From the NCBI GenBank assembly GCA_903915955.1, contig CAIWUU010000121.1, forward strand, positions 1-59,479: a stretch of DNA of 59,479 nucleotides, written 5' to 3'. The DNA comes from an uncultured Chlorobiaceae bacterium (GTDB taxonomy: Bacteria > Bacteroidota > Chlorobiia > Chlorobiales > Chlorobiaceae). Positions 1 to 59,479 of this stretch are shown one piece after another. Position numbers and translations under genes: made by a program. The first letter of the stretch is position 1. Each line of letters begins with the position of its first letter. The notes beneath the pieces were generated by a model, which did not search any database, was not told where the DNA came from, and saw nothing but the letters and a program-made list of their open reading frames with translations.

Positions 1-39
1 GAGCTTCCCAGTGGCGTTGATGTTGAAATTAAGTCTTAA
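1..39 (+). CDS. rpsJ: 30S ribosomal protein S10, C-terminal end (partial)
   Basis: The first 39 bases read in frame as ELPSGVDVEIKS followed by TAA. This matches the conserved C-terminus of ribosomal protein S10 (…LPSGVDVEIK). The rest of the gene lies upstream of the window. It sits 23 bp before rplC, the usual S10 operon order. S10 is part of the 30S head and, as NusE, of antitermination complexes. Confidence 0.9.
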   Translation, partial: ELPSGVDVEIKS

Positions 40-62
40 AGAATTAGAAAAGGTAATCTTAT

Positions 63-692
63 ATGGGTGCGATTCTTGGGAAAAAAATCGGCATGACCCG
101 TTTATTCAATGAGAAACGCGAGGCTGTATCCTGCACGATTATTGAGGCAGGTTCGTGCTTTGTAACACAGGTTAAACGTGTAAATAAAGAGGGTTACGAT
201 GCTTATCAGGTTGGTATCGGTGAAAGAAAAGAGAGCAAGCTGACCAAGCCGTTGCAGGGACACTATAAAAAAGCAGGTGTTACTCCGGGCTATAAACTTG
301 TCGAGTTTGATTTCGCAGAGATGGGCCAGATTTTGGAGCTTGGAAGCCCTGTAAGTGTTGAATCATTCAAAGAGGGTGAGACGGTTAACGTTCTTGGAGT
401 TTCAAAAGGAAAAGGTTTCGCTGGTGTTATGAAGCGCCATAACTTCTCCGGTTCTCAGAGAACACATGGTCAGTCAGACAGACAGAGAGCTCCTGGATCA
501 GTAGGTGGTTCGTCAGATCCCTCAAGGGTTTTTAAGGGTACCAGAATGGCTGGACGAATGGGATCAGATAATGTTACGGTCAGGAATCTTGAGATCTTTA
601 AAATTATGCCGGAATTGAATCTTATTGTGATAAAAGGTTCTGTTCCAGGCCCAAGGAATTCCTATGTCAAGATTGTTTCTACAAAAAAGTAA
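63..692 (+). CDS. rplC: 50S ribosomal protein L3
   Basis: This 209-residue protein is full length for L3, an early 23S rRNA assembly protein whose central loop reaches the peptidyl-transferase centre. The N-terminus [10 protein letters not shown] and the loop segments [15 protein letters not shown] (about 116-130) and [12 protein letters not shown] (about 156-167) are L3 signatures. At the place where E. coli L3 has GQNQTPG, with the glutamine methylated by PrmB, this protein has GGSSDPS, so that glutamine is absent. It is the second gene of the merged S10 operon, just after rpsJ. The start is the ATG at 63. Confidence 0.97.
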
Positions 693-711
693 ATGCTGAA
701 TGCACGAAGCT

Positions 712-1338
712 ATGGAACTTAAAGTCTTAAATACTGCCGGTACTGAAACCGGTGAAGTGGTAACGCTCCGTGACGATATATTCGGTGCTGAAATATCAGA
801 ACATGCGATGTATCTCGACGTCAAGTCGATTCTCGCAAATAGAAGGCAGGGTACTCACAAGACGAAAACACGTGGTGAAGTTCGTGGTGGAGGTAGAAAG
901 CCTTTGCGTCAGAAAGGTACTGGTAATGCGCGCCAGGGTTCAAGCCGTTCACCTTTACATATCGGTGGTGGTACAATATTTGGCCCAGTACCGCATTCGT
1001 ACGATCAGAAAGTGAACAAGAAAGTAAAGCTTCTTGCACGCCGTTCAGCATTAAGTTCGAAGGCGCAGGCTGGTCAAATTCTTGTGGTTGAGGACTTCCA
1101 GCTTGAACAGATCAAGACGAAACCTTTTGCAGATATACTGAAAAACCTTGGTCTTTCTCAGAAAAAGACTCTGATGTTGACCCCAGAGTATAATATGGTT
1201 ATTACAAGGTCTGGAAGAAATATTGAGGTGCTTACTATCATGAGTGCAGAAATGGCATCTACTTATGATATTCTTCACAGCCAGACGGTTCTTGTTCAGA
1301 AGACCGCGTTGAAAAAAATAGAAGAAACGTTAGGGTAA
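712..1338 (+). CDS. rplD: 50S ribosomal protein L4
   Basis: L4 binds 23S rRNA domain I, and its extended loop lines the exit tunnel. The loop is visible as [22 protein letters not shown], written here only in part: [16 protein letters not shown] at about residues 62-77. I chose the ATG at 712 (MELKVLNT), because L4 proteins begin this way (E. coli MELVL). An in-frame ATG at 700 would add MHEA. It follows rplC within 20 bp. In enterobacteria L4 autoregulates the S10 operon; whether that happens here cannot be told, because the leader is outside the window. Confidence 0.96.
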
Positions 1339-1369
1339 CTTTCAGTTTTCAGAAAAAGGAGTTAATGAG

Positions 1370-1681
1370 ATGATAAACCCGTTGTTGCGCCCATTGTTGA
1401 CAGAGAAAAGTACAGGGCTGACAGAAAAAAAAGGACAGTATGTATTTGTCGTAAAAACAGATGCAGACAAGATTGATATAAAGAAAGCAGTAGAAAAGAA
1501 ATTTGGAGTTGAAGTAAAATCAGTTCGTACGGTTAACTGTCTTGGTAAATCAAGAGCTCAGAATACAAAAAGAGGTAGAATTTTTGGAAAGAAGAGCGAT
1601 TGGAAAAAAGCAATAATTACTCTTGAAAAGGGTCAGTCTATAGACTACTATTCAGGTACAGCCCAGAAGAGCGAAGGATAG
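1370..1681 (+). CDS. rplW: 50S ribosomal protein L23
   Basis: This 103-residue protein has the L23 core: [21 protein letters not shown] at the N-terminus, then [20 protein letters not shown]23 sits at the exit of the peptide tunnel and forms the docking site for trigger factor and SRP. A purine-rich AAAAAGGAG lies about 6 nt before the ATG, one of the better ribosome-binding sites in this operon. It lies between rplD and rplB in canonical order. Confidence 0.96.
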
Positions 1682-1712
1682 AAATCATAAAAAGGATAGA
1701 TCATACATTCAA

Positions 1713-2552
1713 ATGGCTTTAAGGAAATTAGCGCCGGTTACGCCAGGGTCCAGGTTCATGTCATACCCTGCATTCGATGAAATCACAAAGAGTAAGCCTG
1801 AAAAAAGCTTGCTTGTACCACTCAGTAAATCGGGTGGAAGGAATAGTGCAGGCCGTAAGACCTCGAGGCATAGAGGCGGCGGGCATAAAAGACATTACAG
1901 GATTATTGATTTCAAGCGCAACAAAGATGGCGTTCCAGCAATAGTTGCTGCTATTGAATACGATCCTAATCGTTCATCAAGAATTGCATTATTGCATTAC
2001 AATGATGGAGAAAAACGTTATATTCTCGCCCCGAAAGGTTTAAATGTAGGTGATAAGGTGGAAAGTGGTGAAAAGGTCGAAATCAAGACCGGCAACACTA
2101 TGCCATTAAAAAATATTCCTCTCGGTACTGATATTCATAATATCGAAATGAAGGCTGGCAAAGGTGGACAGATTGTAAGGTCAGCTGGCGGATTTGCAGT
2201 ACTTGCAGCCCGAGAAGGGGATTATGTAACATTAAAGCTCCCTTCAGGCGAAATTCGCAAGCTCAGGGTTGAGTGCCGGGCAACAATCGGAGTTGTTGGT
2301 AATACAGATCATGAAAATGTTGTTCTTGGTAAAGCTGGTAGATCACGCTGGCTTGGTATACGTCCACAGACAAGAGGTATGGCTATGAACCCTGTCGATC
2401 ACCCTATGGGTGGTGGCGAAGGTAAGTCGAAATCAGGTGGTGGAAGAAAGCATCCAATGTCCCCATGGGGTCAGCTTGCCAAGGGTCTAAAGACCAGGAA
2501 TAAGAAGAAAGCTTCACAGAAATTAATTGTACGGGGTAGAAACGCCAAATAA
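1713..2552 (+). CDS. rplB: 50S ribosomal protein L2
   Basis: L2 (279 aa, usual length about 275) helps subunit association and shapes the peptidyl-transferase centre. The glycine- and arginine-rich N-terminal segment ([21 protein letters not shown], about 41-61) and the C-terminal [12 protein letters not shown] motif are intact. The universally conserved histidine is His230. It belongs to the S10 operon, between rplW and rpsS. The start is the ATG at 1713, which gives [15 protein letters not shown], typical of L2. Confidence 0.97.
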
Positions 2553-2585
2553 CTATAGCGGTTAACAACAACAAGCAGAGAAATT

Positions 2586-2885
2586 ATGCCAAGATCACTT
2601 AAAAAGGGACCGTTCATTGATATAAAACTGGAGAAGCGGATCCTTGATATGAATAGCAAGGGAGAAAAAAAGGTTATAAAGACCTGGTCCAGAAGTTCAA
2701 TGATTTCGCCTGATTTTGTCGGTCACACTGTCGCGGTGCACAATGGAAAAAGTCATGTGCCGGTCTATGTTGGTGATAATATGGTAGGTCACAAGCTTGG
2801 GGAGTTTGCCCCGACAAGATCGTTTCGCGGCCATGCTGGTGGTGGAAAGGCTGAAAAAGGCGGATCGGCACCAAGAAAAAAATAA
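2586..2885 (+). CDS. rpsS: 30S ribosomal protein S19
   Basis: This 99-residue protein starts [12 protein letters not shown] and contains the S19 signature [32 protein letters not shown] at about 51-82 (given as a span; the key parts are VPVYV and GEFAPTR). S19 is in the 30S head, contacts S13 and sits close to the decoding side. It lies between rplB and rplV as usual. The C-terminus is lysine- and glycine-rich. Confidence 0.96.
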
Positions 2886-2914
2886 ATTGAATAACGCGAA
2901 AGGTTAACGATATC

Positions 2915-3274
2915 ATGGAAGCTATAGCAATTTTACGGAATACACCGACATCACCAAGGAAAATGCGTCTTGTTGCAGGGCTTGTTCGAGGAAAAAAGGT
3001 TGATCTGGCCAAGGCCATTCTGCTTAACTCAACAAAAGCTGCTTCTCGAAATGTTATGATGACGCTTAAGTCAGCCGTTTCTAATTACTCGCAGAGGAAT
3101 CCTGACGAAAGGGTGAGTGATCAGGAGCTCTTCATTAAGGCAGTTTTTGTTGATGAGGGCATAACATTGAAAAGAACACTTCCTGCTCCAATGGGTCGAG
3201 CATTCAGGATTCGGAAGAGATCGAATCATCTTACAATTGTCATTGATAAGGTAAAAAATCCAGTAACTAAATAA
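2915..3274 (+). CDS. rplV: 50S ribosomal protein L22
   Basis: L22 (119 aa) lines the nascent-chain tunnel. The sequence has the family start [22 protein letters not shown] and the C-terminal hairpin region [19 protein letters not shown] (about 88-106), where macrolide-resistance changes map in other bacteria; nothing unusual is seen here. It is an S10 operon member between rpsS and rpsC. The start is the ATG at 2915. Confidence 0.96.
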
Positions 3275-3289
3275 AACAAGGAGAGAGCA

Positions 3290-4048
3290 TTGGGTCAGAA
3301 AGTTAATCCTACTGGATTTAGGCTTGGAATTATCAGGGATTGGGCTTCCCGATGGTATGATGATAGTCCGGTTATTTCGGAGAAAATCAAGCAAGACCAT
3401 GTTATTCGTACATATGTTCTTGCAAGGCTTAAGAAGGAGCGTGCCGGTATAGCTCGTATTATTATTGAAAGAACGACAAAGCACGTTAAGATAAATATTT
3501 ATGCAGCTCGCCCCGGTGCTGTAGTAGGAAGAAAAGGTGAAGAGATTAATAACCTTTCCCAGGAGCTCAGTCGTATTACTGGTAAAGAGGTTAAAATTGA
3601 TGTTGTCGAAGTTGTCAAGCCTGAGATAGAGGCGCAGCTTATCGGTGATAATATTGCTTACCAGCTCGAAAATCGTGTTTCCTTCAGAAGAGCGATGAAG
3701 CAGGCTATCCAGCAGGCAATGCGTTCCGGAGCAGAGGGTGTAAGGGTTAAGTGCGGAGGTCGTCTTGGAGGGGCAGAGATTGCACGCTCCGAGCAGTATA
3801 AAGAGGGCAAAATACCTCTTCATACTATCCGTGCAAATGTTGATTATGCAAGCGTTACGGCTCATACTATTGCCGGTACCATTGGTATCAAGGTGTGGGT
3901 TTATAAAGGTGAGGTACTTGTACAGCGTATCGACGCTATAGAGGAGGAGGAGATGAAGAAAATGAAGGACAGAAGAAGTGATGCCGGTGCAAGAGGTCGC
4001 GACAGTCGTGATCCACGTTCCAAGCGTCGCAATCGTACAAAGCGATAA
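3290..4048 (+). CDS. rpsC: 30S ribosomal protein S3
   Basis: S3 (252 aa) forms part of the mRNA entry channel. It starts at TTG ([13 protein letters not shown] follows), supported by a good AAGGAGAG 8 nt upstream. A KH type 2 domain is visible with its GxxG loop GRKG at about residues 80-83, followed by the C-terminal domain ([20 protein letters not shown]). The last 30 residues are a highly basic tail rich in Arg, Asp and Lys, longer than in E. coli S3 (233 aa). Canonical position between rplV and rplP. Confidence 0.97.
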
Positions 4049-4091
4049 TAATTAAGTACCATACAATCAGTAAAAGAATGGAGTTGCCTGT

Positions 4092-4511
4092 ATGTTAATG
4101 CCGAAGAGAGTTAAATATAGAAAGACACAAAGAGGCCGGATGAAAGGCAATTCAGGTCGTGGTACGACAGTATCTTTTGGTTCATTTGGTTTGAAAGCTA
4201 TTGAGCCAGCATGGATCACTAGTCGTCAGATTGAGGCCGCCCGTGTTGCCATGACCAGATTCATGAAGAGAGATGGAAAGATCTGGATCAGGATTTTCCC
4301 GGATAAACCGGTAACACAAAAACCAGCCGAAACGCGAATGGGTTCCGGTAAAGGTTCGCCGGAGTTTTGGGTTGCGGTTGTAAAACCAGGAAGAATCATG
4401 TTCGAAGCTGGTGGTGTTCCTAAAGATGTTGCTACCGAAGCATTCAGGTTGGCTGCGAAAAAGCTGCCTATCAAGACCAGATTCATTGTTCGTCCTGATT
4501 ACGAAGATTAA
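4092..4511 (+). CDS. rplP: 50S ribosomal protein L16
   Basis: L16 (139 aa) binds near the A site and organises tRNA accommodation. I kept the ATG at 4092, because [16 protein letters not shown] aligns directly with the start of E. coli L16 (MLQPKRTKFRK); the ATG at 4098 is a possible alternative. The [19 protein letters not shown] motif (about 83-101) is the L16 signature. It lies between rpsC and rpmC as expected. Confidence 0.96.
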
Positions 4512-4544
4512 CGCGCAACTAATTCGACAAGAGGGTTACTCATT

Positions 4545-4757
4545 ATGAAAAAGTATGAAATTGCGGCATTGAGCAAGCAAGAGTTGATTGATCGACTCAA
4601 GGGGCTTGAAGATAGACTTGCCGATATTAATTTTTTTAAGGTTATTGAACAGCCGCAGAATCCTATGATTTTCCGGAATTCAAGACGCGACATTGCACGT
4701 ATGAAAAACCGACTTCACCAGCTTTCATTGGCTGAAAAGCAAGCTGTTTTACTGTAG
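4545..4757 (+). CDS. rpmC: 50S ribosomal protein L29
   Basis: This short helical protein (70 aa) has the L29 pattern: MKKYEIAALSKQELIDRL, a central lysine- and asparagine-rich turn, then NSRRDIARMKNRLHQ near residues 45-60. L29 sits beside L23 at the tunnel exit. It follows rplP by 33 bp, with a GAGGGTTA purine stretch before the ATG. Confidence 0.94.
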   Translation: MKKYEIAALSKQELIDRLKGLEDRLADINFFKVIEQPQNPMIFRNSRRDIARMKNRLHQLSLAEKQAVLL

Positions 4758-4784
4758 TGTCAAGCGATAAAATTGGTTATTTAC

Positions 4785-5084
4785 ATGGAAGAAAATAAAA
4801 AGGGCAGTGTAACTATGGATCAGAGTGCTCCGGTAAGAGGAAGAAAAAAGAGCTGGTCAGGCAAGGTTGTCAGCGACAAGATGGATAAAGCCTGTATTGT
4901 TGCTGTTGAGCGCAGTGTTCAGCACCCGGTTTATAAGAAATATTTTAAGAAAACAACAAGACTTATGGCTCATGATGAAAAGAATGAGGCCGGAGTCGGT
5001 GATTTGGTTAAAGTTGTTGAGTGTCGTCCCTTGAGCAAAAGTAAGAGTTGCCGTTTGGTTGAAATTCTTGAGAAAGCCAAGTAA
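4785..5084 (+). CDS. rpsQ: 30S ribosomal protein S17
   Basis: S17 is a primary 16S rRNA binder with an OB fold. The core [21 protein letters not shown] and [19 protein letters not shown] is clear. The frame is open from a TTG at 4773, but the ATG at 4785 (MEENKKGS) is the better start. Even so, the protein has about 15 extra N-terminal residues before the conserved core compared with E. coli S17 (84 aa); a further ATG at 4815 (MDQSAPVRG) would shorten it. Lies between rpmC and rplN. Confidence 0.93.
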
Positions 5085-5122
5085 GAAAAGGTTTTTATAC
5101 ATTTTTTAAAGATTGAAACAGG

Positions 5123-5491
5123 ATGATCCAGAAAGAAACAAATCTGGTTGTTGCCGATAACAGTGGAGCTAAAAAAGTTCGCTGTATTCATGTTTTTGGC
5201 GGAACCGGGAGGCGTTATGCCTCATTGGGTGATCAGATTATAGTATCGGTTAAAGCAGCAGTCCCAGGTGGTATTGTTAAAAAGAAGGATGTTTGTAGAG
5301 CTGTCGTTGTTCGTTGTGTCAAAGAGTCACGGAGAAAAGATGGTTCCTACATCCGTTTTGACGAGAATGCTGTTGTTCTTCTTAATGCTCAGGGCGAGCC
5401 AAGGGGCACTCGTATTTTCGGGCCAGTTGCAAGAGAGCTTCGTGACAGGAAGTTTATGAAGATCGTTTCGTTGGCGCCAGAAGTATTGTAA
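5123..5491 (+). CDS. rplN: 50S ribosomal protein L14
   Basis: L14 (122 aa, typical length) starts [17 protein letters not shown] and contains [37 protein letters not shown] (about residues 51-87), the family signature. It lies at the subunit interface next to L19. A tRNA-Gly gene begins 10 bp after its stop, so the mRNA must be cut around the tRNA if they are co-transcribed. Confidence 0.96.
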
Positions 5492-5501
5492 GGCGTATCA
5501 G

Positions 5502-5574
5502 GCGGGAGTAACTCAGTTGGTAGAGTCACAGCCTTCCAAGCTGTTGGTCGCGAGTTCGAGTCTCGTCTCCCGCT
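5502..5574 (+). tRNA. tRNA-Gly (anticodon TCC)
   Basis: A complete cloverleaf can be folded by eye. The acceptor stem is GCGGGAG/CTCCCGC. The D arm is ACTC…GAGT around AGTTGGTA. The anticodon stem is ACAGC/GCTGT with loop CTTCCAA, placing anticodon TCC at 5535-5537. The T arm is GCGAG-TTCGAGT-CTCGT (one G-T pair), and the discriminator base is T at 5574. The next bases are CCG, so a 3' CCA is not encoded. The gene lies between rplN and rplX on the coding strand of the ribosomal operon, with no terminator seen on either side, so it is probably released from the long mRNA by RNase P and 3' processing. Confidence 0.95.
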
Positions 5575-5609
5575 CCGGGTTTTATGAAATACTATCATAT
5601 TAGTGAAAA

Positions 5610-5852
5610 ATGAAAACAGGGATTAAAAAGGTTAAGCTGCACGTCAAGAAGAATGACTCTGTCGTCGTTATAAGTGGCAACGATAAAGGAAAAGAGGGGA
5701 AGATTTTGAAAGTATTTCCAATCAAGGGTCGTGTTATTGTTGAAGGCGTTAACATCAGGAAGCGCCATACCCGCCCAGCACAAGGCCAGACGCAGGGCTC
5801 AATCATTGAGCGTGAATTCCCTATTCATTCTTCAAATGTGAAGAAAAGTTGA
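5610..5852 (+). CDS. rplX: 50S ribosomal protein L24 (short form)
   Basis: This 80-residue protein has the KOW motif of L24 ([20 protein letters not shown], about 13-32) and the [23 protein letters not shown] segment (about 55-77). It stops soon after SNV, where many L24 proteins continue for another 20-25 residues, so it is a short but not visibly broken form. L24 initiates 50S assembly. It lies just after the tRNA-Gly gene and before rplE. Confidence 0.93.
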
Positions 5853-5868
5853 GCGTATATACTAAATT

Positions 5869-5892
5869 TCAGGATGACCAAGACCATCCTGA
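5869..5892 (+). other. Small hairpin between rplX and rplE
   Basis: TCAGGATG and CATCCTGA form an 8-bp perfect stem with an 8-nt loop in the 61-bp gap between rplX and rplE. There is no T-run after it, so it does not look like a terminator. It could be an mRNA processing or stability element, or chance. Confidence 0.3.
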
Positions 5893-5913
5893 TCAATTGA
5901 CTAAAGCAACAAG

Positions 5914-6501
5914 ATGGAGAAGAGTAAAGAGATGACACAGGCAAATCCTTCAGTGGCCAGACTTGAGACATTCTATAAAGAGAAGGTGACACCTGCTCTT
6001 ATTGAGCGCTTTCAGTACAAGAATGTTATGAAAGTTCCAAGACTTCAAAAGATATCGATTAATATTGGTGTCGGCGCCGCTGCAGCAGAGCCGAAGCTCC
6101 TTGAAATTGCACTGCAGGAGCTAGCCCAGATTACGGGCCAGAAGCCGCAGATCCGTAAATCAAAAAAAGCAATATCTAACTTCAAGCTTCGCGAGGGTCA
6201 GCCCATTGGTTGTCGTGTAACACTTCGTCGCAAGGCCATGTATGAGTTTTTTGACCGTTTTGTCAGTCTTGCCGTTCCCAGGATACGTGATTTTCGCGGT
6301 CTCAGCGACACTAGTTTCGATGGTCGTGGAAACTATACTGCCGGAGTTAGAGAGCAGATTATTTTCCCGGAAATCGATATCGATAAAGTGCCGAGAATAT
6401 CTGGAATGGATATCAGTTTTGTAACCTCAGCATCTACAGATGAAGAGGCCTACGTGCTGCTTTCAGAACTTGGAATGCCATTCAAAAAGAAGAACAACTA
6501 A
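5914..6501 (+). CDS. rplE: 50S ribosomal protein L5
   Basis: L5 (195 aa; E. coli 179) binds 5S rRNA in the central protuberance. The conserved [21 protein letters not shown] (about 44-64), [23 protein letters not shown] and [13 protein letters not shown] are present. The extra length is at the N-terminus ([18 protein letters not shown]), before the usual start of homology; an internal ATG at 5932 (MTQANPSV) is an alternative start. spc-operon order is kept. Confidence 0.96.
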
Positions 6502-6517
6502 ATAATTCAGAAAACAG

Positions 6518-6787
6518 ATGGCCAAGAAAAGCGTTATAGCAAGGAACGAGAAAAGAATAAAGCTTGTAGCGAAATATGCAGTTCTCCGTGCAGAGCTCGT
6601 TAAAGCTGGCGACTATGAAGCACTCCGTAAGCTCCCAAGAGATAGTGCGGCAACGAGGGTTCGTAATCGCTGTGTGCTTACCGGAAGAGGTCGGAGTGTA
6701 TATGCAAAATACGGGTTGTGCAGGCAGATGTTTCGCAAGTTTGCGCTTGAAGGAAAGCTTCCTGGTGTTAAAAAAGCAAGCTGGTAG
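6518..6787 (+). CDS. rpsN: 30S ribosomal protein S14 (zinc-free form)
   Basis: S14 (89 aa) sits in the 30S head. The sequence [13 protein letters not shown]…[41 protein letters not shown] is the longer 'C-minus' type: it lacks the CxxC…CxxC zinc site of the 61-residue form. Placement between rplE and rpsH is standard. Confidence 0.95.
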
Positions 6788-6850
6788 GATCGCTTGTTCT
6801 CAAGTCAAAGAAAGGTATTTGTTCATTTTCGAAAGTAACCAACGTTCGCT

Positions 6851-7246
6851 ATGCCTGTAACGGATTCTATTGCAGATTATATCACCCGTATCAGAAATGC
6901 GGGAAGAGCAAAAAATAAGACAACCGATATCCCGTATTCCAAGCTCCGGGAAAATCTTTCCCAGTTGCTCGTGGAGAAAGGGTACATTAAAAATTTTACG
7001 GTCATAACCACAGAAAAATTTCCATTTCTCAGGATTGATCTCAAGTATACTGCACAAGGTGATCCTGCTATCAAGGAGATTACAAGAGTCAGTAAACCTG
7101 GTCGCCGTGTTTATGATGGAAAGGATATAAAAAAATATCTTGGTGGTCTCGGGTTGTACATCCTCTCTTCATCGAAAGGGGTTATAACTGATAAAGAGGC
7201 AAGGGCACAGGGAGTCGGTGGTGAAATCCTGTTCCGTATCTATTAA
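6851..7246 (+). CDS. rpsH: 30S ribosomal protein S8
   Basis: S8 (131 aa) starts [20 protein letters not shown], the family pattern, and ends with [34 protein letters not shown], where the ISSSKG-type loop binds 16S helix 21. In enterobacteria S8 represses the spc operon by binding the rplE mRNA; no equivalent was traced here. Lies between rpsN and rplF. Confidence 0.96.
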
Positions 7247-7274
7247 TTCATAAGCAAGAGAGCATTAGAATACC

Positions 7275-7814
7275 ATGTCAAGAATAGGAAAAATGCCCAT
7301 ATCCCTGAGCAATCAGGCAAAGATAGAGATAAACGATTCGAACGTCAGGGTATCTGGTCCAAAAGGCACCCTCGAACAGAGGCTTACGGATCAAGTAACG
7401 ATTTCAGAAGAGGGCGGAGTTGTTACTGTTTTGCGGATCGACGACAGCAAAAAGGCGAAAGCACAACATGGACTTTACCGTATGCTTGTCAACAATATGG
7501 TTGAAGGTGTTACGAAAGGTTTTACAAGAAAGCTTGAAATTGCTGGTGTAGGATATCGTGCAGAGCTGAAAAATGACCTTCTTGCCCTCACCTTGGGTTA
7601 TTCTCATATGATTTATTTCAAGGCTCCTGATCAGGTGAAGATTGAAGTTCCCGATCAGGTCACCATTCTTATCAGTGGCATTGACAAAGCTCTTGTTGGT
7701 CAGGTTGCTGCAAAGATTCGATCATTCAGAAAACCCGAGCCTTATCGTGGCAAAGGTATCAAGTATGAAGGTGAGGTTGTCCGTCGTAAGGAAGGTAAGG
7801 CAGCAGGCAAGTAA
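7275..7814 (+). CDS. rplF: 50S ribosomal protein L6
   Basis: L6 (179 aa, typical) starts MSRIGKMPISL and ends with the signature PEPYRGKGIKYEGEVVRRKEGK (about 154-175). Two tandem alpha/beta repeats are expected; the first spans about 1-80 and the second about 85-175. It contacts the sarcin-ricin region of 23S rRNA. spc-operon order is conserved (rpsH-rplF-rplR). Confidence 0.96.
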   Translation: MSRIGKMPISLSNQAKIEINDSNVRVSGPKGTLEQRLTDQVTISEEGGVVTVLRIDDSKKAKAQHGLYRMLVNNMVEGVTKGFTRKLEIAGVGYRAELKNDLLALTLGYSHMIYFKAPDQVKIEVPDQVTILISGIDKALVGQVAAKIRSFRKPEPYRGKGIKYEGEVVRRKEGKAAGK

Positions 7815-7871
7815 AGAGTAATTGATGCTCTCAAGTAGTCAGGTAATAACATTATTCAACGGTTCAAGAGA

Positions 7872-8231
7872 ATGAGTCAAATCGATAAAGCCTCCAGGAG
7901 GCAGAAAATTAAGGATAGAAGCAGGGCAAGCGTCCGTGGTACAGAGGCAAAGTTACGCCTCTGTGTCTACAGGAGTCTATCCCAGATTTATGCCCAACTG
8001 ATTGACGATGCAAGCGGTCGAACAGTGTTAGCTGTTTCAACAATGTCAAAAGACAATAAGGGTCTTCAGGGATCGAAATCAGAACGTTGCCGTATTATTG
8101 GAAGTCAGCTCGGGCAGAAGGCACTTGCTGCAGGAATCACAAATGTTGTTTTCGACAGGAATGGATTTCGTTATCATGGCAGAGTCAAGGCATTGGCTGA
8201 TGGTGCGAGAGAAGCAGGACTGATCTTTTAA
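7872..8231 (+). CDS. rplR: 50S ribosomal protein L18
   Basis: L18 (119 aa) binds 5S rRNA. The signature [34 protein letters not shown] is followed by the C-terminal [26 protein letters not shown] (about 94-119). The N-terminus is basic. A 57-bp gap with no obvious signal separates it from rplF. Confidence 0.95.
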
Positions 8232-8253
8232 AAACGTTTCAAAGAGAATGTAA

Positions 8254-8772
8254 ATGGCTAAAACATCGGCTAAAAATATCAGGCCCGGAGAATTAAATCT
8301 GAAAGAAAAGCTTGTTCATATCAACAGGACTGCAAAGGTTGTTAAGGGCGGTAAACGCTTTGGATTCAATGCTATCGTTGTTGTTGGAGATAAGGAGGGT
8401 CATGTAGGGTATGGGCTTGGTAAGGCAAATGAAGTGCAGGATGCAATTGCAAAAGGTATTGAGGATGGCAAGAAAAATGTGATCAAGGTATCAATTGTCA
8501 AGGGAACAATACCTCATCAGATTGTAGTAAAGTATGGTTCAGCAAAGGTCATGATGAAGCCGGCCACACCCGGCACCGGTCTTATTGCTGGAGGAGCTGT
8601 TAGAGCTGTTCTCGAAATGGCAGGTATTCACGATATTCTGACGAAATCTCTCGGATCATCCAATCCGCATAATGTTGTAAAGGCTGCAATCAAGGGTCTT
8701 CAGAGCATGTCAGATGCCTATGATGTAGGGGAGAGACGGTCAAAGAGCCTGCAAGAGGTTTTTGAAAGCTAA
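8254..8772 (+). CDS. rpsE: 30S ribosomal protein S5
   Basis: S5 (172 aa) has the S5 N-terminal double-stranded RNA-binding domain ([31 protein letters not shown]…[10 protein letters not shown], about 16-62) and the C-terminal domain with [22 protein letters not shown] (about 108-129). It works in decoding fidelity at the mRNA entry site. It lies between rplR and rpmD as usual. Confidence 0.96.
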
Positions 8773-8789
8773 AAGAGATAAATACGAAC

Positions 8790-8975
8790 ATGAGTGAGAA
8801 AACATTAAAAATTACCCAAGTGCGTAGTGTCATTGGTGGCACAAAAAAGCAGAAAGCCACCATTCAGGCTCTTGGACTTGGCAGACCGCATTATAGCGTT
8901 GACAGGCAGGATAATCCCTGTACCAGAGGTCAGATCAGGGTTGTACAGCACCTGGTAAAGGTTGAAGAAGTTTAG
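8790..8975 (+). CDS. rpmD: 50S ribosomal protein L30
   Basis: This 61-residue protein, [37 protein letters not shown] and so on, matches the L30 pattern of a short beta strand, the [17 protein letters not shown] motif (about 16-32) and a C-terminal HLVKVEEV strand. It is 35 bp upstream of the rplO ATG. Confidence 0.94.
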
Positions 8976-9009
8976 GATTTTTACTAATAGCAAGTCGGGA
9001 ATTGAAATC

Positions 9010-9564
9010 ATGGATTTAAGTTCACTTCGTCCAGCAAAAGGCGCAGTCAAGAATAAGAAGCGTGTCGGTCGTGGTCAAGGTTCTGGTAACGGAACGACCG
9101 CTGGCAAAGGAAATAATGGTCAGCAGTCACGAAGCGGCTACAAAAGACCTTTAATTGAAGGTGGTCAGGTTCCAGTTTATCGGAGGTTGCCAAAATTTGG
9201 TTTTACTCCGATCGATAAAAAACCGGTAAATACCGTCAATCTTTCTCAGATTGAAAAATGGGTGCAGGATGGAGTGCTTGAGAACGAGATTACTGTTCTT
9301 GATCTTAAAGCCCTTCTTCATGCCAGTAATGCCGATTATTTTAAGGTTCTTGGTAATGGTGAGCTGACTTGTGCAGTGAAGATTACTGCTCATGCATTTA
9401 GTAAAAGTGCTGAAGAGAAAATTACAGCAGCGGGAGGGCAAGCTATCAAGGCGTTCCGTACACTTGAAGAGGCATGCAAGGTCACTGATCTCCCTTATGA
9501 AGAGGCACTTTTGAAGCCAAAAGCAAAATTGGTCAAGAGGACCAAAAAATCAACCAAGGCCTGA
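9010..9564 (+). CDS. rplO: 50S ribosomal protein L15
   Basis: L15 (184 aa) has the glycine-rich N-terminus typical of the family: MDLSSLRPAKGAVKNKKRVGRG then GSGNGTTAGKGNNGQQSRSGYKR (about 28-50), which threads into 23S rRNA. The frame is open from 8962, overlapping rpmD, but the ATG at 9010 is the right start by homology. The protein is longer than E. coli L15 (144 aa) because of a lysine-rich C-terminal extension. secY follows 18 bp later. Confidence 0.95.
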   Translation: MDLSSLRPAKGAVKNKKRVGRGQGSGNGTTAGKGNNGQQSRSGYKRPLIEGGQVPVYRRLPKFGFTPIDKKPVNTVNLSQIEKWVQDGVLENEITVLDLKALLHASNADYFKVLGNGELTCAVKITAHAFSKSAEEKITAAGGQAIKAFRTLEEACKVTDLPYEEALLKPKAKLVKRTKKSTKA

Positions 9565-9582
9565 ATTCCTTAAAAGGACGCT

Positions 9583-10914
9583 ATGAAGCTTACCGAAAGT
9601 ATAAGGAACATTAATAAAATCCCTGAACTCCGTCAGAGGATTCTTTATACGCTTCTTCTCTTATTTGTCTACAGGCTTGGTTCTCACATTACAATTCCGG
9701 GTGTTGATGCGGCTGCAGTCTCAGGCGCATCTCAGACCCATACGAACGATCTTTTCGGACTGTTCGATCTTTTTGTAGGTGGTGCTTTTGCCAGGGCCTC
9801 AATCTTTTCCCTGGGCATTATGCCCTATATCTCTGCATCAATTATTGTTCAGTTGCTTGGAGCTGTTACTCCCTATTTTCAGAAACTACAGAAAGAGGGT
9901 GAAGACGGAAGGCAGAAAATTAGCCAGATGACTCGCTATGGAACAGTTCTTATTGCTATTCTTCAGTCATGGGGTGTGAGTGTAAGCCTTGCCAGCCCGG
10001 CATCATTTGGTAAGGTTATCGTACCTGATCCTGGCGTTTTTTTTACTCTGACCGTTGTTGTTCTTCTTACATCGGCGACAGTTTTCGTGATGTGGCTTGG
10101 TGAAAAGATTACAGAGCGAGGAATCGGGAATGGTATATCGCTCATAATTATGATAGGTATTCTTGCAAGATTTCCCCAGGCTCTTGTCGCTGAGTTTCGT
10201 TCCGTCTCCTTGGGCAGCAAAAATTGGATTATTGAGATAATTATTCTGGCAATGATGGCGGCTATTGTTGCTTTTGTTGTTGTGTTGACCGTTGGTACCC
10301 GTCGCATTCCCGTTCAGCACGCCAAACGAGTTGTTGGACGGAAAGTTTATGGAGGCAGCACTCAGTATATCCCTATGAAGATTAACACGGCTGGTGTTAT
10401 GCCTATTATTTTTGCTCAGTCAATCATGTTTCTTCCTGGTACATTTCTTTCATTCTTTCCTGAAAATGAAGTTATGCAGAGAATTGCCGGTTTATTAGCG
10501 TATGACTCCTGGTGGTATGCCCTTATGTTTGGTACCATGATTGTTTTCTTTACCTACTTTTATACAGCTATCGCGTTTAATCCAAAGGAAGTGGCCGATA
10601 CCATGCGTCGGCAGGGTGGATTTATACCTGGTGTACGTCCTGGTAAAAGCACAGCCGACTTTATTGATAATATTTTGACACGTATCACACTTCCCGGTGC
10701 AATATCTTTAGCCGTCATAGCGATTCTTCCAACTTTTCTCACAAAGTTTGGCAATGTAACTCAGGGTTTTGCCCAGTTCTTTGGAGGTACAAGTCTGCTC
10801 ATCATTGTTGGTGTAGGTCTTGATACACTCCAGCAGGTTGAAAGCCATCTGCTCATGCGCCATTACGATGGCTTCATGAAATCAGGCAAAACACGGGGCC
10901 GGCAGAGCAGGTAA
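9583..10914 (+). CDS. secY: Protein translocase subunit SecY
   Basis: SecY (443 aa) is the channel of the Sec translocon in the inner membrane. Ten hydrophobic spans can be picked out. Family motifs include IPELRQRILYTLLLLFVYRLG, DLFVGGAFARASIFSLGIMPYISASII (plug and TM2 region, about 62-88) and the basic cytoplasmic loop RRIPVQHAKRVVGRKVYGG (about 242-260). Its place after rplO is universal in bacteria. Unlike many spc operons, no adk gene lies between secY and map. Confidence 0.97.
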   Translation: MKLTESIRNINKIPELRQRILYTLLLLFVYRLGSHITIPGVDAAAVSGASQTHTNDLFGLFDLFVGGAFARASIFSLGIMPYISASIIVQLLGAVTPYFQKLQKEGEDGRQKISQMTRYGTVLIAILQSWGVSVSLASPASFGKVIVPDPGVFFTLTVVVLLTSATVFVMWLGEKITERGIGNGISLIIMIGILARFPQALVAEFRSVSLGSKNWIIEIIILAMMAAIVAFVVVLTVGTRRIPVQHAKRVVGRKVYGGSTQYIPMKINTAGVMPIIFAQSIMFLPGTFLSFFPENEVMQRIAGLLAYDSWWYALMFGTMIVFFTYFYTAIAFNPKEVADTMRRQGGFIPGVRPGKSTADFIDNILTRITLPGAISLAVIAILPTFLTKFGNVTQGFAQFFGGTSLLIIVGVGLDTLQQVESHLLMRHYDGFMKSGKTRGRQSR

Positions 10915-10923
10915 GAAACTCCT

Positions 10924-11706
10924 ATGATCACGATTAAAAGCGAACGAGAAATTGAGTTGATGAGAGAGTCCGGAGCTTTGGTTGCAAGGGTCCTTGATCT
11001 GCTGCAAACAGAGATAGCGGTTGGTATGACCACGAAACAGCTTGATGTCATGGCTGAAGAGTATATTCGTGATCACCAGGCGGTTCCAAGTTTTCTCAAC
11101 TATGTCCCTAAGAGTGATCCAGGTGTAACCCCATATCCGGCGACACTCTGTGTATCTATCAATGAAGAGGTCGTGCATGGAGTCCCGAGCACCAAACGTG
11201 TTATTCGTGAAGGAGACATTGTTTCTGTTGATTGCGGCGTTTACAAGGGAGGTTATCATGGCGATGCTGCAAGAACTTTCGTGTTAGGTGTTATTGATGA
11301 AAAGGTACAGTTGCTTGTTGATGCAACCAGTGAGTCTCTTGCCAGAGGAATTTCTATGGCTGTTGCAGGTAATCGCCTCCATGATATTTCATCGGCTATA
11401 GAGGATTATGCCCGTTCATTTGGATTCAGTGTTATTGAAAACATGGTAGGCCATGGCATCGGTAGTGAATTGCATGAAGATCCTGCTGTTCCAAATTATG
11501 GACGTAAAAATACCGGAGTGAAGCTACGGGAAGGGATGACCCTTGCTATTGAACCGATGATTGCTCTTGGGAGATCGCGCAGGGCGGTCAGTCGGCGAGG
11601 TGGCTGGGTTGCCGTAACAGAAGATGGAAAGCCTTCTGCACATTTTGAGCATACGATAGTCGTAAGGTCAGGTCAAGCTGAGATACTTACCGGTACCTTT
11701 CTTTAA
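10924..11706 (+). CDS. map: Methionine aminopeptidase, type I
   Basis: This 260-residue enzyme removes the N-terminal methionine from nascent proteins. All five metal ligands of the pita-bread fold are visible: Asp103 and Asp114 (SVDCGVYKGGYHGDAARTF), His177 (MVGHGIG), Glu210 (LAIEPM) and Glu242 (FEHTIVV). It begins 9 bp after secY and is followed by infA, an arrangement common in spc/alpha operons. Confidence 0.96.
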   Translation: MITIKSEREIELMRESGALVARVLDLLQTEIAVGMTTKQLDVMAEEYIRDHQAVPSFLNYVPKSDPGVTPYPATLCVSINEEVVHGVPSTKRVIREGDIVSVDCGVYKGGYHGDAARTFVLGVIDEKVQLLVDATSESLARGISMAVAGNRLHDISSAIEDYARSFGFSVIENMVGHGIGSELHEDPAVPNYGRKNTGVKLREGMTLAIEPMIALGRSRRAVSRRGGWVAVTEDGKPSAHFEHTIVVRSGQAEILTGTFL

Positions 11707-11760
11707 GGGGAATATTCTTGATCGCAAACAACACATTATCGAAATAAAGGAGCAGACAAT

Positions 11761-11979
11761 TTGGCCAAAGAGGAATCAATTGAGATTGAAGGTGTTATTC
11801 TGGATGCACTTCCGAATGCCCTGTTTAAAGTAAGGCTCGAAAACAGTCTTGAGGTGCTTGCGCATGTTTCCGGTAAAATACGGATGCATTATATCAGGAT
11901 ACTGCCGGGTGACAAGGTTAAAGTACAGATATCACCATACGATATCAGCAAGGGGAGGATTACCTACAGGTATAAATAA
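11761..11979 (+). CDS. infA: Translation initiation factor IF-1
   Basis: IF-1 (72 aa) is an OB-fold protein that blocks the A site during initiation. The sequence reads [19 protein letters not shown]…[32 protein letters not shown]…GRITYRYK, full length. The start codon is TTG at 11761, preceded by AAAGGAGCAG at a good spacing; the match to the family N-terminus fixes this start. A rare start codon on an initiation factor is worth noting. Confidence 0.96.
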
Positions 11980-12088
11980 GTGACAAAACAGGCCGCAAGT
12001 ATGTTGGTTTTAAGATCTTTATTTATTACATTAAAAACCTTTTCACATTTCGGATGAGTTGGTTTAATTATTGTATGTCGGGTTTATT

Positions 12089-12205
12089 ATGAAAATATAT
12101 TCTTCTATCAAAAAGCGTTGTGAGCATTGCCGCATTGTTAAGCGCAAAGGCAAGAGATATGTGATTTGCAAAGTGAATCCAAGCCATAAGCAGCGACAGG
12201 GTTGA
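12089..12205 (+). CDS. rpmJ: 50S ribosomal protein L36 (zinc-binding form)
   Basis: The ATG at 12089 opens a 38-codon frame: [20 protein letters not shown], continuing through [18 protein letters not shown] to TGA. This is L36 with its zinc knuckle complete (Cys11, Cys14, Cys27, His33), the C-plus form. It is the last protein added to the 50S interface. It lies between infA and rpsM, the classic place, and is too short for usual ORF cut-offs. The 109-bp gap after infA is the largest before it and shows no clear hairpin. Confidence 0.95.
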
Positions 12206-12238
12206 TCTTCAGAAAAACAATAGAACTTTAAAGAGAAT

Positions 12239-12616
12239 ATGAGGATAGCTGGGGTAAATTTGCCGTTGAATAAGCATGCTGTTATTGCTTTGACACATGT
12301 TTATGGTATTGGGAGAGCATCAGCAGAAAGTATTTTGCAGCGAGCTGGTATTGCGCCTGATAGAAAAATCTCTGATCTGAATGATGAAGAGGCACATGCC
12401 ATCAGGGAGATTATAGCTGAAGAGTACAAGGTTGAGGGGCAGGCACGTGGAGAGCAGCAGACTGCCATAAAACGTTTGATGGATATCGGATGTTACAGGG
12501 GACTTCGTCATCGTCGCTCCCTGCCGGTTCGTGGACAGAGGACACGCACTAACTCAAGGACCAGAAAAGGTAAGCGCAAGACTGTCGCAGGCAAGAAGAA
12601 GGCGGTCAAGAAGTAG
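12239..12616 (+). CDS. rpsM: 30S ribosomal protein S13
   Basis: S13 (125 aa) starts [25 protein letters not shown] and ends in the basic tail [19 protein letters not shown]…KKAVKK. The helix-two-turn-helix region and the [24 protein letters not shown] signature (about 81-101) are present. It touches L5 in the 50S at the intersubunit bridge. First gene of the alpha-operon part. Confidence 0.96.
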
Positions 12617-12661
12617 TAGTGTACAGGCAATAAATCTTCGATTACTAAAGAATGTAAGTTC

Positions 12662-13045
12662 ATGGCTACAATAAGCAGGAAGAAAAAGAAAGTAAAGGTT
12701 ACCCCTGAAGGAGCTGTACACATCAAGGCATCCTTTAACAATATTATGGTAACCATTACCGATGTTCTGGGAAATACGGTTTCCTGGTCCAGTGCAGGTA
12801 AAAATGGCTTTAAAGGGTCAAAAAAGAATACTCCTTACGCTTCCCAGGTGACTTCCGAAGCCGCAGCCAAGGAGGCTTATGATCTTGGTATGAGGCATGT
12901 CAATGTCTTTATCAAAGGGCCGGGTGCTGGACGCGATGCTGCAATTAGGGCATTGCAGGGAGCGGGTCTTGATGTGCGGACAATTAAGGATATAACACCT
13001 CTTCCGCATAATGGTTGCAGACCTCCAAAGCGCAGAAGGGTCTGA
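12662..13045 (+). CDS. rpsK: 30S ribosomal protein S11
   Basis: S11 (127 aa) lies on the 30S platform near the Shine-Dalgarno duplex. The conserved [35 protein letters not shown] and [23 protein letters not shown] (about 84-106) followed by [17 protein letters not shown] are all present. rpsM-rpsK-rpsD order is conserved. Confidence 0.96.
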
Positions 13046-13083
13046 TTTTATACTATTCATAGAATTTCAATGAAGTAATTGAT

Positions 13084-13695
13084 ATGGCAAGATTCAGAGG
13101 CTCAATAACAAAAGTATCTCGCAGGTTAGGTATTGCGCTTGCACCCAAGGCTGAAAAATATCTTGAAAGACGCCCATTTCCTCCTGGTCAGCACGGACAA
13201 GGACGTAAAGGAAAGGTTTCTGAATATGCTCTCCAGCTCAGAGAGAAGCAGAAGATGAAATATCTTTACGGTATTCTTGAAAAACAGTTCAGTAATTACT
13301 ATCAGAAGGCAGTAGCTCAAAGAGGTATTACCGGCGATAACCTCGTCAAACTGCTTGAACGTCGCTTTGATAACGTTGTTTACCGTGCTGGCTTCGCTCC
13401 ATCAAGATCAGGTGCGCGCCAGCTTGTAACGCACGGTCATCTCCTTATAAATGGAAAGAAGGTTGATATCCCTTCGTATATCGTCTCTCCTGGGGAGTTG
13501 ATTGAGTTCCGACAGAGAAGCAAAAATATGGGAGCAGTTACTGATTCTCTCAATAAAGCTCCAGAATCCCGTATCCCTTCATGGATACAGGTCGACAAGG
13601 CAAATCAGAAAGCTGTATTTCTGAGTGTTCCTGAGAGAGTGGATGTACAGGAGCCATTCAACGAGCAGTTGGTTGTTGAATTATACTCCAAGTGA
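13084..13695 (+). CDS. rpsD: 30S ribosomal protein S4
   Basis: S4 (203 aa) is a primary assembly protein. The S4 RNA-binding domain is visible at about 95-155: [38 protein letters not shown]. The N-terminal region ([17 protein letters not shown]) lacks the zinc-binding cysteines of C-plus forms. In E. coli S4 represses the alpha operon; not testable here. Next gene is rpoA. Confidence 0.96.
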
Positions 13696-13723
13696 TTTTA
13701 ATGAATTCTAAGGTATAAATATT

Positions 13724-14707
13724 ATGATATACCAAATGCAGATGCCTGCAAAAATAGAGGTAGACGAAGCAACCCACACTGACATTTTCGGCAGGTTTAT
13801 TGCGCAGCCGCTTGAGCGCGGATACGGAGTAACGCTCGGAAATGTTATGAGAAGGGTTCTGCTTGCCTCACTTCCGGGAACTGCAATAACAGGAATTAAA
13901 ATAGATAACGTCTATCACGAGTTTGCTGCCATTGAGGGCGTGCGTGAAGATGTTCCCGAAATTGTTCTGAACCTTAAGAAGGTCCGATTCAAATCAACCT
14001 GTAAAAGGAACTGCAAAACTTCGTTGACCATTGTTGGCCCGAAGGACTTCACGGCTGGAGATATTATTGCACAGGAAGGTGAGTTTGAGGTATTAAACAA
14101 GGATATGCATGTTGCCACCGTAAATGAAGGTGTGACTCTTAAAATAGACCTTTATGTTGGTCGAGGTAGAGGCTATATGCCTGCGGAGGAAAATAGGCCG
14201 GAGGGTATGCCGATAGGGTATATCGCAATTGATGCTATTTACACACCAATCAGGAATGTAAAGTTTACGGTTGAGAACACTCGCGTCGGGCAGCGTACCG
14301 ATTATGAGAAAATGATTCTTGATGTAGAAACGGACGGATCTGTTACGCCCGATGACTCCATCAGTCTTGCTGGAAAGATCATTACGGAACATGTCACCTT
14401 TTTTGCAAATTTCTCGCCCACAGAGGAAGAGTTTACAGAGGAAGAGTTCAAGCAGCAGGATGATGAGTTCGAGACCATGCGTCGACTCTTTCATACCAAA
14501 ATTGAAGACCTTGATCTCTCAGTTCGTTCGCACAACTGTCTCAGACTCGCAGAGATCGATACTATTGGTGAGCTTGTTTCCCATAAGGAAGACGAATTGC
14601 TCAACTATAAGAATTTTGGAAAGAAGTCGCTTACAGAACTGAAAGAGCAGCTTGAAAAGTTTGATTTGAAGTTTGGTATGGATATTACCAGATATCAGAT
14701 GAAGTAA
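13724..14707 (+). CDS. rpoA: DNA-directed RNA polymerase subunit alpha
   Basis: The alpha subunit (327 aa, typical) dimerises through its N-terminal domain (about 1-235; note [30 protein letters not shown]) and contacts UP elements and activators through its C-terminal domain (about 265-327; [20 protein letters not shown]…[14 protein letters not shown]). The linker is acidic ([17 protein letters not shown]). It is flanked by rpsD and rplQ, the standard alpha operon order. Confidence 0.97.
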
Positions 14708-14755
14708 GAGGATTAGTAACCGTTTTTTTAGAATTATTGAGATCAGGAAACACTC

Positions 14756-15214
14756 ATGCGTAAAGTTAAGCCGGCAAGAAAACTCGGAAGAACAGCAGCC
14801 CATAGAAAGGCAACACTCAGTAATCTCTCAACACAACTGCTTGTTTACAAGCGTATTGAGACGACAGAAGCCAAAGCGAAAGAGACCCGCCGGGTTGTCG
14901 AGAAGATAATTACCAAAGCGCGTAAAGGGACAGTTCATGCGCAGCGTGAAATCTTTAAGGATATTCGTGACAAACAGGCAATAAGAATTCTTTTTCAAGA
15001 GATTGTTGGTAAAGTAGGGTTACGTAATGGTGGTTATACTCGTGTTATCAAACTTGCTCCCCGTTTCGGTGATGCGGCTAAAATGGCCGTTATCGAGTTA
15101 GTTGATTATAATGAAGCTCCATCAATAAGCCAGAAGTCAGGTAAGCAGGATCGAGCAAAACGAGTTAAAGGTTCCAAAAAAACCGCTGAAACGGCCTCAG
15201 TTTCTGCCGAATAA
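14756..15214 (+). CDS. rplQ: 50S ribosomal protein L17
   Basis: L17 (152 aa) has the core [43 protein letters not shown] and [29 protein letters not shown] (about 87-115). The C-terminal 35 residues (lysine-, serine- and alanine-rich) extend beyond the E. coli protein. It is the last gene of the operon and is followed by the terminator at 15248-15303. Confidence 0.95.
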
Positions 15215-15247
15215 CTCCTTGTTTTCGACGATCTATTGGAGTTAATT

Positions 15248-15303
15248 GATAGTCATTGCCTAGCAGGAAAGTATCTATCCTCGAGCAATGACTATCTTTT
15301 TTT
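15248..15303 (+). terminator. Rho-independent terminator of the ribosomal operon, overlapping rsmG codons
   Basis: GATAGTCATTGC (15248-15259) and GCAATGACTATC (15285-15296) form a perfect 12-bp stem, followed at once by a run of seven T residues on the + strand. The right arm and part of the loop are the last codons and stop of the convergent rsmG gene (…KKIVIARG-stop). On the minus strand the hairpin is followed by AATTAACTCC, not by T residues, so it should mainly stop + strand transcription. Confidence 0.8.
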
Positions 15304-15943
15304 CAGTGAAATATGGATTGACTCCATGGATTGGATGTAGTTCGATCTTCGTAGGGAAGTTGCTATGATCGTCATGTGATGACAGTGCTTTTGCTACTTC
15401 GCTTTCAAGATCCCCCCCCTTCAGACAGATCAGAATTCCTTTGGGTTTCAAAAGTCTCCCAGACCAGGCGCAAAGCTTTTCAAGCCGGGCAACCTGTCTT
15501 GAAAGCACTGTGTCAAACACTACACCCTTCAGCTCTTCTACCCTTGTATGTATCGCAACGGCATTTTTCAGGCCAAGCTGCTTTATCATATCCTGGCAAG
15601 CTGCAATTTTTTTCCCGGTTGCATCAACCAGCACAAACCTTGTTCCTGGATGGAGGATAGCGAGCGGGATGCCTGGAAGCCCCCCTCCGGTTCCAAGATC
15701 AAGCACCTGCTCACCATCAGTGAAGTTGTGGTGTTGAGTGATCAACAGTGAATGAAAGATATGTTTGATGATGACCGGCGCATCTTCCTTACGGCTGATC
15801 AGATTTATTTTTTTATTCCACTGTTCCAGACAATCACGATAACGTACCAATTGCTCCAGCATCAAGGGGGCAATATAAATTCCTTGTTCAGTACATAAAG
15901 TCGTTAGTGTCGTCAAATCATCATTCAGGTGTTCCATGGTCAT
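15275..15943 (-). CDS. rsmG: 16S rRNA (guanine527-N7)-methyltransferase RsmG
   Basis: This 222-residue protein is a Rossmann-fold SAM methyltransferase of the RsmG (GidB) family, which adds m7G527 near the streptomycin site. The SAM motif is VLDLGTGGGLPGIPLAILHP at about 80-99, preceded by NLISRKEDAPVIIKHIFHSLL (about 47-67), both family hallmarks. It is convergent with the ribosomal operon, and its 3' end doubles as one arm of that operon's terminator. An alternative ATG is two codons downstream (MEHLNDD). Confidence 0.93.
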   Translation of the reverse strand: MTMEHLNDDLTTLTTLCTEQGIYIAPLMLEQLVRYRDCLEQWNKKINLISRKEDAPVIIKHIFHSLLITQHHNFTDGEQVLDLGTGGGLPGIPLAILHPGTRFVLVDATGKKIAACQDMIKQLGLKNAVAIHTRVEELKGVVFDTVLSRQVARLEKLCAWSGRLLKPKGILICLKGGDLESEVAKALSSHDDHSNFPTKIELHPIHGVNPYFTEKKIVIARG

Positions 15944-16128
15944 GGTATTCCATCGTTATCTATTCAGTTGTTTTGATCAAAAAACGATATTTTACGAAGA
16001 ATGACAAATCGGGATTGATATTTTGGCAGTGCTCACCCCACGTTAGAACAGAAATAATAGTAAATTGGCTGGGGTGTAGCTATACCTTGTTTTATCAGCC
16101 AGCGAAAGTAGTTTAGAGAAGTAGTGCT

Positions 16129-17250
16129 ATGAGAGAAATATCAGGCAATCATGTTTACGCGGTTATCATGGCAGGTGGTTTCGGTAAGAAGCTTTGGCCC
16201 GTTTCGAGAAGAAAAATGCCCAAGCAGTTTGCTGATCTGCTTGACGATGGGACAATGATTGCAAAAACGTTACGACGTATATCAGGGTTAGTGCCTGAAG
16301 AGAACATTTTTATCATTACCAGCGAACTCGGTCGTAAGCTTCTTTCCGACACACTTGTCAACTTTAAGGAAGGTAACATTATTGTTGAGCCTGCCAGCCG
16401 TAATACAGCTCCTTGCATTGCTCTCGCTACAGCACATATCAAAAAGAGGGATCCTGACGCAGTGACCATAGTGCTTCCTTCAGACCATCTTGTGCTTGAC
16501 GACTATGCTTTTATAAAAATAGTAGAGGCAGGAATCGAGATAGCCCAGGAAAAAAATGGGCTTGTAACTCTCGGCATTAAACCTGACAGAGCTGAAACAG
16601 CCTATGGCTACATTCAGGCTGATGGAGAGCTGCCACTTCCAGCCCCTTTTTCTCAGAGCTTAGATTTTCAGCTCTTCAGGGTGAAGGCCTTTGCAGAAAA
16701 GCCTGATGCTGCCACTGCTGAAGTCTTTCTTGAAAGCAAGGATTTTTACTGGAACAGTGGGATATTTATCTGGCATATTGATGCCATATCAAGGGAGTTC
16801 GAGCGCTCTATGCCCGATCTCTACAAAGATCTTCTTGACATTTACGAGAGTCTTGGTACTGAGCGTGAGCATAAGGTTATTGAGGATGTCTATTCATGGA
16901 TTCACCCTCGTTCCATAGATTATGGTATTATGGAGAAGGCTGACAAGGTTTTTGTCTTGACAGGGGAGTTTGGCTGGACAGATCTTGGATGTTGGGATGA
17001 AGTTCTTAAAGTTGCAGGAAGCAGGAGTGTGTTTTCTGGTGAGCATCCGGACAATCGGTTGGTGCAGATTGACTGCAAGAATGTCTTTGTCAAAAATCCC
17101 TCAGGCAAGGTTGTCTGCACTATCGGGATAGAGGATGTGATCATTGTTGAAACTGACGATGCTTTGCTGATATGCCGAAAAGGAGAGTCTCATCGGGTTC
17201 GTGAAGTTGTTGATATACTCCGGCGAGAAGGGCTGGACGATTATCTTTAG
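16129..17250 (+). CDS. manC: Mannose-1-phosphate guanylyltransferase (GDP-mannose pyrophosphorylase)
   Basis: This 373-residue nucleotidyltransferase makes GDP-mannose from mannose-1-phosphate and GTP. The N-terminal signature VIMAGGFGKKLWPVSRRKMPKQF runs at about 13-34 (canonical MAGGxGTRLWPxSRxxxPKQF; here KK replaces TR). Later motifs include VEPASRNTAPCIALA, FAEKPDAATAE and FYWNSGIFIW. It lacks the fused C-terminal isomerase domain of long ManC/AlgA forms. Its product could feed the glycosyltransferases at 39.8-50.5 kb. Its stop overlaps the convergent cysS stop by 4 bp. Confidence 0.9.
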   Translation: MREISGNHVYAVIMAGGFGKKLWPVSRRKMPKQFADLLDDGTMIAKTLRRISGLVPEENIFIITSELGRKLLSDTLVNFKEGNIIVEPASRNTAPCIALATAHIKKRDPDAVTIVLPSDHLVLDDYAFIKIVEAGIEIAQEKNGLVTLGIKPDRAETAYGYIQADGELPLPAPFSQSLDFQLFRVKAFAEKPDAATAEVFLESKDFYWNSGIFIWHIDAISREFERSMPDLYKDLLDIYESLGTEREHKVIEDVYSWIHPRSIDYGIMEKADKVFVLTGEFGWTDLGCWDEVLKVAGSRSVFSGEHPDNRLVQIDCKNVFVKNPSGKVVCTIGIEDVIIVETDDALLICRKGESHRVREVVDILRREGLDDYL

Positions 17251-18701
17251 CCGCCCGATTTATCCGACCAGATGGCCCCTTCTTTTGTATCCTTGATCTC
17301 AATACCGACATCAAGGAGCAGGTTTCTTATTTTGTCACTTAGTATAAAATCTTTATTCTTCTTGGCTTCAGCTCTCAATTCAAGCAGAATCAGCATAACT
17401 TCCCCAAGCTTTTTTACACAATCCTTTTTCTCTCTATTACCATTCTGCTCCTCCTGATTGAGGATGCCAAGGGTCTCCCTTCCCGCTTGGTCAAGGAAAG
17501 TCTCAACTCCCTCGCGGGATTGTCTTGACATCCCTTCGTTATGATCCAGTGCGGCGTTAATGGCCTTTGAGAGTTCAAAAAGAACTGCAATAGCTACAGG
17601 TGTATTGAAGTCATCATCCATTGCTTCCGTAAAGCGACGGGCGAACGGTTCACAATCAAAGACTCCACTTCCATCTTTTTGTTCCCTGAGGCGTCGCCGG
17701 GTTTCACGAAGTTTCTCCAGCCCGCTTGCCGATGCCTTGATGGCAGTTTCCGAATAGTCGAGTTGTGAGCGGTAGTGAGACTGAAGAATGAAGAATCGGA
17801 TAACAAGCGGATCAGTCTCCCTGAAGAGATCTTTCAGATTAATTGAATTTTTTAGTGATTTGCCCATTTTTATGCCATTGATGGTCACCATATTGTTGTG
17901 CATCCAGAACCTCACATAGGGCTTGCCTGTTGCCGCTTCAGATTGGGCAATTTCGCAATCATGGTGGGGAAACTTGTTTTCCATTCCGCCACCGTGAATA
18001 TCAATGGTCTCGCCAAGATATTTCATGGACATGGCTGAACATTCAAGATGCCATCCGGGATAGCCGATGCTCCACGGAGAATTCCACTTCATCAGGTGCC
18101 CCTCATCTGCCTTTTTCCAAAGCGCAAAATCAGATGACTCCCTCTTATCAGATCGTATCCCTACCCTGATGCCCGATTGCAGAGCATCTTGATCAGTCCT
18201 TCCTGAAAGTTTACCATACCCGTCAAATGACTTCACGGAAAAATAGACATTACCATTAACCTCGTAGGCGTGACCGCTTTTAACTAACCTTTCGACCAAA
18301 TCTATCTGTTCAGGAATGTGTGCAGTGGCTGCAGGGGCAATATTTGCGCGCATAACTCCAAGCCAATCCATATCCTCATAAAAACTGCGAGTGTAGAACT
18401 GCGCAATTTCCATGGGGTCGGTCTTTTCGAGATGGGCCTGTTTCATGATTTTGTCTTCGCCCTCATCGGCATCATCAGTGAGGTGCCCAACATCGGTTAT
18501 GTTCTGCACGTATTTGACCCGATAGCCGCTCTGGCGAAGCCAGCGAACAACAACATCGAACGAGACATAGCTTTTGGCGTGGCCGAGATGGGCGTGGCCA
18601 TAAACCGTTGGCCCGCACACATACATACTGACGATCCCCGGGTGGAGCGGTTCAAACTTTTCCTTGGTTCTTCCGAGGGAATTATAAATGAAGAGTGACA
18701 T
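17247..18701 (-). CDS. cysS: Cysteinyl-tRNA synthetase
   Basis: This class I synthetase (484 aa) charges tRNA-Cys. Visible landmarks are the zinc ligand Cys29 and the HIGH-like motif HLGH (38-41) in CGPTVYGHAHLGHAKSY, the zinc-site segment PGWHLECSAMS with GGGMENKFPHHDCEIAQSEA, and a KMSKS motif in the variant form KMGKSLKN. The C-terminal helical domain (about 350-484) is complete. It is convergent with manC and divergent from engB. Confidence 0.95.
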   Translation of the reverse strand: MSLFIYNSLGRTKEKFEPLHPGIVSMYVCGPTVYGHAHLGHAKSYVSFDVVVRWLRQSGYRVKYVQNITDVGHLTDDADEGEDKIMKQAHLEKTDPMEIAQFYTRSFYEDMDWLGVMRANIAPAATAHIPEQIDLVERLVKSGHAYEVNGNVYFSVKSFDGYGKLSGRTDQDALQSGIRVGIRSDKRESSDFALWKKADEGHLMKWNSPWSIGYPGWHLECSAMSMKYLGETIDIHGGGMENKFPHHDCEIAQSEAATGKPYVRFWMHNNMVTINGIKMGKSLKNSINLKDLFRETDPLVIRFFILQSHYRSQLDYSETAIKASASGLEKLRETRRRLREQKDGSGVFDCEPFARRFTEAMDDDFNTPVAIAVLFELSKAINAALDHNEGMSRQSREGVETFLDQAGRETLGILNQEEQNGNREKKDCVKKLGEVMLILLELRAEAKKNKDFILSDKIRNLLLDVGIEIKDTKEGAIWSDKSGG

Positions 18702-18844
18702 CTTCTGCTGTTCTTCCTTTTTCTTGGAGTAAAGTGATGGTATTGCCTGTAAAAAGCCGGATGAAAGTTAAACATTTGGGTTTTTAACGCAAGGTTTTTA
18801 GCTTCCTTTTTATTGCTCTTTTTTTTGAGACCGCTCACCTTTGT

Positions 18845-20742
<1,898 letters not shown>

Positions 20743-20759
20743 ATCACCAGTTAGTTGCT

Positions 20760-21080
20760 ATGGCGTTGATGGATATTGCAGTTCTTCCCCTCGACAGCAA
20801 GGAGGGGAGCCTTAGTGGCTTTGTGGCCGGGCTGCAGGAGATTCTCGCAGCAAGTGGTTGCAGTTACCGGCTGCATGATATGGGTACGACTGTTGAAGGT
20901 CCGGCACCTTTGCTGTTCGAACTTGCGTTGAATCTTCACGATTACTCGTTTAGCCAGGGCGGCAAGCGTGTTTATACCGTCATAAAAATTGACGACCGTC
21001 GTGATCGAGCAGTCCGTCTGGGCGAAAAAACAGCATCAGTTAAAGCTAAAATAGCCCCGACAAGCGAGTCGGGAGAGTAG
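20760..21080 (+). CDS. MTH1187-family (DUF77) thiamine-binding-like protein
   Basis: This 106-residue protein resembles the MTH1187/YkoF-like family: small alpha/beta proteins that oligomerise, some of which bind thiamine or its precursors. MDIAVLPLDSKEGSLSGFVAG, then GCSYRLHDMGTTVEGPA (about 37-53), is the family pattern. A second ATG is three codons downstream (20769). It begins 17 bp after purA, so is probably in the same transcript. The ligand here is unknown. Confidence 0.7.
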   Translation: MALMDIAVLPLDSKEGSLSGFVAGLQEILAASGCSYRLHDMGTTVEGPAPLLFELALNLHDYSFSQGGKRVYTVIKIDDRRDRAVRLGEKTASVKAKIAPTSESGE

Positions 21081-21176
21081 GGGGAATACCGAAAATATTT
21101 TATCTTCACCTTCTTTATGTCTGGCCAGTAGTAACACGGCTTGCTCACGTCCAGTAACTCTCAATAGAAAAAAGTA

Positions 21177-22439
21177 ATGATACAGGTTCCCGGTGATATT
21201 CAGATAATCAAGGAAGATAACGTTACGCATAGTTTTTGTGGTCTGGCCTGTGTTGGCTGGATGTATCAGAAGATCAAGGACAGCTTTTTTCTCATACTTG
21301 GAACGCATACCTGCGCCAATTTTTTGCAGAATGCCCTTGGTATGATGATTTTTGCCAAACCGCGTTTTGGTATAGCCCTCATGGAGGAGGGAGACCTTTC
21401 AAAAAATGAGCCAACGCTTCAGGAAATTATCAGTGAAATCAAGGCTGATCATAACCCATCCGTCATTTTTCTGCTCTCTTCATGTACTCCCGAGGTGATG
21501 AAGGTTGACTTCAAGGGGCTGGCCCACCACCTCAGCACTCCTGAAGTGCCGGTACTCTTTGTTCCTGCCAGCGGTCTCGTCTATAATTTTACCCAGGCAG
21601 AAGATTCTGTGCTTGCTGCACTTGTGCCATTTTGTCCACAAGCGCCTGCTGGCGAGAAAAAAGTGGTCTTTCTCGGGTCGATCAATGATTCGACTGCGGA
21701 TGACCTCAGAGCCGAGGCTGAAGAGCTCGGTATTCCTGTTGGCGGATTTCTTCCCGAATCCCGTTTCGACAAAATGCCAGCCATTGGCCCCGATACTGTT
21801 CTTGCTCCGATACAGCCCTATCTTTCAAGAGTTGCCGTCAAGCTTTCCCGTGAACGGGGATGCAGCGTTCTCCATTCACTCTTTCCGTTTGGCCCTGATG
21901 GTACCAGAGCATTCTGGGAGGATCTCGCTCGTGAATTCGGGATCACCGTTGATCTTCGCGATCGCGAAAAAGCAGCATGGGAGAAGATCCGCAAACAGAC
22001 CGATCTCCTGAAAGGAAAAAAAGTATTTTTTACAGCAGACACCATGATGGAGCTGCCGCTTGCACGTTTTCTTCACAACGCCGGTGCCGATGTTGTGGAG
22101 TGCAGCAGTGCTTATATCATCAAGAAGTTTCATGCACGTGAGCTTGAGGCTCTTGATGGTGTGCGCGTTGTTGAACAGCCGAACTTTCATCGCCAGCTTG
22201 AGGATGTCAGGCGCATTAAACCCGATCTGATTATCACCTCGCTGATGACAGCCAACCCGTTTGTGGGTAATGGTTTTGTGGTGAAGTGGAGTATGGAGTT
22301 CATGCTCATGCCAATTCACAGTTGGTCAGGAGTTATCTCTCTTGCCAATCTCTTTGTTTCACCGCTCCAGCGTCGCAGCAAGCTGCCGGCATTTGATGAA
22401 AAAGTATGGCTTGAAGGTGTTATGCCGAGTGCCGAATAA
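21177..22439 (+). CDS. bchN: Light-independent protochlorophyllide reductase subunit N
   Basis: BchN (420 aa) pairs with BchB to form the nitrogenase-MoFe-like catalytic half of dark-operative protochlorophyllide oxidoreductase, which reduces ring D on the way to bacteriochlorophyll. Cys21, Cys46 and Cys103 ([25 protein letters not shown]) correspond to the three cysteines that share the NB [4Fe-4S] cluster in characterised enzymes. First gene of bchNBL; a 96-bp gap precedes it with no clear hairpin. Confidence 0.96.
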
Positions 22440-22478
22440 TTTACTGCAAAGAAATGCAACAACAAACGTTATAGAAGT

Positions 22479-24095
22479 ATGCGCTTAGCTTTCTGGCTCT
22501 ATGAAGGGACAGCCCTTCATGGTATCAGCCGAGTCACCAACAGTATGAAAGGGGTCCACACCGTCTATCATGCCCCGCAGGGCGATGATTACATTACGGC
22601 CACCTATACCATGCTTGAAAGAACTCCGCAATTTCCCGGGTTGTCCATCAGCGTCGTTCGCGGCAGAGATCTTGCGCAGGGAGTCTCACGACTTCCGACC
22701 ACACTACAGCAGGTTGATAACCACTACCATCCAGAACTTATCGTCATTGCGCCAAGTTGCAGCACGGCCCTTCTTCAGGAAGATCTCCATCAGCTTGCCG
22801 CCCATTCAGGGGTGTCGAATGAACGTTTGATGGTCTATGCACTCAATCCGTTCCGTGTTTCGGAAAATGAGGCAGCAGATGGCCTGTTTACTGAACTGGT
22901 GAAGCGTTACGCCGTCAGTCAGGAAAAAACGGTCGCACCCTCGGTGAACATTCTTGGCTTTACCTCACTTGGTTTTCATCTTCGGGCCAATCTGACCAGT
23001 ATCACCCGCATGTTGCAGACGCTGGGTATCACAGTGAATGTAGTTGCTCCATGGGGAAGCAGCATCGAGGATCTCGGTAGACTTCCCGCAGCATGGCTCA
23101 ATATTGCCCCCTATCAGGAAATCGGTGTCAACGCTGCCGCATATCTTGAAGAGACGTTCTCTATGCCATCACTTACTGAAGCGCCTCTCGGGGTTGAATC
23201 CACCATGGCCTGGCTTCGCTCGCTCATTGAAAAACTGAATACCACTGGAGCGGAACGGGGCGTTCCGCCTCTTGTCATGCCGAATCTCAAGGCATTTTCG
23301 CTTGATGGCCTCAGTGCCCCGAGCGGCGTTCCATGGTTTGCCCGTACTGCTGACATGGAGAGTTTCAGCAATAAAAAAGCTTTTGTCTTTGGCGATGCCA
23401 CGCATACCGTCGGTATTGTCAAGTTTTTGCGCGACGAGCTTGGTATGCAGATTATCGGAGCAGGAACCTATCTTGAGCAGCATGCCGACTGGGTGCGCAA
23501 AGAGCTGGAGGGATATCTTCCTGGTGCGCTTATGGTGACAGATCGTTTTCAGGATGTGGCCCAGGTTATTGAAGATGAGATGCCTGACCTGGTCTGCGGA
23601 ACACAGATGGAGCGCCACAGTTGCCGCAAGCTTGATGTGCCCTGCATGGTAGTCTGCCCGCCAACACATATTGAAAACCATCTGCTCGGCTATTACCCCT
23701 TTTTCGGTTTTGCCGGAGCTGATGTTATTGCCGACAGAGTCTATCTCTCCTGTAAACTGGGCCTCGAAAAGCACCTTATTGACTTTTTTGGTGATGCGGG
23801 TCTGGAGTATGAAGAGAGTGCACAAGCCACAGAGGCTCATGCGGCCCAGTCAGAGAGCAATGAGGAGCTCTCTTCAACGGTTGAGAGAGCCTCGGCTGTT
23901 GTACCCGCGACCATCGAAACTTCCGATGATGGAGAGATGAAGTGGAGCGATGAGGCTGAAACCATGCTGAAGAAGGTGCCATTTTTCGTTCGCAAAAAGG
24001 TGCGAAAGAATACAGAGAACTTTGCCCGGGGTATAGGCGAGCCAGTCATCACCGTTGAGGTGTTTCGGAAGGCCAAAGAGTCTCTTGGCGGATAA
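22479..24095 (+). CDS. bchB: Light-independent protochlorophyllide reductase subunit B
   Basis: BchB (538 aa) completes the NB heterotetramer. Asp36 (APQGDDYI) matches the aspartate that serves as the unusual fourth ligand of the NB-cluster in the Rhodobacter enzyme. [13 protein letters not shown]-type segment [18 protein letters not shown] and the C-terminal [21 protein letters not shown] (about 496-516) are family marks. A variable Ala/Glu/Ser-rich linker (about 450-480) precedes the C-terminal domain. 39 bp after bchN. Confidence 0.96.
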
Positions 24096-24131
24096 GATTA
24101 TTTTATCAATCATATTCTTCTGTTAAATATT

Positions 24132-24959
24132 ATGAGTTTAGTTCTGGCGGTATATGGAAAGGGCGGTATAGGAAAAAGCACCACAAGTTCCAACATTTCA
24201 GCAGCGCTTGCCCTGAAAGGGGCCAAGGTATTGCAGATCGGCTGCGATCCAAAGCACGACAGCACCTTTCCCATTACCGGAAAACTGCAAAAAACTGTTA
24301 TTGAAGCTCTTGAAGAGGTCGATTTTCACCACGAGGAGCTGAGTGCCGAGGATATTATTGAGACCGGATACGCCGGTATTGACTGTCTTGAAGCTGGCGG
24401 CCCACCCGCCGGAAGCGGTTGCGGCGGCTACGTAGTCGGTGAATCCGTCACCCTGCTCCAGGAGCTTGGCCTCTACGATAAATATGACATCATCCTTTTT
24501 GACGTCCTTGGTGATGTCGTTTGTGGTGGTTTCAGCGCTCCGCTCAATTATGCCGACTATGCAATCATCATTGCCACTAACGACTTCGACAGCATCTTTG
24601 CTGCCAATCGCCTCTGCATGGCTATTCAGCAGAAAAGTGTGCGTTACAAGGTGAAACTTGCCGGAATTGTGGCCAACCGCGTCGATTATACCACTGGCGG
24701 AGGTACCAACATGCTCGACCAGTTCGCCGAAAAAGTAGGCACAAGGCTTCTCGCCAAAGTGCCTTACCACGAACTGATCCGCAAAAGCCGCTTTGCCGGC
24801 AAAACCCTCTTTGCCATGGATGACACCGAGGGAAAAGCCGAGTGCCTGGTACCATACAATGAAATTGCCGACACCCTGGTGCAGGACGAACCAATAGCGT
24901 CAGTTCCTGTGCCGATTGGTGACAGGGAGATCTTTAAAATGGTGAACGGCTGGCAGTAG
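24132..24959 (+). CDS. bchL: Light-independent protochlorophyllide reductase iron-sulfur ATP-binding protein
   Basis: BchL (275 aa) is the NifH-like ATPase that feeds electrons to BchNB. The P-loop GKGGIGKST lies at 9-17. Cys97 (GSGCGGY) and Cys131 (DVVCGGF) are the ligands that hold the [4Fe-4S] cluster between the two subunits of the dimer. The switch region [10 protein letters not shown] is intact. The order N-B-L and the terminator after it suggest one operon. Confidence 0.97.
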
Positions 24960-24981
24960 CCTTGCAAATCCTTGTAGTAAA

Positions 24982-25017
24982 CAAAGGCAGCTTTTCAGGC
25001 TGCCTTTGTGCGTTTAT
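24982..25017 (+). terminator. Probable terminator after bchL
   Basis: CAAAGGCAGC (24982-24991) and GCTGCCTTTG (24999-25008) form a perfect 10-bp stem with a 7-nt loop (TTTTCAG), 22 bp after the bchL stop. The tail TGCGTTTAT is only moderately T-rich. The rest of the gap to 25206 shows no gene. Confidence 0.6.
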
Positions 25018-25206
25018 AGTAAGGAATCCGCAAGAACTGCTTCATGAAAAAGCAGGAACCTGTTCAATGAAGAAGTGCAAAGAGCTATTTTGGTAACGAT
25101 TACCTCATGACCTGGTGCTGAGTGCTTATTCATATTCTGTTGGCTCTTTTGCCCGAAGCACAGCTTCGTGAAAGAATTAATGAAAAATCAGCGACACACC
25201 AACTTG

Positions 25207-26067
25207 TCACCTTTGCCGCCCCTTTGCAATAATCTCATTCAGCTCTGCTCCGATCAAACGCAGATCCTCATCAAGAAAATGAGATGAATGCAAGCGGGCG
25301 CGTTTGACTTCACTAACATCAAGCACAGCATCCATCACATGCGGCTCAAACAGAGGAGCAGCGCAGATTATATTACCCTCCGGTCCGGTTACTGAGGAGT
25401 TTCCCCAATAGGTGAAGCTGTCCTCATTGCCTACGCGATTGACGCAGGCGACGTAGCTGCTCAAGAGGAATGAGTAGGTTGCTGCGATAGTTTGCCACTG
25501 TGTTACAATGGCGGGGTTGCCGCTGCCGGGCGACATGCGCAGGGGGCTCGACATCAGCACAAAGAGCAGTTTGGCACCCTGGTGGGCAAGCAGGTAGGGC
25601 ACCGAGAGGTGCCAAAAATCTTCACAGATCGCCACCCCAATTTTGCCAAGCCGTTTTGAGGTGACAGCCTTGACCTGCTGACCGGCTGAAAAGTAGCGCA
25701 GCTCTTCAAACATGCCGTAGGTCGGCAGGTAGATTTTGCGGTGAATGCTACGGCCAACTCCCTCCTCAAACATGAATGCCGAGTTATAGACGCCGTAGTC
25801 GTTGCTTAGTTCAATGCCGCCACAAATGATGCAGATTTTACGGCTCAGTTCACGCAGGGGATCGAGCCGCACATCCTCAATGTGCATGGCAATATCCTGT
25901 GCAGCATCCTGTACGTTATACCCTGTCAGCGAGAGTTCAGGGAAGGCGATGGCATCTGCGCCATCACGGATAGCCTCTTCAGTAAGGGTGCAGTGCCGGG
26001 CAAGATTTTCGTCAAAATTGGCCAGTGTGCAATCAATCTGGGCTATTCGCAGTTTTGCGTTGAGCAT
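25207..26067 (-). CDS. Carbon-nitrogen hydrolase (nitrilase superfamily)
   Basis: This 286-residue protein has the catalytic triad of the nitrilase fold: Glu44 (FPELSLTGY), Lys111 (HRKIYLPTYGMFEE) and Cys148 (AICEDFW). The ELSLTGYNVQD and KIYLPTYG segments resemble the glutamine-amidase domain of NAD synthetases, but there is no synthetase domain, so it acts alone. The substrate is unknown; an amide or carbamoyl compound is likely. It is followed on the same strand by nothing and preceded, 12 bp away, by the purine permease gene, so the pair may be an operon for nitrogen compound salvage. Confidence 0.85.
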   Translation of the reverse strand: MLNAKLRIAQIDCTLANFDENLARHCTLTEEAIRDGADAIAFPELSLTGYNVQDAAQDIAMHIEDVRLDPLRELSRKICIICGGIELSNDYGVYNSAFMFEEGVGRSIHRKIYLPTYGMFEELRYFSAGQQVKAVTSKRLGKIGVAICEDFWHLSVPYLLAHQGAKLLFVLMSSPLRMSPGSGNPAIVTQWQTIAATYSFLLSSYVACVNRVGNEDSFTYWGNSSVTGPEGNIICAAPLFEPHVMDAVLDVSEVKRARLHSSHFLDEDLRLIGAELNEIIAKGRQR

Positions 26068-26079
26068 TGTTCGTCCAGT

Positions 26080-27381
26080 TTAGTGGTAAGGGTAAAAGAG
26101 ATAGAAGGTAAGCGAAAGCAGGGCAAGAATCCACATACCGCTGCGTACCTCATGGATCTTTCCGGAGAGAAGTTTCAAAAGAACGAAGGCGATAAATCCT
26201 GCGGTGATGCCGACACCGATATTGAAGGTGAAGATCATCAGCACAATCGTCAGAAATGCCGGCAGCAGTTCGCTGTAGTCGGTGAAGTTGAATTTTGTGA
26301 CAGACTGCATCATGAACATGCCCACAAGAAGCAGAACAGGGCCATAAGCAAAGGGTGGGACAATGGTGAGGATTGGTGAGAAAAAGAGGGCGAGCGCAAA
26401 GAGAGCGGCCACCACAAGTGCGGTAAAGCCCGTTTTGCCACCCTGCTCAATGCCTGCGGCTGATTCGATAAAGACACCCGCTGTGGTTGTGCCGAACAGC
26501 GAGGCGGCGATGGTTGAGAGTGCATCGACAAGCATCGGTTTATGAATCTCCGGCAGATTATCATCCTCATCAAGCAGATTTGCTCTTGAGGAGAGGCCGA
26601 ACAGTGTTCCCATGGTATCCACAAAATCCATCACCAGAACGCTGATAATCACCCCCACAAAACCCCAGGTTAACGCGCCCTGCATGTCAATTTTCATGAA
26701 GATTGGCTCAATGGAGGGCGGCAGGCTGAAGAGTGCTGTTGGGAGGGGAACAAGGCCCGTCAGGAGAAATGCAACAGTGGTGACGGTCATGCCGATAAGC
26801 AGGGCCCCTGTTACCTTTTTGATCAGCAGAATGGCCGTAAGGAGCAGACCGCCAAGGCTCAGCAGTACGGGAAGTTTGGCGATATTGGCCAATTGTACCG
26901 GAGCGCCGGGAACACCAAGCGCTACGACACCCATATCGTTCAAGCCGATAAAGGCGAGGAAGAGGCCAATTCCCACCGAAAAGCTGTGTTTCAGCGAGGC
27001 AGGAATCGCCTCCGCCAACCATCGCCTCAAGCCGCCGATGGTGATCAGCGTGAAGAGAATGCCACTGATAAAGATTGCTGCCATAGCTGTCTGCCACGAG
27101 TAGCCGAGCGTCTGTACCACGGTGTAGGCAACAAAGGCATTTTCACCCATGTAGGGTGCCACGGCAAAAGGGCGTTTGGCATATACGCCCATCAGCAGCG
27201 TTCCGAAGATGGATGTGAGGATTGTCGCCGTCATTGAGGCCCCTTTCGGAATTCCTGCGGCAGCAAGAATGGCAGGATTGACTATAATGATATAGGCGAG
27301 GGTGAAGAAGGTTGTAATACCGGCCAATGTCTCCTGCCGGTATGATGTCTGGTGCCTGTCAAAATCGAAGTAGGTGCGCAT
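26080..27381 (-). CDS. NCS2/AzgA-type purine permease
   Basis: This 433-residue membrane protein has about 12-14 hydrophobic segments and the AzgA-subfamily start FDFDRHQTSYRQETLAGITTFFTLAYIIIVNP. Conserved elements are FAVAPYMGENAFVAYTV (about 72-88) and MDFVDTMGTLFGLSSRANLLDEDDNLPEI. Relatives import adenine, guanine or hypoxanthine with protons. It is transcribed toward the nitrilase-fold gene 12 bp downstream. Confidence 0.88.
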   Translation of the reverse strand: MRTYFDFDRHQTSYRQETLAGITTFFTLAYIIIVNPAILAAAGIPKGASMTATILTSIFGTLLMGVYAKRPFAVAPYMGENAFVAYTVVQTLGYSWQTAMAAIFISGILFTLITIGGLRRWLAEAIPASLKHSFSVGIGLFLAFIGLNDMGVVALGVPGAPVQLANIAKLPVLLSLGGLLLTAILLIKKVTGALLIGMTVTTVAFLLTGLVPLPTALFSLPPSIEPIFMKIDMQGALTWGFVGVIISVLVMDFVDTMGTLFGLSSRANLLDEDDNLPEIHKPMLVDALSTIAASLFGTTTAGVFIESAAGIEQGGKTGFTALVVAALFALALFFSPILTIVPPFAYGPVLLLVGMFMMQSVTKFNFTDYSELLPAFLTIVLMIFTFNIGVGITAGFIAFVLLKLLSGKIHEVRSGMWILALLSLTFYLFYPYH

Positions 27382-27510
27382 GACGGTGATCAGGTTGTGA
27401 AAAGAGGATTCTCTTCATGAAGATAACCATAATGGGTTGATATGGGGAAATGATAAAGTTTCTGACTGTTATGCCGTCCAGTGCATGAAGGTAAAGATCC
27501 GCATATGTCC

Positions 27511-27540
27511 GGGAACGCCGAGCTCCAGCTCGGCGTTCCC
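27511..27540. repeat. 14-bp perfect inverted repeat (possible interspersed palindrome)
   Basis: GGGAACGCCGAGCT and AGCTCGGCGTTCCC are perfect inverted copies separated by CC, giving a very stable hairpin on either strand. It lies in the 286-bp gap between the divergently transcribed permease and carbonic anhydrase genes. No T-run follows on either strand, and both neighbours are transcribed away from it, so a simple terminator is unlikely. It looks like a dispersed repeat unit; only one copy is in this window. The rest of the gap holds no gene. Confidence 0.6.
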
Positions 27541-27667
27541 AGGCATGGCTGGTTGGCAACTCTCAAAACTCTGCAAAATGATTTGCATTTATTCCGGTTT
27601 CTGTTGTTTATTATTATTCAGTTGACTCTCTCAAAATCGGCGTAGTAACTCTAACTGATTATTTAGT

Positions 27668-28195
27668 ATGGGAAAAGTGATGCCTTACAAAGGTATGTGG
27701 CCGCAGTTGCATGAGACGGTTTTTTTGACTGATGGAGCTTTTGTGATTGGCGATGTGCATATCGGCGCGAATTCAAGCGTGTGGTTTAACGCCGTTGTAC
27801 GTGGTGATGTCTGTCCAATCCGTATTGGTGAAAAGACCAGTGTGCAGGATAATGCGACATTGCATGTTACGCACGACACCGGCCCCCTGAACATTGGCAA
27901 CTGCGTCACCATTGGCCATGGTGCCGTGCTCCACGCCTGTACGGTCAAAGATTATGTACTGATTGGCATGGGCGCTGTGCTGCTGGATGACTGTGTTGTT
28001 GAGCCGTGGTCGATTGTTGCCGCCGGTTCACTGGTGCGGCAGGGTTTTACCGTCCCTTCAGGGATGCTTGTGGCTGGTGTACCAGCAAAGGTGATGCGCC
28101 CGATTACTGATGCGGAGCGGAAGAATATTGAGGAGTCGCCTGAAAATTATGTGCGCTACTCGCAAAACTATCGGGAAGATGAAAAACAGCCCTGA
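27668..28195 (+). CDS. Gamma-class carbonic anhydrase family protein (hexapeptide repeat)
   Basis: This 175-residue left-handed beta-helix protein belongs to the YrdA/PaaY/Cam family. His66, His84 and His89 (LHVTHD, IGHGAVLHAC) have the spacing of the metal-binding histidines of gamma carbonic anhydrases, and the RGD element VVRGDVCPIRIG (44-54) is conserved. Whether it hydrates CO2 or is a structural relative cannot be told from sequence. The C-terminal helix (about 145-175) caps the trimer. It stands alone. Confidence 0.85.
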   Translation: MGKVMPYKGMWPQLHETVFLTDGAFVIGDVHIGANSSVWFNAVVRGDVCPIRIGEKTSVQDNATLHVTHDTGPLNIGNCVTIGHGAVLHACTVKDYVLIGMGAVLLDDCVVEPWSIVAAGSLVRQGFTVPSGMLVAGVPAKVMRPITDAERKNIEESPENYVRYSQNYREDEKQP

Positions 28196-28328
28196 TTACA
28201 AGCGGTCTTCTTCCCTGATTTCATTAAATTGCAGCGCAAGTTTTTGATTGTTCCTGGGTGGCTTGGCTCCTGTTGCCGTTATACCACTCCTGTTTTTTTC
28301 ATAGTTATCATGTAACTCCCTTTCTGTT

Positions 28329-29522
28329 ATGATGCAAAACGATGTTGTTGTTGTTGGCGGTGGTATAAGTGGCCTCACCCTTGCCTATTATTGCGTGCAG
28401 GCTGGCATGAAAACCACGCTGCTTGAAAAGAGTGATACGATTGGAGGCTCATTTTCCTCTCCACAGTACAGCGCAAACGGAAAAAAGTTCTGGCTCGAAC
28501 TTGGAGCGCACACCTGTTACAGCTCCTATCAGAATCTGCTCGACATCGTTGACTCATGCGGCATCACAGAGACCATCATTCCACGCGAAAAGGTTCCATT
28601 TACTCTGCTTGTGAACGACCAGATCAAGTCCATTGTCTCTCAGCTTAATATTGTTGAGTTGCTGCTTAATGGCCTGAATATTTTCAAGCTCAAAAAAGAT
28701 GGCCAGAGCGTCAAATCCTACTATTCAAAAATTGTAGGCGAAAAGAACTACAATAACGTGGTAAGCCACTTTTTCAATGCAGTCCCTTCACAAAAAACTG
28801 ATGACTTTCCGGCTGACATGATGTTCAAGAGCCGCGAAAAAAGAAAGGATATGTTGAAGAACTATACCTTTAAGGGCGGTATGCAGAGTGTTGCCCGGGT
28901 GATTGCGGCAAAGAGTGGTCTTAACCTGTTTACCAGCCAGGATATAAACTCTGTGAAGTACGAGAATGGTTTGTATGAGATCAGGAGCGCCAATGGCGGA
29001 GAGTACTCTGCCAAAAAGCTTGTTATTGCAACGCCATCTGCGGTTGCCTCAAAGCTGCTGTGGGATATTCATCCCGATATAGCCAACCATCTTGGCCAAC
29101 TCAAAGCGGCTGAGGTTGATTCCATCGGTGTTATTGTTCGTAAGGAGAATGTTAAACTCCAACCGGTTGCAGCCATTATTTCACCAAACGATCTCTTTTT
29201 CTCGATAGTCTCCCGAGACACGGTGCCCGATGATAACTATCGCGGTTTTGCTTTCCATTTCAAGCCAGGTCTCGATGACAAGGCAAAAAGAGCCCGTATT
29301 ACCGAGGTGCTCGGGGTGAGCTTTTCAAAAATAGAGCATACGATTTCAAAAATCAATACGGTTCCTTCACTGCGGATGGGTCATCATCAGTGGCATGAAA
29401 AGAGCAATGCCATGCTGAAAGGGAAAAAAAATCTCTTCCTGACCGGCAACTATTTTGGTGGTATGGCCATAGAGGATTGTGTGAGTCGTTCAAAGAGTGA
29501 ATTCGAAAGAATGAAAGGATAG
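28329..29522 (+). CDS. FAD-dependent oxidoreductase, protoporphyrinogen oxidase/amine oxidase-like
   Basis: This 397-residue protein starts with a GG-type dinucleotide-binding fold (VVVVGGGISGLTLAYYCVQAGMK, about 6-28, then LLEKSDTIGGS). It shows the amine-oxidase/protoporphyrinogen-oxidase layout: KGGMQSVARVIAAKSGL in the middle and a C-terminal FAD segment KNLFLTGNYFGGMAIEDCVSRS (about 368-389). A role in haem or bacteriochlorophyll precursor oxidation (HemY/HemG-like) is possible, but a carotenoid or quinone-related flavoenzyme cannot be excluded. A second ATG follows the first directly. It is followed 25 bp later by an MscS-type channel gene. Confidence 0.75.
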   Translation: MMQNDVVVVGGGISGLTLAYYCVQAGMKTTLLEKSDTIGGSFSSPQYSANGKKFWLELGAHTCYSSYQNLLDIVDSCGITETIIPREKVPFTLLVNDQIKSIVSQLNIVELLLNGLNIFKLKKDGQSVKSYYSKIVGEKNYNNVVSHFFNAVPSQKTDDFPADMMFKSREKRKDMLKNYTFKGGMQSVARVIAAKSGLNLFTSQDINSVKYENGLYEIRSANGGEYSAKKLVIATPSAVASKLLWDIHPDIANHLGQLKAAEVDSIGVIVRKENVKLQPVAAIISPNDLFFSIVSRDTVPDDNYRGFAFHFKPGLDDKAKRARITEVLGVSFSKIEHTISKINTVPSLRMGHHQWHEKSNAMLKGKKNLFLTGNYFGGMAIEDCVSRSKSEFERMKG

Positions 29523-29547
29523 GCTGATCACACGACCGGGAAATACG

Positions 29548-30612
29548 ATGAATTTATGGGATGCGCTTCAGGGGGTTTATCTGATACCCTCACTCATTGT
29601 ACTCTTTGCCCTGCTGTTTTATTTCGGGGCGAATTCCCTTTTTGTTAAAATTGTTGCTCTGCTCCGTTCAGCGATAAGGGGATTCAGTATTCCGCTGGAG
29701 ATTATGGCCTTGCCATTCCGGCTGCTTGTCTCCCTTATTGGTCTCGGAATCCTTGTCCACTATATCCCACTCTCTCCGGCCATTGTAGAGCTGCTGAACC
29801 ATACGCTTCTTGTATTTGCCATTATCGGGACAGCATGGTTCATCATGCGTTCGCTCATGGTGCTGGAGCAGTTTATTCTTCAGTATTATGCAGCAAAGGC
29901 AGGTGAAAATGAAGCGGCGCGAAAAATTGCCACGCATGTCAGCCTTGCCCGCAAGATTTTGAATGCGCTTTGTCTGCTCCTCGCCATTGCCGGTGTGCTG
30001 ATGACCTTCGATACGGTTCGTCAGGTTGGACTGAGCATTCTTGCTTCAGCCGGTATTGTGAGTGTGATGTTTGGTTTTGCAGCCCAGAAGAGCCTGACAA
30101 CGCTTATCTCCGGCATTCAGATTGCCATAACCCAGCCGATCAGCATTGGAGATGAGGTTGTGGTTGAAAACGAGAAAGGAAGAATTGAGGAGATTACGCT
30201 CACCTACGTGGTGGTGCAGCTCTGGGATCAGCGGCGGATGATTCTGCCCATTACCTGGTTTATTGAACGTCCTTTTCAGAACTGGAGCAGAACCTCGCAA
30301 GAGTTGCTTGGTACGGTTCTTCTCTCGATTGATTATGCTCTTTCGCCAGATATTCTCCGCAAAGAGCTGGAGAGGATTGTTGCTGCCACAACGCTGTGGG
30401 ACAAGCGGGTAGCAAAAATGCAGGTGACCAATGCCACCGACAAGTCGGTCGAAGTACGGGCGCTGGTCAGCGCCGCAAATTCTGCTGAGCTGTGGGATCT
30501 CCGCTGTCTGGTTCGTGAAGAGTTGATTGCATTTTTGAGGCTTAACTATTCGGGTTTCCTGCCGAAAGTGACTATGGAATCGGAGACGGCCGCCAGCGCC
30601 GGAGCGCAATAA
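29548..30612 (+). CDS. Mechanosensitive ion channel of the MscS family
   Basis: This 354-residue inner-membrane protein has four to five N-terminal hydrophobic spans, then the MscS pore helix and beta domain: VMFGFAAQKSLTTLISGIQIAITQPISIGDEV (about 172-203) and IEEITLTYVVVQLWDQRRMILPI. The C-terminal alpha/beta domain (about 250-340) is present. Such channels release solutes on osmotic downshock. The N-terminal part before the pore is longer than in E. coli MscS (286 aa), as in YbdG/YnaI-like forms. Confidence 0.9.
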   Translation: MNLWDALQGVYLIPSLIVLFALLFYFGANSLFVKIVALLRSAIRGFSIPLEIMALPFRLLVSLIGLGILVHYIPLSPAIVELLNHTLLVFAIIGTAWFIMRSLMVLEQFILQYYAAKAGENEAARKIATHVSLARKILNALCLLLAIAGVLMTFDTVRQVGLSILASAGIVSVMFGFAAQKSLTTLISGIQIAITQPISIGDEVVVENEKGRIEEITLTYVVVQLWDQRRMILPITWFIERPFQNWSRTSQELLGTVLLSIDYALSPDILRKELERIVAATTLWDKRVAKMQVTNATDKSVEVRALVSAANSAELWDLRCLVREELIAFLRLNYSGFLPKVTMESETAASAGAQ

Positions 30613-30670
30613 AAATTTATGCTATAAGATTGGTTGACTTGTTTTGACAAAATTAAAAAGGAGGAGTTGT

Positions 30671-31099
30671 ATGGTGCAGGCAAAAAAAGGGGATACGGTC
30701 AAAGTTCATTATACCGGAACCCTTGAGGATGGTACGATGTTCGACACATCGGCAGAGCGTGAACCGCTGAAGTTTACCGTAGGTGGCGGAGAGGTGATAG
30801 CCGGGTTTGACACGGCAGTCATTGAGATGTCCATTGGCGACAAAAAGGTTACGGTTATTCCTGCCGGGGAGGCTTATGGAGAGCACAGCAAAGATCTCGT
30901 GACTGACGTTGATCGTGAGAGGTTTCCGGCTGATATGGAGCTTGAAATCGGCCAACAGCTTCAGGTAGGATTGCAGGATGGCAATCAGGCCGTTGTCATG
31001 ATTGTTGATTTGAGCGATACTTCGGTGACACTTGATGCCAACCATCCTCTGGCTGGACAGCAGCTCACCTTTGAGATTGAGCTTGTGGAGATTCTCTGA
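30671..31099 (+). CDS. FKBP-type peptidyl-prolyl isomerase, SlyD-like
   Basis: This 142-residue protein has an FKBP domain split by an insert-in-flap domain, as in Sly[47 protein letters not shown], then the flap insert (about 65-120) and [16 protein letters not shown]. The histidine-rich metal-binding tail of E. coli SlyD is absent. An open frame begins at 30644, but the strong AAGGAGGAG 4 nt before the ATG at 30671 marks that ATG as the start. It catalyses proline isomerisation and acts as a chaperone in the cytoplasm. Confidence 0.9.
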
Positions 31100-31107
31100 G
31101 TTTGCAG

Positions 31108-31173
31108 GGCAGGGGAGCCGCTTTTGTTCCCCTGCCTTGTGCCGGTTCTTCTGAGGAGGTTATGCGCTCCTCA
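31108..31173. terminator. Hairpin pair between FKBP gene and hydA (convergent terminator candidate)
   Basis: GGCAGGGGA (31108-31116) and TCCCCTGCC (31128-31136) form a 9-bp GC-rich stem with an 11-nt loop, 8 bp after the FKBP stop. A second stem, TGAGGAG (31152-31158) with CTCCTCA (31167-31173), overlaps the hydA stop codon. The T-runs are weak on both strands, so this is a candidate only. Confidence 0.5.
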
Positions 31174-32445
31174 ATGTACCGAGCAGGAAATACAGGGATC
31201 GTACGATCGCACTACCATTTCACAAAGCTTTTTTATCTCCTGATCCTCTTTCCCCTCCTCAAGCCCCTGTGCAGCAATCGCTCGCAGATCGTCATGAATG
31301 TTCCCGTTATTCTGCGTCGTAGGGATAATGCAGTCAGCCTTTACCACTTTGCCCTCATCATCAGTTTCAATATGGTGATAGAGAATCCCGCGAGGAGCCT
31401 CAACCGCACCGGTTGCAGCACCGGCTTTTGGTGTGTACGCGGTTTTTATCTCCGACAACTCCATGTTGAGCAGAGAGTTGATCAGCTCTTCAGCATCCTC
31501 GATGATATGAACGCACTCCACAAGCTGGGCAATATTGTTCATGAAGGGGTTGTGGCAGATCGGTTGAAGGCCGAAACTTGTGGCCACCTCCCTTGCTCCT
31601 GGGCGCAAGAGGTGAGCGTTATTGTTGAAGCGTGCCAGCGCACCAGCAACCGACGATTCGCGGCTGAGGCGGGTGAATTTCGAGGTTGAAAAATCACGGG
31701 TGTACTCGTTGGTCATCAAGAGGTAATCATTCTCATTCCGTATAACGCCGTCTGTCGAAAGAAGCTGTCCACCGATGGCCGGGTAGGTTGAGCCGTTTGA
31801 GAGTGAGATAAATTCCGTTTCACGGCTGAAATCAGGGATGATGAGCGATTGGAAAAAAGTGCAGGCGGCCTCAAGCGCTGGTTTGCTCTCCTGAATCATT
31901 GTGCGCAGATGGAACAGCCTCTGCTTGTCAGGCGCTTTGCTGATTCCGCCCACCACAAGGCTGACCGGGTGGGTGCAGCGTCCGGTTGTTATGGTGCTGA
32001 TCTCATTGCCAAGCTCCTTGAGCTGAAGCCCTGCCCTGACCAGATCAGGGTGAGACTGCATCAGCGGCAAAACACTGGAGGTGCCGGCAAAATCGGGCGC
32101 GACAAGGAAAAAGAGGTGCAGGGCATGGCTCTGCAAGGTTTCGCCGTGCATTGCCAGCAGCCTTGTCTTCTCTGCCACAACCGGAGGTACAATCACCATG
32201 GCCCGTTCAACCGCCCTGATGCTTGCAAGTGAGTGGCTGATGGAGCAGATGCCGCAGATTCTTGATGTCAGAAAGGGGACTCGTTCAGCGCTCATCCCCT
32301 TGAGCATTACCTCAAAAAAGCGTGGAGTCTCCACAATTGCCCAGCGGGCATCAACAAGCTGACCATCCCTGACCGTGATCTGGATATTGGCATGTCCTTC
32401 CACTCTGGTCAAGTGACGGATATCAAGCGCAAAGTCACGTTTCAT
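31171..32445 (-). CDS. hydA: [NiFe] hydrogenase large (alpha) subunit, group 3b type
   Basis: This 424-residue protein (start at the ATG at 32445, overlapping the small-subunit gene; the frame is open 12 codons further upstream) carries the active site. The Ni ligands are Cys64 and Cys67 (RICGIC) and Cys418 and Cys421 (DPCISC). It ends at SVH: the stop follows directly after the histidine where the maturation protease normally cuts off a C-terminal peptide, so no peptide is left to remove. It is the last gene of hydBGDA, the arrangement of the bidirectional NADP-linked sulfhydrogenase. Maturation genes (hyp) are not in the window. Confidence 0.9.
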
Positions 32446-33184
32446 CGGTAGCGACCGGTTCAAAAGCGTTATAGAAAGCAAGTTTTTCCTGCAAGTCGCT
32501 GTGGCTCAGTTTTCTCTCCCTTACCAGCTCAAGAAAGGCGGGCATGTTGAGCTCCTCAGCCGGGCCCCGGCATCCCAGACAGGCGGTTTTCCCCGTCGGG
32601 CAGACCGCATTGCAGCCAGCGCGGGTGATTGGGCCCAGGCAAATTTCGCCAAGGTCGAAGAGGCAGGTGTTGAGCTGCTGCTTGCACTCCACGCAGACTG
32701 GATATTTTGGAAGCGTTACCAGTGAGCTGGTGGCAAGACTCACGATAATCCGTTCCACCTCCTCCTTGGCAACCGGACAGCCGGGAATGGAGAGATCAAC
32801 CTTCACCACGTCGCTGATTTTTTTCACCGGCAGGGTTTCAATGGCCATGTCGCCATAAATCTCCCGGACGGTCTCATCCATACGGAATCTGTTTTTCAGG
32901 CTGTTGATGCCGCCAAAACAGGCGCAGGTGCCAAAAGCCACCAGCACTTTCGCCTGCTCTCGTATCTTCAGCAGCCGTTCCACTTCATCCTGGCGGCTGA
33001 TGCTCCCCTCTATCAACGCGATGTCGTAATCGTCATGCTTTTCCGACAGGATTTCCCTGAAGTTTCTGATGTCGAGCAGCTCAAGAAAGTCGGAGAGTGT
33101 TGACTCCCGATTGGCAAGCTGCAACTGGCACCCTTCGCAGCAGGTGAAGTCGAACGAGGCGATTTTGAGTTTTGCGATATTCAT
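32435..33184 (-). CDS. hydD: [NiFe] hydrogenase small (delta) subunit
   Basis: This 249-residue protein is related to the NuoB/hydrogenase small-subunit family and wires the active site through three [4Fe-4S] clusters. Proximal cluster cysteines lie in CCEGCQ (15-19), FGTCACFGG and IPGCPV. Further ones are in the C-terminal half: [34 protein letters not shown] and ACLGC. No Tat signal is seen, so the enzyme is cytoplasmic. Its 3' end overlaps hydA by 11 nt, which suggests translational coupling. Confidence 0.9.
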
Positions 33185-33187
33185 GGG

Positions 33188-34114
33188 CTAAATCGCCTCC
33201 TTCAAATTCATTACCGACCAGTAATCAAACACTGGACCATCAATACACGTAAACGTTGAGCCAACCATGCAGCGGCAGCACTTGCCCATGCCGCAGTGCA
33301 TACGCCTTTCCAGCGAAACAAACATCCGGTTCATCGGTATGCCAAGTTTGTCGAGATAGCCACAGACAAACTTGAACATGATCGGAGGCCCGCAGACAAT
33401 GGCGTAACTCTTCTTGACATCAACAGAGATATCATTGAAAAGATTGGTGATCATGCCGGTTTTGCCTCTCTTGCCTCTCCATTCTGCATCGCCATGCTCC
33501 ACAATGGTATGCAGCCGGATATGGTTGATCATCTCCCACTCCTCAAACTGCCAGGTGAAAAGCAACTGCGATGGCTCTTTTACGCCGTAGAGCAGATTGA
33601 TGTCAAGAAAGCGGTCGCGATGCTCGTTAATCCAGAAGAGCGGGGCGCGCAGCGGCGCAATGCCGAGTCCGCCAGCAATAAGGAGGATGTTGTGCCCGGC
33701 CATCTCATCCATCGGAAACGACGAGCCGAAAGGGCCACGTATGGCGACATAAGCCCCCTCTTCAACGGTGAAGAGCGCCGAGGTGACATGGCCCGCCTTG
33801 CGGATACAGAGTTCCAAAAACTCATGGTTGGTGCTGGAGCTTGAAATCGAGATTGGCACATCGCCATAGCCGGGTAGTTCAAGCATGAGAAACTGGCCAG
33901 GTTTGAAGCGGAAGATTGCTCGCTCCAGAGGGTCAACAATACGGAGCTGAAAAAGTTTTTCATGCTCTGTGAGGCGCACAATATTGGTGATGCGGCACTT
34001 GAACCCCCTGTCAGTGTTCATCATTTCCGAACGGCGGTTGAAATCCGGCGCAGATGATGCAAAATTCTCGCGGTTTATATCCTGGCGGGGGATGACGAAA
34101 CGCATATCAGGCAT
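33188..34114 (-). CDS. hydG: Hydrogenase gamma subunit, FAD/NAD(P)-binding oxidoreductase
   Basis: This 308-residue protein belongs to the ferredoxin-reductase-like family (as in sulfhydrogenase gamma and PyrK-like proteins). An FAD domain (about 35-130, with [20 protein letters not shown]) is followed by an NAD(P) domain ([16 protein letters not shown], about 143-158) and a C-terminal [2Fe-2S] site ([18 protein letters not shown]). It would pass electrons between NAD(P)H and the iron-sulfur chain. It overlaps the end of hydB by 40 nt. Two in-frame starts are 9 nt apart (34114, 34105), and the first 35 residues precede the recognisable domain. Confidence 0.88.
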
Positions 34115-35154
34115 GACTCCTTCTCCATTCTGAGGTCGTTGATAACATCTTTTGGGTTAATGCCCGACAGGCAGGCTCTTCCGCATCGGTTGCAACCGAC
34201 GCAGATCTGCTGGTTGCCATTTTCGGCAAATCCCCGGTGCTGATGGTAATAGCGGTACTTCAACCGGTCGCCGTTTTTCGGACGAAAATTGTGACCGCCC
34301 GCTACCACTGCAAAATCGACAAGGTTGCAGGAGTAGAGGCTTTTTTCTCGTCTCGCCCCCTTCCGATTGGTTTCACACGACTCTGTGAGCGAGTAGCAGT
34401 AACAGGATGGGCAGACCATAGCGCAGGTGCCGCAGTTGAGGCACTTCTGCCCCCATTTTTCCCAGACAGGAGAGTCAAACTCTATATCGAGAATGCTTGG
34501 AAGGGCAGTAACATCAATCTCGGTTTGAAAACTGTTCTGGATGAGCTTGCGTCGCTCAACAAGCAGGCAGTTATCATCATGGCTTGGATCACGGATTTCG
34601 AACTCTTTCAGAAAGTTGAAGGCCTTCGATGAGTTGATGGAGAGATAATAGTTATCACCAATATCAGAACAGAAGAGGTTAAAGCCGATGGTGACCGTGT
34701 GATGGTTCATCGATTTGCAGAAGCAGTCGGGCAATGGCAGATGATCCATGCCGATCACAAAGGTGTTTTTGCGCTTGGCCAGGTAGTAGGGCGAGGGAAA
34801 ATGGCTGTTGAGCAGTACATCGTCCAGAATATTGAGTGCGCTGATATCGCAAGGCCTCAAGCCGACAAGTACCACAGGGTCAGCCTCGTAGTTTATCTGC
34901 TGTTCCCAATCATCACCATGAAAGGAAAAGCGGGAGAGCTCCTCACGGAAAGGAAGAAAGAGATGCTTGGCCGATGATGTGGTTGCCGTATAGTCGAAGG
35001 CAATCTCCTCAACAGACTGCACAGGTTTAAACTGGTACACGGGATTCCCCTGACTATCGGTATCAACCTGTCGCGGCCCTAAAGAGTTGTTACTCTTCAC
35101 CAGGGCATCAACAAACCTCCTGAACTCACCTTTGGAAATGACTTTGTAGATCAT
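34075..35154 (-). CDS. hydB: Hydrogenase beta subunit, 4Fe-4S electron-transfer protein
   Basis: This 359-residue protein matches the sulfhydrogenase beta/anaerobic sulfite reductase A-like family. Two ferredoxin-type [4Fe-4S] motifs are visible in the C-terminal third: [14 protein letters not shown] (about 232-245) and [14 protein letters not shown] (about 315-328). The N-terminal part contains [19 protein letters not shown], a family segment. First gene of the hydBGDA operon on the minus strand, next to a 127-bp gap facing the U32 peptidase terminator. Confidence 0.88.
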
Positions 35155-35222
35155 TGCTCATGTTCCCGTTTTCAGGCATTGCGGTCAAAAGCAGTAACAT
35201 AACAGACCCTACTGCCAAGGTA

Positions 35223-35282
35223 CAAAAAAGCCTGCTGCAATAAAATTCATAACGATCTTCTGCACGACTGAAACAGCAGGCT
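35223..35282 (-). terminator. Rho-independent terminator of the U32 peptidase gene
   Basis: Read on the minus strand, AGCCTGCTG (35282-35274) pairs with CAGCAGGCT (35237-35229) over 9 bp, and the second arm is followed by six T residues (35228-35223). The first arm starts at the last base of the U32 stop codon. The loop is long (36 nt). Confidence 0.55.
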
Positions 35283-36571
35283 CATCTTCTCTTTTCAAGC
35301 AGATACACTTTGTCGTTTTTTCTCACTGTTGCACATTTGATGGTAACATTGTCGCCCTTTAAAGCATCGGTGTCAGGCAGGTCATTGGTGTAAAATCTCT
35401 CTGCAATCACCGTGACCACACCAGTTTTAGGCCCAAGAATGGAGAGCTTTTCACCTCGTTTAAGGCCACGGGCATAGATGAGCAGCTCGGCCACTTCCGC
35501 TTTTGGATAGTACTTTTTTATCTCACCGATATAGGTTTTTTTCTCCTGGGCCAGTGAGCCATACTCCCTTGTCCATGCGTCCAGAGGTTTTCCGAAATAA
35601 AACCCCGTAGAGAAGCCACGGTTATAGACCTGGGCCAGATCATGTTTGAGCGCTATGGTCAGTTTGCTGTACCTGCTTCTGAACTCCTCGTCGGAACGAT
35701 GGCGGGTGCAGAGGTCAAGCGCGCTGCGGTAGGCGGAGGTTGTTGCCTGAACATACTCAGGGCTGCGGCTCCTTCCCTCAATTTTGAAACCGCTGATTCC
35801 TGCATCGATGAGCACATCAAGAAACTCAATGGCGCAAAGATCTTTCGGGCTCATCACATAATCAGTGCCGAGTTCCAGCTCTTCGTTTTCCTCCAGATCA
35901 GTAATAATATACTGCCTGCGGCAAGGTTGCACACACTGGCCCCGATTAGCCGAGCGGCCAAAAAGCTCCTGCGACATAAAGCAGCGCCCCGACACGGCAA
36001 CACACATTGCGCCATGAACAAAGCACTCAATGCGCACATCCAGCTTGTCGCTTTTTATCTTGCCGGTGATATGGCGAACCTGCTCAAGGGTCAGTTCCCG
36101 AGCCAGCACGATCATCGTTGCACCAAGAGTGGCATAGAACTTAACTGCATTGTAGTTGCTGACTGATGCCTGTGTCGAAATATGAAAGGGTAGAGCTGCA
36201 CTCTTACATGCTTCAATAACCGCCATGTCCGAACAGATCACGGCATCAATACCTGCGGCTTTGGCTGCCGAAATGCTCTGCATCATCTTTTTCAGCTCAC
36301 CATCATAGACAATGGTATTGAGCGCCAGATAGGCTTTGGCGTTGTATGAAGCGCAGAGGGCTTTTACGGCAGAGAACTCTGCTGAGGTGAAATTGCCACT
36401 TCCGGCACGCATGTTGTACCCCTCGGCCCCAAAGTAAACAGCATCTGCACCAGCCTTAAGGGCAGTAATCAAGCAGGTCATATCGCCAGCAGGGGCGATA
36501 AGTTCAACGGGTGGTACTGTTATGGAGTTATTCCCGGGAGTTGAGAGTAACTCGGCATTGGTCAAGGGCAT
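35282..36571 (-). CDS. Peptidase U32 family protein
   Basis: The U32 family includes collagenase-like peptidases and tRNA/ubiquinone hydroxylation proteins (TrhP/RlhA/UbiU-like). Family marks are [27 protein letters not shown], then [36 protein letters not shown] (about 195-230), whose cysteines match the Fe-S ligands of several U32 members, and [13 protein letters not shown]. The frame is open upstream to 36694, but beyond 36663 it runs into the group II intron. I give the conservative ATG at 36571. Splicing of the intron would instead create an ATG at the junction (see the intron entry), adding about 31 residues. Function is not settled. Confidence 0.85.
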
Positions 36572-36663
36572 TGGTACTGTTGTTTTGTCTGGAGGTGTAC
36601 TGGCATTTAAGCTTCTAATGTACTCAAGAGGGAAGAGAATTCCTGTCGGTAGTGTCCAGTTCA

Positions 36664-37462
36664 ATCGGGTAACAGCGGCGCATTGCTGCGCCACCGTCCC
36701 CTAAGAACCCGGCGTACAACTTTCGCCGTACCGGGCTCAAGCCTCGCAAAGGCACATTGCTGTACCCGGTAAAGATGCACAATACTCCTTACCTCTACAT
36801 TATGACTGCAGCCTGCTCGATCATAATGATCTTGATGGTGCACATACGGAAAAATCCGTATTCATTTGCTTTCCACCATTATGCAGGTTCTCCAATGTTC
36901 ATGTAGCGCGAGACCCCGAGGAAGTCTGCCCACTTTCGCGTAGGGTAATGTTGCAACCCCTATCCGTCCGATTACAGGACGGCATTCGCTTTCTCCCCGA
37001 TCTTGTGCCCACACTTCCATGGTCGTCCCTTACGGTTCGATTGCCCGACATAACCGGGCGGAGGTATGGGGTTTCCGTGTTCTGCGTAACGAATATGCGA
37101 ATGAGTTAGGCTCTGTCTTTTCACCGGCGGGGTTTATTGTCAGTGTAAGTCCAAATTCAAGGGAACTCACCTACCCGCTTACCTTTTGGTTCGAGCCTAT
37201 CAGTAACTTTGGCTCGTTCCTGTTAACGATGTTTATCAACAGTTCACATGCGTTAGCCAATATCATTCTAACCGTCGCCCCTCTCCGCCTGTTACTGGCA
37301 GATTCAACCTCCCCTCACGGATCGGCCTACAGTTTCCTGCGGGTACTTTTCCGACAGCTTCACACAAGGCAATTACTTATCTTGCATGTATCGGCCGGTT
37401 CCGCTGACTGAACAGCGGGTACGCTCTACCGGACAATTCCAATACGCGACTTCACGTCGCAC
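36664..37462 (-). ncRNA. Group II intron without an internal ORF (about 799 nt)
   Basis: Read on the minus strand, the element starts GTGCGACGTGAAGTCGC at 37462 and ends CCCGAT at 36664. Domain V is exactly 34 nt (36738-36705): GAGCCCGG…GAAA tetraloop…CCGGGTTC with the AGC triad. Domain VI follows, with a GGCGCA-GCAA-TGCGCC hairpin and an unpaired A seven bases from the 3' end (36670). The six exon bases before the intron (AATTCA, 37468-37463) are perfectly complementary to TGAATT in the intron (37159-37154; intron positions 304-309), as expected for IBS1-EBS1. A weaker EBS2 candidate is CAGG at 37222-37219. No reverse transcriptase/maturase frame exists, so mobility or splicing would need a protein from elsewhere. 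Confidence 0.88.
36705..36738 (-). other. Group II intron domain V (catalytic hairpin)
   Basis: This 34-nt segment on the minus strand begins GAGCCCGGTACGGC, has a GAAA loop, and ends GTTGTACGCCGGGTTC. The length, the AGC triad opposite GTT, the two-base bulge region and the tetraloop match the invariant domain V of group II introns. It is the strongest single evidence for the intron. Confidence 0.9.
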
Positions 37463-37583
37463 TGAATTATTCAGGTCATCCATTCCGTGATTTCTCAAGC
37501 CATATCCACTCGCTGTTGTAAAGACGTGGGTGAAACCGTAGATTAGGGCAAAAAGATTGTTCGGTGAACAGGTAACTTTTGTA

Positions 37584-39482
37584 ATGAAATTATTTTTAAG
37601 GCTGGTTCGCTACCTCCTTCCTTCAAAAGGGAAGATTGTGCTTGTTGTTGTTGTCAGCGTCATCTCCTCTCTTCTTGGAGTTGTCTCGATCTATTCGATG
37701 CTTCCTCTTCTTAATGCTGTTTTTAATGCTGACAAGACTATTGAGGCACCACTCAATCCTGGATCTGCTGCTTTGGCTAAAAAGAGTCTCGAGAGTAACA
37801 GCAAGACAGGTTTGTTTGGTTTTAAGGGGCTGGATACCGAAAAGCTGAAGGCTTCTGTAACGGAAAGTTTTGAGGGTGTCTTTCATGCAGAAACCAAAGA
37901 GCAGACACTGCTGAATATCTGTCTTTTTCTCATTGTTTCATTTGCGGTTAAGAACTTTTTTGTCTATCTGAACGGCCAGCTCATTTTCAGAATACAGACT
38001 AAGACTGCTAAAAAGCTTCGAGATGATGTGTTCAGCAATATTATTGAGATGCACCTCGATTATTTTAACAAGAATCGTGTTGGCAATTTGATGAATCTGG
38101 TGTATCACGATGTTCAGGCGGTTAACAATACGGTTAGCTCAACGTTCGTGAACTTTTTGCAAAACCCTTTTTCGATATTTGTCTACGTCAGCGTTCTTTT
38201 TGTATTGAGTTGGAAGCTGACGCTCTTTGCTTCGTTCACGTCGCTCATCATTTTTTTTATCATCCGCACTATCGGAAAGAGAGTGAAAGGTCTTGCTGCC
38301 ACTTTTCGCAGTAACATGGGAGATATGAATTCTGTGCTGCAGGAGAAATTCAGCGGAATCAAGGTTATCAAATCGAGTGCTTTTGAAAATGTTGAGTTGC
38401 AACGGTTTCAGGAATTTACGCGCGGATTTCGGACGCTTGATATTAAAATAGCTCAGTTACGAAATGTGATCGGGCCGCTCAATGAGACGTTGTTGGTTGC
38501 TGCTATTGCGCTGGTGCTCTGGTTTGGTGGATTGCAGGTTTTTTCTGGTGTGATGACCTCTTCCGAACTGATGCTCTTTGCCTTTACTCTCTACTCCACG
38601 ATGGGACCTATTAAAATGTTTGGCGATGTCAATACCCAGATGGCTTTAGGGATGATCTCTGCAGAACGTTTGTTTGAGCTTCTCGATACTGCTCCTGATA
38701 TCAAAAATGGAACACGTGCTATTAATGGTTTTTCGCATGACATCAAGTTTGAAGATGTCTGTTTCAAATACAGTAAGGATGCTGATGCTCAGAATGTGCT
38801 CGATCATGTCTCATTCGAGATCAAGAAGGGGGAGATGGTTGCGCTGGTAGGTCAGTCTGGTTCTGGTAAGTCCACGACGGTCGATTTGCTGCTCCGTTTC
38901 TACGATGTCGATTCAGGTAGAATCACCATAGACGGGATTGATATTCGTGAGTTTGACTTCAAGCAGTTGCGCCGCATGATCGGTGTGGTGAGTCAGGAGG
39001 TAATTCTGTTTAACGATACGGTCAAGGCCAATATTGCTTACGGTACTCATGAAGATATTGGTCATGAGCGCGTGATTACAGCGGCGAAAATGGCAAATGC
39101 GCATCAGTTCATCGAAGAGAAGCCGGAGCAGTATGAGACCTTGATTGGCGATCGGGGAGTGCAGCTCTCTGGCGGACAGCGTCAGCGGTTGGCTATTGCT
39201 CGTGCCATGGTGAAAAATCCTGAACTATTGATTTTTGATGAGGCGACCAGCGCACTTGATAATGAATCAGAAAAGGTGGTGCAGCAGGCCATTGATCATG
39301 CTTTAGAAAACCGTACTGCGCTTGTGGTAGCGCATCGTTTATCGACGGTCAGGAATGCTGATCGGATTATTGTCATGGATCGCGGGCAGGTGGCCGAGTC
39401 GGGCAATCATGATGAGCTGCTCAAGATTGGTGGGTTATACAAGCATCTGTATGATATCCAGTTTGTGGGGAAAGTTTTATGA
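37584..39482 (+). CDS. msbA: MsbA-type lipid/oligosaccharide ABC exporter (fused permease-ATPase)
   Basis: This 632-residue half-transporter has a six-helix transmembrane domain (about 1-340) and an ATPase domain: Walker A GQSGSGKST (about 423-431), signature LSGGQRQR (about 528), Walker B LLIFDEATSALD, and H-loop VVAHRLST. Homology fits lipid A/core flippases of the inner membrane. The frame is open from 37557, but MKLFLRLVRYLLP at 37584 is the natural start. It is divergent from the intron/U32 unit and heads the glycosyltransferase island, so a role in exporting a lipid-linked glycan is reasonable. Confidence 0.88.
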   Translation: MKLFLRLVRYLLPSKGKIVLVVVVSVISSLLGVVSIYSMLPLLNAVFNADKTIEAPLNPGSAALAKKSLESNSKTGLFGFKGLDTEKLKASVTESFEGVFHAETKEQTLLNICLFLIVSFAVKNFFVYLNGQLIFRIQTKTAKKLRDDVFSNIIEMHLDYFNKNRVGNLMNLVYHDVQAVNNTVSSTFVNFLQNPFSIFVYVSVLFVLSWKLTLFASFTSLIIFFIIRTIGKRVKGLAATFRSNMGDMNSVLQEKFSGIKVIKSSAFENVELQRFQEFTRGFRTLDIKIAQLRNVIGPLNETLLVAAIALVLWFGGLQVFSGVMTSSELMLFAFTLYSTMGPIKMFGDVNTQMALGMISAERLFELLDTAPDIKNGTRAINGFSHDIKFEDVCFKYSKDADAQNVLDHVSFEIKKGEMVALVGQSGSGKSTTVDLLLRFYDVDSGRITIDGIDIREFDFKQLRRMIGVVSQEVILFNDTVKANIAYGTHEDIGHERVITAAKMANAHQFIEEKPEQYETLIGDRGVQLSGGQRQRLAIARAMVKNPELLIFDEATSALDNESEKVVQQAIDHALENRTALVVAHRLSTVRNADRIIVMDRGQVAESGNHDELLKIGGLYKHLYDIQFVGKVL

Positions 39483-39825
39483 GTTAAAAAAATTATTAAA
39501 AATATATATGTCCCTTTTTTACAATTCAAGCAACCAAATTACTATTTGAAAATAAATTTTTATTTGATCAATATTAGCATTAATTTTATGATTTTCTTGT
39601 TAAAAAAAGTTAGACAAAAAAATATTATTGGTACCGTAGAGTTTAAAGAATTTTGAGAGTTAATGAATCAGGTCGATGAGTTTGATATAAATACTCATTT
39701 TTATCATTATCATTAGTAAAGGTAATTTAGTAACAAATAATTTAAATAAAATTATTTCTGTAATTATCGGTAAAAAGCATTTGTATGCTAATGAGTTTTT
39801 TGTCATTTTGGAAATTTTTTAATTA
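39483..39825 (+). other. AT-rich intergenic region (343 bp)
   Basis: This gap between msbA and the first FkbM gene is strikingly AT-rich compared with the DNA to the left. I see no convincing gene, RNA or terminator in it. A short repeat (ATCATTATCATTA) and several TATAAT-like hexamers are present but cannot be ranked. It marks the left edge of the AT-rich island. Confidence 0.5.
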
Positions 39826-40698
39826 ATGAAACTGTCAAAAAAGATCATGATTAAAGCGTTATTAACTGGATATAAAAATTATTCAAGGACTATAGAAATG
39901 GAGGAATCAAATTCTTTGCGGCAATCTGTATATGTTGGCGCACATCGGGCTTTAACCAAGACGATATATGGACATAAAATGTATGTAGATACTAGAGATT
40001 TAAGTTTATCGCCACATATTTTGATTGATGGGTATTGGGAAAAATGGATCACCAATGTTTTTTTGGAACATGTGAAGCAAGGGATGAATATTGTTGATAT
40101 AGGGGCTAATATTGGATATTATTCTTTGATAGGAGCACAAAAAATTGGTAATAAGGGGCACCTTATTTGTTTTGAAGCTAATCCAGAATTAGCAGAGATA
40201 CTTTTTAATAATCTTCAAATTAACGGCTATTCATCATATTCTATTGTGGAATCTAAGGCCGTCTACTCTGAAAATACTTTAATTGACTTTAATATTTGTA
40301 AAAAGAACTTAGGTTCTTCAAGTTTATGGATAAATGATGAAATTTTAGCACCATTTAACGATACTACTCAGAAAATAACGGTTGAAGCGGTTACTCTTGA
40401 TACATATTTCGATAAGATATCTCAAGTTAATTTTCTTAAAATAGATGCTGAAGGTGCAGAGCCATTCATTTTAAAAGGTGCTAAAAACATCATAGCTAAT
40501 AATCCAGATATTATAATATTGATGGAGTTTTCGCCACTTATTATAAGAAATGCTTATTCATCCATTGAGGACTTTTATCGTGAATTAAAAGAATATGGTT
40601 TCAAGATTAAAAGAATAAATACGGATTCCTCATTACAAGAATTATCATTAAGTGAGGCATTAAATACAGCGCATTGTGATGTCTTGCTTAAGAGATAA
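39826..40698 (+). CDS. FkbM family methyltransferase
   Basis: This 290-residue protein has the FkbM SAM-methyltransferase core: MNIVDIGANIGYYSLIGAQKIG (motif I, about 89-110), LICFEANPELAEIL, and NFLKIDAEGAEPFILKGA (about 205-222). FkbM-family enzymes O-methylate sugars or other hydroxyls in secondary metabolites and surface glycans. Codon use is AT-rich like the following genes and unlike msbA. It probably methylates a sugar of the glycan built by the adjacent glycosyltransferases (inference). Confidence 0.85.
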   Translation: MKLSKKIMIKALLTGYKNYSRTIEMEESNSLRQSVYVGAHRALTKTIYGHKMYVDTRDLSLSPHILIDGYWEKWITNVFLEHVKQGMNIVDIGANIGYYSLIGAQKIGNKGHLICFEANPELAEILFNNLQINGYSSYSIVESKAVYSENTLIDFNICKKNLGSSSLWINDEILAPFNDTTQKITVEAVTLDTYFDKISQVNFLKIDAEGAEPFILKGAKNIIANNPDIIILMEFSPLIIRNAYSSIEDFYRELKEYGFKIKRINTDSSLQELSLSEALNTAHCDVLLKR

Positions 40699-40724
40699 GT
40701 TTTTAAATCTTTTCTTTAGGAATT

Positions 40725-42551
40725 ATGTTTATATCATATGCTCAGAGTTTTGAGGATGTTATACTTTGGCGTGCTCTTAAGCATGTTGAAAAAGGGTTTT
40801 ATATAGATATTGGTGCACAAGACCCGATTTTTGATTCTGTCAGTTATGGTTTTTATGAAAAAGGATGGCGTGGAGTTCATGTTGAACCAAACATCTTTTA
40901 TGCTTCAAAGATAAAAGCATTAAGACTTGATGAAGAGGTTCTTCAATTTGCTATAGCTACAGAGGAAAAAAGTATTTCATTTTTTGAAATTCCAGAAACA
41001 GGTTTGAGCACAGGTAATGCTTCTATAGCGCTGGAGCATCAAAAAAATGGATTTAAAGTTAAAGAAGTAATTGTTGACACATTGAGATTAGATTCTCTAC
41101 TTCATCCTTATGCGAATAAAGATATTCATTGGATGAAAATTGATGTGGAGGGTATGGAGTCTGAGGTATTAAAGAGTTGGTCTGACTCACCAATCAGACC
41201 GTGGATAGTCGTCGTAGAGAGTACATTACCGTTAACCCAAATAGAGACCTTTAATGATTGGGAAGAATTGCTAATATGTAAAGGATATGTATATGTTTAT
41301 TTTGATGGGCTTAATCGGTTTTATGTGTCGAATAATCATACAGAGTTAAAAGCAGCATTTCGTTATCCACCGTGTATTTTTGATGATTTCGTTTTGAGTT
41401 CTTCTACTAGTTATGCGCGCTGTTTGCATTATGAGATCGAAACGTATAAATCACAGCTTAAATTTGTCCAAGAAGAATTAGATTTATCTCGTAAAGAATT
41501 GCATTCCGTTTATAATACGTTTTTAGGTAAATTTGTTAAATCTTATAAAGATAGAAAAAAAAGGAGGATAGATAGTGAAGATGAATGCTATATAAAGATC
41601 GAAAAAAATGATTTGACTATAAAGTTTCATAAACAATCTCTTATTGATAATAGGGGTATAGGAAGAGTTTCAAGAGAGCTTTTGAATAATTTGAATCGGA
41701 TAGAGACTTCTATTAATGCCCATGGATTTAATCAAAAAACAGTATATTTTTATGCTTCTGTGCATTGGTGTCCATCATTACTGCCGCATCCTTCGTGTGT
41801 AATGGTGCATGATATTACTCCTATGCTATTTCCTGAATTATATAAAAATGCATCAAAAAAATGGCAGCAATTTTATAAGCCAATTGTGCAGCAGGCAGAT
41901 ATAATCGTTACTATTAGTCATTCAAGTTCTTCTGATATAGCACGTTTATTAGATATTCCTGAAGGCAAGATACATGTTATTCACAATGGGGTTACTAAGT
42001 TACCAGTCGCTGAAAAAGCAAAAGGTTACATTCTTCCAGTTAACTATGTCGTTTATTTGGGTGCTAATGATTTAAATAAAAATCTTAAGATTTTATTAGA
42101 TGCGTTACTGTTGCCAGCTTCTGCTGGAGTTGATCTAGTTTTAATTGGAGATAATGAGGGCTTAAAATTATCGGTATCAGATTTAGGTTTAGATAGTAGA
42201 GTATATTTTCTTGGAAAACTCGATGATAATCAAGTGGGGTATGTGATTAGTAACGCATTAGCATTAGTGTTTCCAAGCTTATATGAAGGTTTTGGGCTTC
42301 CTCCCTTCGAAGCAGCTCTTTTGGATGTTCCTTCAATATGCAGCTCAAGACCCGCTATGACAGAGTTATTAGAGGGTTCTGCTTTTTTAATTTCTCCATA
42401 TGATGCTTCTGAATGGGCAAATGCAATTTATATGGTACATAATAATCGTGAGCTAAGAAATAATATTGCTGCAAAGGCGAAAGAAAAAGCTTTAATGTAT
42501 ACTTGGGAGAAAAATGTTTCTCAGCTTGTTGAAGTCTTAAGTTTACTTTGA
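40725..42551 (+). CDS. Fused FkbM methyltransferase - GT4 glycosyltransferase
   Basis: This 608-residue protein joins two enzymes. Residues about 1-225 are an FkbM-type methyltransferase (SFEDVILWRAL, FYIDIGAQDPIFDSVSYGF, HWMKIDVEGMESEVLKSW). Residues about 235-285 form a charged, likely coiled-coil linker. Residues about 290-608 are a GT-B glycosyltransferase of the GT4 type (NRGIGRVSRELL, MVHDITPMLFPELY, IHNGVTKLPVAEK, FPSLYEGFGLPPFEAALLDVPSICS). It follows the single-domain FkbM gene by 26 bp, so both are likely co-transcribed. Its 3' end faces a convergent GT4 gene 5 bp away. Confidence 0.85.
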   Translation: MFISYAQSFEDVILWRALKHVEKGFYIDIGAQDPIFDSVSYGFYEKGWRGVHVEPNIFYASKIKALRLDEEVLQFAIATEEKSISFFEIPETGLSTGNASIALEHQKNGFKVKEVIVDTLRLDSLLHPYANKDIHWMKIDVEGMESEVLKSWSDSPIRPWIVVVESTLPLTQIETFNDWEELLICKGYVYVYFDGLNRFYVSNNHTELKAAFRYPPCIFDDFVLSSSTSYARCLHYEIETYKSQLKFVQEELDLSRKELHSVYNTFLGKFVKSYKDRKKRRIDSEDECYIKIEKNDLTIKFHKQSLIDNRGIGRVSRELLNNLNRIETSINAHGFNQKTVYFYASVHWCPSLLPHPSCVMVHDITPMLFPELYKNASKKWQQFYKPIVQQADIIVTISHSSSSDIARLLDIPEGKIHVIHNGVTKLPVAEKAKGYILPVNYVVYLGANDLNKNLKILLDALLLPASAGVDLVLIGDNEGLKLSVSDLGLDSRVYFLGKLDDNQVGYVISNALALVFPSLYEGFGLPPFEAALLDVPSICSSRPAMTELLEGSAFLISPYDASEWANAIYMVHNNRELRNNIAAKAKEKALMYTWEKNVSQLVEVLSLL

Positions 42552-42556
42552 TTTTT

Positions 42557-43669
42557 TTATAAAACCAGCTTTGCTCTTTTTTTCCAACGGTAAGTCTGCA
42601 TGAAATCGCTATACGCTTGTTGTGCTACTACCTCTCGCTTTTGTAGGTCTTTAAAATTGTCAAGAGCGCTAAGCCAGCCATTAATATCGTCACATGGTAC
42701 CAATTGAGAGTTGGAGCTATTCAGCACTTCCCTGAGTACGGGTAAGTCTGATGCTATAATGGCTTTTTTGTGAGCCATATATTCAAACATTTTCAATGGT
42801 GATGTAAAGTCTGATATGTTTCGTTTTGTATCTTGTGTGCCACATGGGAGGACTATTTTTTGATTTGGCAGTAAACAAATATCAAAACTATTAATGTACT
42901 TTGCCACATCGTTTTGTGGCAGAAAACCATAAAAATAAACATTATCGGTGGAGATTACTGATTTCCAGTATGCAATATCTTTTTCCGTTCCACCAACAAT
43001 ATGAAAATTGAACTCCTTTGCCAGTGGAGCAATTTTTGTAATCACCTCCATGCCTTTACCTGTATATAAATGTCCTGAATAGCCGATATTAAGCTTGTTG
43101 CTTTTGCCATGGAGCTTTACTTTTGTATCAAAGTCAGTAATTTCATCGGCACCATCGTGAGCTACATATATTTTATCGGTAGTAATAATTTTTTCATTTA
43201 TGTATAGCTTTTTTAAAGCTTCTGAAATGACAATTAAGCGTTTGAAATTTTTATTTCTTGAGAGCAATAAAAAACCATATTTTTTTAAGGTACTGGAACT
43301 CCATATCGGGCCGTGAGCTTCATATATGGTGTGATAGCCATTCATACATGCTATTGTGCATCCAAAAGAGCATCTGCCATAGACCAAATCAGGCTTAAAT
43401 GCGGCTAATGTTTTTTTAATTCCAATGATCTCAAAAAAAGCCCGTGCTTTTTTATGGTCACTTGGGAGTCTTTGAATGGTAAAACATTCCTTGACTCCAT
43501 AAGCGGTGTATATGTTGTCTATATCGCCATCAGGTGTTTGTTGTTTATTTGTCACCAACAGCATAACTTTATGCCCGTTTTGGGCAAATGCCTGGCACAT
43601 TTTCATGACCTGAATACTGTTTGCCTCACGCGATGGGATGGTAGATCTGGCTATGTAAAGTATATTCAT
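42557..43669 (-). CDS. GT4 family glycosyltransferase
   Basis: This 370-residue GT-B enzyme starts MNILYIARSTIPSREANSIQV, a family pattern for the donor-independent N-terminal domain, and has the sugar-nucleotide motif region SPLKMFEYMAHKKAIIASDLPVLREVL at about 285-311 (the ExxxxxxxE segment is degenerate here). It transfers a sugar from an activated donor to a growing glycan; the sugar is unknown. It is AT-rich and lies 52 bp downstream of the GT9 gene on the same strand. Confidence 0.82.
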   Translation of the reverse strand: MNILYIARSTIPSREANSIQVMKMCQAFAQNGHKVMLLVTNKQQTPDGDIDNIYTAYGVKECFTIQRLPSDHKKARAFFEIIGIKKTLAAFKPDLVYGRCSFGCTIACMNGYHTIYEAHGPIWSSSTLKKYGFLLLSRNKNFKRLIVISEALKKLYINEKIITTDKIYVAHDGADEITDFDTKVKLHGKSNKLNIGYSGHLYTGKGMEVITKIAPLAKEFNFHIVGGTEKDIAYWKSVISTDNVYFYGFLPQNDVAKYINSFDICLLPNQKIVLPCGTQDTKRNISDFTSPLKMFEYMAHKKAIIASDLPVLREVLNSSNSQLVPCDDINGWLSALDNFKDLQKREVVAQQAYSDFMQTYRWKKRAKLVL

Positions 43670-43721
43670 TATGCTTATGCTATGATTAATTCTCTGTATA
43701 TCACTATCCGGTATCCGGGCG

Positions 43722-44654
43722 TTATGAGAGGGTTTGATATTCTTTTATAACACTGATCACATGCTCCGGAACAATCCCTACAGTGCAATATTTTTTTTCT
43801 TGTGGGCATTTTTCAAGTAACCAGCATGGTGAGCATGCTGGTTGTGGATCAAGCATAACAGGAGTTGTTGTTGAGTATGTTGCTATCTCAGTAGGGTGAA
43901 ATCCTGAAAATATGCAGAATGATTTTGTACCCACTGATGCAGCAATATGATTGAGCAGCCCTTCAAGTGAAAGAATAAAATGAGCTTTTGAAATAACGTA
44001 GGCCAGCTCTCTCAAGCTTTCTGTTTTTCTTCTGTAATCAATGACATTATCAAGTAATGCGTCGTTATGTAATCCTGTTTGTATCCATGAAATGTTTGTG
44101 TTACTGTCAACTACTTTTTGAAAGTTATTAAATCCCCACTCTTTATTTGGAGTATAGGTAGTTTTTCCGATAGGCTGAACAATGCTAAAATTTAATGGTA
44201 AATTTATATATTTTTCGGATAACCTCTTTAGCTCAACATCACTAAAATATATTTTTGGTGATGCGGTCTTTAGTTCCAGTTTTTTCTTGAAATGAAGTGA
44301 ATGTGCCTCTATAAGGCTGATTTTAGCTTTTGTGTTCCGCATATATTCTTCAAGAGTCTTCTTGTTATTATCCGGGAAACAAAAATTGGCAATATTTTCA
44401 CCCTCACAAATACGAAAACAACTTAAGAGTATGTTTCGCAGTAACTTAGGTATTCGTTTGAAACTATAATTTTTGTAGACTTTTGGATTATTCTCAAATA
44501 ATTCATAATAATTTGAAAAGACAACCACTTTCAAGTTATGTTTGTCAAACAAATTTTCAACCACAGCGGTCATACATAATTGATCACCTATTGCACTTCC
44601 AAATCTGTATACAATGAAAATATTGAATATTTTCAATAACTTATTGACAATCAT
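43722..44654 (-). CDS. GT9 family glycosyltransferase (heptosyltransferase-like)
   Basis: This 310-residue protein has the GT9 layout: VYRFGSAIGDQLCMTAVVENLF near the N-terminus, FSIVQPIGKTTYTPNKEWGF in the middle and FILSLEGLLNHIAASVGTKSFCIFSGFHP (about 228-256), followed by the family CSPCWLLEKCPQEKKYC cysteine segment (about 275-291). GT9 enzymes add heptoses or other sugars to lipopolysaccharide core. Very AT-rich. In line with the minus-strand GT genes. Confidence 0.8.
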   Translation of the reverse strand: MIVNKLLKIFNIFIVYRFGSAIGDQLCMTAVVENLFDKHNLKVVVFSNYYELFENNPKVYKNYSFKRIPKLLRNILLSCFRICEGENIANFCFPDNNKKTLEEYMRNTKAKISLIEAHSLHFKKKLELKTASPKIYFSDVELKRLSEKYINLPLNFSIVQPIGKTTYTPNKEWGFNNFQKVVDSNTNISWIQTGLHNDALLDNVIDYRRKTESLRELAYVISKAHFILSLEGLLNHIAASVGTKSFCIFSGFHPTEIATYSTTTPVMLDPQPACSPCWLLEKCPQEKKYCTVGIVPEHVISVIKEYQTLS

Positions 44655-44703
44655 ATACTGTGGCTATAATAAGTTAAAAAGAAAAACGATAAGTGATTTC
44701 CCT

Positions 44704-45855
44704 TCACATTTCCATTGCAGTTTTGTAGCCAGCTATGGTTTTTTGAGCAGTATTTTCCCATGAAAAATCGTTTGCTCTCAAAAGGCCTTTTACTTTCAAT
44801 GAGTTTCGTTCGGTATTATCTTCAATTATTTTCGTCATTGCATAAATGATTGCTTCCTTATCATCAGGGTTTACGGTAAGCGCGGCATTTCCGGCAACTT
44901 CTCCGAGAGAGGTTGTGTTTGAGGTCAGTACGGGGCATCCACAGCTCATCGCCTCGATAATAGGGAGGCCAAACCCTTCAAAGTGTGAAAGATAGACAAA
45001 GGCGTAAGCAGTATTGTATAGCTTGACGAGGTCATCCATTGGCACATTTTGCAGGTGAACTACCTTTGCAGGTGACTTCATGCCGGCAATAGTTTTCTGA
45101 AATTGTTGAAGGTTTTCGTGGCGTTTTGCAGACCCGACAATAATAATGTATAGATCTTTTTGTAGCGAAGCGGGTAATGCATCAAATGCTTCAAGCAGAC
45201 CTTCAATGTTTTTTCTTGGCTGAATCTCTCCAACGAAGAGAAGATAGGGTTTGTTTATATCAGTGATGCCATAGTTTGAGAGGAAATCTCTGCTGGTTTC
45301 GATTTTCTGCAAGAGAGGGCTAGCCGCAATAGGCGTTGGCAGATATTTTTCTGCATACTCTGGAAAATGTTGTAGAGCATCATTCTTCGTGAACTCAGAG
45401 ACGGTAAAGACAACTTTTGCCTGTCGGAGAATTTTGCTGATATGTTGCTGGTAAAATTTTATGGATTCAGGAGATGCCCAGGGATTTTTTCGCAGGGCGA
45501 TCAGGTCATGCAGAGTCACAACGCCATTGGTAATACCTTCTGGAAAGTCAGTCGGGTTGGTTGCGTGGTACAGATCAGTGTGTTGTGCAACAATACGTGT
45601 TATCGTTTGATTGAATCCCCGCAGCCAAGGTTTTCCTTTTTTTCCGAGCATCCCTTCGTTTGCCAGAATGTTGCGGTATTCCAATGTATTGCTTTTGATA
45701 AAACTGCTGCTTACCTCATTTTTCTTGTTCAGTTGAGTAAGCAGTACATACTGATTATCCGGAAAATATTGAGCAAGTGCGTTAATCAGATTCGTCGTAT
45801 AGGTTAAATTTCCATTATATACGGATGTTTTTATCACATTGGTTGAGATTTTCAT
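44704..45855 (-). CDS. GT4 family glycosyltransferase
   Basis: This roughly 383-residue enzyme has HDLIALRKNPWASPESIKFYQ, the donor-binding LFVGEIQPRKNIEGLLEAF (about 212-230), and FVYLSHFEGFGLPIIEAMSCGCPVLTSN (about 292-319) with the EGFGLPIIEA acid pair of GT4. I chose the ATG at 45855 (MKISTNVIK); an upstream in-frame TTG at 45879 would add eight residues. It closely resembles the next gene (45884-47029) in layout, so the pair may be an old duplication. Confidence 0.83.
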   Translation of the reverse strand: MKISTNVIKTSVYNGNLTYTTNLINALAQYFPDNQYVLLTQLNKKNEVSSSFIKSNTLEYRNILANEGMLGKKGKPWLRGFNQTITRIVAQHTDLYHATNPTDFPEGITNGVVTLHDLIALRKNPWASPESIKFYQQHISKILRQAKVVFTVSEFTKNDALQHFPEYAEKYLPTPIAASPLLQKIETSRDFLSNYGITDINKPYLLFVGEIQPRKNIEGLLEAFDALPASLQKDLYIIIVGSAKRHENLQQFQKTIAGMKSPAKVVHLQNVPMDDLVKLYNTAYAFVYLSHFEGFGLPIIEAMSCGCPVLTSNTTSLGEVAGNAALTVNPDDKEAIIYAMTKIIEDNTERNSLKVKGLLRANDFSWENTAQKTIAGYKTAMEM

Positions 45856-45883
45856 ATCGTCTTTTGTTGTATGGATCAATACA

Positions 45884-47029
45884 TCATGCTATGATAGCTT
45901 CATGATACCCTTTAAGGGTTTCACGTGCAGTGGTGTTCCAGGAAAATTTTTTTGCTCGAAGGAGACTTTTCTCTGAAAGAGCTTGTCGTAATTGCCTGTT
46001 TTCGCTGATTTGTATCATGCCATCACGAATAGATTCTGTGTCGGCCGGGTCAACAAGAATTGATGATCCATCGGAAATTTCTGGCAGTGATGAGCTGTTT
46101 GCTATGACTGCAGGACATCCGCAATTCATGGCTTCGATGAGTGGAAGCCCAAATCCTTCAGAGAAGGAGACAAACAGAAGAGCAAGTGCGGCATTATAAA
46201 AATGCACCAAGTCGTTATCAAAAACATTTGTTAAATGCAGGATGTTGTTGCTGAGACCAAGAGAAGCAATCTTTTTTTTCAGCTTCGCGGTTCCTTTTTT
46301 TTCACTTGGACAGATCAGCACAATTTTTATATCTTTTTTCAGGTTATCAGGTAGATATGAATATGCCAGCATGATGTTGTCAAGGTTTTTTCTTGTTTCG
46401 AGCCTTCCAACATAAAGGAAAAAGTTGCTGTTCGGATTGAGGCCATATTTTACTAATAAATTTTGGTCAACGGCTAATTCGCGATATATGCTTTTTACAC
46501 CTTCATAAGTGATTTTTATTTTATTTCTACAACAGGGGAAATAATGTAAAAGTTCATTGTGTACAAAATTGGAAGGGACAAATATCTGGCAGGCATTGTT
46601 GATCATTTCCTCAGTATGCAGGAATCTTGGGCTCGTTTTGTCAGTGATTGTAAACGTTTTATTGTAGAGTTTTATGATGTCGTGTATGGTGACTGCAGCA
46701 TTGGGGATGCCGTGGACAAAATAATCTTGATGAGTAAAATGAACAATATCATGTTTTTGAGCTTGTTTTATCCAGATTTTTTTATGACGGTTTCTGATCA
46801 ATTTTTTAAATGATCCGCCCAGCAGCATCGGATTTTGAAATAGAGCAGAATAGACAAGCTTACTTTGATTGGGAAAGTGCTTGCGAACCTCTGGTATTTG
46901 ATTTTGGAGTGTAAGTATAGTATAGAGATTTTCAGGTTCAATTCGAATCATTGCCTCAGTCAGTGAACGGCTGTAAGTTCCTATGCCGCTGTGTCCTAAA
47001 TCGTGAGTGAAGTCGAGACCGATATTCAT
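45884..47029 (-). CDS. GT4 family glycosyltransferase
   Basis: This 381-residue enzyme starts MNIGLDFTHDLGHSGIGTYSRSL, with HDIIKLYNKTF, FLYVGRLETRKNLDNIMLAY (about 202-221) and LLFVSFSEGFGLPLIEAMNCGCPAVIAN, all GT4 marks. The start motif SGIGTYSRSL is shared by mannosyl- and related transferases. It is likely to be co-transcribed with the downstream 44704-45855 gene. Confidence 0.83.
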   Translation of the reverse strand: MNIGLDFTHDLGHSGIGTYSRSLTEAMIRIEPENLYTILTLQNQIPEVRKHFPNQSKLVYSALFQNPMLLGGSFKKLIRNRHKKIWIKQAQKHDIVHFTHQDYFVHGIPNAAVTIHDIIKLYNKTFTITDKTSPRFLHTEEMINNACQIFVPSNFVHNELLHYFPCCRNKIKITYEGVKSIYRELAVDQNLLVKYGLNPNSNFFLYVGRLETRKNLDNIMLAYSYLPDNLKKDIKIVLICPSEKKGTAKLKKKIASLGLSNNILHLTNVFDNDLVHFYNAALALLFVSFSEGFGLPLIEAMNCGCPAVIANSSSLPEISDGSSILVDPADTESIRDGMIQISENRQLRQALSEKSLLRAKKFSWNTTARETLKGYHEAIIA

Positions 47030-47053
47030 ATCATCCCATTGGGTTATATTCAG

Positions 47054-48133
47054 CTATTTAAGTGCTGTAAAAATTTCTTTTTGTACCGTGAGCTCATGTA
47101 ACCCCTTTAACAACGCTGATGATAACGTTTTAACACTAATGTCGCTTACTTCTCCAGTTTCAGAGATCACTATTTCATAAGGTATAAGTAACGGGCCGAA
47201 TCGAGAAATATCTTGAGTGGCTTTGCGATAAAGTCCAATAACCGGGGTGTTAGAGCAGGATGCAACATGGATCAGGGATGTATCGGGAGTGATGAGCAGC
47301 TTGAGTGCAGCAATGATCAGGCCCGCTTCATAAAGGTTCCGGGTTGGGGGTGACGGAATGACTTGGTTGCAGTGTTGTTCAATCCTCAGTTTTTCTTCCT
47401 GATCTTCCGGACTGCAGAGTGCGACGAATCGTTTACTTGGGAACATTTCAAGAAGGCTAATCCAGCTATTCTCCTGCCATTTCCGATTTGGTTGTCCTGC
47501 GCTGAGGTTTATGCCGATGATTGTCTTCTGCTTTATTTCAGCAAGAAACTTTCTGATATTGTCCGATATGGGCATAGGCGGCAGTGAGGGTCGGCACTGT
47601 TCCCGCGTCGCAGGAAATCCAAGGAGTGTCAGTAATGCGCAGTTTTTTATTGCAATATGGCTGTGAAACTCCATGGTAATGAGGTGGTCATAAAGTCCCT
47701 GATGGAATTCAGAGGCATGGCCGACCTTGTAACGTGCCCGGATCAGGGCTGTTTGCAGAAGGAAATTAGTTGAAGGGTGGTCTTTGGTGTTGAACAACAT
47801 GTCGAACTCTTTTGAAAGTACCTCCCTGAAATATCGGATTGGGTGATATTTTACAAGATGTACTGCTGTGATGTCTTGATCAGCACTGAAGAAATTGAAT
47901 GAAGCTTTGGTGAACGTAATGATATGAATAGCCAGGTCAGGAAACTTCGCCCGAAGGTTTTTCAGCAGGGGAGTGAGCAATATTGAGTCGCCAAGTTTTT
48001 CCTGCGCAAGAATGGCAATGGAGCGAAGTGGGCCGGAAAATGGGCCTTCAGATTTTCTTTTAGGGACAGTGAGCTGCAGAAATTTCGCGAACGCCTCTCG
48101 GAGTTGTCTTTTTTTCTTTTTTTTCGGTTTCAC
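47054..48133 (-). CDS. GT9 family glycosyltransferase (heptosyltransferase-like)
   Basis: This 359-residue protein begins with a lysine-rich stretch (MKPKKKKKRQLREAF), then LRSIAILAQEKLGDSILLTPLLKNLRAKFPDLAIHIIT, the GT9 start of homology, and later TIIGINLSAGQPNRKWQENSW and LLITPDTSLIHVASCSNTPVIGLYR (about 285-309). It is shaped like lipopolysaccharide heptosyltransferases. Its start overlaps the upstream GT4 stop by 4 bp (ATGA type), so the two are translationally coupled. Confidence 0.85.
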   Translation of the reverse strand: MKPKKKKKRQLREAFAKFLQLTVPKRKSEGPFSGPLRSIAILAQEKLGDSILLTPLLKNLRAKFPDLAIHIITFTKASFNFFSADQDITAVHLVKYHPIRYFREVLSKEFDMLFNTKDHPSTNFLLQTALIRARYKVGHASEFHQGLYDHLITMEFHSHIAIKNCALLTLLGFPATREQCRPSLPPMPISDNIRKFLAEIKQKTIIGINLSAGQPNRKWQENSWISLLEMFPSKRFVALCSPEDQEEKLRIEQHCNQVIPSPPTRNLYEAGLIIAALKLLITPDTSLIHVASCSNTPVIGLYRKATQDISRFGPLLIPYEIVISETGEVSDISVKTLSSALLKGLHELTVQKEIFTALK

Positions 48134-49224
48134 AAGGCGTGCTTCTTTTCCATCAATTTTTGCAGCAGGTGGCGTTCAAGGTTATCGGCCATAGCGGGCA
48201 TGGTAAATTCCTGGTTCACCCGTTCATATCCAGCTTTTCCGAATTCAGCCAGCAGGTCTGGATTATCGATGATTTTTGCTATTGCTTCAGCAAGGGCTTC
48301 ATGGCTTTTTGACGGAACGATCAGGCCTGTTTTCCCATCAACCATCAGTTCGCGGGCACCGTTTACATCTGTTGCAATTACTGGCTTTTTCATAGCCATG
48401 GCTTCCATGACCACGTTAGGCATACCTTCAAACAGTGAAGCTAATACAAAGAGATCACATCCTTTGAGATAAGGGAAAATATCAGCAGCAAATCCCAGAA
48501 AAATGAAAGAGCCCTCCAGGCCAGCCGTTGCGGCCTGTTTTTTTAGTTCTGTTTCAAGTTTTCCTTCCCCCGAAATGACAAAGACAAGATCGTTCCGTGT
48601 TTTTTTCAGGATCGCAGCGGCTTCGATCAGATAGGAAAAACCTTTCTGCTCAGAAAGTCTTCCGGCACTGTAAATAATTTTTTTGCCGGGAAAAGGTCTT
48701 GAAAAGTCATGCGTGATAATCTGCTGGGGAATCGTGATCCCGTTATAGATGACCTTAACAAAATCGTCATCAAACCATCCGTAATTCCGGTAAGATTCCC
48801 TGATGGTGTTGCTGTTGGTGATTATGCCATTGACAAGTCTTGTAAGGGTAACTTTATGCTTCCATTTGTTGCCGCAAAGCAGCATCCCATGACGGGCAAG
48901 AACAATCGGTGTTTTGACAATCCTTGCCGCAAGACCAGCGACTCTGACGTCTTTGTTCAGATTACAGATCAGGACATCAATAGAATGCCACTTCAGAAAA
49001 ACCGCGATTTTCAATGTGCTGAGAGGGCTGATATCGCTACGAATCTCAAACACTGTTGTTTTTACACCATTTGATGTCGCATAATCAAGCGTTTTGGAGT
49101 TTTTTTTGCTTCCAAGAACAACATTATGTCCTCGCTTCGCCAGCCCTTTTGCTGCGTTAACCATCCATTTTTCTCCGCCACCGAATTTGTCACGGCCAAT
49201 AGAGTTGATGAAGAGAATATTCAT
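48130..49224 (-). CDS. GT4 family glycosyltransferase
   Basis: This 364-residue enzyme starts MNILFINSIGRDKFGGGEKWMVNAA and has KVIYNGITIP, YSAGRLSEQKGFSYLIEAAAIL (about 190-211), and LFVLASLFEGMPNVVMEAMAMKKPVIATD (about 257-285), the EGMPNVVMEA acid pair of GT4. Its start resembles that of the next upstream gene (MNILFMNSARTWGGTEKW), which suggests related acceptors. It overlaps the downstream GT9 gene by 4 bp. Confidence 0.86.
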   Translation of the reverse strand: MNILFINSIGRDKFGGGEKWMVNAAKGLAKRGHNVVLGSKKNSKTLDYATSNGVKTTVFEIRSDISPLSTLKIAVFLKWHSIDVLICNLNKDVRVAGLAARIVKTPIVLARHGMLLCGNKWKHKVTLTRLVNGIITNSNTIRESYRNYGWFDDDFVKVIYNGITIPQQIITHDFSRPFPGKKIIYSAGRLSEQKGFSYLIEAAAILKKTRNDLVFVISGEGKLETELKKQAATAGLEGSFIFLGFAADIFPYLKGCDLFVLASLFEGMPNVVMEAMAMKKPVIATDVNGARELMVDGKTGLIVPSKSHEALAEAIAKIIDNPDLLAEFGKAGYERVNQEFTMPAMADNLERHLLQKLMEKKHAL

Positions 49225-49435
49225 GAACAGTTGTTTGTTACAGCTTGATTCTGATTATTACCCGAGCCCCAGTTCCAGATAGGCATAAATTTCTTTTTCA
49301 CAGTCAACGAACTAACAGAAAATAACCCGCACGCAGGAACAATCTCATCAGCCAATAAAATAATTTATTGGTAAAAGTCTATTTTTTTTGTGTGCTCCTG
49401 TTGATTTCGACTCTATCAGAGGTGATCGTGGATTA

Positions 49436-50527
49436 TTATTCTTTTTCCTTTTTTATTCTTGACCGGCTTTTAATGCTTTCCTGGCAGAAAAGCACAACTT
49501 CCTTAGTCATGCTGTGCATGGAGAATTTCTGTATTACGGTCTCTTTTGCGGCTTCGCTTATCTGTTTCCTTTGCTGATCGTTCCGGTAAAGTTCATGAAG
49601 TATGGTCGCTAAAGTCTCCTCGTTACAATAATCAACAAGAAAGCCATTTTTTCCAATTTTGATAAGCTCTTCTGTGCCTCCGGCAAATGTGCTGACAGGG
49701 GCGTTTTTCAGGTACATCCCTTCGAGCAGAGCATTCGAAATTCCTTCATTGGTAGAGGTCATGGCAATGACGTCGCTTACAGCCATATCCGGGTAAGGGT
49801 TTTTCAGAAAACCAGTAAAGCATACCTTATCAGCGATATTCAGCTCTTTAGCGAGCGCTATAAGCTCTTGTTTTTGAGGGCCCTCCCCTATAATGATTAT
49901 CCCTGCATCGGCCTCAGGGGCAAGTTTAAGGAATTGCGTAAAGCTTCGGAGAAGAAAATCGTGTCCTTTGCGTTTTGTCAGAATTCCTGCTGTGGTTATC
50001 TGAAATTTGAACCTTTTTTGAGCTGGCGGCAAACTCAATCGGTCAAGAGCCTCAGTATCGAGACCGTTGTAGATGACCCTGATCTTTTCCTCTTGCATAA
50101 AGTATGTTTCGAGGAGGGTCGTTTTTATTTTTTGAGCATTTACGATGATCCCGTCAGCAAGGGTATGATAGATCAGCTTGTGCAGGATAGGGATGCTTAA
50201 GGGCCGGACAATGCCAAGTCTTAGAATGTTTGTAGTGCCACAGATCCTGCTTGCCAGCCCAGCTATCACGTAGTCCTTGCGTTTGGTCGGAATGATGACC
50301 TCAATTTTCTCTTTTCGGATGATCTGTACAAGTTTGAAAAGGGTATACAGATCGATGTGGCTGAGGCAGGGAAGTCGGAATTTGGGGATAGTGAATCTGT
50401 CACCCACAACTTCACGGCGATAAACGAGAAAGGTTTTGTGATCTTTTGCCATGGCTTCAGAAGCCATTCGAGTCCATTTTTCAGTTCCACCCCATGTTCG
50501 GGCAGAGTTCATAAAAAGGATGTTCAT
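49436..50527 (-). CDS. GT4 family glycosyltransferase
   Basis: This 363-residue enzyme begins at the ATG at 50527 (MNILFMNSARTWGGTEKW); a CAGGAAAG ribosome-binding site just upstream supports it over the ATG six codons earlier. Family marks are RVIYNGLDTEALD, TAGILTKRKGHDFLLRSFTQF (about 186-206) and IAMTSTNEGISNALLEGMYLKNAPVSTF. Last of the minus-strand glycosyltransferases at the right end of the island; the 211-bp gap to 49225 holds nothing clear. Confidence 0.85.
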   Translation of the reverse strand: MNILFMNSARTWGGTEKWTRMASEAMAKDHKTFLVYRREVVGDRFTIPKFRLPCLSHIDLYTLFKLVQIIRKEKIEVIIPTKRKDYVIAGLASRICGTTNILRLGIVRPLSIPILHKLIYHTLADGIIVNAQKIKTTLLETYFMQEEKIRVIYNGLDTEALDRLSLPPAQKRFKFQITTAGILTKRKGHDFLLRSFTQFLKLAPEADAGIIIIGEGPQKQELIALAKELNIADKVCFTGFLKNPYPDMAVSDVIAMTSTNEGISNALLEGMYLKNAPVSTFAGGTEELIKIGKNGFLVDYCNEETLATILHELYRNDQQRKQISEAAKETVIQKFSMHSMTKEVVLFCQESIKSRSRIKKEKE

Positions 50528-50709
50528 GCTTTCCTGTTCCAGCAATACCTGTGATATCTGAGGTTCTTGATGCGCAAGCAGTTATCAACTGGTTTTCGCT
50601 TGTTTTTTAGATGATCAATACCTATCTGTTGATAGAGTACGAATTTTACGGTTATTCACGAATGACAAAGTATCAAATTCTCAAGGATTCATTGTAAAGC
50701 ATATTTTCA

Positions 50710-51657
50710 ATGCAAAAGTATTCCTCTCTCGACTTTTCTGTCTCCCGCCGCCCCTCTTTTGTGGTCAATACACTGCTGTTGATCACCATTATGCTGCTTT
50801 ATCCACTTGCAGGAGCATTGCTTTTATCTCTGTTCAATGGTGGTTTCCAGCAGAGCACATCACTTTTGCATCCGGACCGCAGTATGATTCCCTTGCTGCG
50901 CATGGTGCAGTCAGTCGGACAAATACTCATGCTTGCCCTGCCGGTTATTCTCCTTGCCGCCTTGCATACGGGCAGAAAAAATCCGTTGAGTCTGGACAGT
51001 ATGGCTTTTTTGGGAATACGCAGAGGTGTTGATGTTGGTTCAGTCGCTCTTGCTGTGGTCGGTATTTTTTTGCTTCAGCCGCTTTTGTATACCATAACAG
51101 CTCTCCAGGATCTCTATCTCTGGCAATCTCTTGGTGAGGCGGGAGCAGAGGTGGTTCGTCAACGTACTATGATGGATTCTTTTATCAAGGAGCTGGCGTT
51201 AGTGCGCTCTTTTCCCGAGTTTCTGCTTGTTGCCTTTGTTCTTGCCCTTACTCCGGCAGTTTGTGAAGAGTTGCTTTTCAGAGGGTACATTCAGCAGAAT
51301 TACACTCAATCAATGTCGTCTGGAGGCGCGGTGCTTTTGACGGCTTTGGTTTTTGCTTTTTTTCATTTGAGCACAGCAAATCTGCTTCCTCTTGCTTTGC
51401 TTGGGTGGTATATTGGCTATATTTTCAGCAAAACAGGTAATTTGGCAGTTCCTTTTTTTGCCCATCTGGTAAACAATCTTGCAGCTCTGCTTTTCCTTAT
51501 GTTTGCTGAAGGTGCAGATTCGTTAATGGTGTTGTGGGTTGAGCCTCTGGTGAGAGCACCCTGGTGGTGGCTGGTTGTTGCGGTGAGCTCATTGCTGTTT
51601 GTTATGATTATCCTGCGTTTTTCCTCTTCGTTGCCATCAAAGAATGATGTATTGTAA
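50710..51657 (+). CDS. CPBP family intramembrane metalloprotease
   Basis: This 315-residue membrane protein has about eight hydrophobic spans and the CPBP (CAAX/bacteriocin-processing) motifs: EELLFRGYIQ (Glu186, Glu187, Arg191), FAFFHLS (His219) and FAHLVNN (His252, Asn256). Members cleave or process membrane-bound substrates; the substrate here is unknown. It precedes cdsA by 39 bp on the same strand, so an envelope-lipid operon is plausible. Confidence 0.87.
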   Translation: MQKYSSLDFSVSRRPSFVVNTLLLITIMLLYPLAGALLLSLFNGGFQQSTSLLHPDRSMIPLLRMVQSVGQILMLALPVILLAALHTGRKNPLSLDSMAFLGIRRGVDVGSVALAVVGIFLLQPLLYTITALQDLYLWQSLGEAGAEVVRQRTMMDSFIKELALVRSFPEFLLVAFVLALTPAVCEELLFRGYIQQNYTQSMSSGGAVLLTALVFAFFHLSTANLLPLALLGWYIGYIFSKTGNLAVPFFAHLVNNLAALLFLMFAEGADSLMVLWVEPLVRAPWWWLVVAVSSLLFVMIILRFSSSLPSKNDVL

Positions 51658-51696
51658 AAAAGATATCGGGATGATGAGTTGATTAAAAGGTGATGT

Positions 51697-52518
51697 ATGG
51701 GCAAGCTCTTGAGTGTTAATTTATTACAGAGGGTCATTGTGGCTCTGATAGGTATTCCTCTGCTGTTGTGGGTGATCGGAAGCGGTGGAATTCTCTTTTT
51801 TTCTTTTTTTTCCCTGCTGGCGCTGTTGGCCGTCTTTGAATTCCATCGTCTTGCACTGCAAAAGGCGCATCCGCCTCCACTTTGGGTTGTGTTGGTGATA
51901 ACGCTGCTCTTCCAGGTGAACTTCTATCTGCACTATGCTGAGGTATGGGAGTTGCTGCTTGCAGTTTTGCTTGCGCTGATGGTCATGGAGCTCTTTTTGA
52001 AAGAGGGGTCTCCATTGCTCAATCTCGGAGCTGTACTTCCTGGTTTGCTCTATGTTAATCTCTCTTTTGGTTCACTCTTGCGGCTGCGTCTTGAATCTCC
52101 ACACCAAAACGGAGAGATCATGGTATTTCTCATGTTTGTTTGTGTGTGGGGCGCTGATATTTTTGCCTATTTTGGCGGGAGCACATTAGGCGGCAAGTTC
52201 ATTCACCGCAAATTGTTTGAGCGTCTGAGCCCCAACAAGACGTGGGAAGGTTTTTTGTCAGGGTTGATTGGAAGCATGTCTGCGGCTCTTGTTTACGGGA
52301 GTTTTGTTCCGCAATTGCCCCTGATGACAGCATTGTTAACTGGAGTCCTGATCGGCCTGGCAAGTCCGGCTGGCGATCTTGTTGAGTCCATGTTTAAAAG
52401 AGATGCGGGGGTAAAAGATTCTTCCGGTCTGATTCCCGGTCACGGGGGGGTGCTTGATCGTTTTGACACTATCATGTTTGTGTCGCCATTTATCTATTTT
52501 ATTACGTTTTACCTCTGA
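51697..52518 (+). CDS. cdsA: Phosphatidate cytidylyltransferase
   Basis: CdsA (273 aa) makes CDP-diacylglycerol from phosphatidate and CTP, the branch point of phospholipid synthesis. Several hydrophobic spans precede the C-terminal signature SMFKRDAGVKDSSGLIPGHGG then VLDRFDTIMF, which matches the family pattern in full. An alternative start downstream of 51697 is possible, but MGKLLSVNLLQRVIVALIGIP is typical. Confidence 0.93.
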   Translation: MGKLLSVNLLQRVIVALIGIPLLLWVIGSGGILFFSFFSLLALLAVFEFHRLALQKAHPPPLWVVLVITLLFQVNFYLHYAEVWELLLAVLLALMVMELFLKEGSPLLNLGAVLPGLLYVNLSFGSLLRLRLESPHQNGEIMVFLMFVCVWGADIFAYFGGSTLGGKFIHRKLFERLSPNKTWEGFLSGLIGSMSAALVYGSFVPQLPLMTALLTGVLIGLASPAGDLVESMFKRDAGVKDSSGLIPGHGGVLDRFDTIMFVSPFIYFITFYL

Positions 52519-52650
52519 ACTATACATGAATGAGAGGCGCCTTGTACGGTATGGAAGCCAAATGTTTTTTATATTAGCAGCAGACAAATTCGTGATGAGA
52601 AGAGACTTAAACTCCATTTTGGAGTATTAACCGCAAGAGGTTGTGCCATA

Positions 52651-53121
52651 ATGAAAATTGAAAGCCTTCTTTCCGAGGGATATATCGCTTTGAATCTGGA
52701 ACTCTCCCTAAAAAGTCAGGTGATTGAGAGAATGCTCTCTATCGTGGTCGATCACCCCGCAGTAACAGATATTGTAAAGCTTCGGGGAGATGTGCTTAAG
52801 CGTGAGCATGATATGTCGACAGGTATTGGCAAGACATTAGCTCTGCCTCATGCAAAGAGTTCCGGTGTGATGCGGCCTGTTTTGGCTCTTGCCACCCTTC
52901 TGAGAGAGATTGATTTTGATTCCATTGATCATGAACCGGTAAAGATTGTTTTTCTTCTGGCAACTCCCGAGGAGATGCTTGCAGAGCATCTGAAGCTCCT
53001 TGGACGCATTACGAAGCTGGCAGGGCGAGAAGATTTTCGCCAGAGACTTGTTCTTGCACAATCACCAGAAGAGGTTATTGAGCTTTTCAGGATAGAGGAA
53101 AAAGATTTTCCGCAGATATAA
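52651..53121 (+). CDS. PTS EIIA-Ntr-like domain protein
   Basis: This 156-residue protein is a PTS IIA type 2 domain (fructose/nitrogen-regulatory family). The phosphorylatable histidine is His67 in [20 protein letters not shown]. Without sugar EIIBC neighbours it is more likely a regulator of the PtsN kind than a transporter part. It begins 132 bp after cdsA and stops 2 bp before hisS, so it is coupled to hisS. Confidence 0.85.
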
Positions 53122-53123
53122 TT

Positions 53124-54413
53124 ATGTCGCAATACCAGTCGGTCAAGGGCACCCGGGATATCTTTCCTGAAGAGGCTGCTCAGTGGAGTTATGTTGAAAC
53201 TATTGTTCACAGGCTCGCCGCTCTTTACGGGTTTCGTGAGATACGGATTCCAATTTTCGAGTATACAGAGCTTTTTCAGAGAGGAATTGGTTCGACAACG
53301 GACATCGTTGGCAAAGAGATGTTTTCCTTTCAGCCTGATCCGAAAGGCCGCTCCATCACGTTGCGTCCAGAGATGACAGCGGGTGTCATGAGAGCCGCAA
53401 TGCAAAAAAATCTCTTCTCATTGGCTCCTGTTCACAAGTTGTTCTACATTGGAGAGCTGTTTCGCAAGGAGAGGCCACAGGCGGGGCGTCAGCGTCAGTT
53501 TTCACAGTTTGGAGCGGAACTCCTTGGAGTCTCCTCGCCTGCGGCTGTTGCTGAAGTTATTACCCTGATGATGCAGGTCTTCCAGTCGCTTGGGCTCAAA
53601 GGGCTCAAACTCAGGATCAATACCCTTGGTGACAGTGAAGACAGGCTAAGGTTCAGGGAGGCCTTGCAGGCATGGTTTGCCCCTTTTCATGACATTCTTG
53701 ACGAAGCATCAAAAGAGAGACTTGAAAAAAATCCTTTGAGGATTCTCGATTCAAAAAATCCGGCGATGCAAGAGCTTGTTGCCGGGGCTCCGAGGCTGTA
53801 CGATTATCTCAAAGAGTCTTCGCTGCAGGATTTCAGGAAAGTGCTCTTCTATCTTGAAGAGCGTGGTATTGCTTATGAAATTGATCATCGTCTTGTTCGA
53901 GGACTTGATTATTACTGTCATACGGCCTTTGAAGTTACCAGTTCAGAGCTTGGCGCCCAGGATGCAATAGGGGGAGGAGGACGTTACGATGCACTTGCCA
54001 GAGAGCTTGGCAGTTCTGCGGATGTGCCAGCCTCAGGCTTTGCGGTAGGCATCGAAAGGCTGCTTATAACGATGGAAAAACAGGGACTTCTGGCGACAAT
54101 TCCTTCAGATGCGCCGGTTGTTTATCTTGTTGTACAGCAGCAGGATCTTGCTGATCATGGCATGCAGATTGCCTGGCAATTACGTGAGGCTGGTATCAAG
54201 ACAGAGATCGATTTGGCAGGAAGGAGTATGAAAGCGCAGATGAGAGAGGCCAACAGGATAAATGCCGCTTATGCGCTATTTCTTGGAGCTACAGAATATG
54301 AGACTGGCCACTATTCACTGAAAAATCTGGTAACCTCTGAGCAGACAACGCTCACACTGGAGGCAATACTTCAGTTTCTGCATGAACAGGGAGCACAAAA
54401 ATGTTGTAGCTGA
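53124..54413 (+). CDS. hisS: Histidyl-tRNA synthetase
   Basis: HisRS (429 aa) is a class II synthetase. Motif 1 region [22 protein letters not shown], motif 2 [20 protein letters not shown] (about 113-132), the HisA motif [15 protein letters not shown] and motif 3 [10 protein letters not shown] are all visible, followed by a C-terminal anticodon-binding domain (about 330-420). The start ATG at 53124 follows the upstream stop by 2 bp. The ATG is in [12 protein letters not shown]. Confidence 0.95.
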
Positions 54414-54476
54414 AATTTTTTACTGATATAATAGCCTGACAGCCGTTATTTAATATTTCATCTGAGGTGAAATACT

Positions 54477-56198
54477 TTACCCGACTTCCACTACATGCTG
54501 CAACTCCCACATCCTCCGATAAAGCCCATCTGCGGCCATCAACTCCCCATGCACACCCTGCTCGACAATATTTCCCTTCTCAAGCACAAGAATCCGGTCA
54601 TACTGCTCCATCGCCTTTAGCCGGTGCGTAATTGTTATCAGCGTCTTCCCCGCACTGATGGCGTTCAGGGTCTGGGTCACCTCTCTCTCCGTCACACCGT
54701 CGAGGTTGGCGGTTGCCTCATCAAGAATCATGATCGGCGCACTCTGCAGCAGAATGCGGGCGATGGCTATGCGCTGGCGCTCTCCTCCGCTTAGTTTCAT
54801 GCCGTGCTGGCCGCACCATTCGTCGAGTTTTGTGGTGAAGTGGCTTAGCCCGGCGGCGGTGAGCGCTTTTTTGAGATCGTCGTCAGTGGCCTCAGGTGCA
54901 GCAAGGGTCAGGTTTTCGCGGATGGTTTCGGCGAAAAGGTAGGTTTTTTGAGAGACGAGGGCAATGTTGCGCCGCAGCTCTTCGGGGTCAAAGAGGCTGA
55001 TGTTCTGCCCGCCGATAGAAATACTCCCTTTGCTGCTGTTCCAGAAGCGCATGAAGAGCGAGGTGATGGTCGATTTTCCTGCTCCGCTTGGGCCGACGAT
55101 GGCGATGTGCTCTCCCGGAAGAACGGTGAAGGTAAGCTGGTCGAGTGCTTTTGTGGTGCTGCCGGGGTAGGTGAAGCTGAGCGATTCTGCCTTGATGGTA
55201 TGGTCAGTCGGAAAGGGTAGTGGAGTGGCCGGGGCGACAGTTTCCGGTTTGGCATCGAGAATTTCAAAGAGGCGCTCCCCGGCGTGCTGGTCGGCTTCGA
55301 GGTGCTTGAGGGTGGATGGCAGCGGGAGAAAAGGCTCAAACGAGGCCATGACGGCAAGGGTGATGACGGTGAGTGAAATCCCGTTGACCGCTCCAGTGGA
55401 GATTGAGGGAATGAGCGTCCAGAGAATGGCGATGAGGGCGCCATTCATGAGGAGGCCGGTGAGTGATTCGTGCAGCCCTTCAATGATGGCGTTTTTTCTC
55501 TGGAGCTGCAGCTTGCCGGTCTCAGCGTTATGCATGGCGGTGAGATGTGCCGGTAGTTTTCCGTAGAGTTGCAGCTCTCCGATGCCCTGGAAGAGGTCGA
55601 GCGCCAGCTCCTGCTGCTCAGCCTTGTAGTTCATGATGCCGACCGAGACGCCTCGGCTCAACTGTTTGGTGAGGAGCGGCACACCGATTCCGGCAAGAGT
55701 GTGGAATAAGAGGATGAGTAGCGCGGCCTGCATAGAGTAGATGCCGAGGAGAACCCACATCAGCACGGCAACAAGCAGCGCGGTGAGCGGTGGGCCGAGA
55801 ACTCTGGTGTAGATGTTTTCGAGGCTCTGGATGTCGTCAACAACCCGTTGCAGCAGGTCGCCGCTCTTGAAGTGCATGAGGCGTGCCGGTGCGAGGGGCT
55901 CAATGGCATCGTAAAACCAGAGTCGGAGTTTTGCGAGGATTCTGAAGGTGATATTGTGAGAGATGAGCCGTTCTGCATATCGGAATACTCCCCGTGCAAG
56001 GCCGAAAAAGCGCACGCCGACGATGCCAAGCTGCAGCGTCACCATCGGTGGTTGCATGGCCGCCTTGGCGATGATGTAAGCCGAGGTCATCAGGAGGCCG
56101 ATGCCGCTGCCAGTGGTGGCAAAGCCGATGAGTGCTGCGAGGGCCATCCACCAGAAGTATGGTTTGACCAGTCCTGTCAAGCGAAATAAGGTTTTCAT
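54477..56198 (-). CDS. cydC: Thiol reductant ABC exporter subunit CydC
   Basis: This 573-residue half-ABC transporter pairs with CydD to export cysteine or glutathione to the periplasm, needed for cytochrome bd assembly in E. coli. The ATPase domain has Walker A GPSGAGKST, LSGGERQRIAIARI and MILDEATANLDG, with ITHRLKAME as H-loop. The frame runs upstream to 56276 within cydD, but the ATG at 56198 (MKTLFRLTGLVKPYFWW) is the natural start and overlaps the cydD stop by 4 bp, a sign of coupling. The N-terminal six-helix domain is complete. Confidence 0.9.
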   Translation of the reverse strand: MKTLFRLTGLVKPYFWWMALAALIGFATTGSGIGLLMTSAYIIAKAAMQPPMVTLQLGIVGVRFFGLARGVFRYAERLISHNITFRILAKLRLWFYDAIEPLAPARLMHFKSGDLLQRVVDDIQSLENIYTRVLGPPLTALLVAVLMWVLLGIYSMQAALLILLFHTLAGIGVPLLTKQLSRGVSVGIMNYKAEQQELALDLFQGIGELQLYGKLPAHLTAMHNAETGKLQLQRKNAIIEGLHESLTGLLMNGALIAILWTLIPSISTGAVNGISLTVITLAVMASFEPFLPLPSTLKHLEADQHAGERLFEILDAKPETVAPATPLPFPTDHTIKAESLSFTYPGSTTKALDQLTFTVLPGEHIAIVGPSGAGKSTITSLFMRFWNSSKGSISIGGQNISLFDPEELRRNIALVSQKTYLFAETIRENLTLAAPEATDDDLKKALTAAGLSHFTTKLDEWCGQHGMKLSGGERQRIAIARILLQSAPIMILDEATANLDGVTEREVTQTLNAISAGKTLITITHRLKAMEQYDRILVLEKGNIVEQGVHGELMAADGLYRRMWELQHVVEVG

Positions 56199-57934
56199 GA
56201 TTCTCTCTCCTGTTGCAGAAGCAGGCTGTCGTGGTAAAAGCCTCCGTTGACCATCAGCTCCTCGTGGGTACCGCACTGGGTGATTTTTCCCCCGCTGACC
56301 ACAATGATCTGTTCGGCTGAGCGTATGGTTTCGAGACGGTGGGCAATGATGACCGTGGTTCTCCCTTTCATCAGCTCCTGGATGGAGCGGCGCAGGGCGG
56401 CTTCGAGTTCAGGGTCAGTGTGCGAGGTTGGTTCGTCGAGAACCAGCAGCGGAGCGTTTTTCAGGAAGGCGCGGGCAAGCGCCACCCGTTGCGCCTCTCC
56501 GCCGCTAAGCCGTGCTCCCTCTTCGCCAATCATGGTCTCAAGTCCATCGGGCAGCGTCATGACAAAGCTGGTGAGGCCAGTCTTTTTCAGAGCGCGCTCC
56601 ATCTCCTCTGCTGAAGCCTCCGGACGCGCAAGGAGGATATTCTCCCTCAGTGTAGCGTTGAAGAGGTAAGGGTGCTGTGGAACCCAGGAAATTTGCCTGT
56701 GCCAATCCTCAAGCGGGATGTCATGAATCGGGTTGCCGTCGATGGTGATGCGGCCTTCACCGGGCACCTGAAAGCGGAGAAGCAGGTTGATCAGGGTGCT
56801 CTTTCCCGCGCCGCTCGGGCCAATGATGGCGGTAGTTTTACCCGCAGGAATGGTGGCATTGATCCCCTCCAGCGCCGGTTGCACTCCTCCGGGATAGGTG
56901 TAGCTCACGTCACTGAAGAGAATGGGCCGCTTTCCGGCGCTCTCCTGCACGGCAAAGGCAGGCTTCTGCACAGAAACAGGGGAGCTTTGATCGAGGATGG
57001 CAAAGATCTCTTTTGAAGCGCTGACCCCCTCCATACCAGCATGAAATTTAGTGCCGAGCTGGCGAAGCGGGAGGTAGAAGTCGGGTGTGAGTATCAGCAC
57101 AAAAAGCGCATGCTGAAAGGTGAGCTGACCAGCCATAAGCCGGAGCCCGATACCGACAGCAATAATGGCGGTGCCGATAGTACCCACCAGCTCAAGTGTC
57201 AGGGAGGAGAGAAATGCTACTTTCAGCACGCGCATGGTGGCGTGGCGGAAAGTTTCGCCCGACTCTTCGATGGCATCGTGCTGCCGTTTGCTCTGCGCAA
57301 AAAGTTTCAGGGTTGGCAAACCTTGCAGCACATCAAGGAAAAAGCCGCTCATCCGGCTCATGGTTTTCCACTGTTTTTCAGTCATGGCGCTGGCTGATTT
57401 CCCGATCAGGATCATAAAGAGGGGAATAAGGGGTGCGGTGCCGAGCAAAATGCTGCCGGAGATCGGGTCGCCGGGCAGGATGGTGCCAGCAATAAGGAGC
57501 GGCGTGAAGAGGGCAAAAAAGATCTGAGGGATGTACTGGCTGTAGTAGGCATCGAGCGCTTCAACCCCCTTCAAGAGAGTAGTGCTGAGCCGTCCGCTTT
57601 GTACCGATTTAGCATAGATCGGCCCGAGCGCCCCGACCGTGCTGGTGAGCTTGGTGAACACTTTCCCGCGAATGATCAGCGTGCCACGGTTTGCTTCAGT
57701 ATGCGAGAACCAGTTGAAGGTCATCCGCAGGGTGCTGAAGAGCGCAAAAAGGCTGAGCGGCAGGAGGAGCCTCTCCATACCGCTTTTCTGGATAAAGGCG
57801 CTGTCGATCACCTGGCTGAGGTAGTAAGCCTGGGCAATCAGCATTGCGGCAGCAAGAATTCCCGATATGATCGAAACGATAAAGGGCCTCCGTTCTTCTT
57901 TTAGTAACTGAAAGAGGCGCCGGTCAATATTCAT
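56195..57934 (-). CDS. cydD: Thiol reductant ABC exporter subunit CydD
   Basis: This 579-residue half-ABC transporter has an N-terminal transmembrane domain with FHAGMEGVSASKEIFAILDQ at its end and an ATPase domain with Walker A GPSGAGKST, LSGGEAQRVALARA, LLVLDEPTSHTDPE and HRLETIRSAE. Partner of CydC (see 54477-56198), expressed from the same minus-strand message. CydDC occurs in obligate anaerobes together with cytochrome bd, where it may help oxygen tolerance; no cyd oxidase gene is in this window. Confidence 0.9.
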   Translation of the reverse strand: MNIDRRLFQLLKEERRPFIVSIISGILAAAMLIAQAYYLSQVIDSAFIQKSGMERLLLPLSLFALFSTLRMTFNWFSHTEANRGTLIIRGKVFTKLTSTVGALGPIYAKSVQSGRLSTTLLKGVEALDAYYSQYIPQIFFALFTPLLIAGTILPGDPISGSILLGTAPLIPLFMILIGKSASAMTEKQWKTMSRMSGFFLDVLQGLPTLKLFAQSKRQHDAIEESGETFRHATMRVLKVAFLSSLTLELVGTIGTAIIAVGIGLRLMAGQLTFQHALFVLILTPDFYLPLRQLGTKFHAGMEGVSASKEIFAILDQSSPVSVQKPAFAVQESAGKRPILFSDVSYTYPGGVQPALEGINATIPAGKTTAIIGPSGAGKSTLINLLLRFQVPGEGRITIDGNPIHDIPLEDWHRQISWVPQHPYLFNATLRENILLARPEASAEEMERALKKTGLTSFVMTLPDGLETMIGEEGARLSGGEAQRVALARAFLKNAPLLVLDEPTSHTDPELEAALRRSIQELMKGRTTVIIAHRLETIRSAEQIIVVSGGKITQCGTHEELMVNGGFYHDSLLLQQERES

Positions 57935-58139
57935 GGTTCATGCGTGTTCGTTGTTCTGGAAAATGGTTAGCAGTGTACATAATAAAAGGGTTTGATGCAA
58001 TTGGTGCGGCTTGTATGGAAATGGTTTCCGGGCGCAATGAGTTCCCAGCATGCTACAACGCGGTATGCTAATGAATTTGCTTCTCTGTTTTCCATTTTTT
58101 TGTGTTTTTGTAAATCTTGTTTTATAAAAAGCAGCATAT

Positions 58140-58405
58140 TCAGTACCCGCACTTTGTGGAAACTCTTCTTCGTCAATCAACTGCGCAACGCCAGCGCCCT
58201 CCATCCAGGCCTGGTTGAAAACACCATTGAGCTTTCCGCAAAAGGGGATTTTATTATCAAATCAGAATACACCTTTGAAATAAGCGGAAAAGGGAAAGGG
58301 TTCAACCAAATCAGCGGGGTCGAGAAGAGCTTTGTTGTTGCTGACGACATCGAGACTGGATTTCAGAAAAAAATTCCGCTATGGCTTCTCGGTTTTTTGT
58401 ATTGA
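58140..58405 (+). pseudogene. 3' remnant of an unrecognised protein gene
   Basis: The frame ending in TGA at 58405 reads protein-like from about 58160: NQLRNASALHPGLVENTIEL, then GKGKGFNQISGVEKSFVVADDIE and the end KIPLWLLGFLY. The preceding part of the same frame (57992-58140) is rich in Phe, Cys and Ser and does not look like protein. I read this as the last 80 or so codons of a gene whose 5' part has been lost. I do not recognise the family. Confidence 0.4.
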
Positions 58406-58424
58406 GCTGTACTGTTTTTTCTTG

Positions 58425-58820
58425 TTACTCCTTGTAATATTGCTTGAACTCATCAACTGGCTCCCGATCGGAATAGAGGTAGAGCGAGTTTCCAATGGGG
58501 TCGATTATCGAAAATCCTCTGTCTCCCCAAGGATGGTCTTCAAGCGGCATCGCGATTTGCAATCCAGCCGACACTAATCGTGCATGTTCTGCATCGACAT
58601 CATCAACCTTGAAATTGAGCGTGATTCCTTTGCCACTGCATTCCTGCATGCCCTCTTGTGGGTGCATGAACTGAATCGAAGGGCCGTTACCGCCAATGCG
58701 TAGATTGAGATACCATCCACAGTCAAAGATGGCTTGAGCAGCGAAATGCTGCTCGTAAAAACTGCGGCAGGCATCGACATTTTTTGTGATGAAGCAGGTT
58801 GATAGTTCGATGGTTTTCAT
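58425..58820 (-). CDS. VOC (glyoxalase/bleomycin-resistance) family protein
   Basis: This 131-residue protein has the vicinal-oxygen-chelate fold pattern: STCFITKNVDACRSFYEQHF at the N-terminus, ITLNFKVDDVDAEHARLVSAG (about 66-86) and GDRGFSIIDPIGNSLYLY (about 99-116). Metal ligands are not certain: a conserved Glu is not evident at the C-terminal position, so it may not be a glyoxalase I. It stands alone between the gene remnant and an isolated small ORF. Confidence 0.8.
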   Translation of the reverse strand: MKTIELSTCFITKNVDACRSFYEQHFAAQAIFDCGWYLNLRIGGNGPSIQFMHPQEGMQECSGKGITLNFKVDDVDAEHARLVSAGLQIAMPLEDHPWGDRGFSIIDPIGNSLYLYSDREPVDEFKQYYKE

Positions 58821-58950
58821 GATGTTTTCCTTGCAGAGTGAAACAGAGCTTTTTACGGTAAACGCGATGATCCGACATATTGCCCGGTAATTCTTGATTA
58901 TTCGACAGGGCGTTGACCGTTAAGTTTGATCTCCTGATGGAGTTCCAGTG

Positions 58951-59133
58951 TCAGTGTTTCGATGATTTGATTTTTATCGGTGAACACAGATATCTCTTTT
59001 TTGTAGCAACTCTTGCACATTTAAGACACAGGAATTTTGGCTCGGAAACAAGAGATGTGATATCATTCACGTTTCCTTCGATATCGTGTTTGTCAAGCTT
59101 GCACAATGTTTTCTTGAGTTTCGTGTTTTTCAT
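58951..59133 (-). CDS. Small protein with CxxC motif, unknown function
   Basis: This 60-residue frame (start ATG at 59133; the open frame extends to 59238) reads MKNTKLKKTLCKLDKHDIEG, then NVNDITSLVSEPKFLCLKCARVATKKRYLC, and a basic end. CLKC plus a third Cys suggests a metal site. The sequence is non-repetitive, basic and protein-like, and I believe related small proteins exist in anaerobes, but I cannot name the family. Confidence 0.6.
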   Translation of the reverse strand: MKNTKLKKTLCKLDKHDIEGNVNDITSLVSEPKFLCLKCARVATKKRYLCSPIKIKSSKH

Positions 59134-59340
59134 GGAGATGTCGTTGAAATTTTTTTTGTGTTGAAAGGTATCGAAAAGATGCTGGCGCGACTGTTGCAAG
59201 AAGCACTGGAACAGGAAACCGTGCATTGCCGTGCTCAAGCTGTCGACAGACTATTCACCCGGCGGAATGCTCCAAAACACCAGTCAGTTCAGAGGAAATT
59301 CAGGTAGCTCGTTTGGCGGGACGGCCATGAACCTGTACGT
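59134..59340. other. Intergenic region with no assignable gene
   Basis: Between the small CxxC protein and the possible insertion-sequence end I see no gene I can support. A plus-strand frame ends at 59307 (…LLQEALEQETVHCRAQAVD…), which has an Arg- and Gln-rich, partly protein-like tail and could be a gene scrap, but it has no clear start. Confidence 0.35.
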
Positions 59341-59479
59341 AGGGTCTGCTGAAAAAGCGCTAAAGCTATATTTTATATTTGATTAAGTCTATATTTTTCA
59401 TATATTTGTGCAGGGAAAATGGAGGAAATAGCCCAAAACCCTTGCACCTGAAAAATAATGTATAAGCGCAAGTTCAAGC
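59341..59479 (+). mobile_element. Possible left end of an insertion sequence (partial)
   Basis: AGGGTCTGCTGAAAAAG at 59340-59356 resembles the terminal inverted repeat of several IS families, and an ATG at 59458 (MYKRKFK…) opens after it and runs off the window in a spacing typical of a transposase leader. The AT-rich leader lies between. The other end is outside the window, so the family is undetermined. Confidence 0.35.

Follow-up and report, generated by a model that had tools for sequence, protein, structure and literature searches.

A structurally intact group II intron lacking a maturase gene, with an apparently recombinant 5′ half, in an uncultured Chlorobiaceae bacterium

ORF-less group II introns are rare in bacteria and are nearly always found beside a related maturase (2015 review, PMC4424553). 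The closest precedent for the intron described here is provided by the TeI3 and TeI4 introns of Thermosynechococcus elongatus, where ORF-less and ORF-containing introns likewise belong to one family. The ORF-less TeI3 introns were shown experimentally to be mobilised in trans by related maturases, the TeI4 introns acting as 'drivers' (PMC2882425). As in the Chlorobiaceae introns, a common domain IV deletion leaves the ORF ends in TeI3, and the T. elongatus introns are mostly intergenic and form twintrons near the ORF start (PMC2882425). Unlike TeI3, however, the ORF-less lineage of Chlorobiaceae spans several species and two genera, some assemblies that carry it show no cognate maturase, and the copy studied here is apparently recombinant. 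A further difference is that the Chlorobiaceae family is described here from sequence.

The DNA analysed (the window) is a stretch of 59,479 nt from an uncultured Chlorobiaceae bacterium; other genomes (G), contigs (C) and loci (L) are cited by our own numbers. On sequence criteria, an element on its minus strand is confirmed as a complete group II intron without a maturase gene (Table 1). The initial annotation had placed this intron at 37462 to 36664, and Rfam matches, homologues and an empty site show these coordinates to be exact to the base. The covariance-model search of domains V and VI, set beforehand as the refuting test, returned a match to the full RF00029 model (1–77) at 36740–36664 on the minus strand (54.8 bits, E 4.9e-8). 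This score and that of RF02012 both lie far above the Rfam gathering score. In a BLAST search with the 799 nt, relatives matched query bases 1–799 end to end (95, 92, 77 and 77% identity) within differing flanks. Both intron ends are therefore defined by homology, and the 5′ terminus is GTGCG, as originally read. The termini GTGCG...GAT fit the group II rule of 5′ GUGYG and 3′ AY.

The 34-nt domain V with its AGC triad and GAAA loop had also been recognised correctly, as had the bulged A of domain VI seven bases from the intron 3′ end, which is A36670. In domain V, GAGC is paired with GUUC. Alignment of domains V and VI shows A36670 to be unpaired and invariant in 18 sequences, and the 28 pairs hold in 99.2% of pair cells (17 distinct sequences). 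Moreover, double changes affect 10 of these 28 pairs, a level reached in none of 500 shuffles. Folding of the 799-nt RNA, proposed as a check on 37462–36664, gave a z-score of -6.3. Splicing of the intron by lariat formation is predicted.

Table 1. Positions of the intron, its parts and its neighbours in the window.
Feature	Position	Strand	Remarks
MsbA-like ABC exporter, divergent neighbour	37557..39482	+	PF00664 + PF00005; TIGR02203 509 bits, below cut-off 602
5′ exon target CCTGAATAATTCA	37463..37475	-	IBS2 37475-37470 + IBS1 37468-37463; identical to IS1380-type IS end
ORF-less group II intron	36664..37462	-	799 nt; 5′ GTGCG ... CCGAT 3′; Rfam matches, end-to-end homologues, empty G029 site
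Domain I core, RF02012 (group-II-D1D4-7), full model 1-151	37277..37419	-	Rfam 104.8 bits, E 5.6e-21
EBS2 AACAGG (intron 239-244)	37219..37224	-	pairs 4/6 with IBS2 CCTGAA; position fixed by relatives
EBS1 TGAATT (intron 304-309)	37154..37159	-	pairs 6/6 with IBS1
EBS3 = A (intron 344)	37119..37119	-	pairs with IBS3 T at 36663
Compact domain IV without maturase gene, approximate bounds	36745..36909	-	same in ORF-less relatives; ~1.5 kb here in ORF-containing relatives
Remnant of maturase ORF start, reads MNTDFSVCAPSRSL then stop	36785..36865	-	aligned with ORF-containing introns encoding MQMNTDLSVCAPSAQGW...
Domain V, 34 nt, GAAA loop, AGC triad	36705..36738	-	Rfam; domain V/VI alignment and covariation
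Domain VI, branch-point A at 36670	36667..36701	-	Rfam; domain V/VI alignment and covariation
3′ exon start TGA, IBS3 = T	36661..36663	-	with 5′ exon completes 16-nt match to IS end
Peptidase family U32 protein, 429 aa from ATG 36571	35282..36571	-	PF01136, 252.5 bits

The missing maturase gene, noted in the initial annotation as well, corresponds to a deletion of the domain IV ORF relative to ORF-containing introns: the start of the maturase frame is kept as an 11-codon remnant and the remainder is deleted. In the genus, relatives that retain the ORF measure about 2160 nt and encode a maturase of about 504 aa at the same domain IV position. This family maturase carries RVT_1, RVT_N and GIIM domains, and its nearest PDB chain is 6me0_C (E 8.9e-183), from the T.el4h intron RNP of T. 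elongatus. The deletion ends in domain IV are identical among all ORF-less introns compared. The compact domain IV is present in at least eight other Chlorobiaceae genomes (G087, G077, G025, G066, G206, G005, G035 and G069), one of which, G206, represents a second genus of Chlorobiaceae. Full-length ORF-less relatives occur in G087, G077, G025, G066 and G206, and in three genomes the copy is incomplete (G005, 3′ part; G035, fragment; G069, partial). Among 394 sampled genomes of the phylum, matches at 1e-10 were confined to the Chlorobiaceae-equivalent family f1 and to two of its genera. The ORF-less introns constitute a stripped-down and probably hitch-hiking family spanning many related bacteria.

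Other arrangements were seen among the introns of this family. A second family intron lies directly after ...GGAAAGCAAATG, the maturase ORF start of an outer intron, at L195 (G084:C198, 1303–1484) and L223 (G080:C83, 1266–1386). These twintrons, located at the same spot in G084 and G080, resemble those that T. elongatus has close to the start of the ORF. At L226 (G206:C67, ~545), an intron 5′ end, GTGCGA, abuts the 3′ end of an ORF-containing intron, so that the two are in tandem. Finally, the ORF-less copy at L196 (G084:C14, 626–1234) is shortened to 609 nt, with intact ends and with internal deletions at ~334–389 and ~481–589 in window-intron numbering.

The initial annotation had matched EBS1 (TGAATT, 37159–37154) with IBS1 (AATTCA, 37468–37463) over six bases, and all six pairs are borne out. 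Within the family, EBS1 pairs with its own exon at a mean of 5.58 of 6 bases compared to 4.19 with shuffled exons (12 introns; 0 of 5000 shuffles). For EBS2 the corresponding means are 5.21 and 4.30 (14 introns; 0 of 5000 shuffles). EBS2 was placed at intron ~232–244 by comparison of relatives, among which the G077 intron pairs 6/6 (ATAAGA/TCTTAT); a candidate in a TTCAG loop (intron ~50–55) was dropped, since the relatives put EBS2 elsewhere. When alignment columns were scanned for complementarity to position +1 of the 3′ exon, column 344 came out best, with 10 of 14 Watson-Crick pairs and two G-U pairs; the base before EBS1 was not among the best complements. This single comparative test is consistent with IIB-type recognition of the 3′ exon by EBS3–IBS3. 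One EBS1 base differs between the window intron and that of G087, and the compensating IBS1 base is present at the G087 C124 copy.

The same gap between msbA and the U32 gene lacks the intron in G029, and aligns without gaps across the predicted junction. Comparison of the joined window flanks with this empty site (L043) reveals differences at roughly half of the ~15 bases surrounding the junction (37453–37477), and near identity over the 40 bases on each side. The window junction is CCTGAATAATTCA joined to TGA, compared to CCTCTTTCATTGATTT at the G029 site. Exon co-conversion or an IS scar could possibly account for this divergence. The 16 nt of the window junction are identical to IS ends on contigs C43, C58 and C93 of the same genome. 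CCTGAATWATTCA is present at six places each in the window's genome and in G018 and at nine in G087, and is absent from G029. The copies that were read mostly run on into a repeated element, and one leads to a DDE_Tnp_1_4 transposase frame, of the IS1380 type. Family introns are located 13 nt inside the IS end in G018 C23 and G087 C124. The window site may be an IS remnant, a chance mimic or a sequence altered by co-conversion.

A comparable preference is found in RmInt1 of Sinorhizobium meliloti, an intron that encodes its own protein and targets ISRm2011-2, of the IS630 family. There too, the natural target is an insertion sequence, and ectopic sites resemble the IS target (PMC5894124). In the Chlorobiaceae, however, it is ORF-less intron copies that are found, and they lie in an IS1380-type IS end. 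Another subfamily, with several copies in both G005 and G084 (L195–L209; also L188, G087:C66), has exons such as GGTCCTATAGGACT, then TATA or TAC after the junction; its target seems to be a dispersed repeat of the CCTATAGGAC type.

With a probability that we put at roughly 85%, the window element would be a structurally intact, non-autonomous group IIB intron, mobile by means of a maturase acting in trans and endowed with a recombinant 5′ half. The minus-strand intron RNA would fold and splice by branching, and the maturase/reverse transcriptase of an ORF-containing relative would bind it in trans and aid splicing. The lariat would then be reverse-spliced into DNA sites chosen via EBS1, EBS2 and EBS3, such as IS1380-type IS ends; CCTGAATAATTCATGA is a candidate target for such maturase-driven movement. 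The window copy would have inserted into a sequence resembling an IS end, within the gap that precedes the U32 gene. An ORF-containing lineage would have supplied its 5′ half, with EBS1 and EBS2, and the ORF-less lineage its 3′ half.

A homologous maturase intron elsewhere in the genome had been named in the initial annotation as support for mobility in trans, and this expectation holds in part. BLAST of the assembly contigs found no second full copy of the window intron, only a 3′ tip at the start of C161. On this contig the final codons of a maturase ORF come first, and then a family 3′ end that is 94% identical to the ORF-containing intron of G027; the rest of that copy is absent from the assembly. 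Because C161 carries both the end of a family maturase and a 3′ ribozyme end, a driver copy probably exists in the window's genome, outside the assembly. The only complete group II maturase assembled in this genome (C119, 503 aa) is ~30–34% identical to the family proteins over most of its length, and the C119 intron is not similar by BLAST, so that this protein is an unlikely driver. The closed genome G066 has both an ORF-less copy and an intron with an intact maturase of 504 aa. In G077 and G025, both ~99% complete drafts with ORF-less copies, neither a cognate maturase nor contig-end traces of one were found. These two genomes recall C.te.I1 of Clostridium tetani, an ORF-less intron whose host genome lacks a related maturase (PMC4424553, PMC3919590). 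C.te.I1, however, is located inside a protein gene, with several alternative 3′ splice sites (PMC4424553, PMC3919590), whereas the window intron has one domain V/VI only and is intergenic.

Two reverse transcriptases of the window's genome (G000) without a GIIM match at threshold, L040 (G000:C123, 1367–2647) and L041 (G000:C1, 264–1280), are possibly retron, DGR or defence enzymes. More domain V matches, unlike the window intron by BLAST, lie on G000 contigs C50, C93, C136, C156 and C96, three of them with equal scores and near contig ends. These represent a different intron family, present in several copies, at which the assembly breaks.

The window copy might be an immobile relic, dead or capable of splicing only, whose insertion took place while a driver was available and which has since just stayed in an intergenic gap. 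The assembly of its genome contains no other ORF-less copy and no complete cognate maturase, and the ORF-less copies of G077 and G025 have neither cognate maturase nor contig-end trace. However, the ribozyme core and the splice-site pairings of the window intron are intact. Moreover, the ORF-less form is common to other species, where it occupies other sites, and has therefore moved after ORF loss. We thus consider a relic unlikely, although it deserves more credit than the other alternatives, and retain an intron mobile in trans as the preferred reading.

A single ORF-less clade over the whole ribozyme was rejected by the tree, and a mosaic analysis followed, in which segments 1–345 and 346–640 were picked after viewing the sliding-window profile. 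In the tree of segment 1–345, the window, G087 and G077 copies group with the ORF-containing introns of G062, G002 and G071 (100/100), and the data reject a single clade of ORF-less introns (p-AU 1.4e-5). In the tree of segment 346–640, all ORF-less introns form one clade (98/99), and a grouping of the window clade with its 5′-half partners is rejected (p-AU 1.2e-12). The domain IV stretch preceding the deletion is 78–81% alike among ORF-less introns across lineages, compared to at most 60% with ORF-containing introns. The window copy is thus apparently a recombinant, whose targeting half (EBS1/EBS2) was swapped in from another intron. A single ORF-less clade is likewise rejected by domains V and VI alone, in 80 columns only; there may therefore have been several exchanges, and domains V–VI may have been exchanged too.

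If the ORF had instead been lost independently in different introns, with compact domain IVs that merely look similar, the 5′-part and domain V–VI trees would not need to unite the ORF-less introns, and they do not. This explanation is nevertheless improbable in view of the common deletion ends, the higher similarity among ORF-less introns ahead of the deletion and the single clade obtained with segment 346–640. The simplest reading would be one ORF deletion followed by exchange of the 5′ half holding EBS1 and EBS2. More tentatively, and at somewhat less than even odds, one old non-autonomous ORF-less lineage of Chlorobiaceae would have outlived its maturase partners, persisting without a cognate maturase and retargeting through recombination of the 5′ half while the compact domain IV was kept.

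As first annotated, the intron lies upstream of the U32 gene, its 3′ end being ~90 nt before ATG 36571. The other neighbour had been called msbA: MsbA is indeed its best NCBIfam match, but the TIGR02203 score remains under the cut-off, hence the more cautious name in Table 1. The open U32 frame extends into domain VI only mechanically (GTG at 36694), and the nearest U32 homologues found by tblastn are all in Chlorobiaceae assemblies. A sigma-70 scan, which was uninformative, found no promoter. The conserved block in relatives starts ~18–22 nt downstream of the 3′ splice site, and the U32 promoter may therefore lie downstream of the intron. Shared strand and proximity could fit a cis-regulator in the U32 5′ untranslated region, splicing or folding of which would tune the mRNA, but the lack of an assigned promoter, the absence of the insertion in G029 and the position of the conserved block make this the least credible alternative. 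Beyond the U32 gene, at 32435–35154 on the minus strand, the translations suggest a NiFe hydrogenase of the sulfhydrogenase type, with a small subunit, a flavin reductase-like protein and an Fe-S protein among its subunits.

We found no description of this family in the literature on group II introns of green sulfur bacteria; the Simon 2008 survey might mention it. The element itself is of an ordinary kind, and its identity is well supported. What may be new to specialists is the genus-wide ORF-less lineage, together with the recombined 5′ half and the partner-less genomes. As a genus-wide set of natural cases with and without a maturase partner, the Chlorobiaceae family could show how introns become non-autonomous, how their splicing is sustained by a common helper and whether new sites can be reached by exchanging the targeting half. 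Loss of autonomy, a shared helper and a change of target are proposed steps toward spliceosomal introns.
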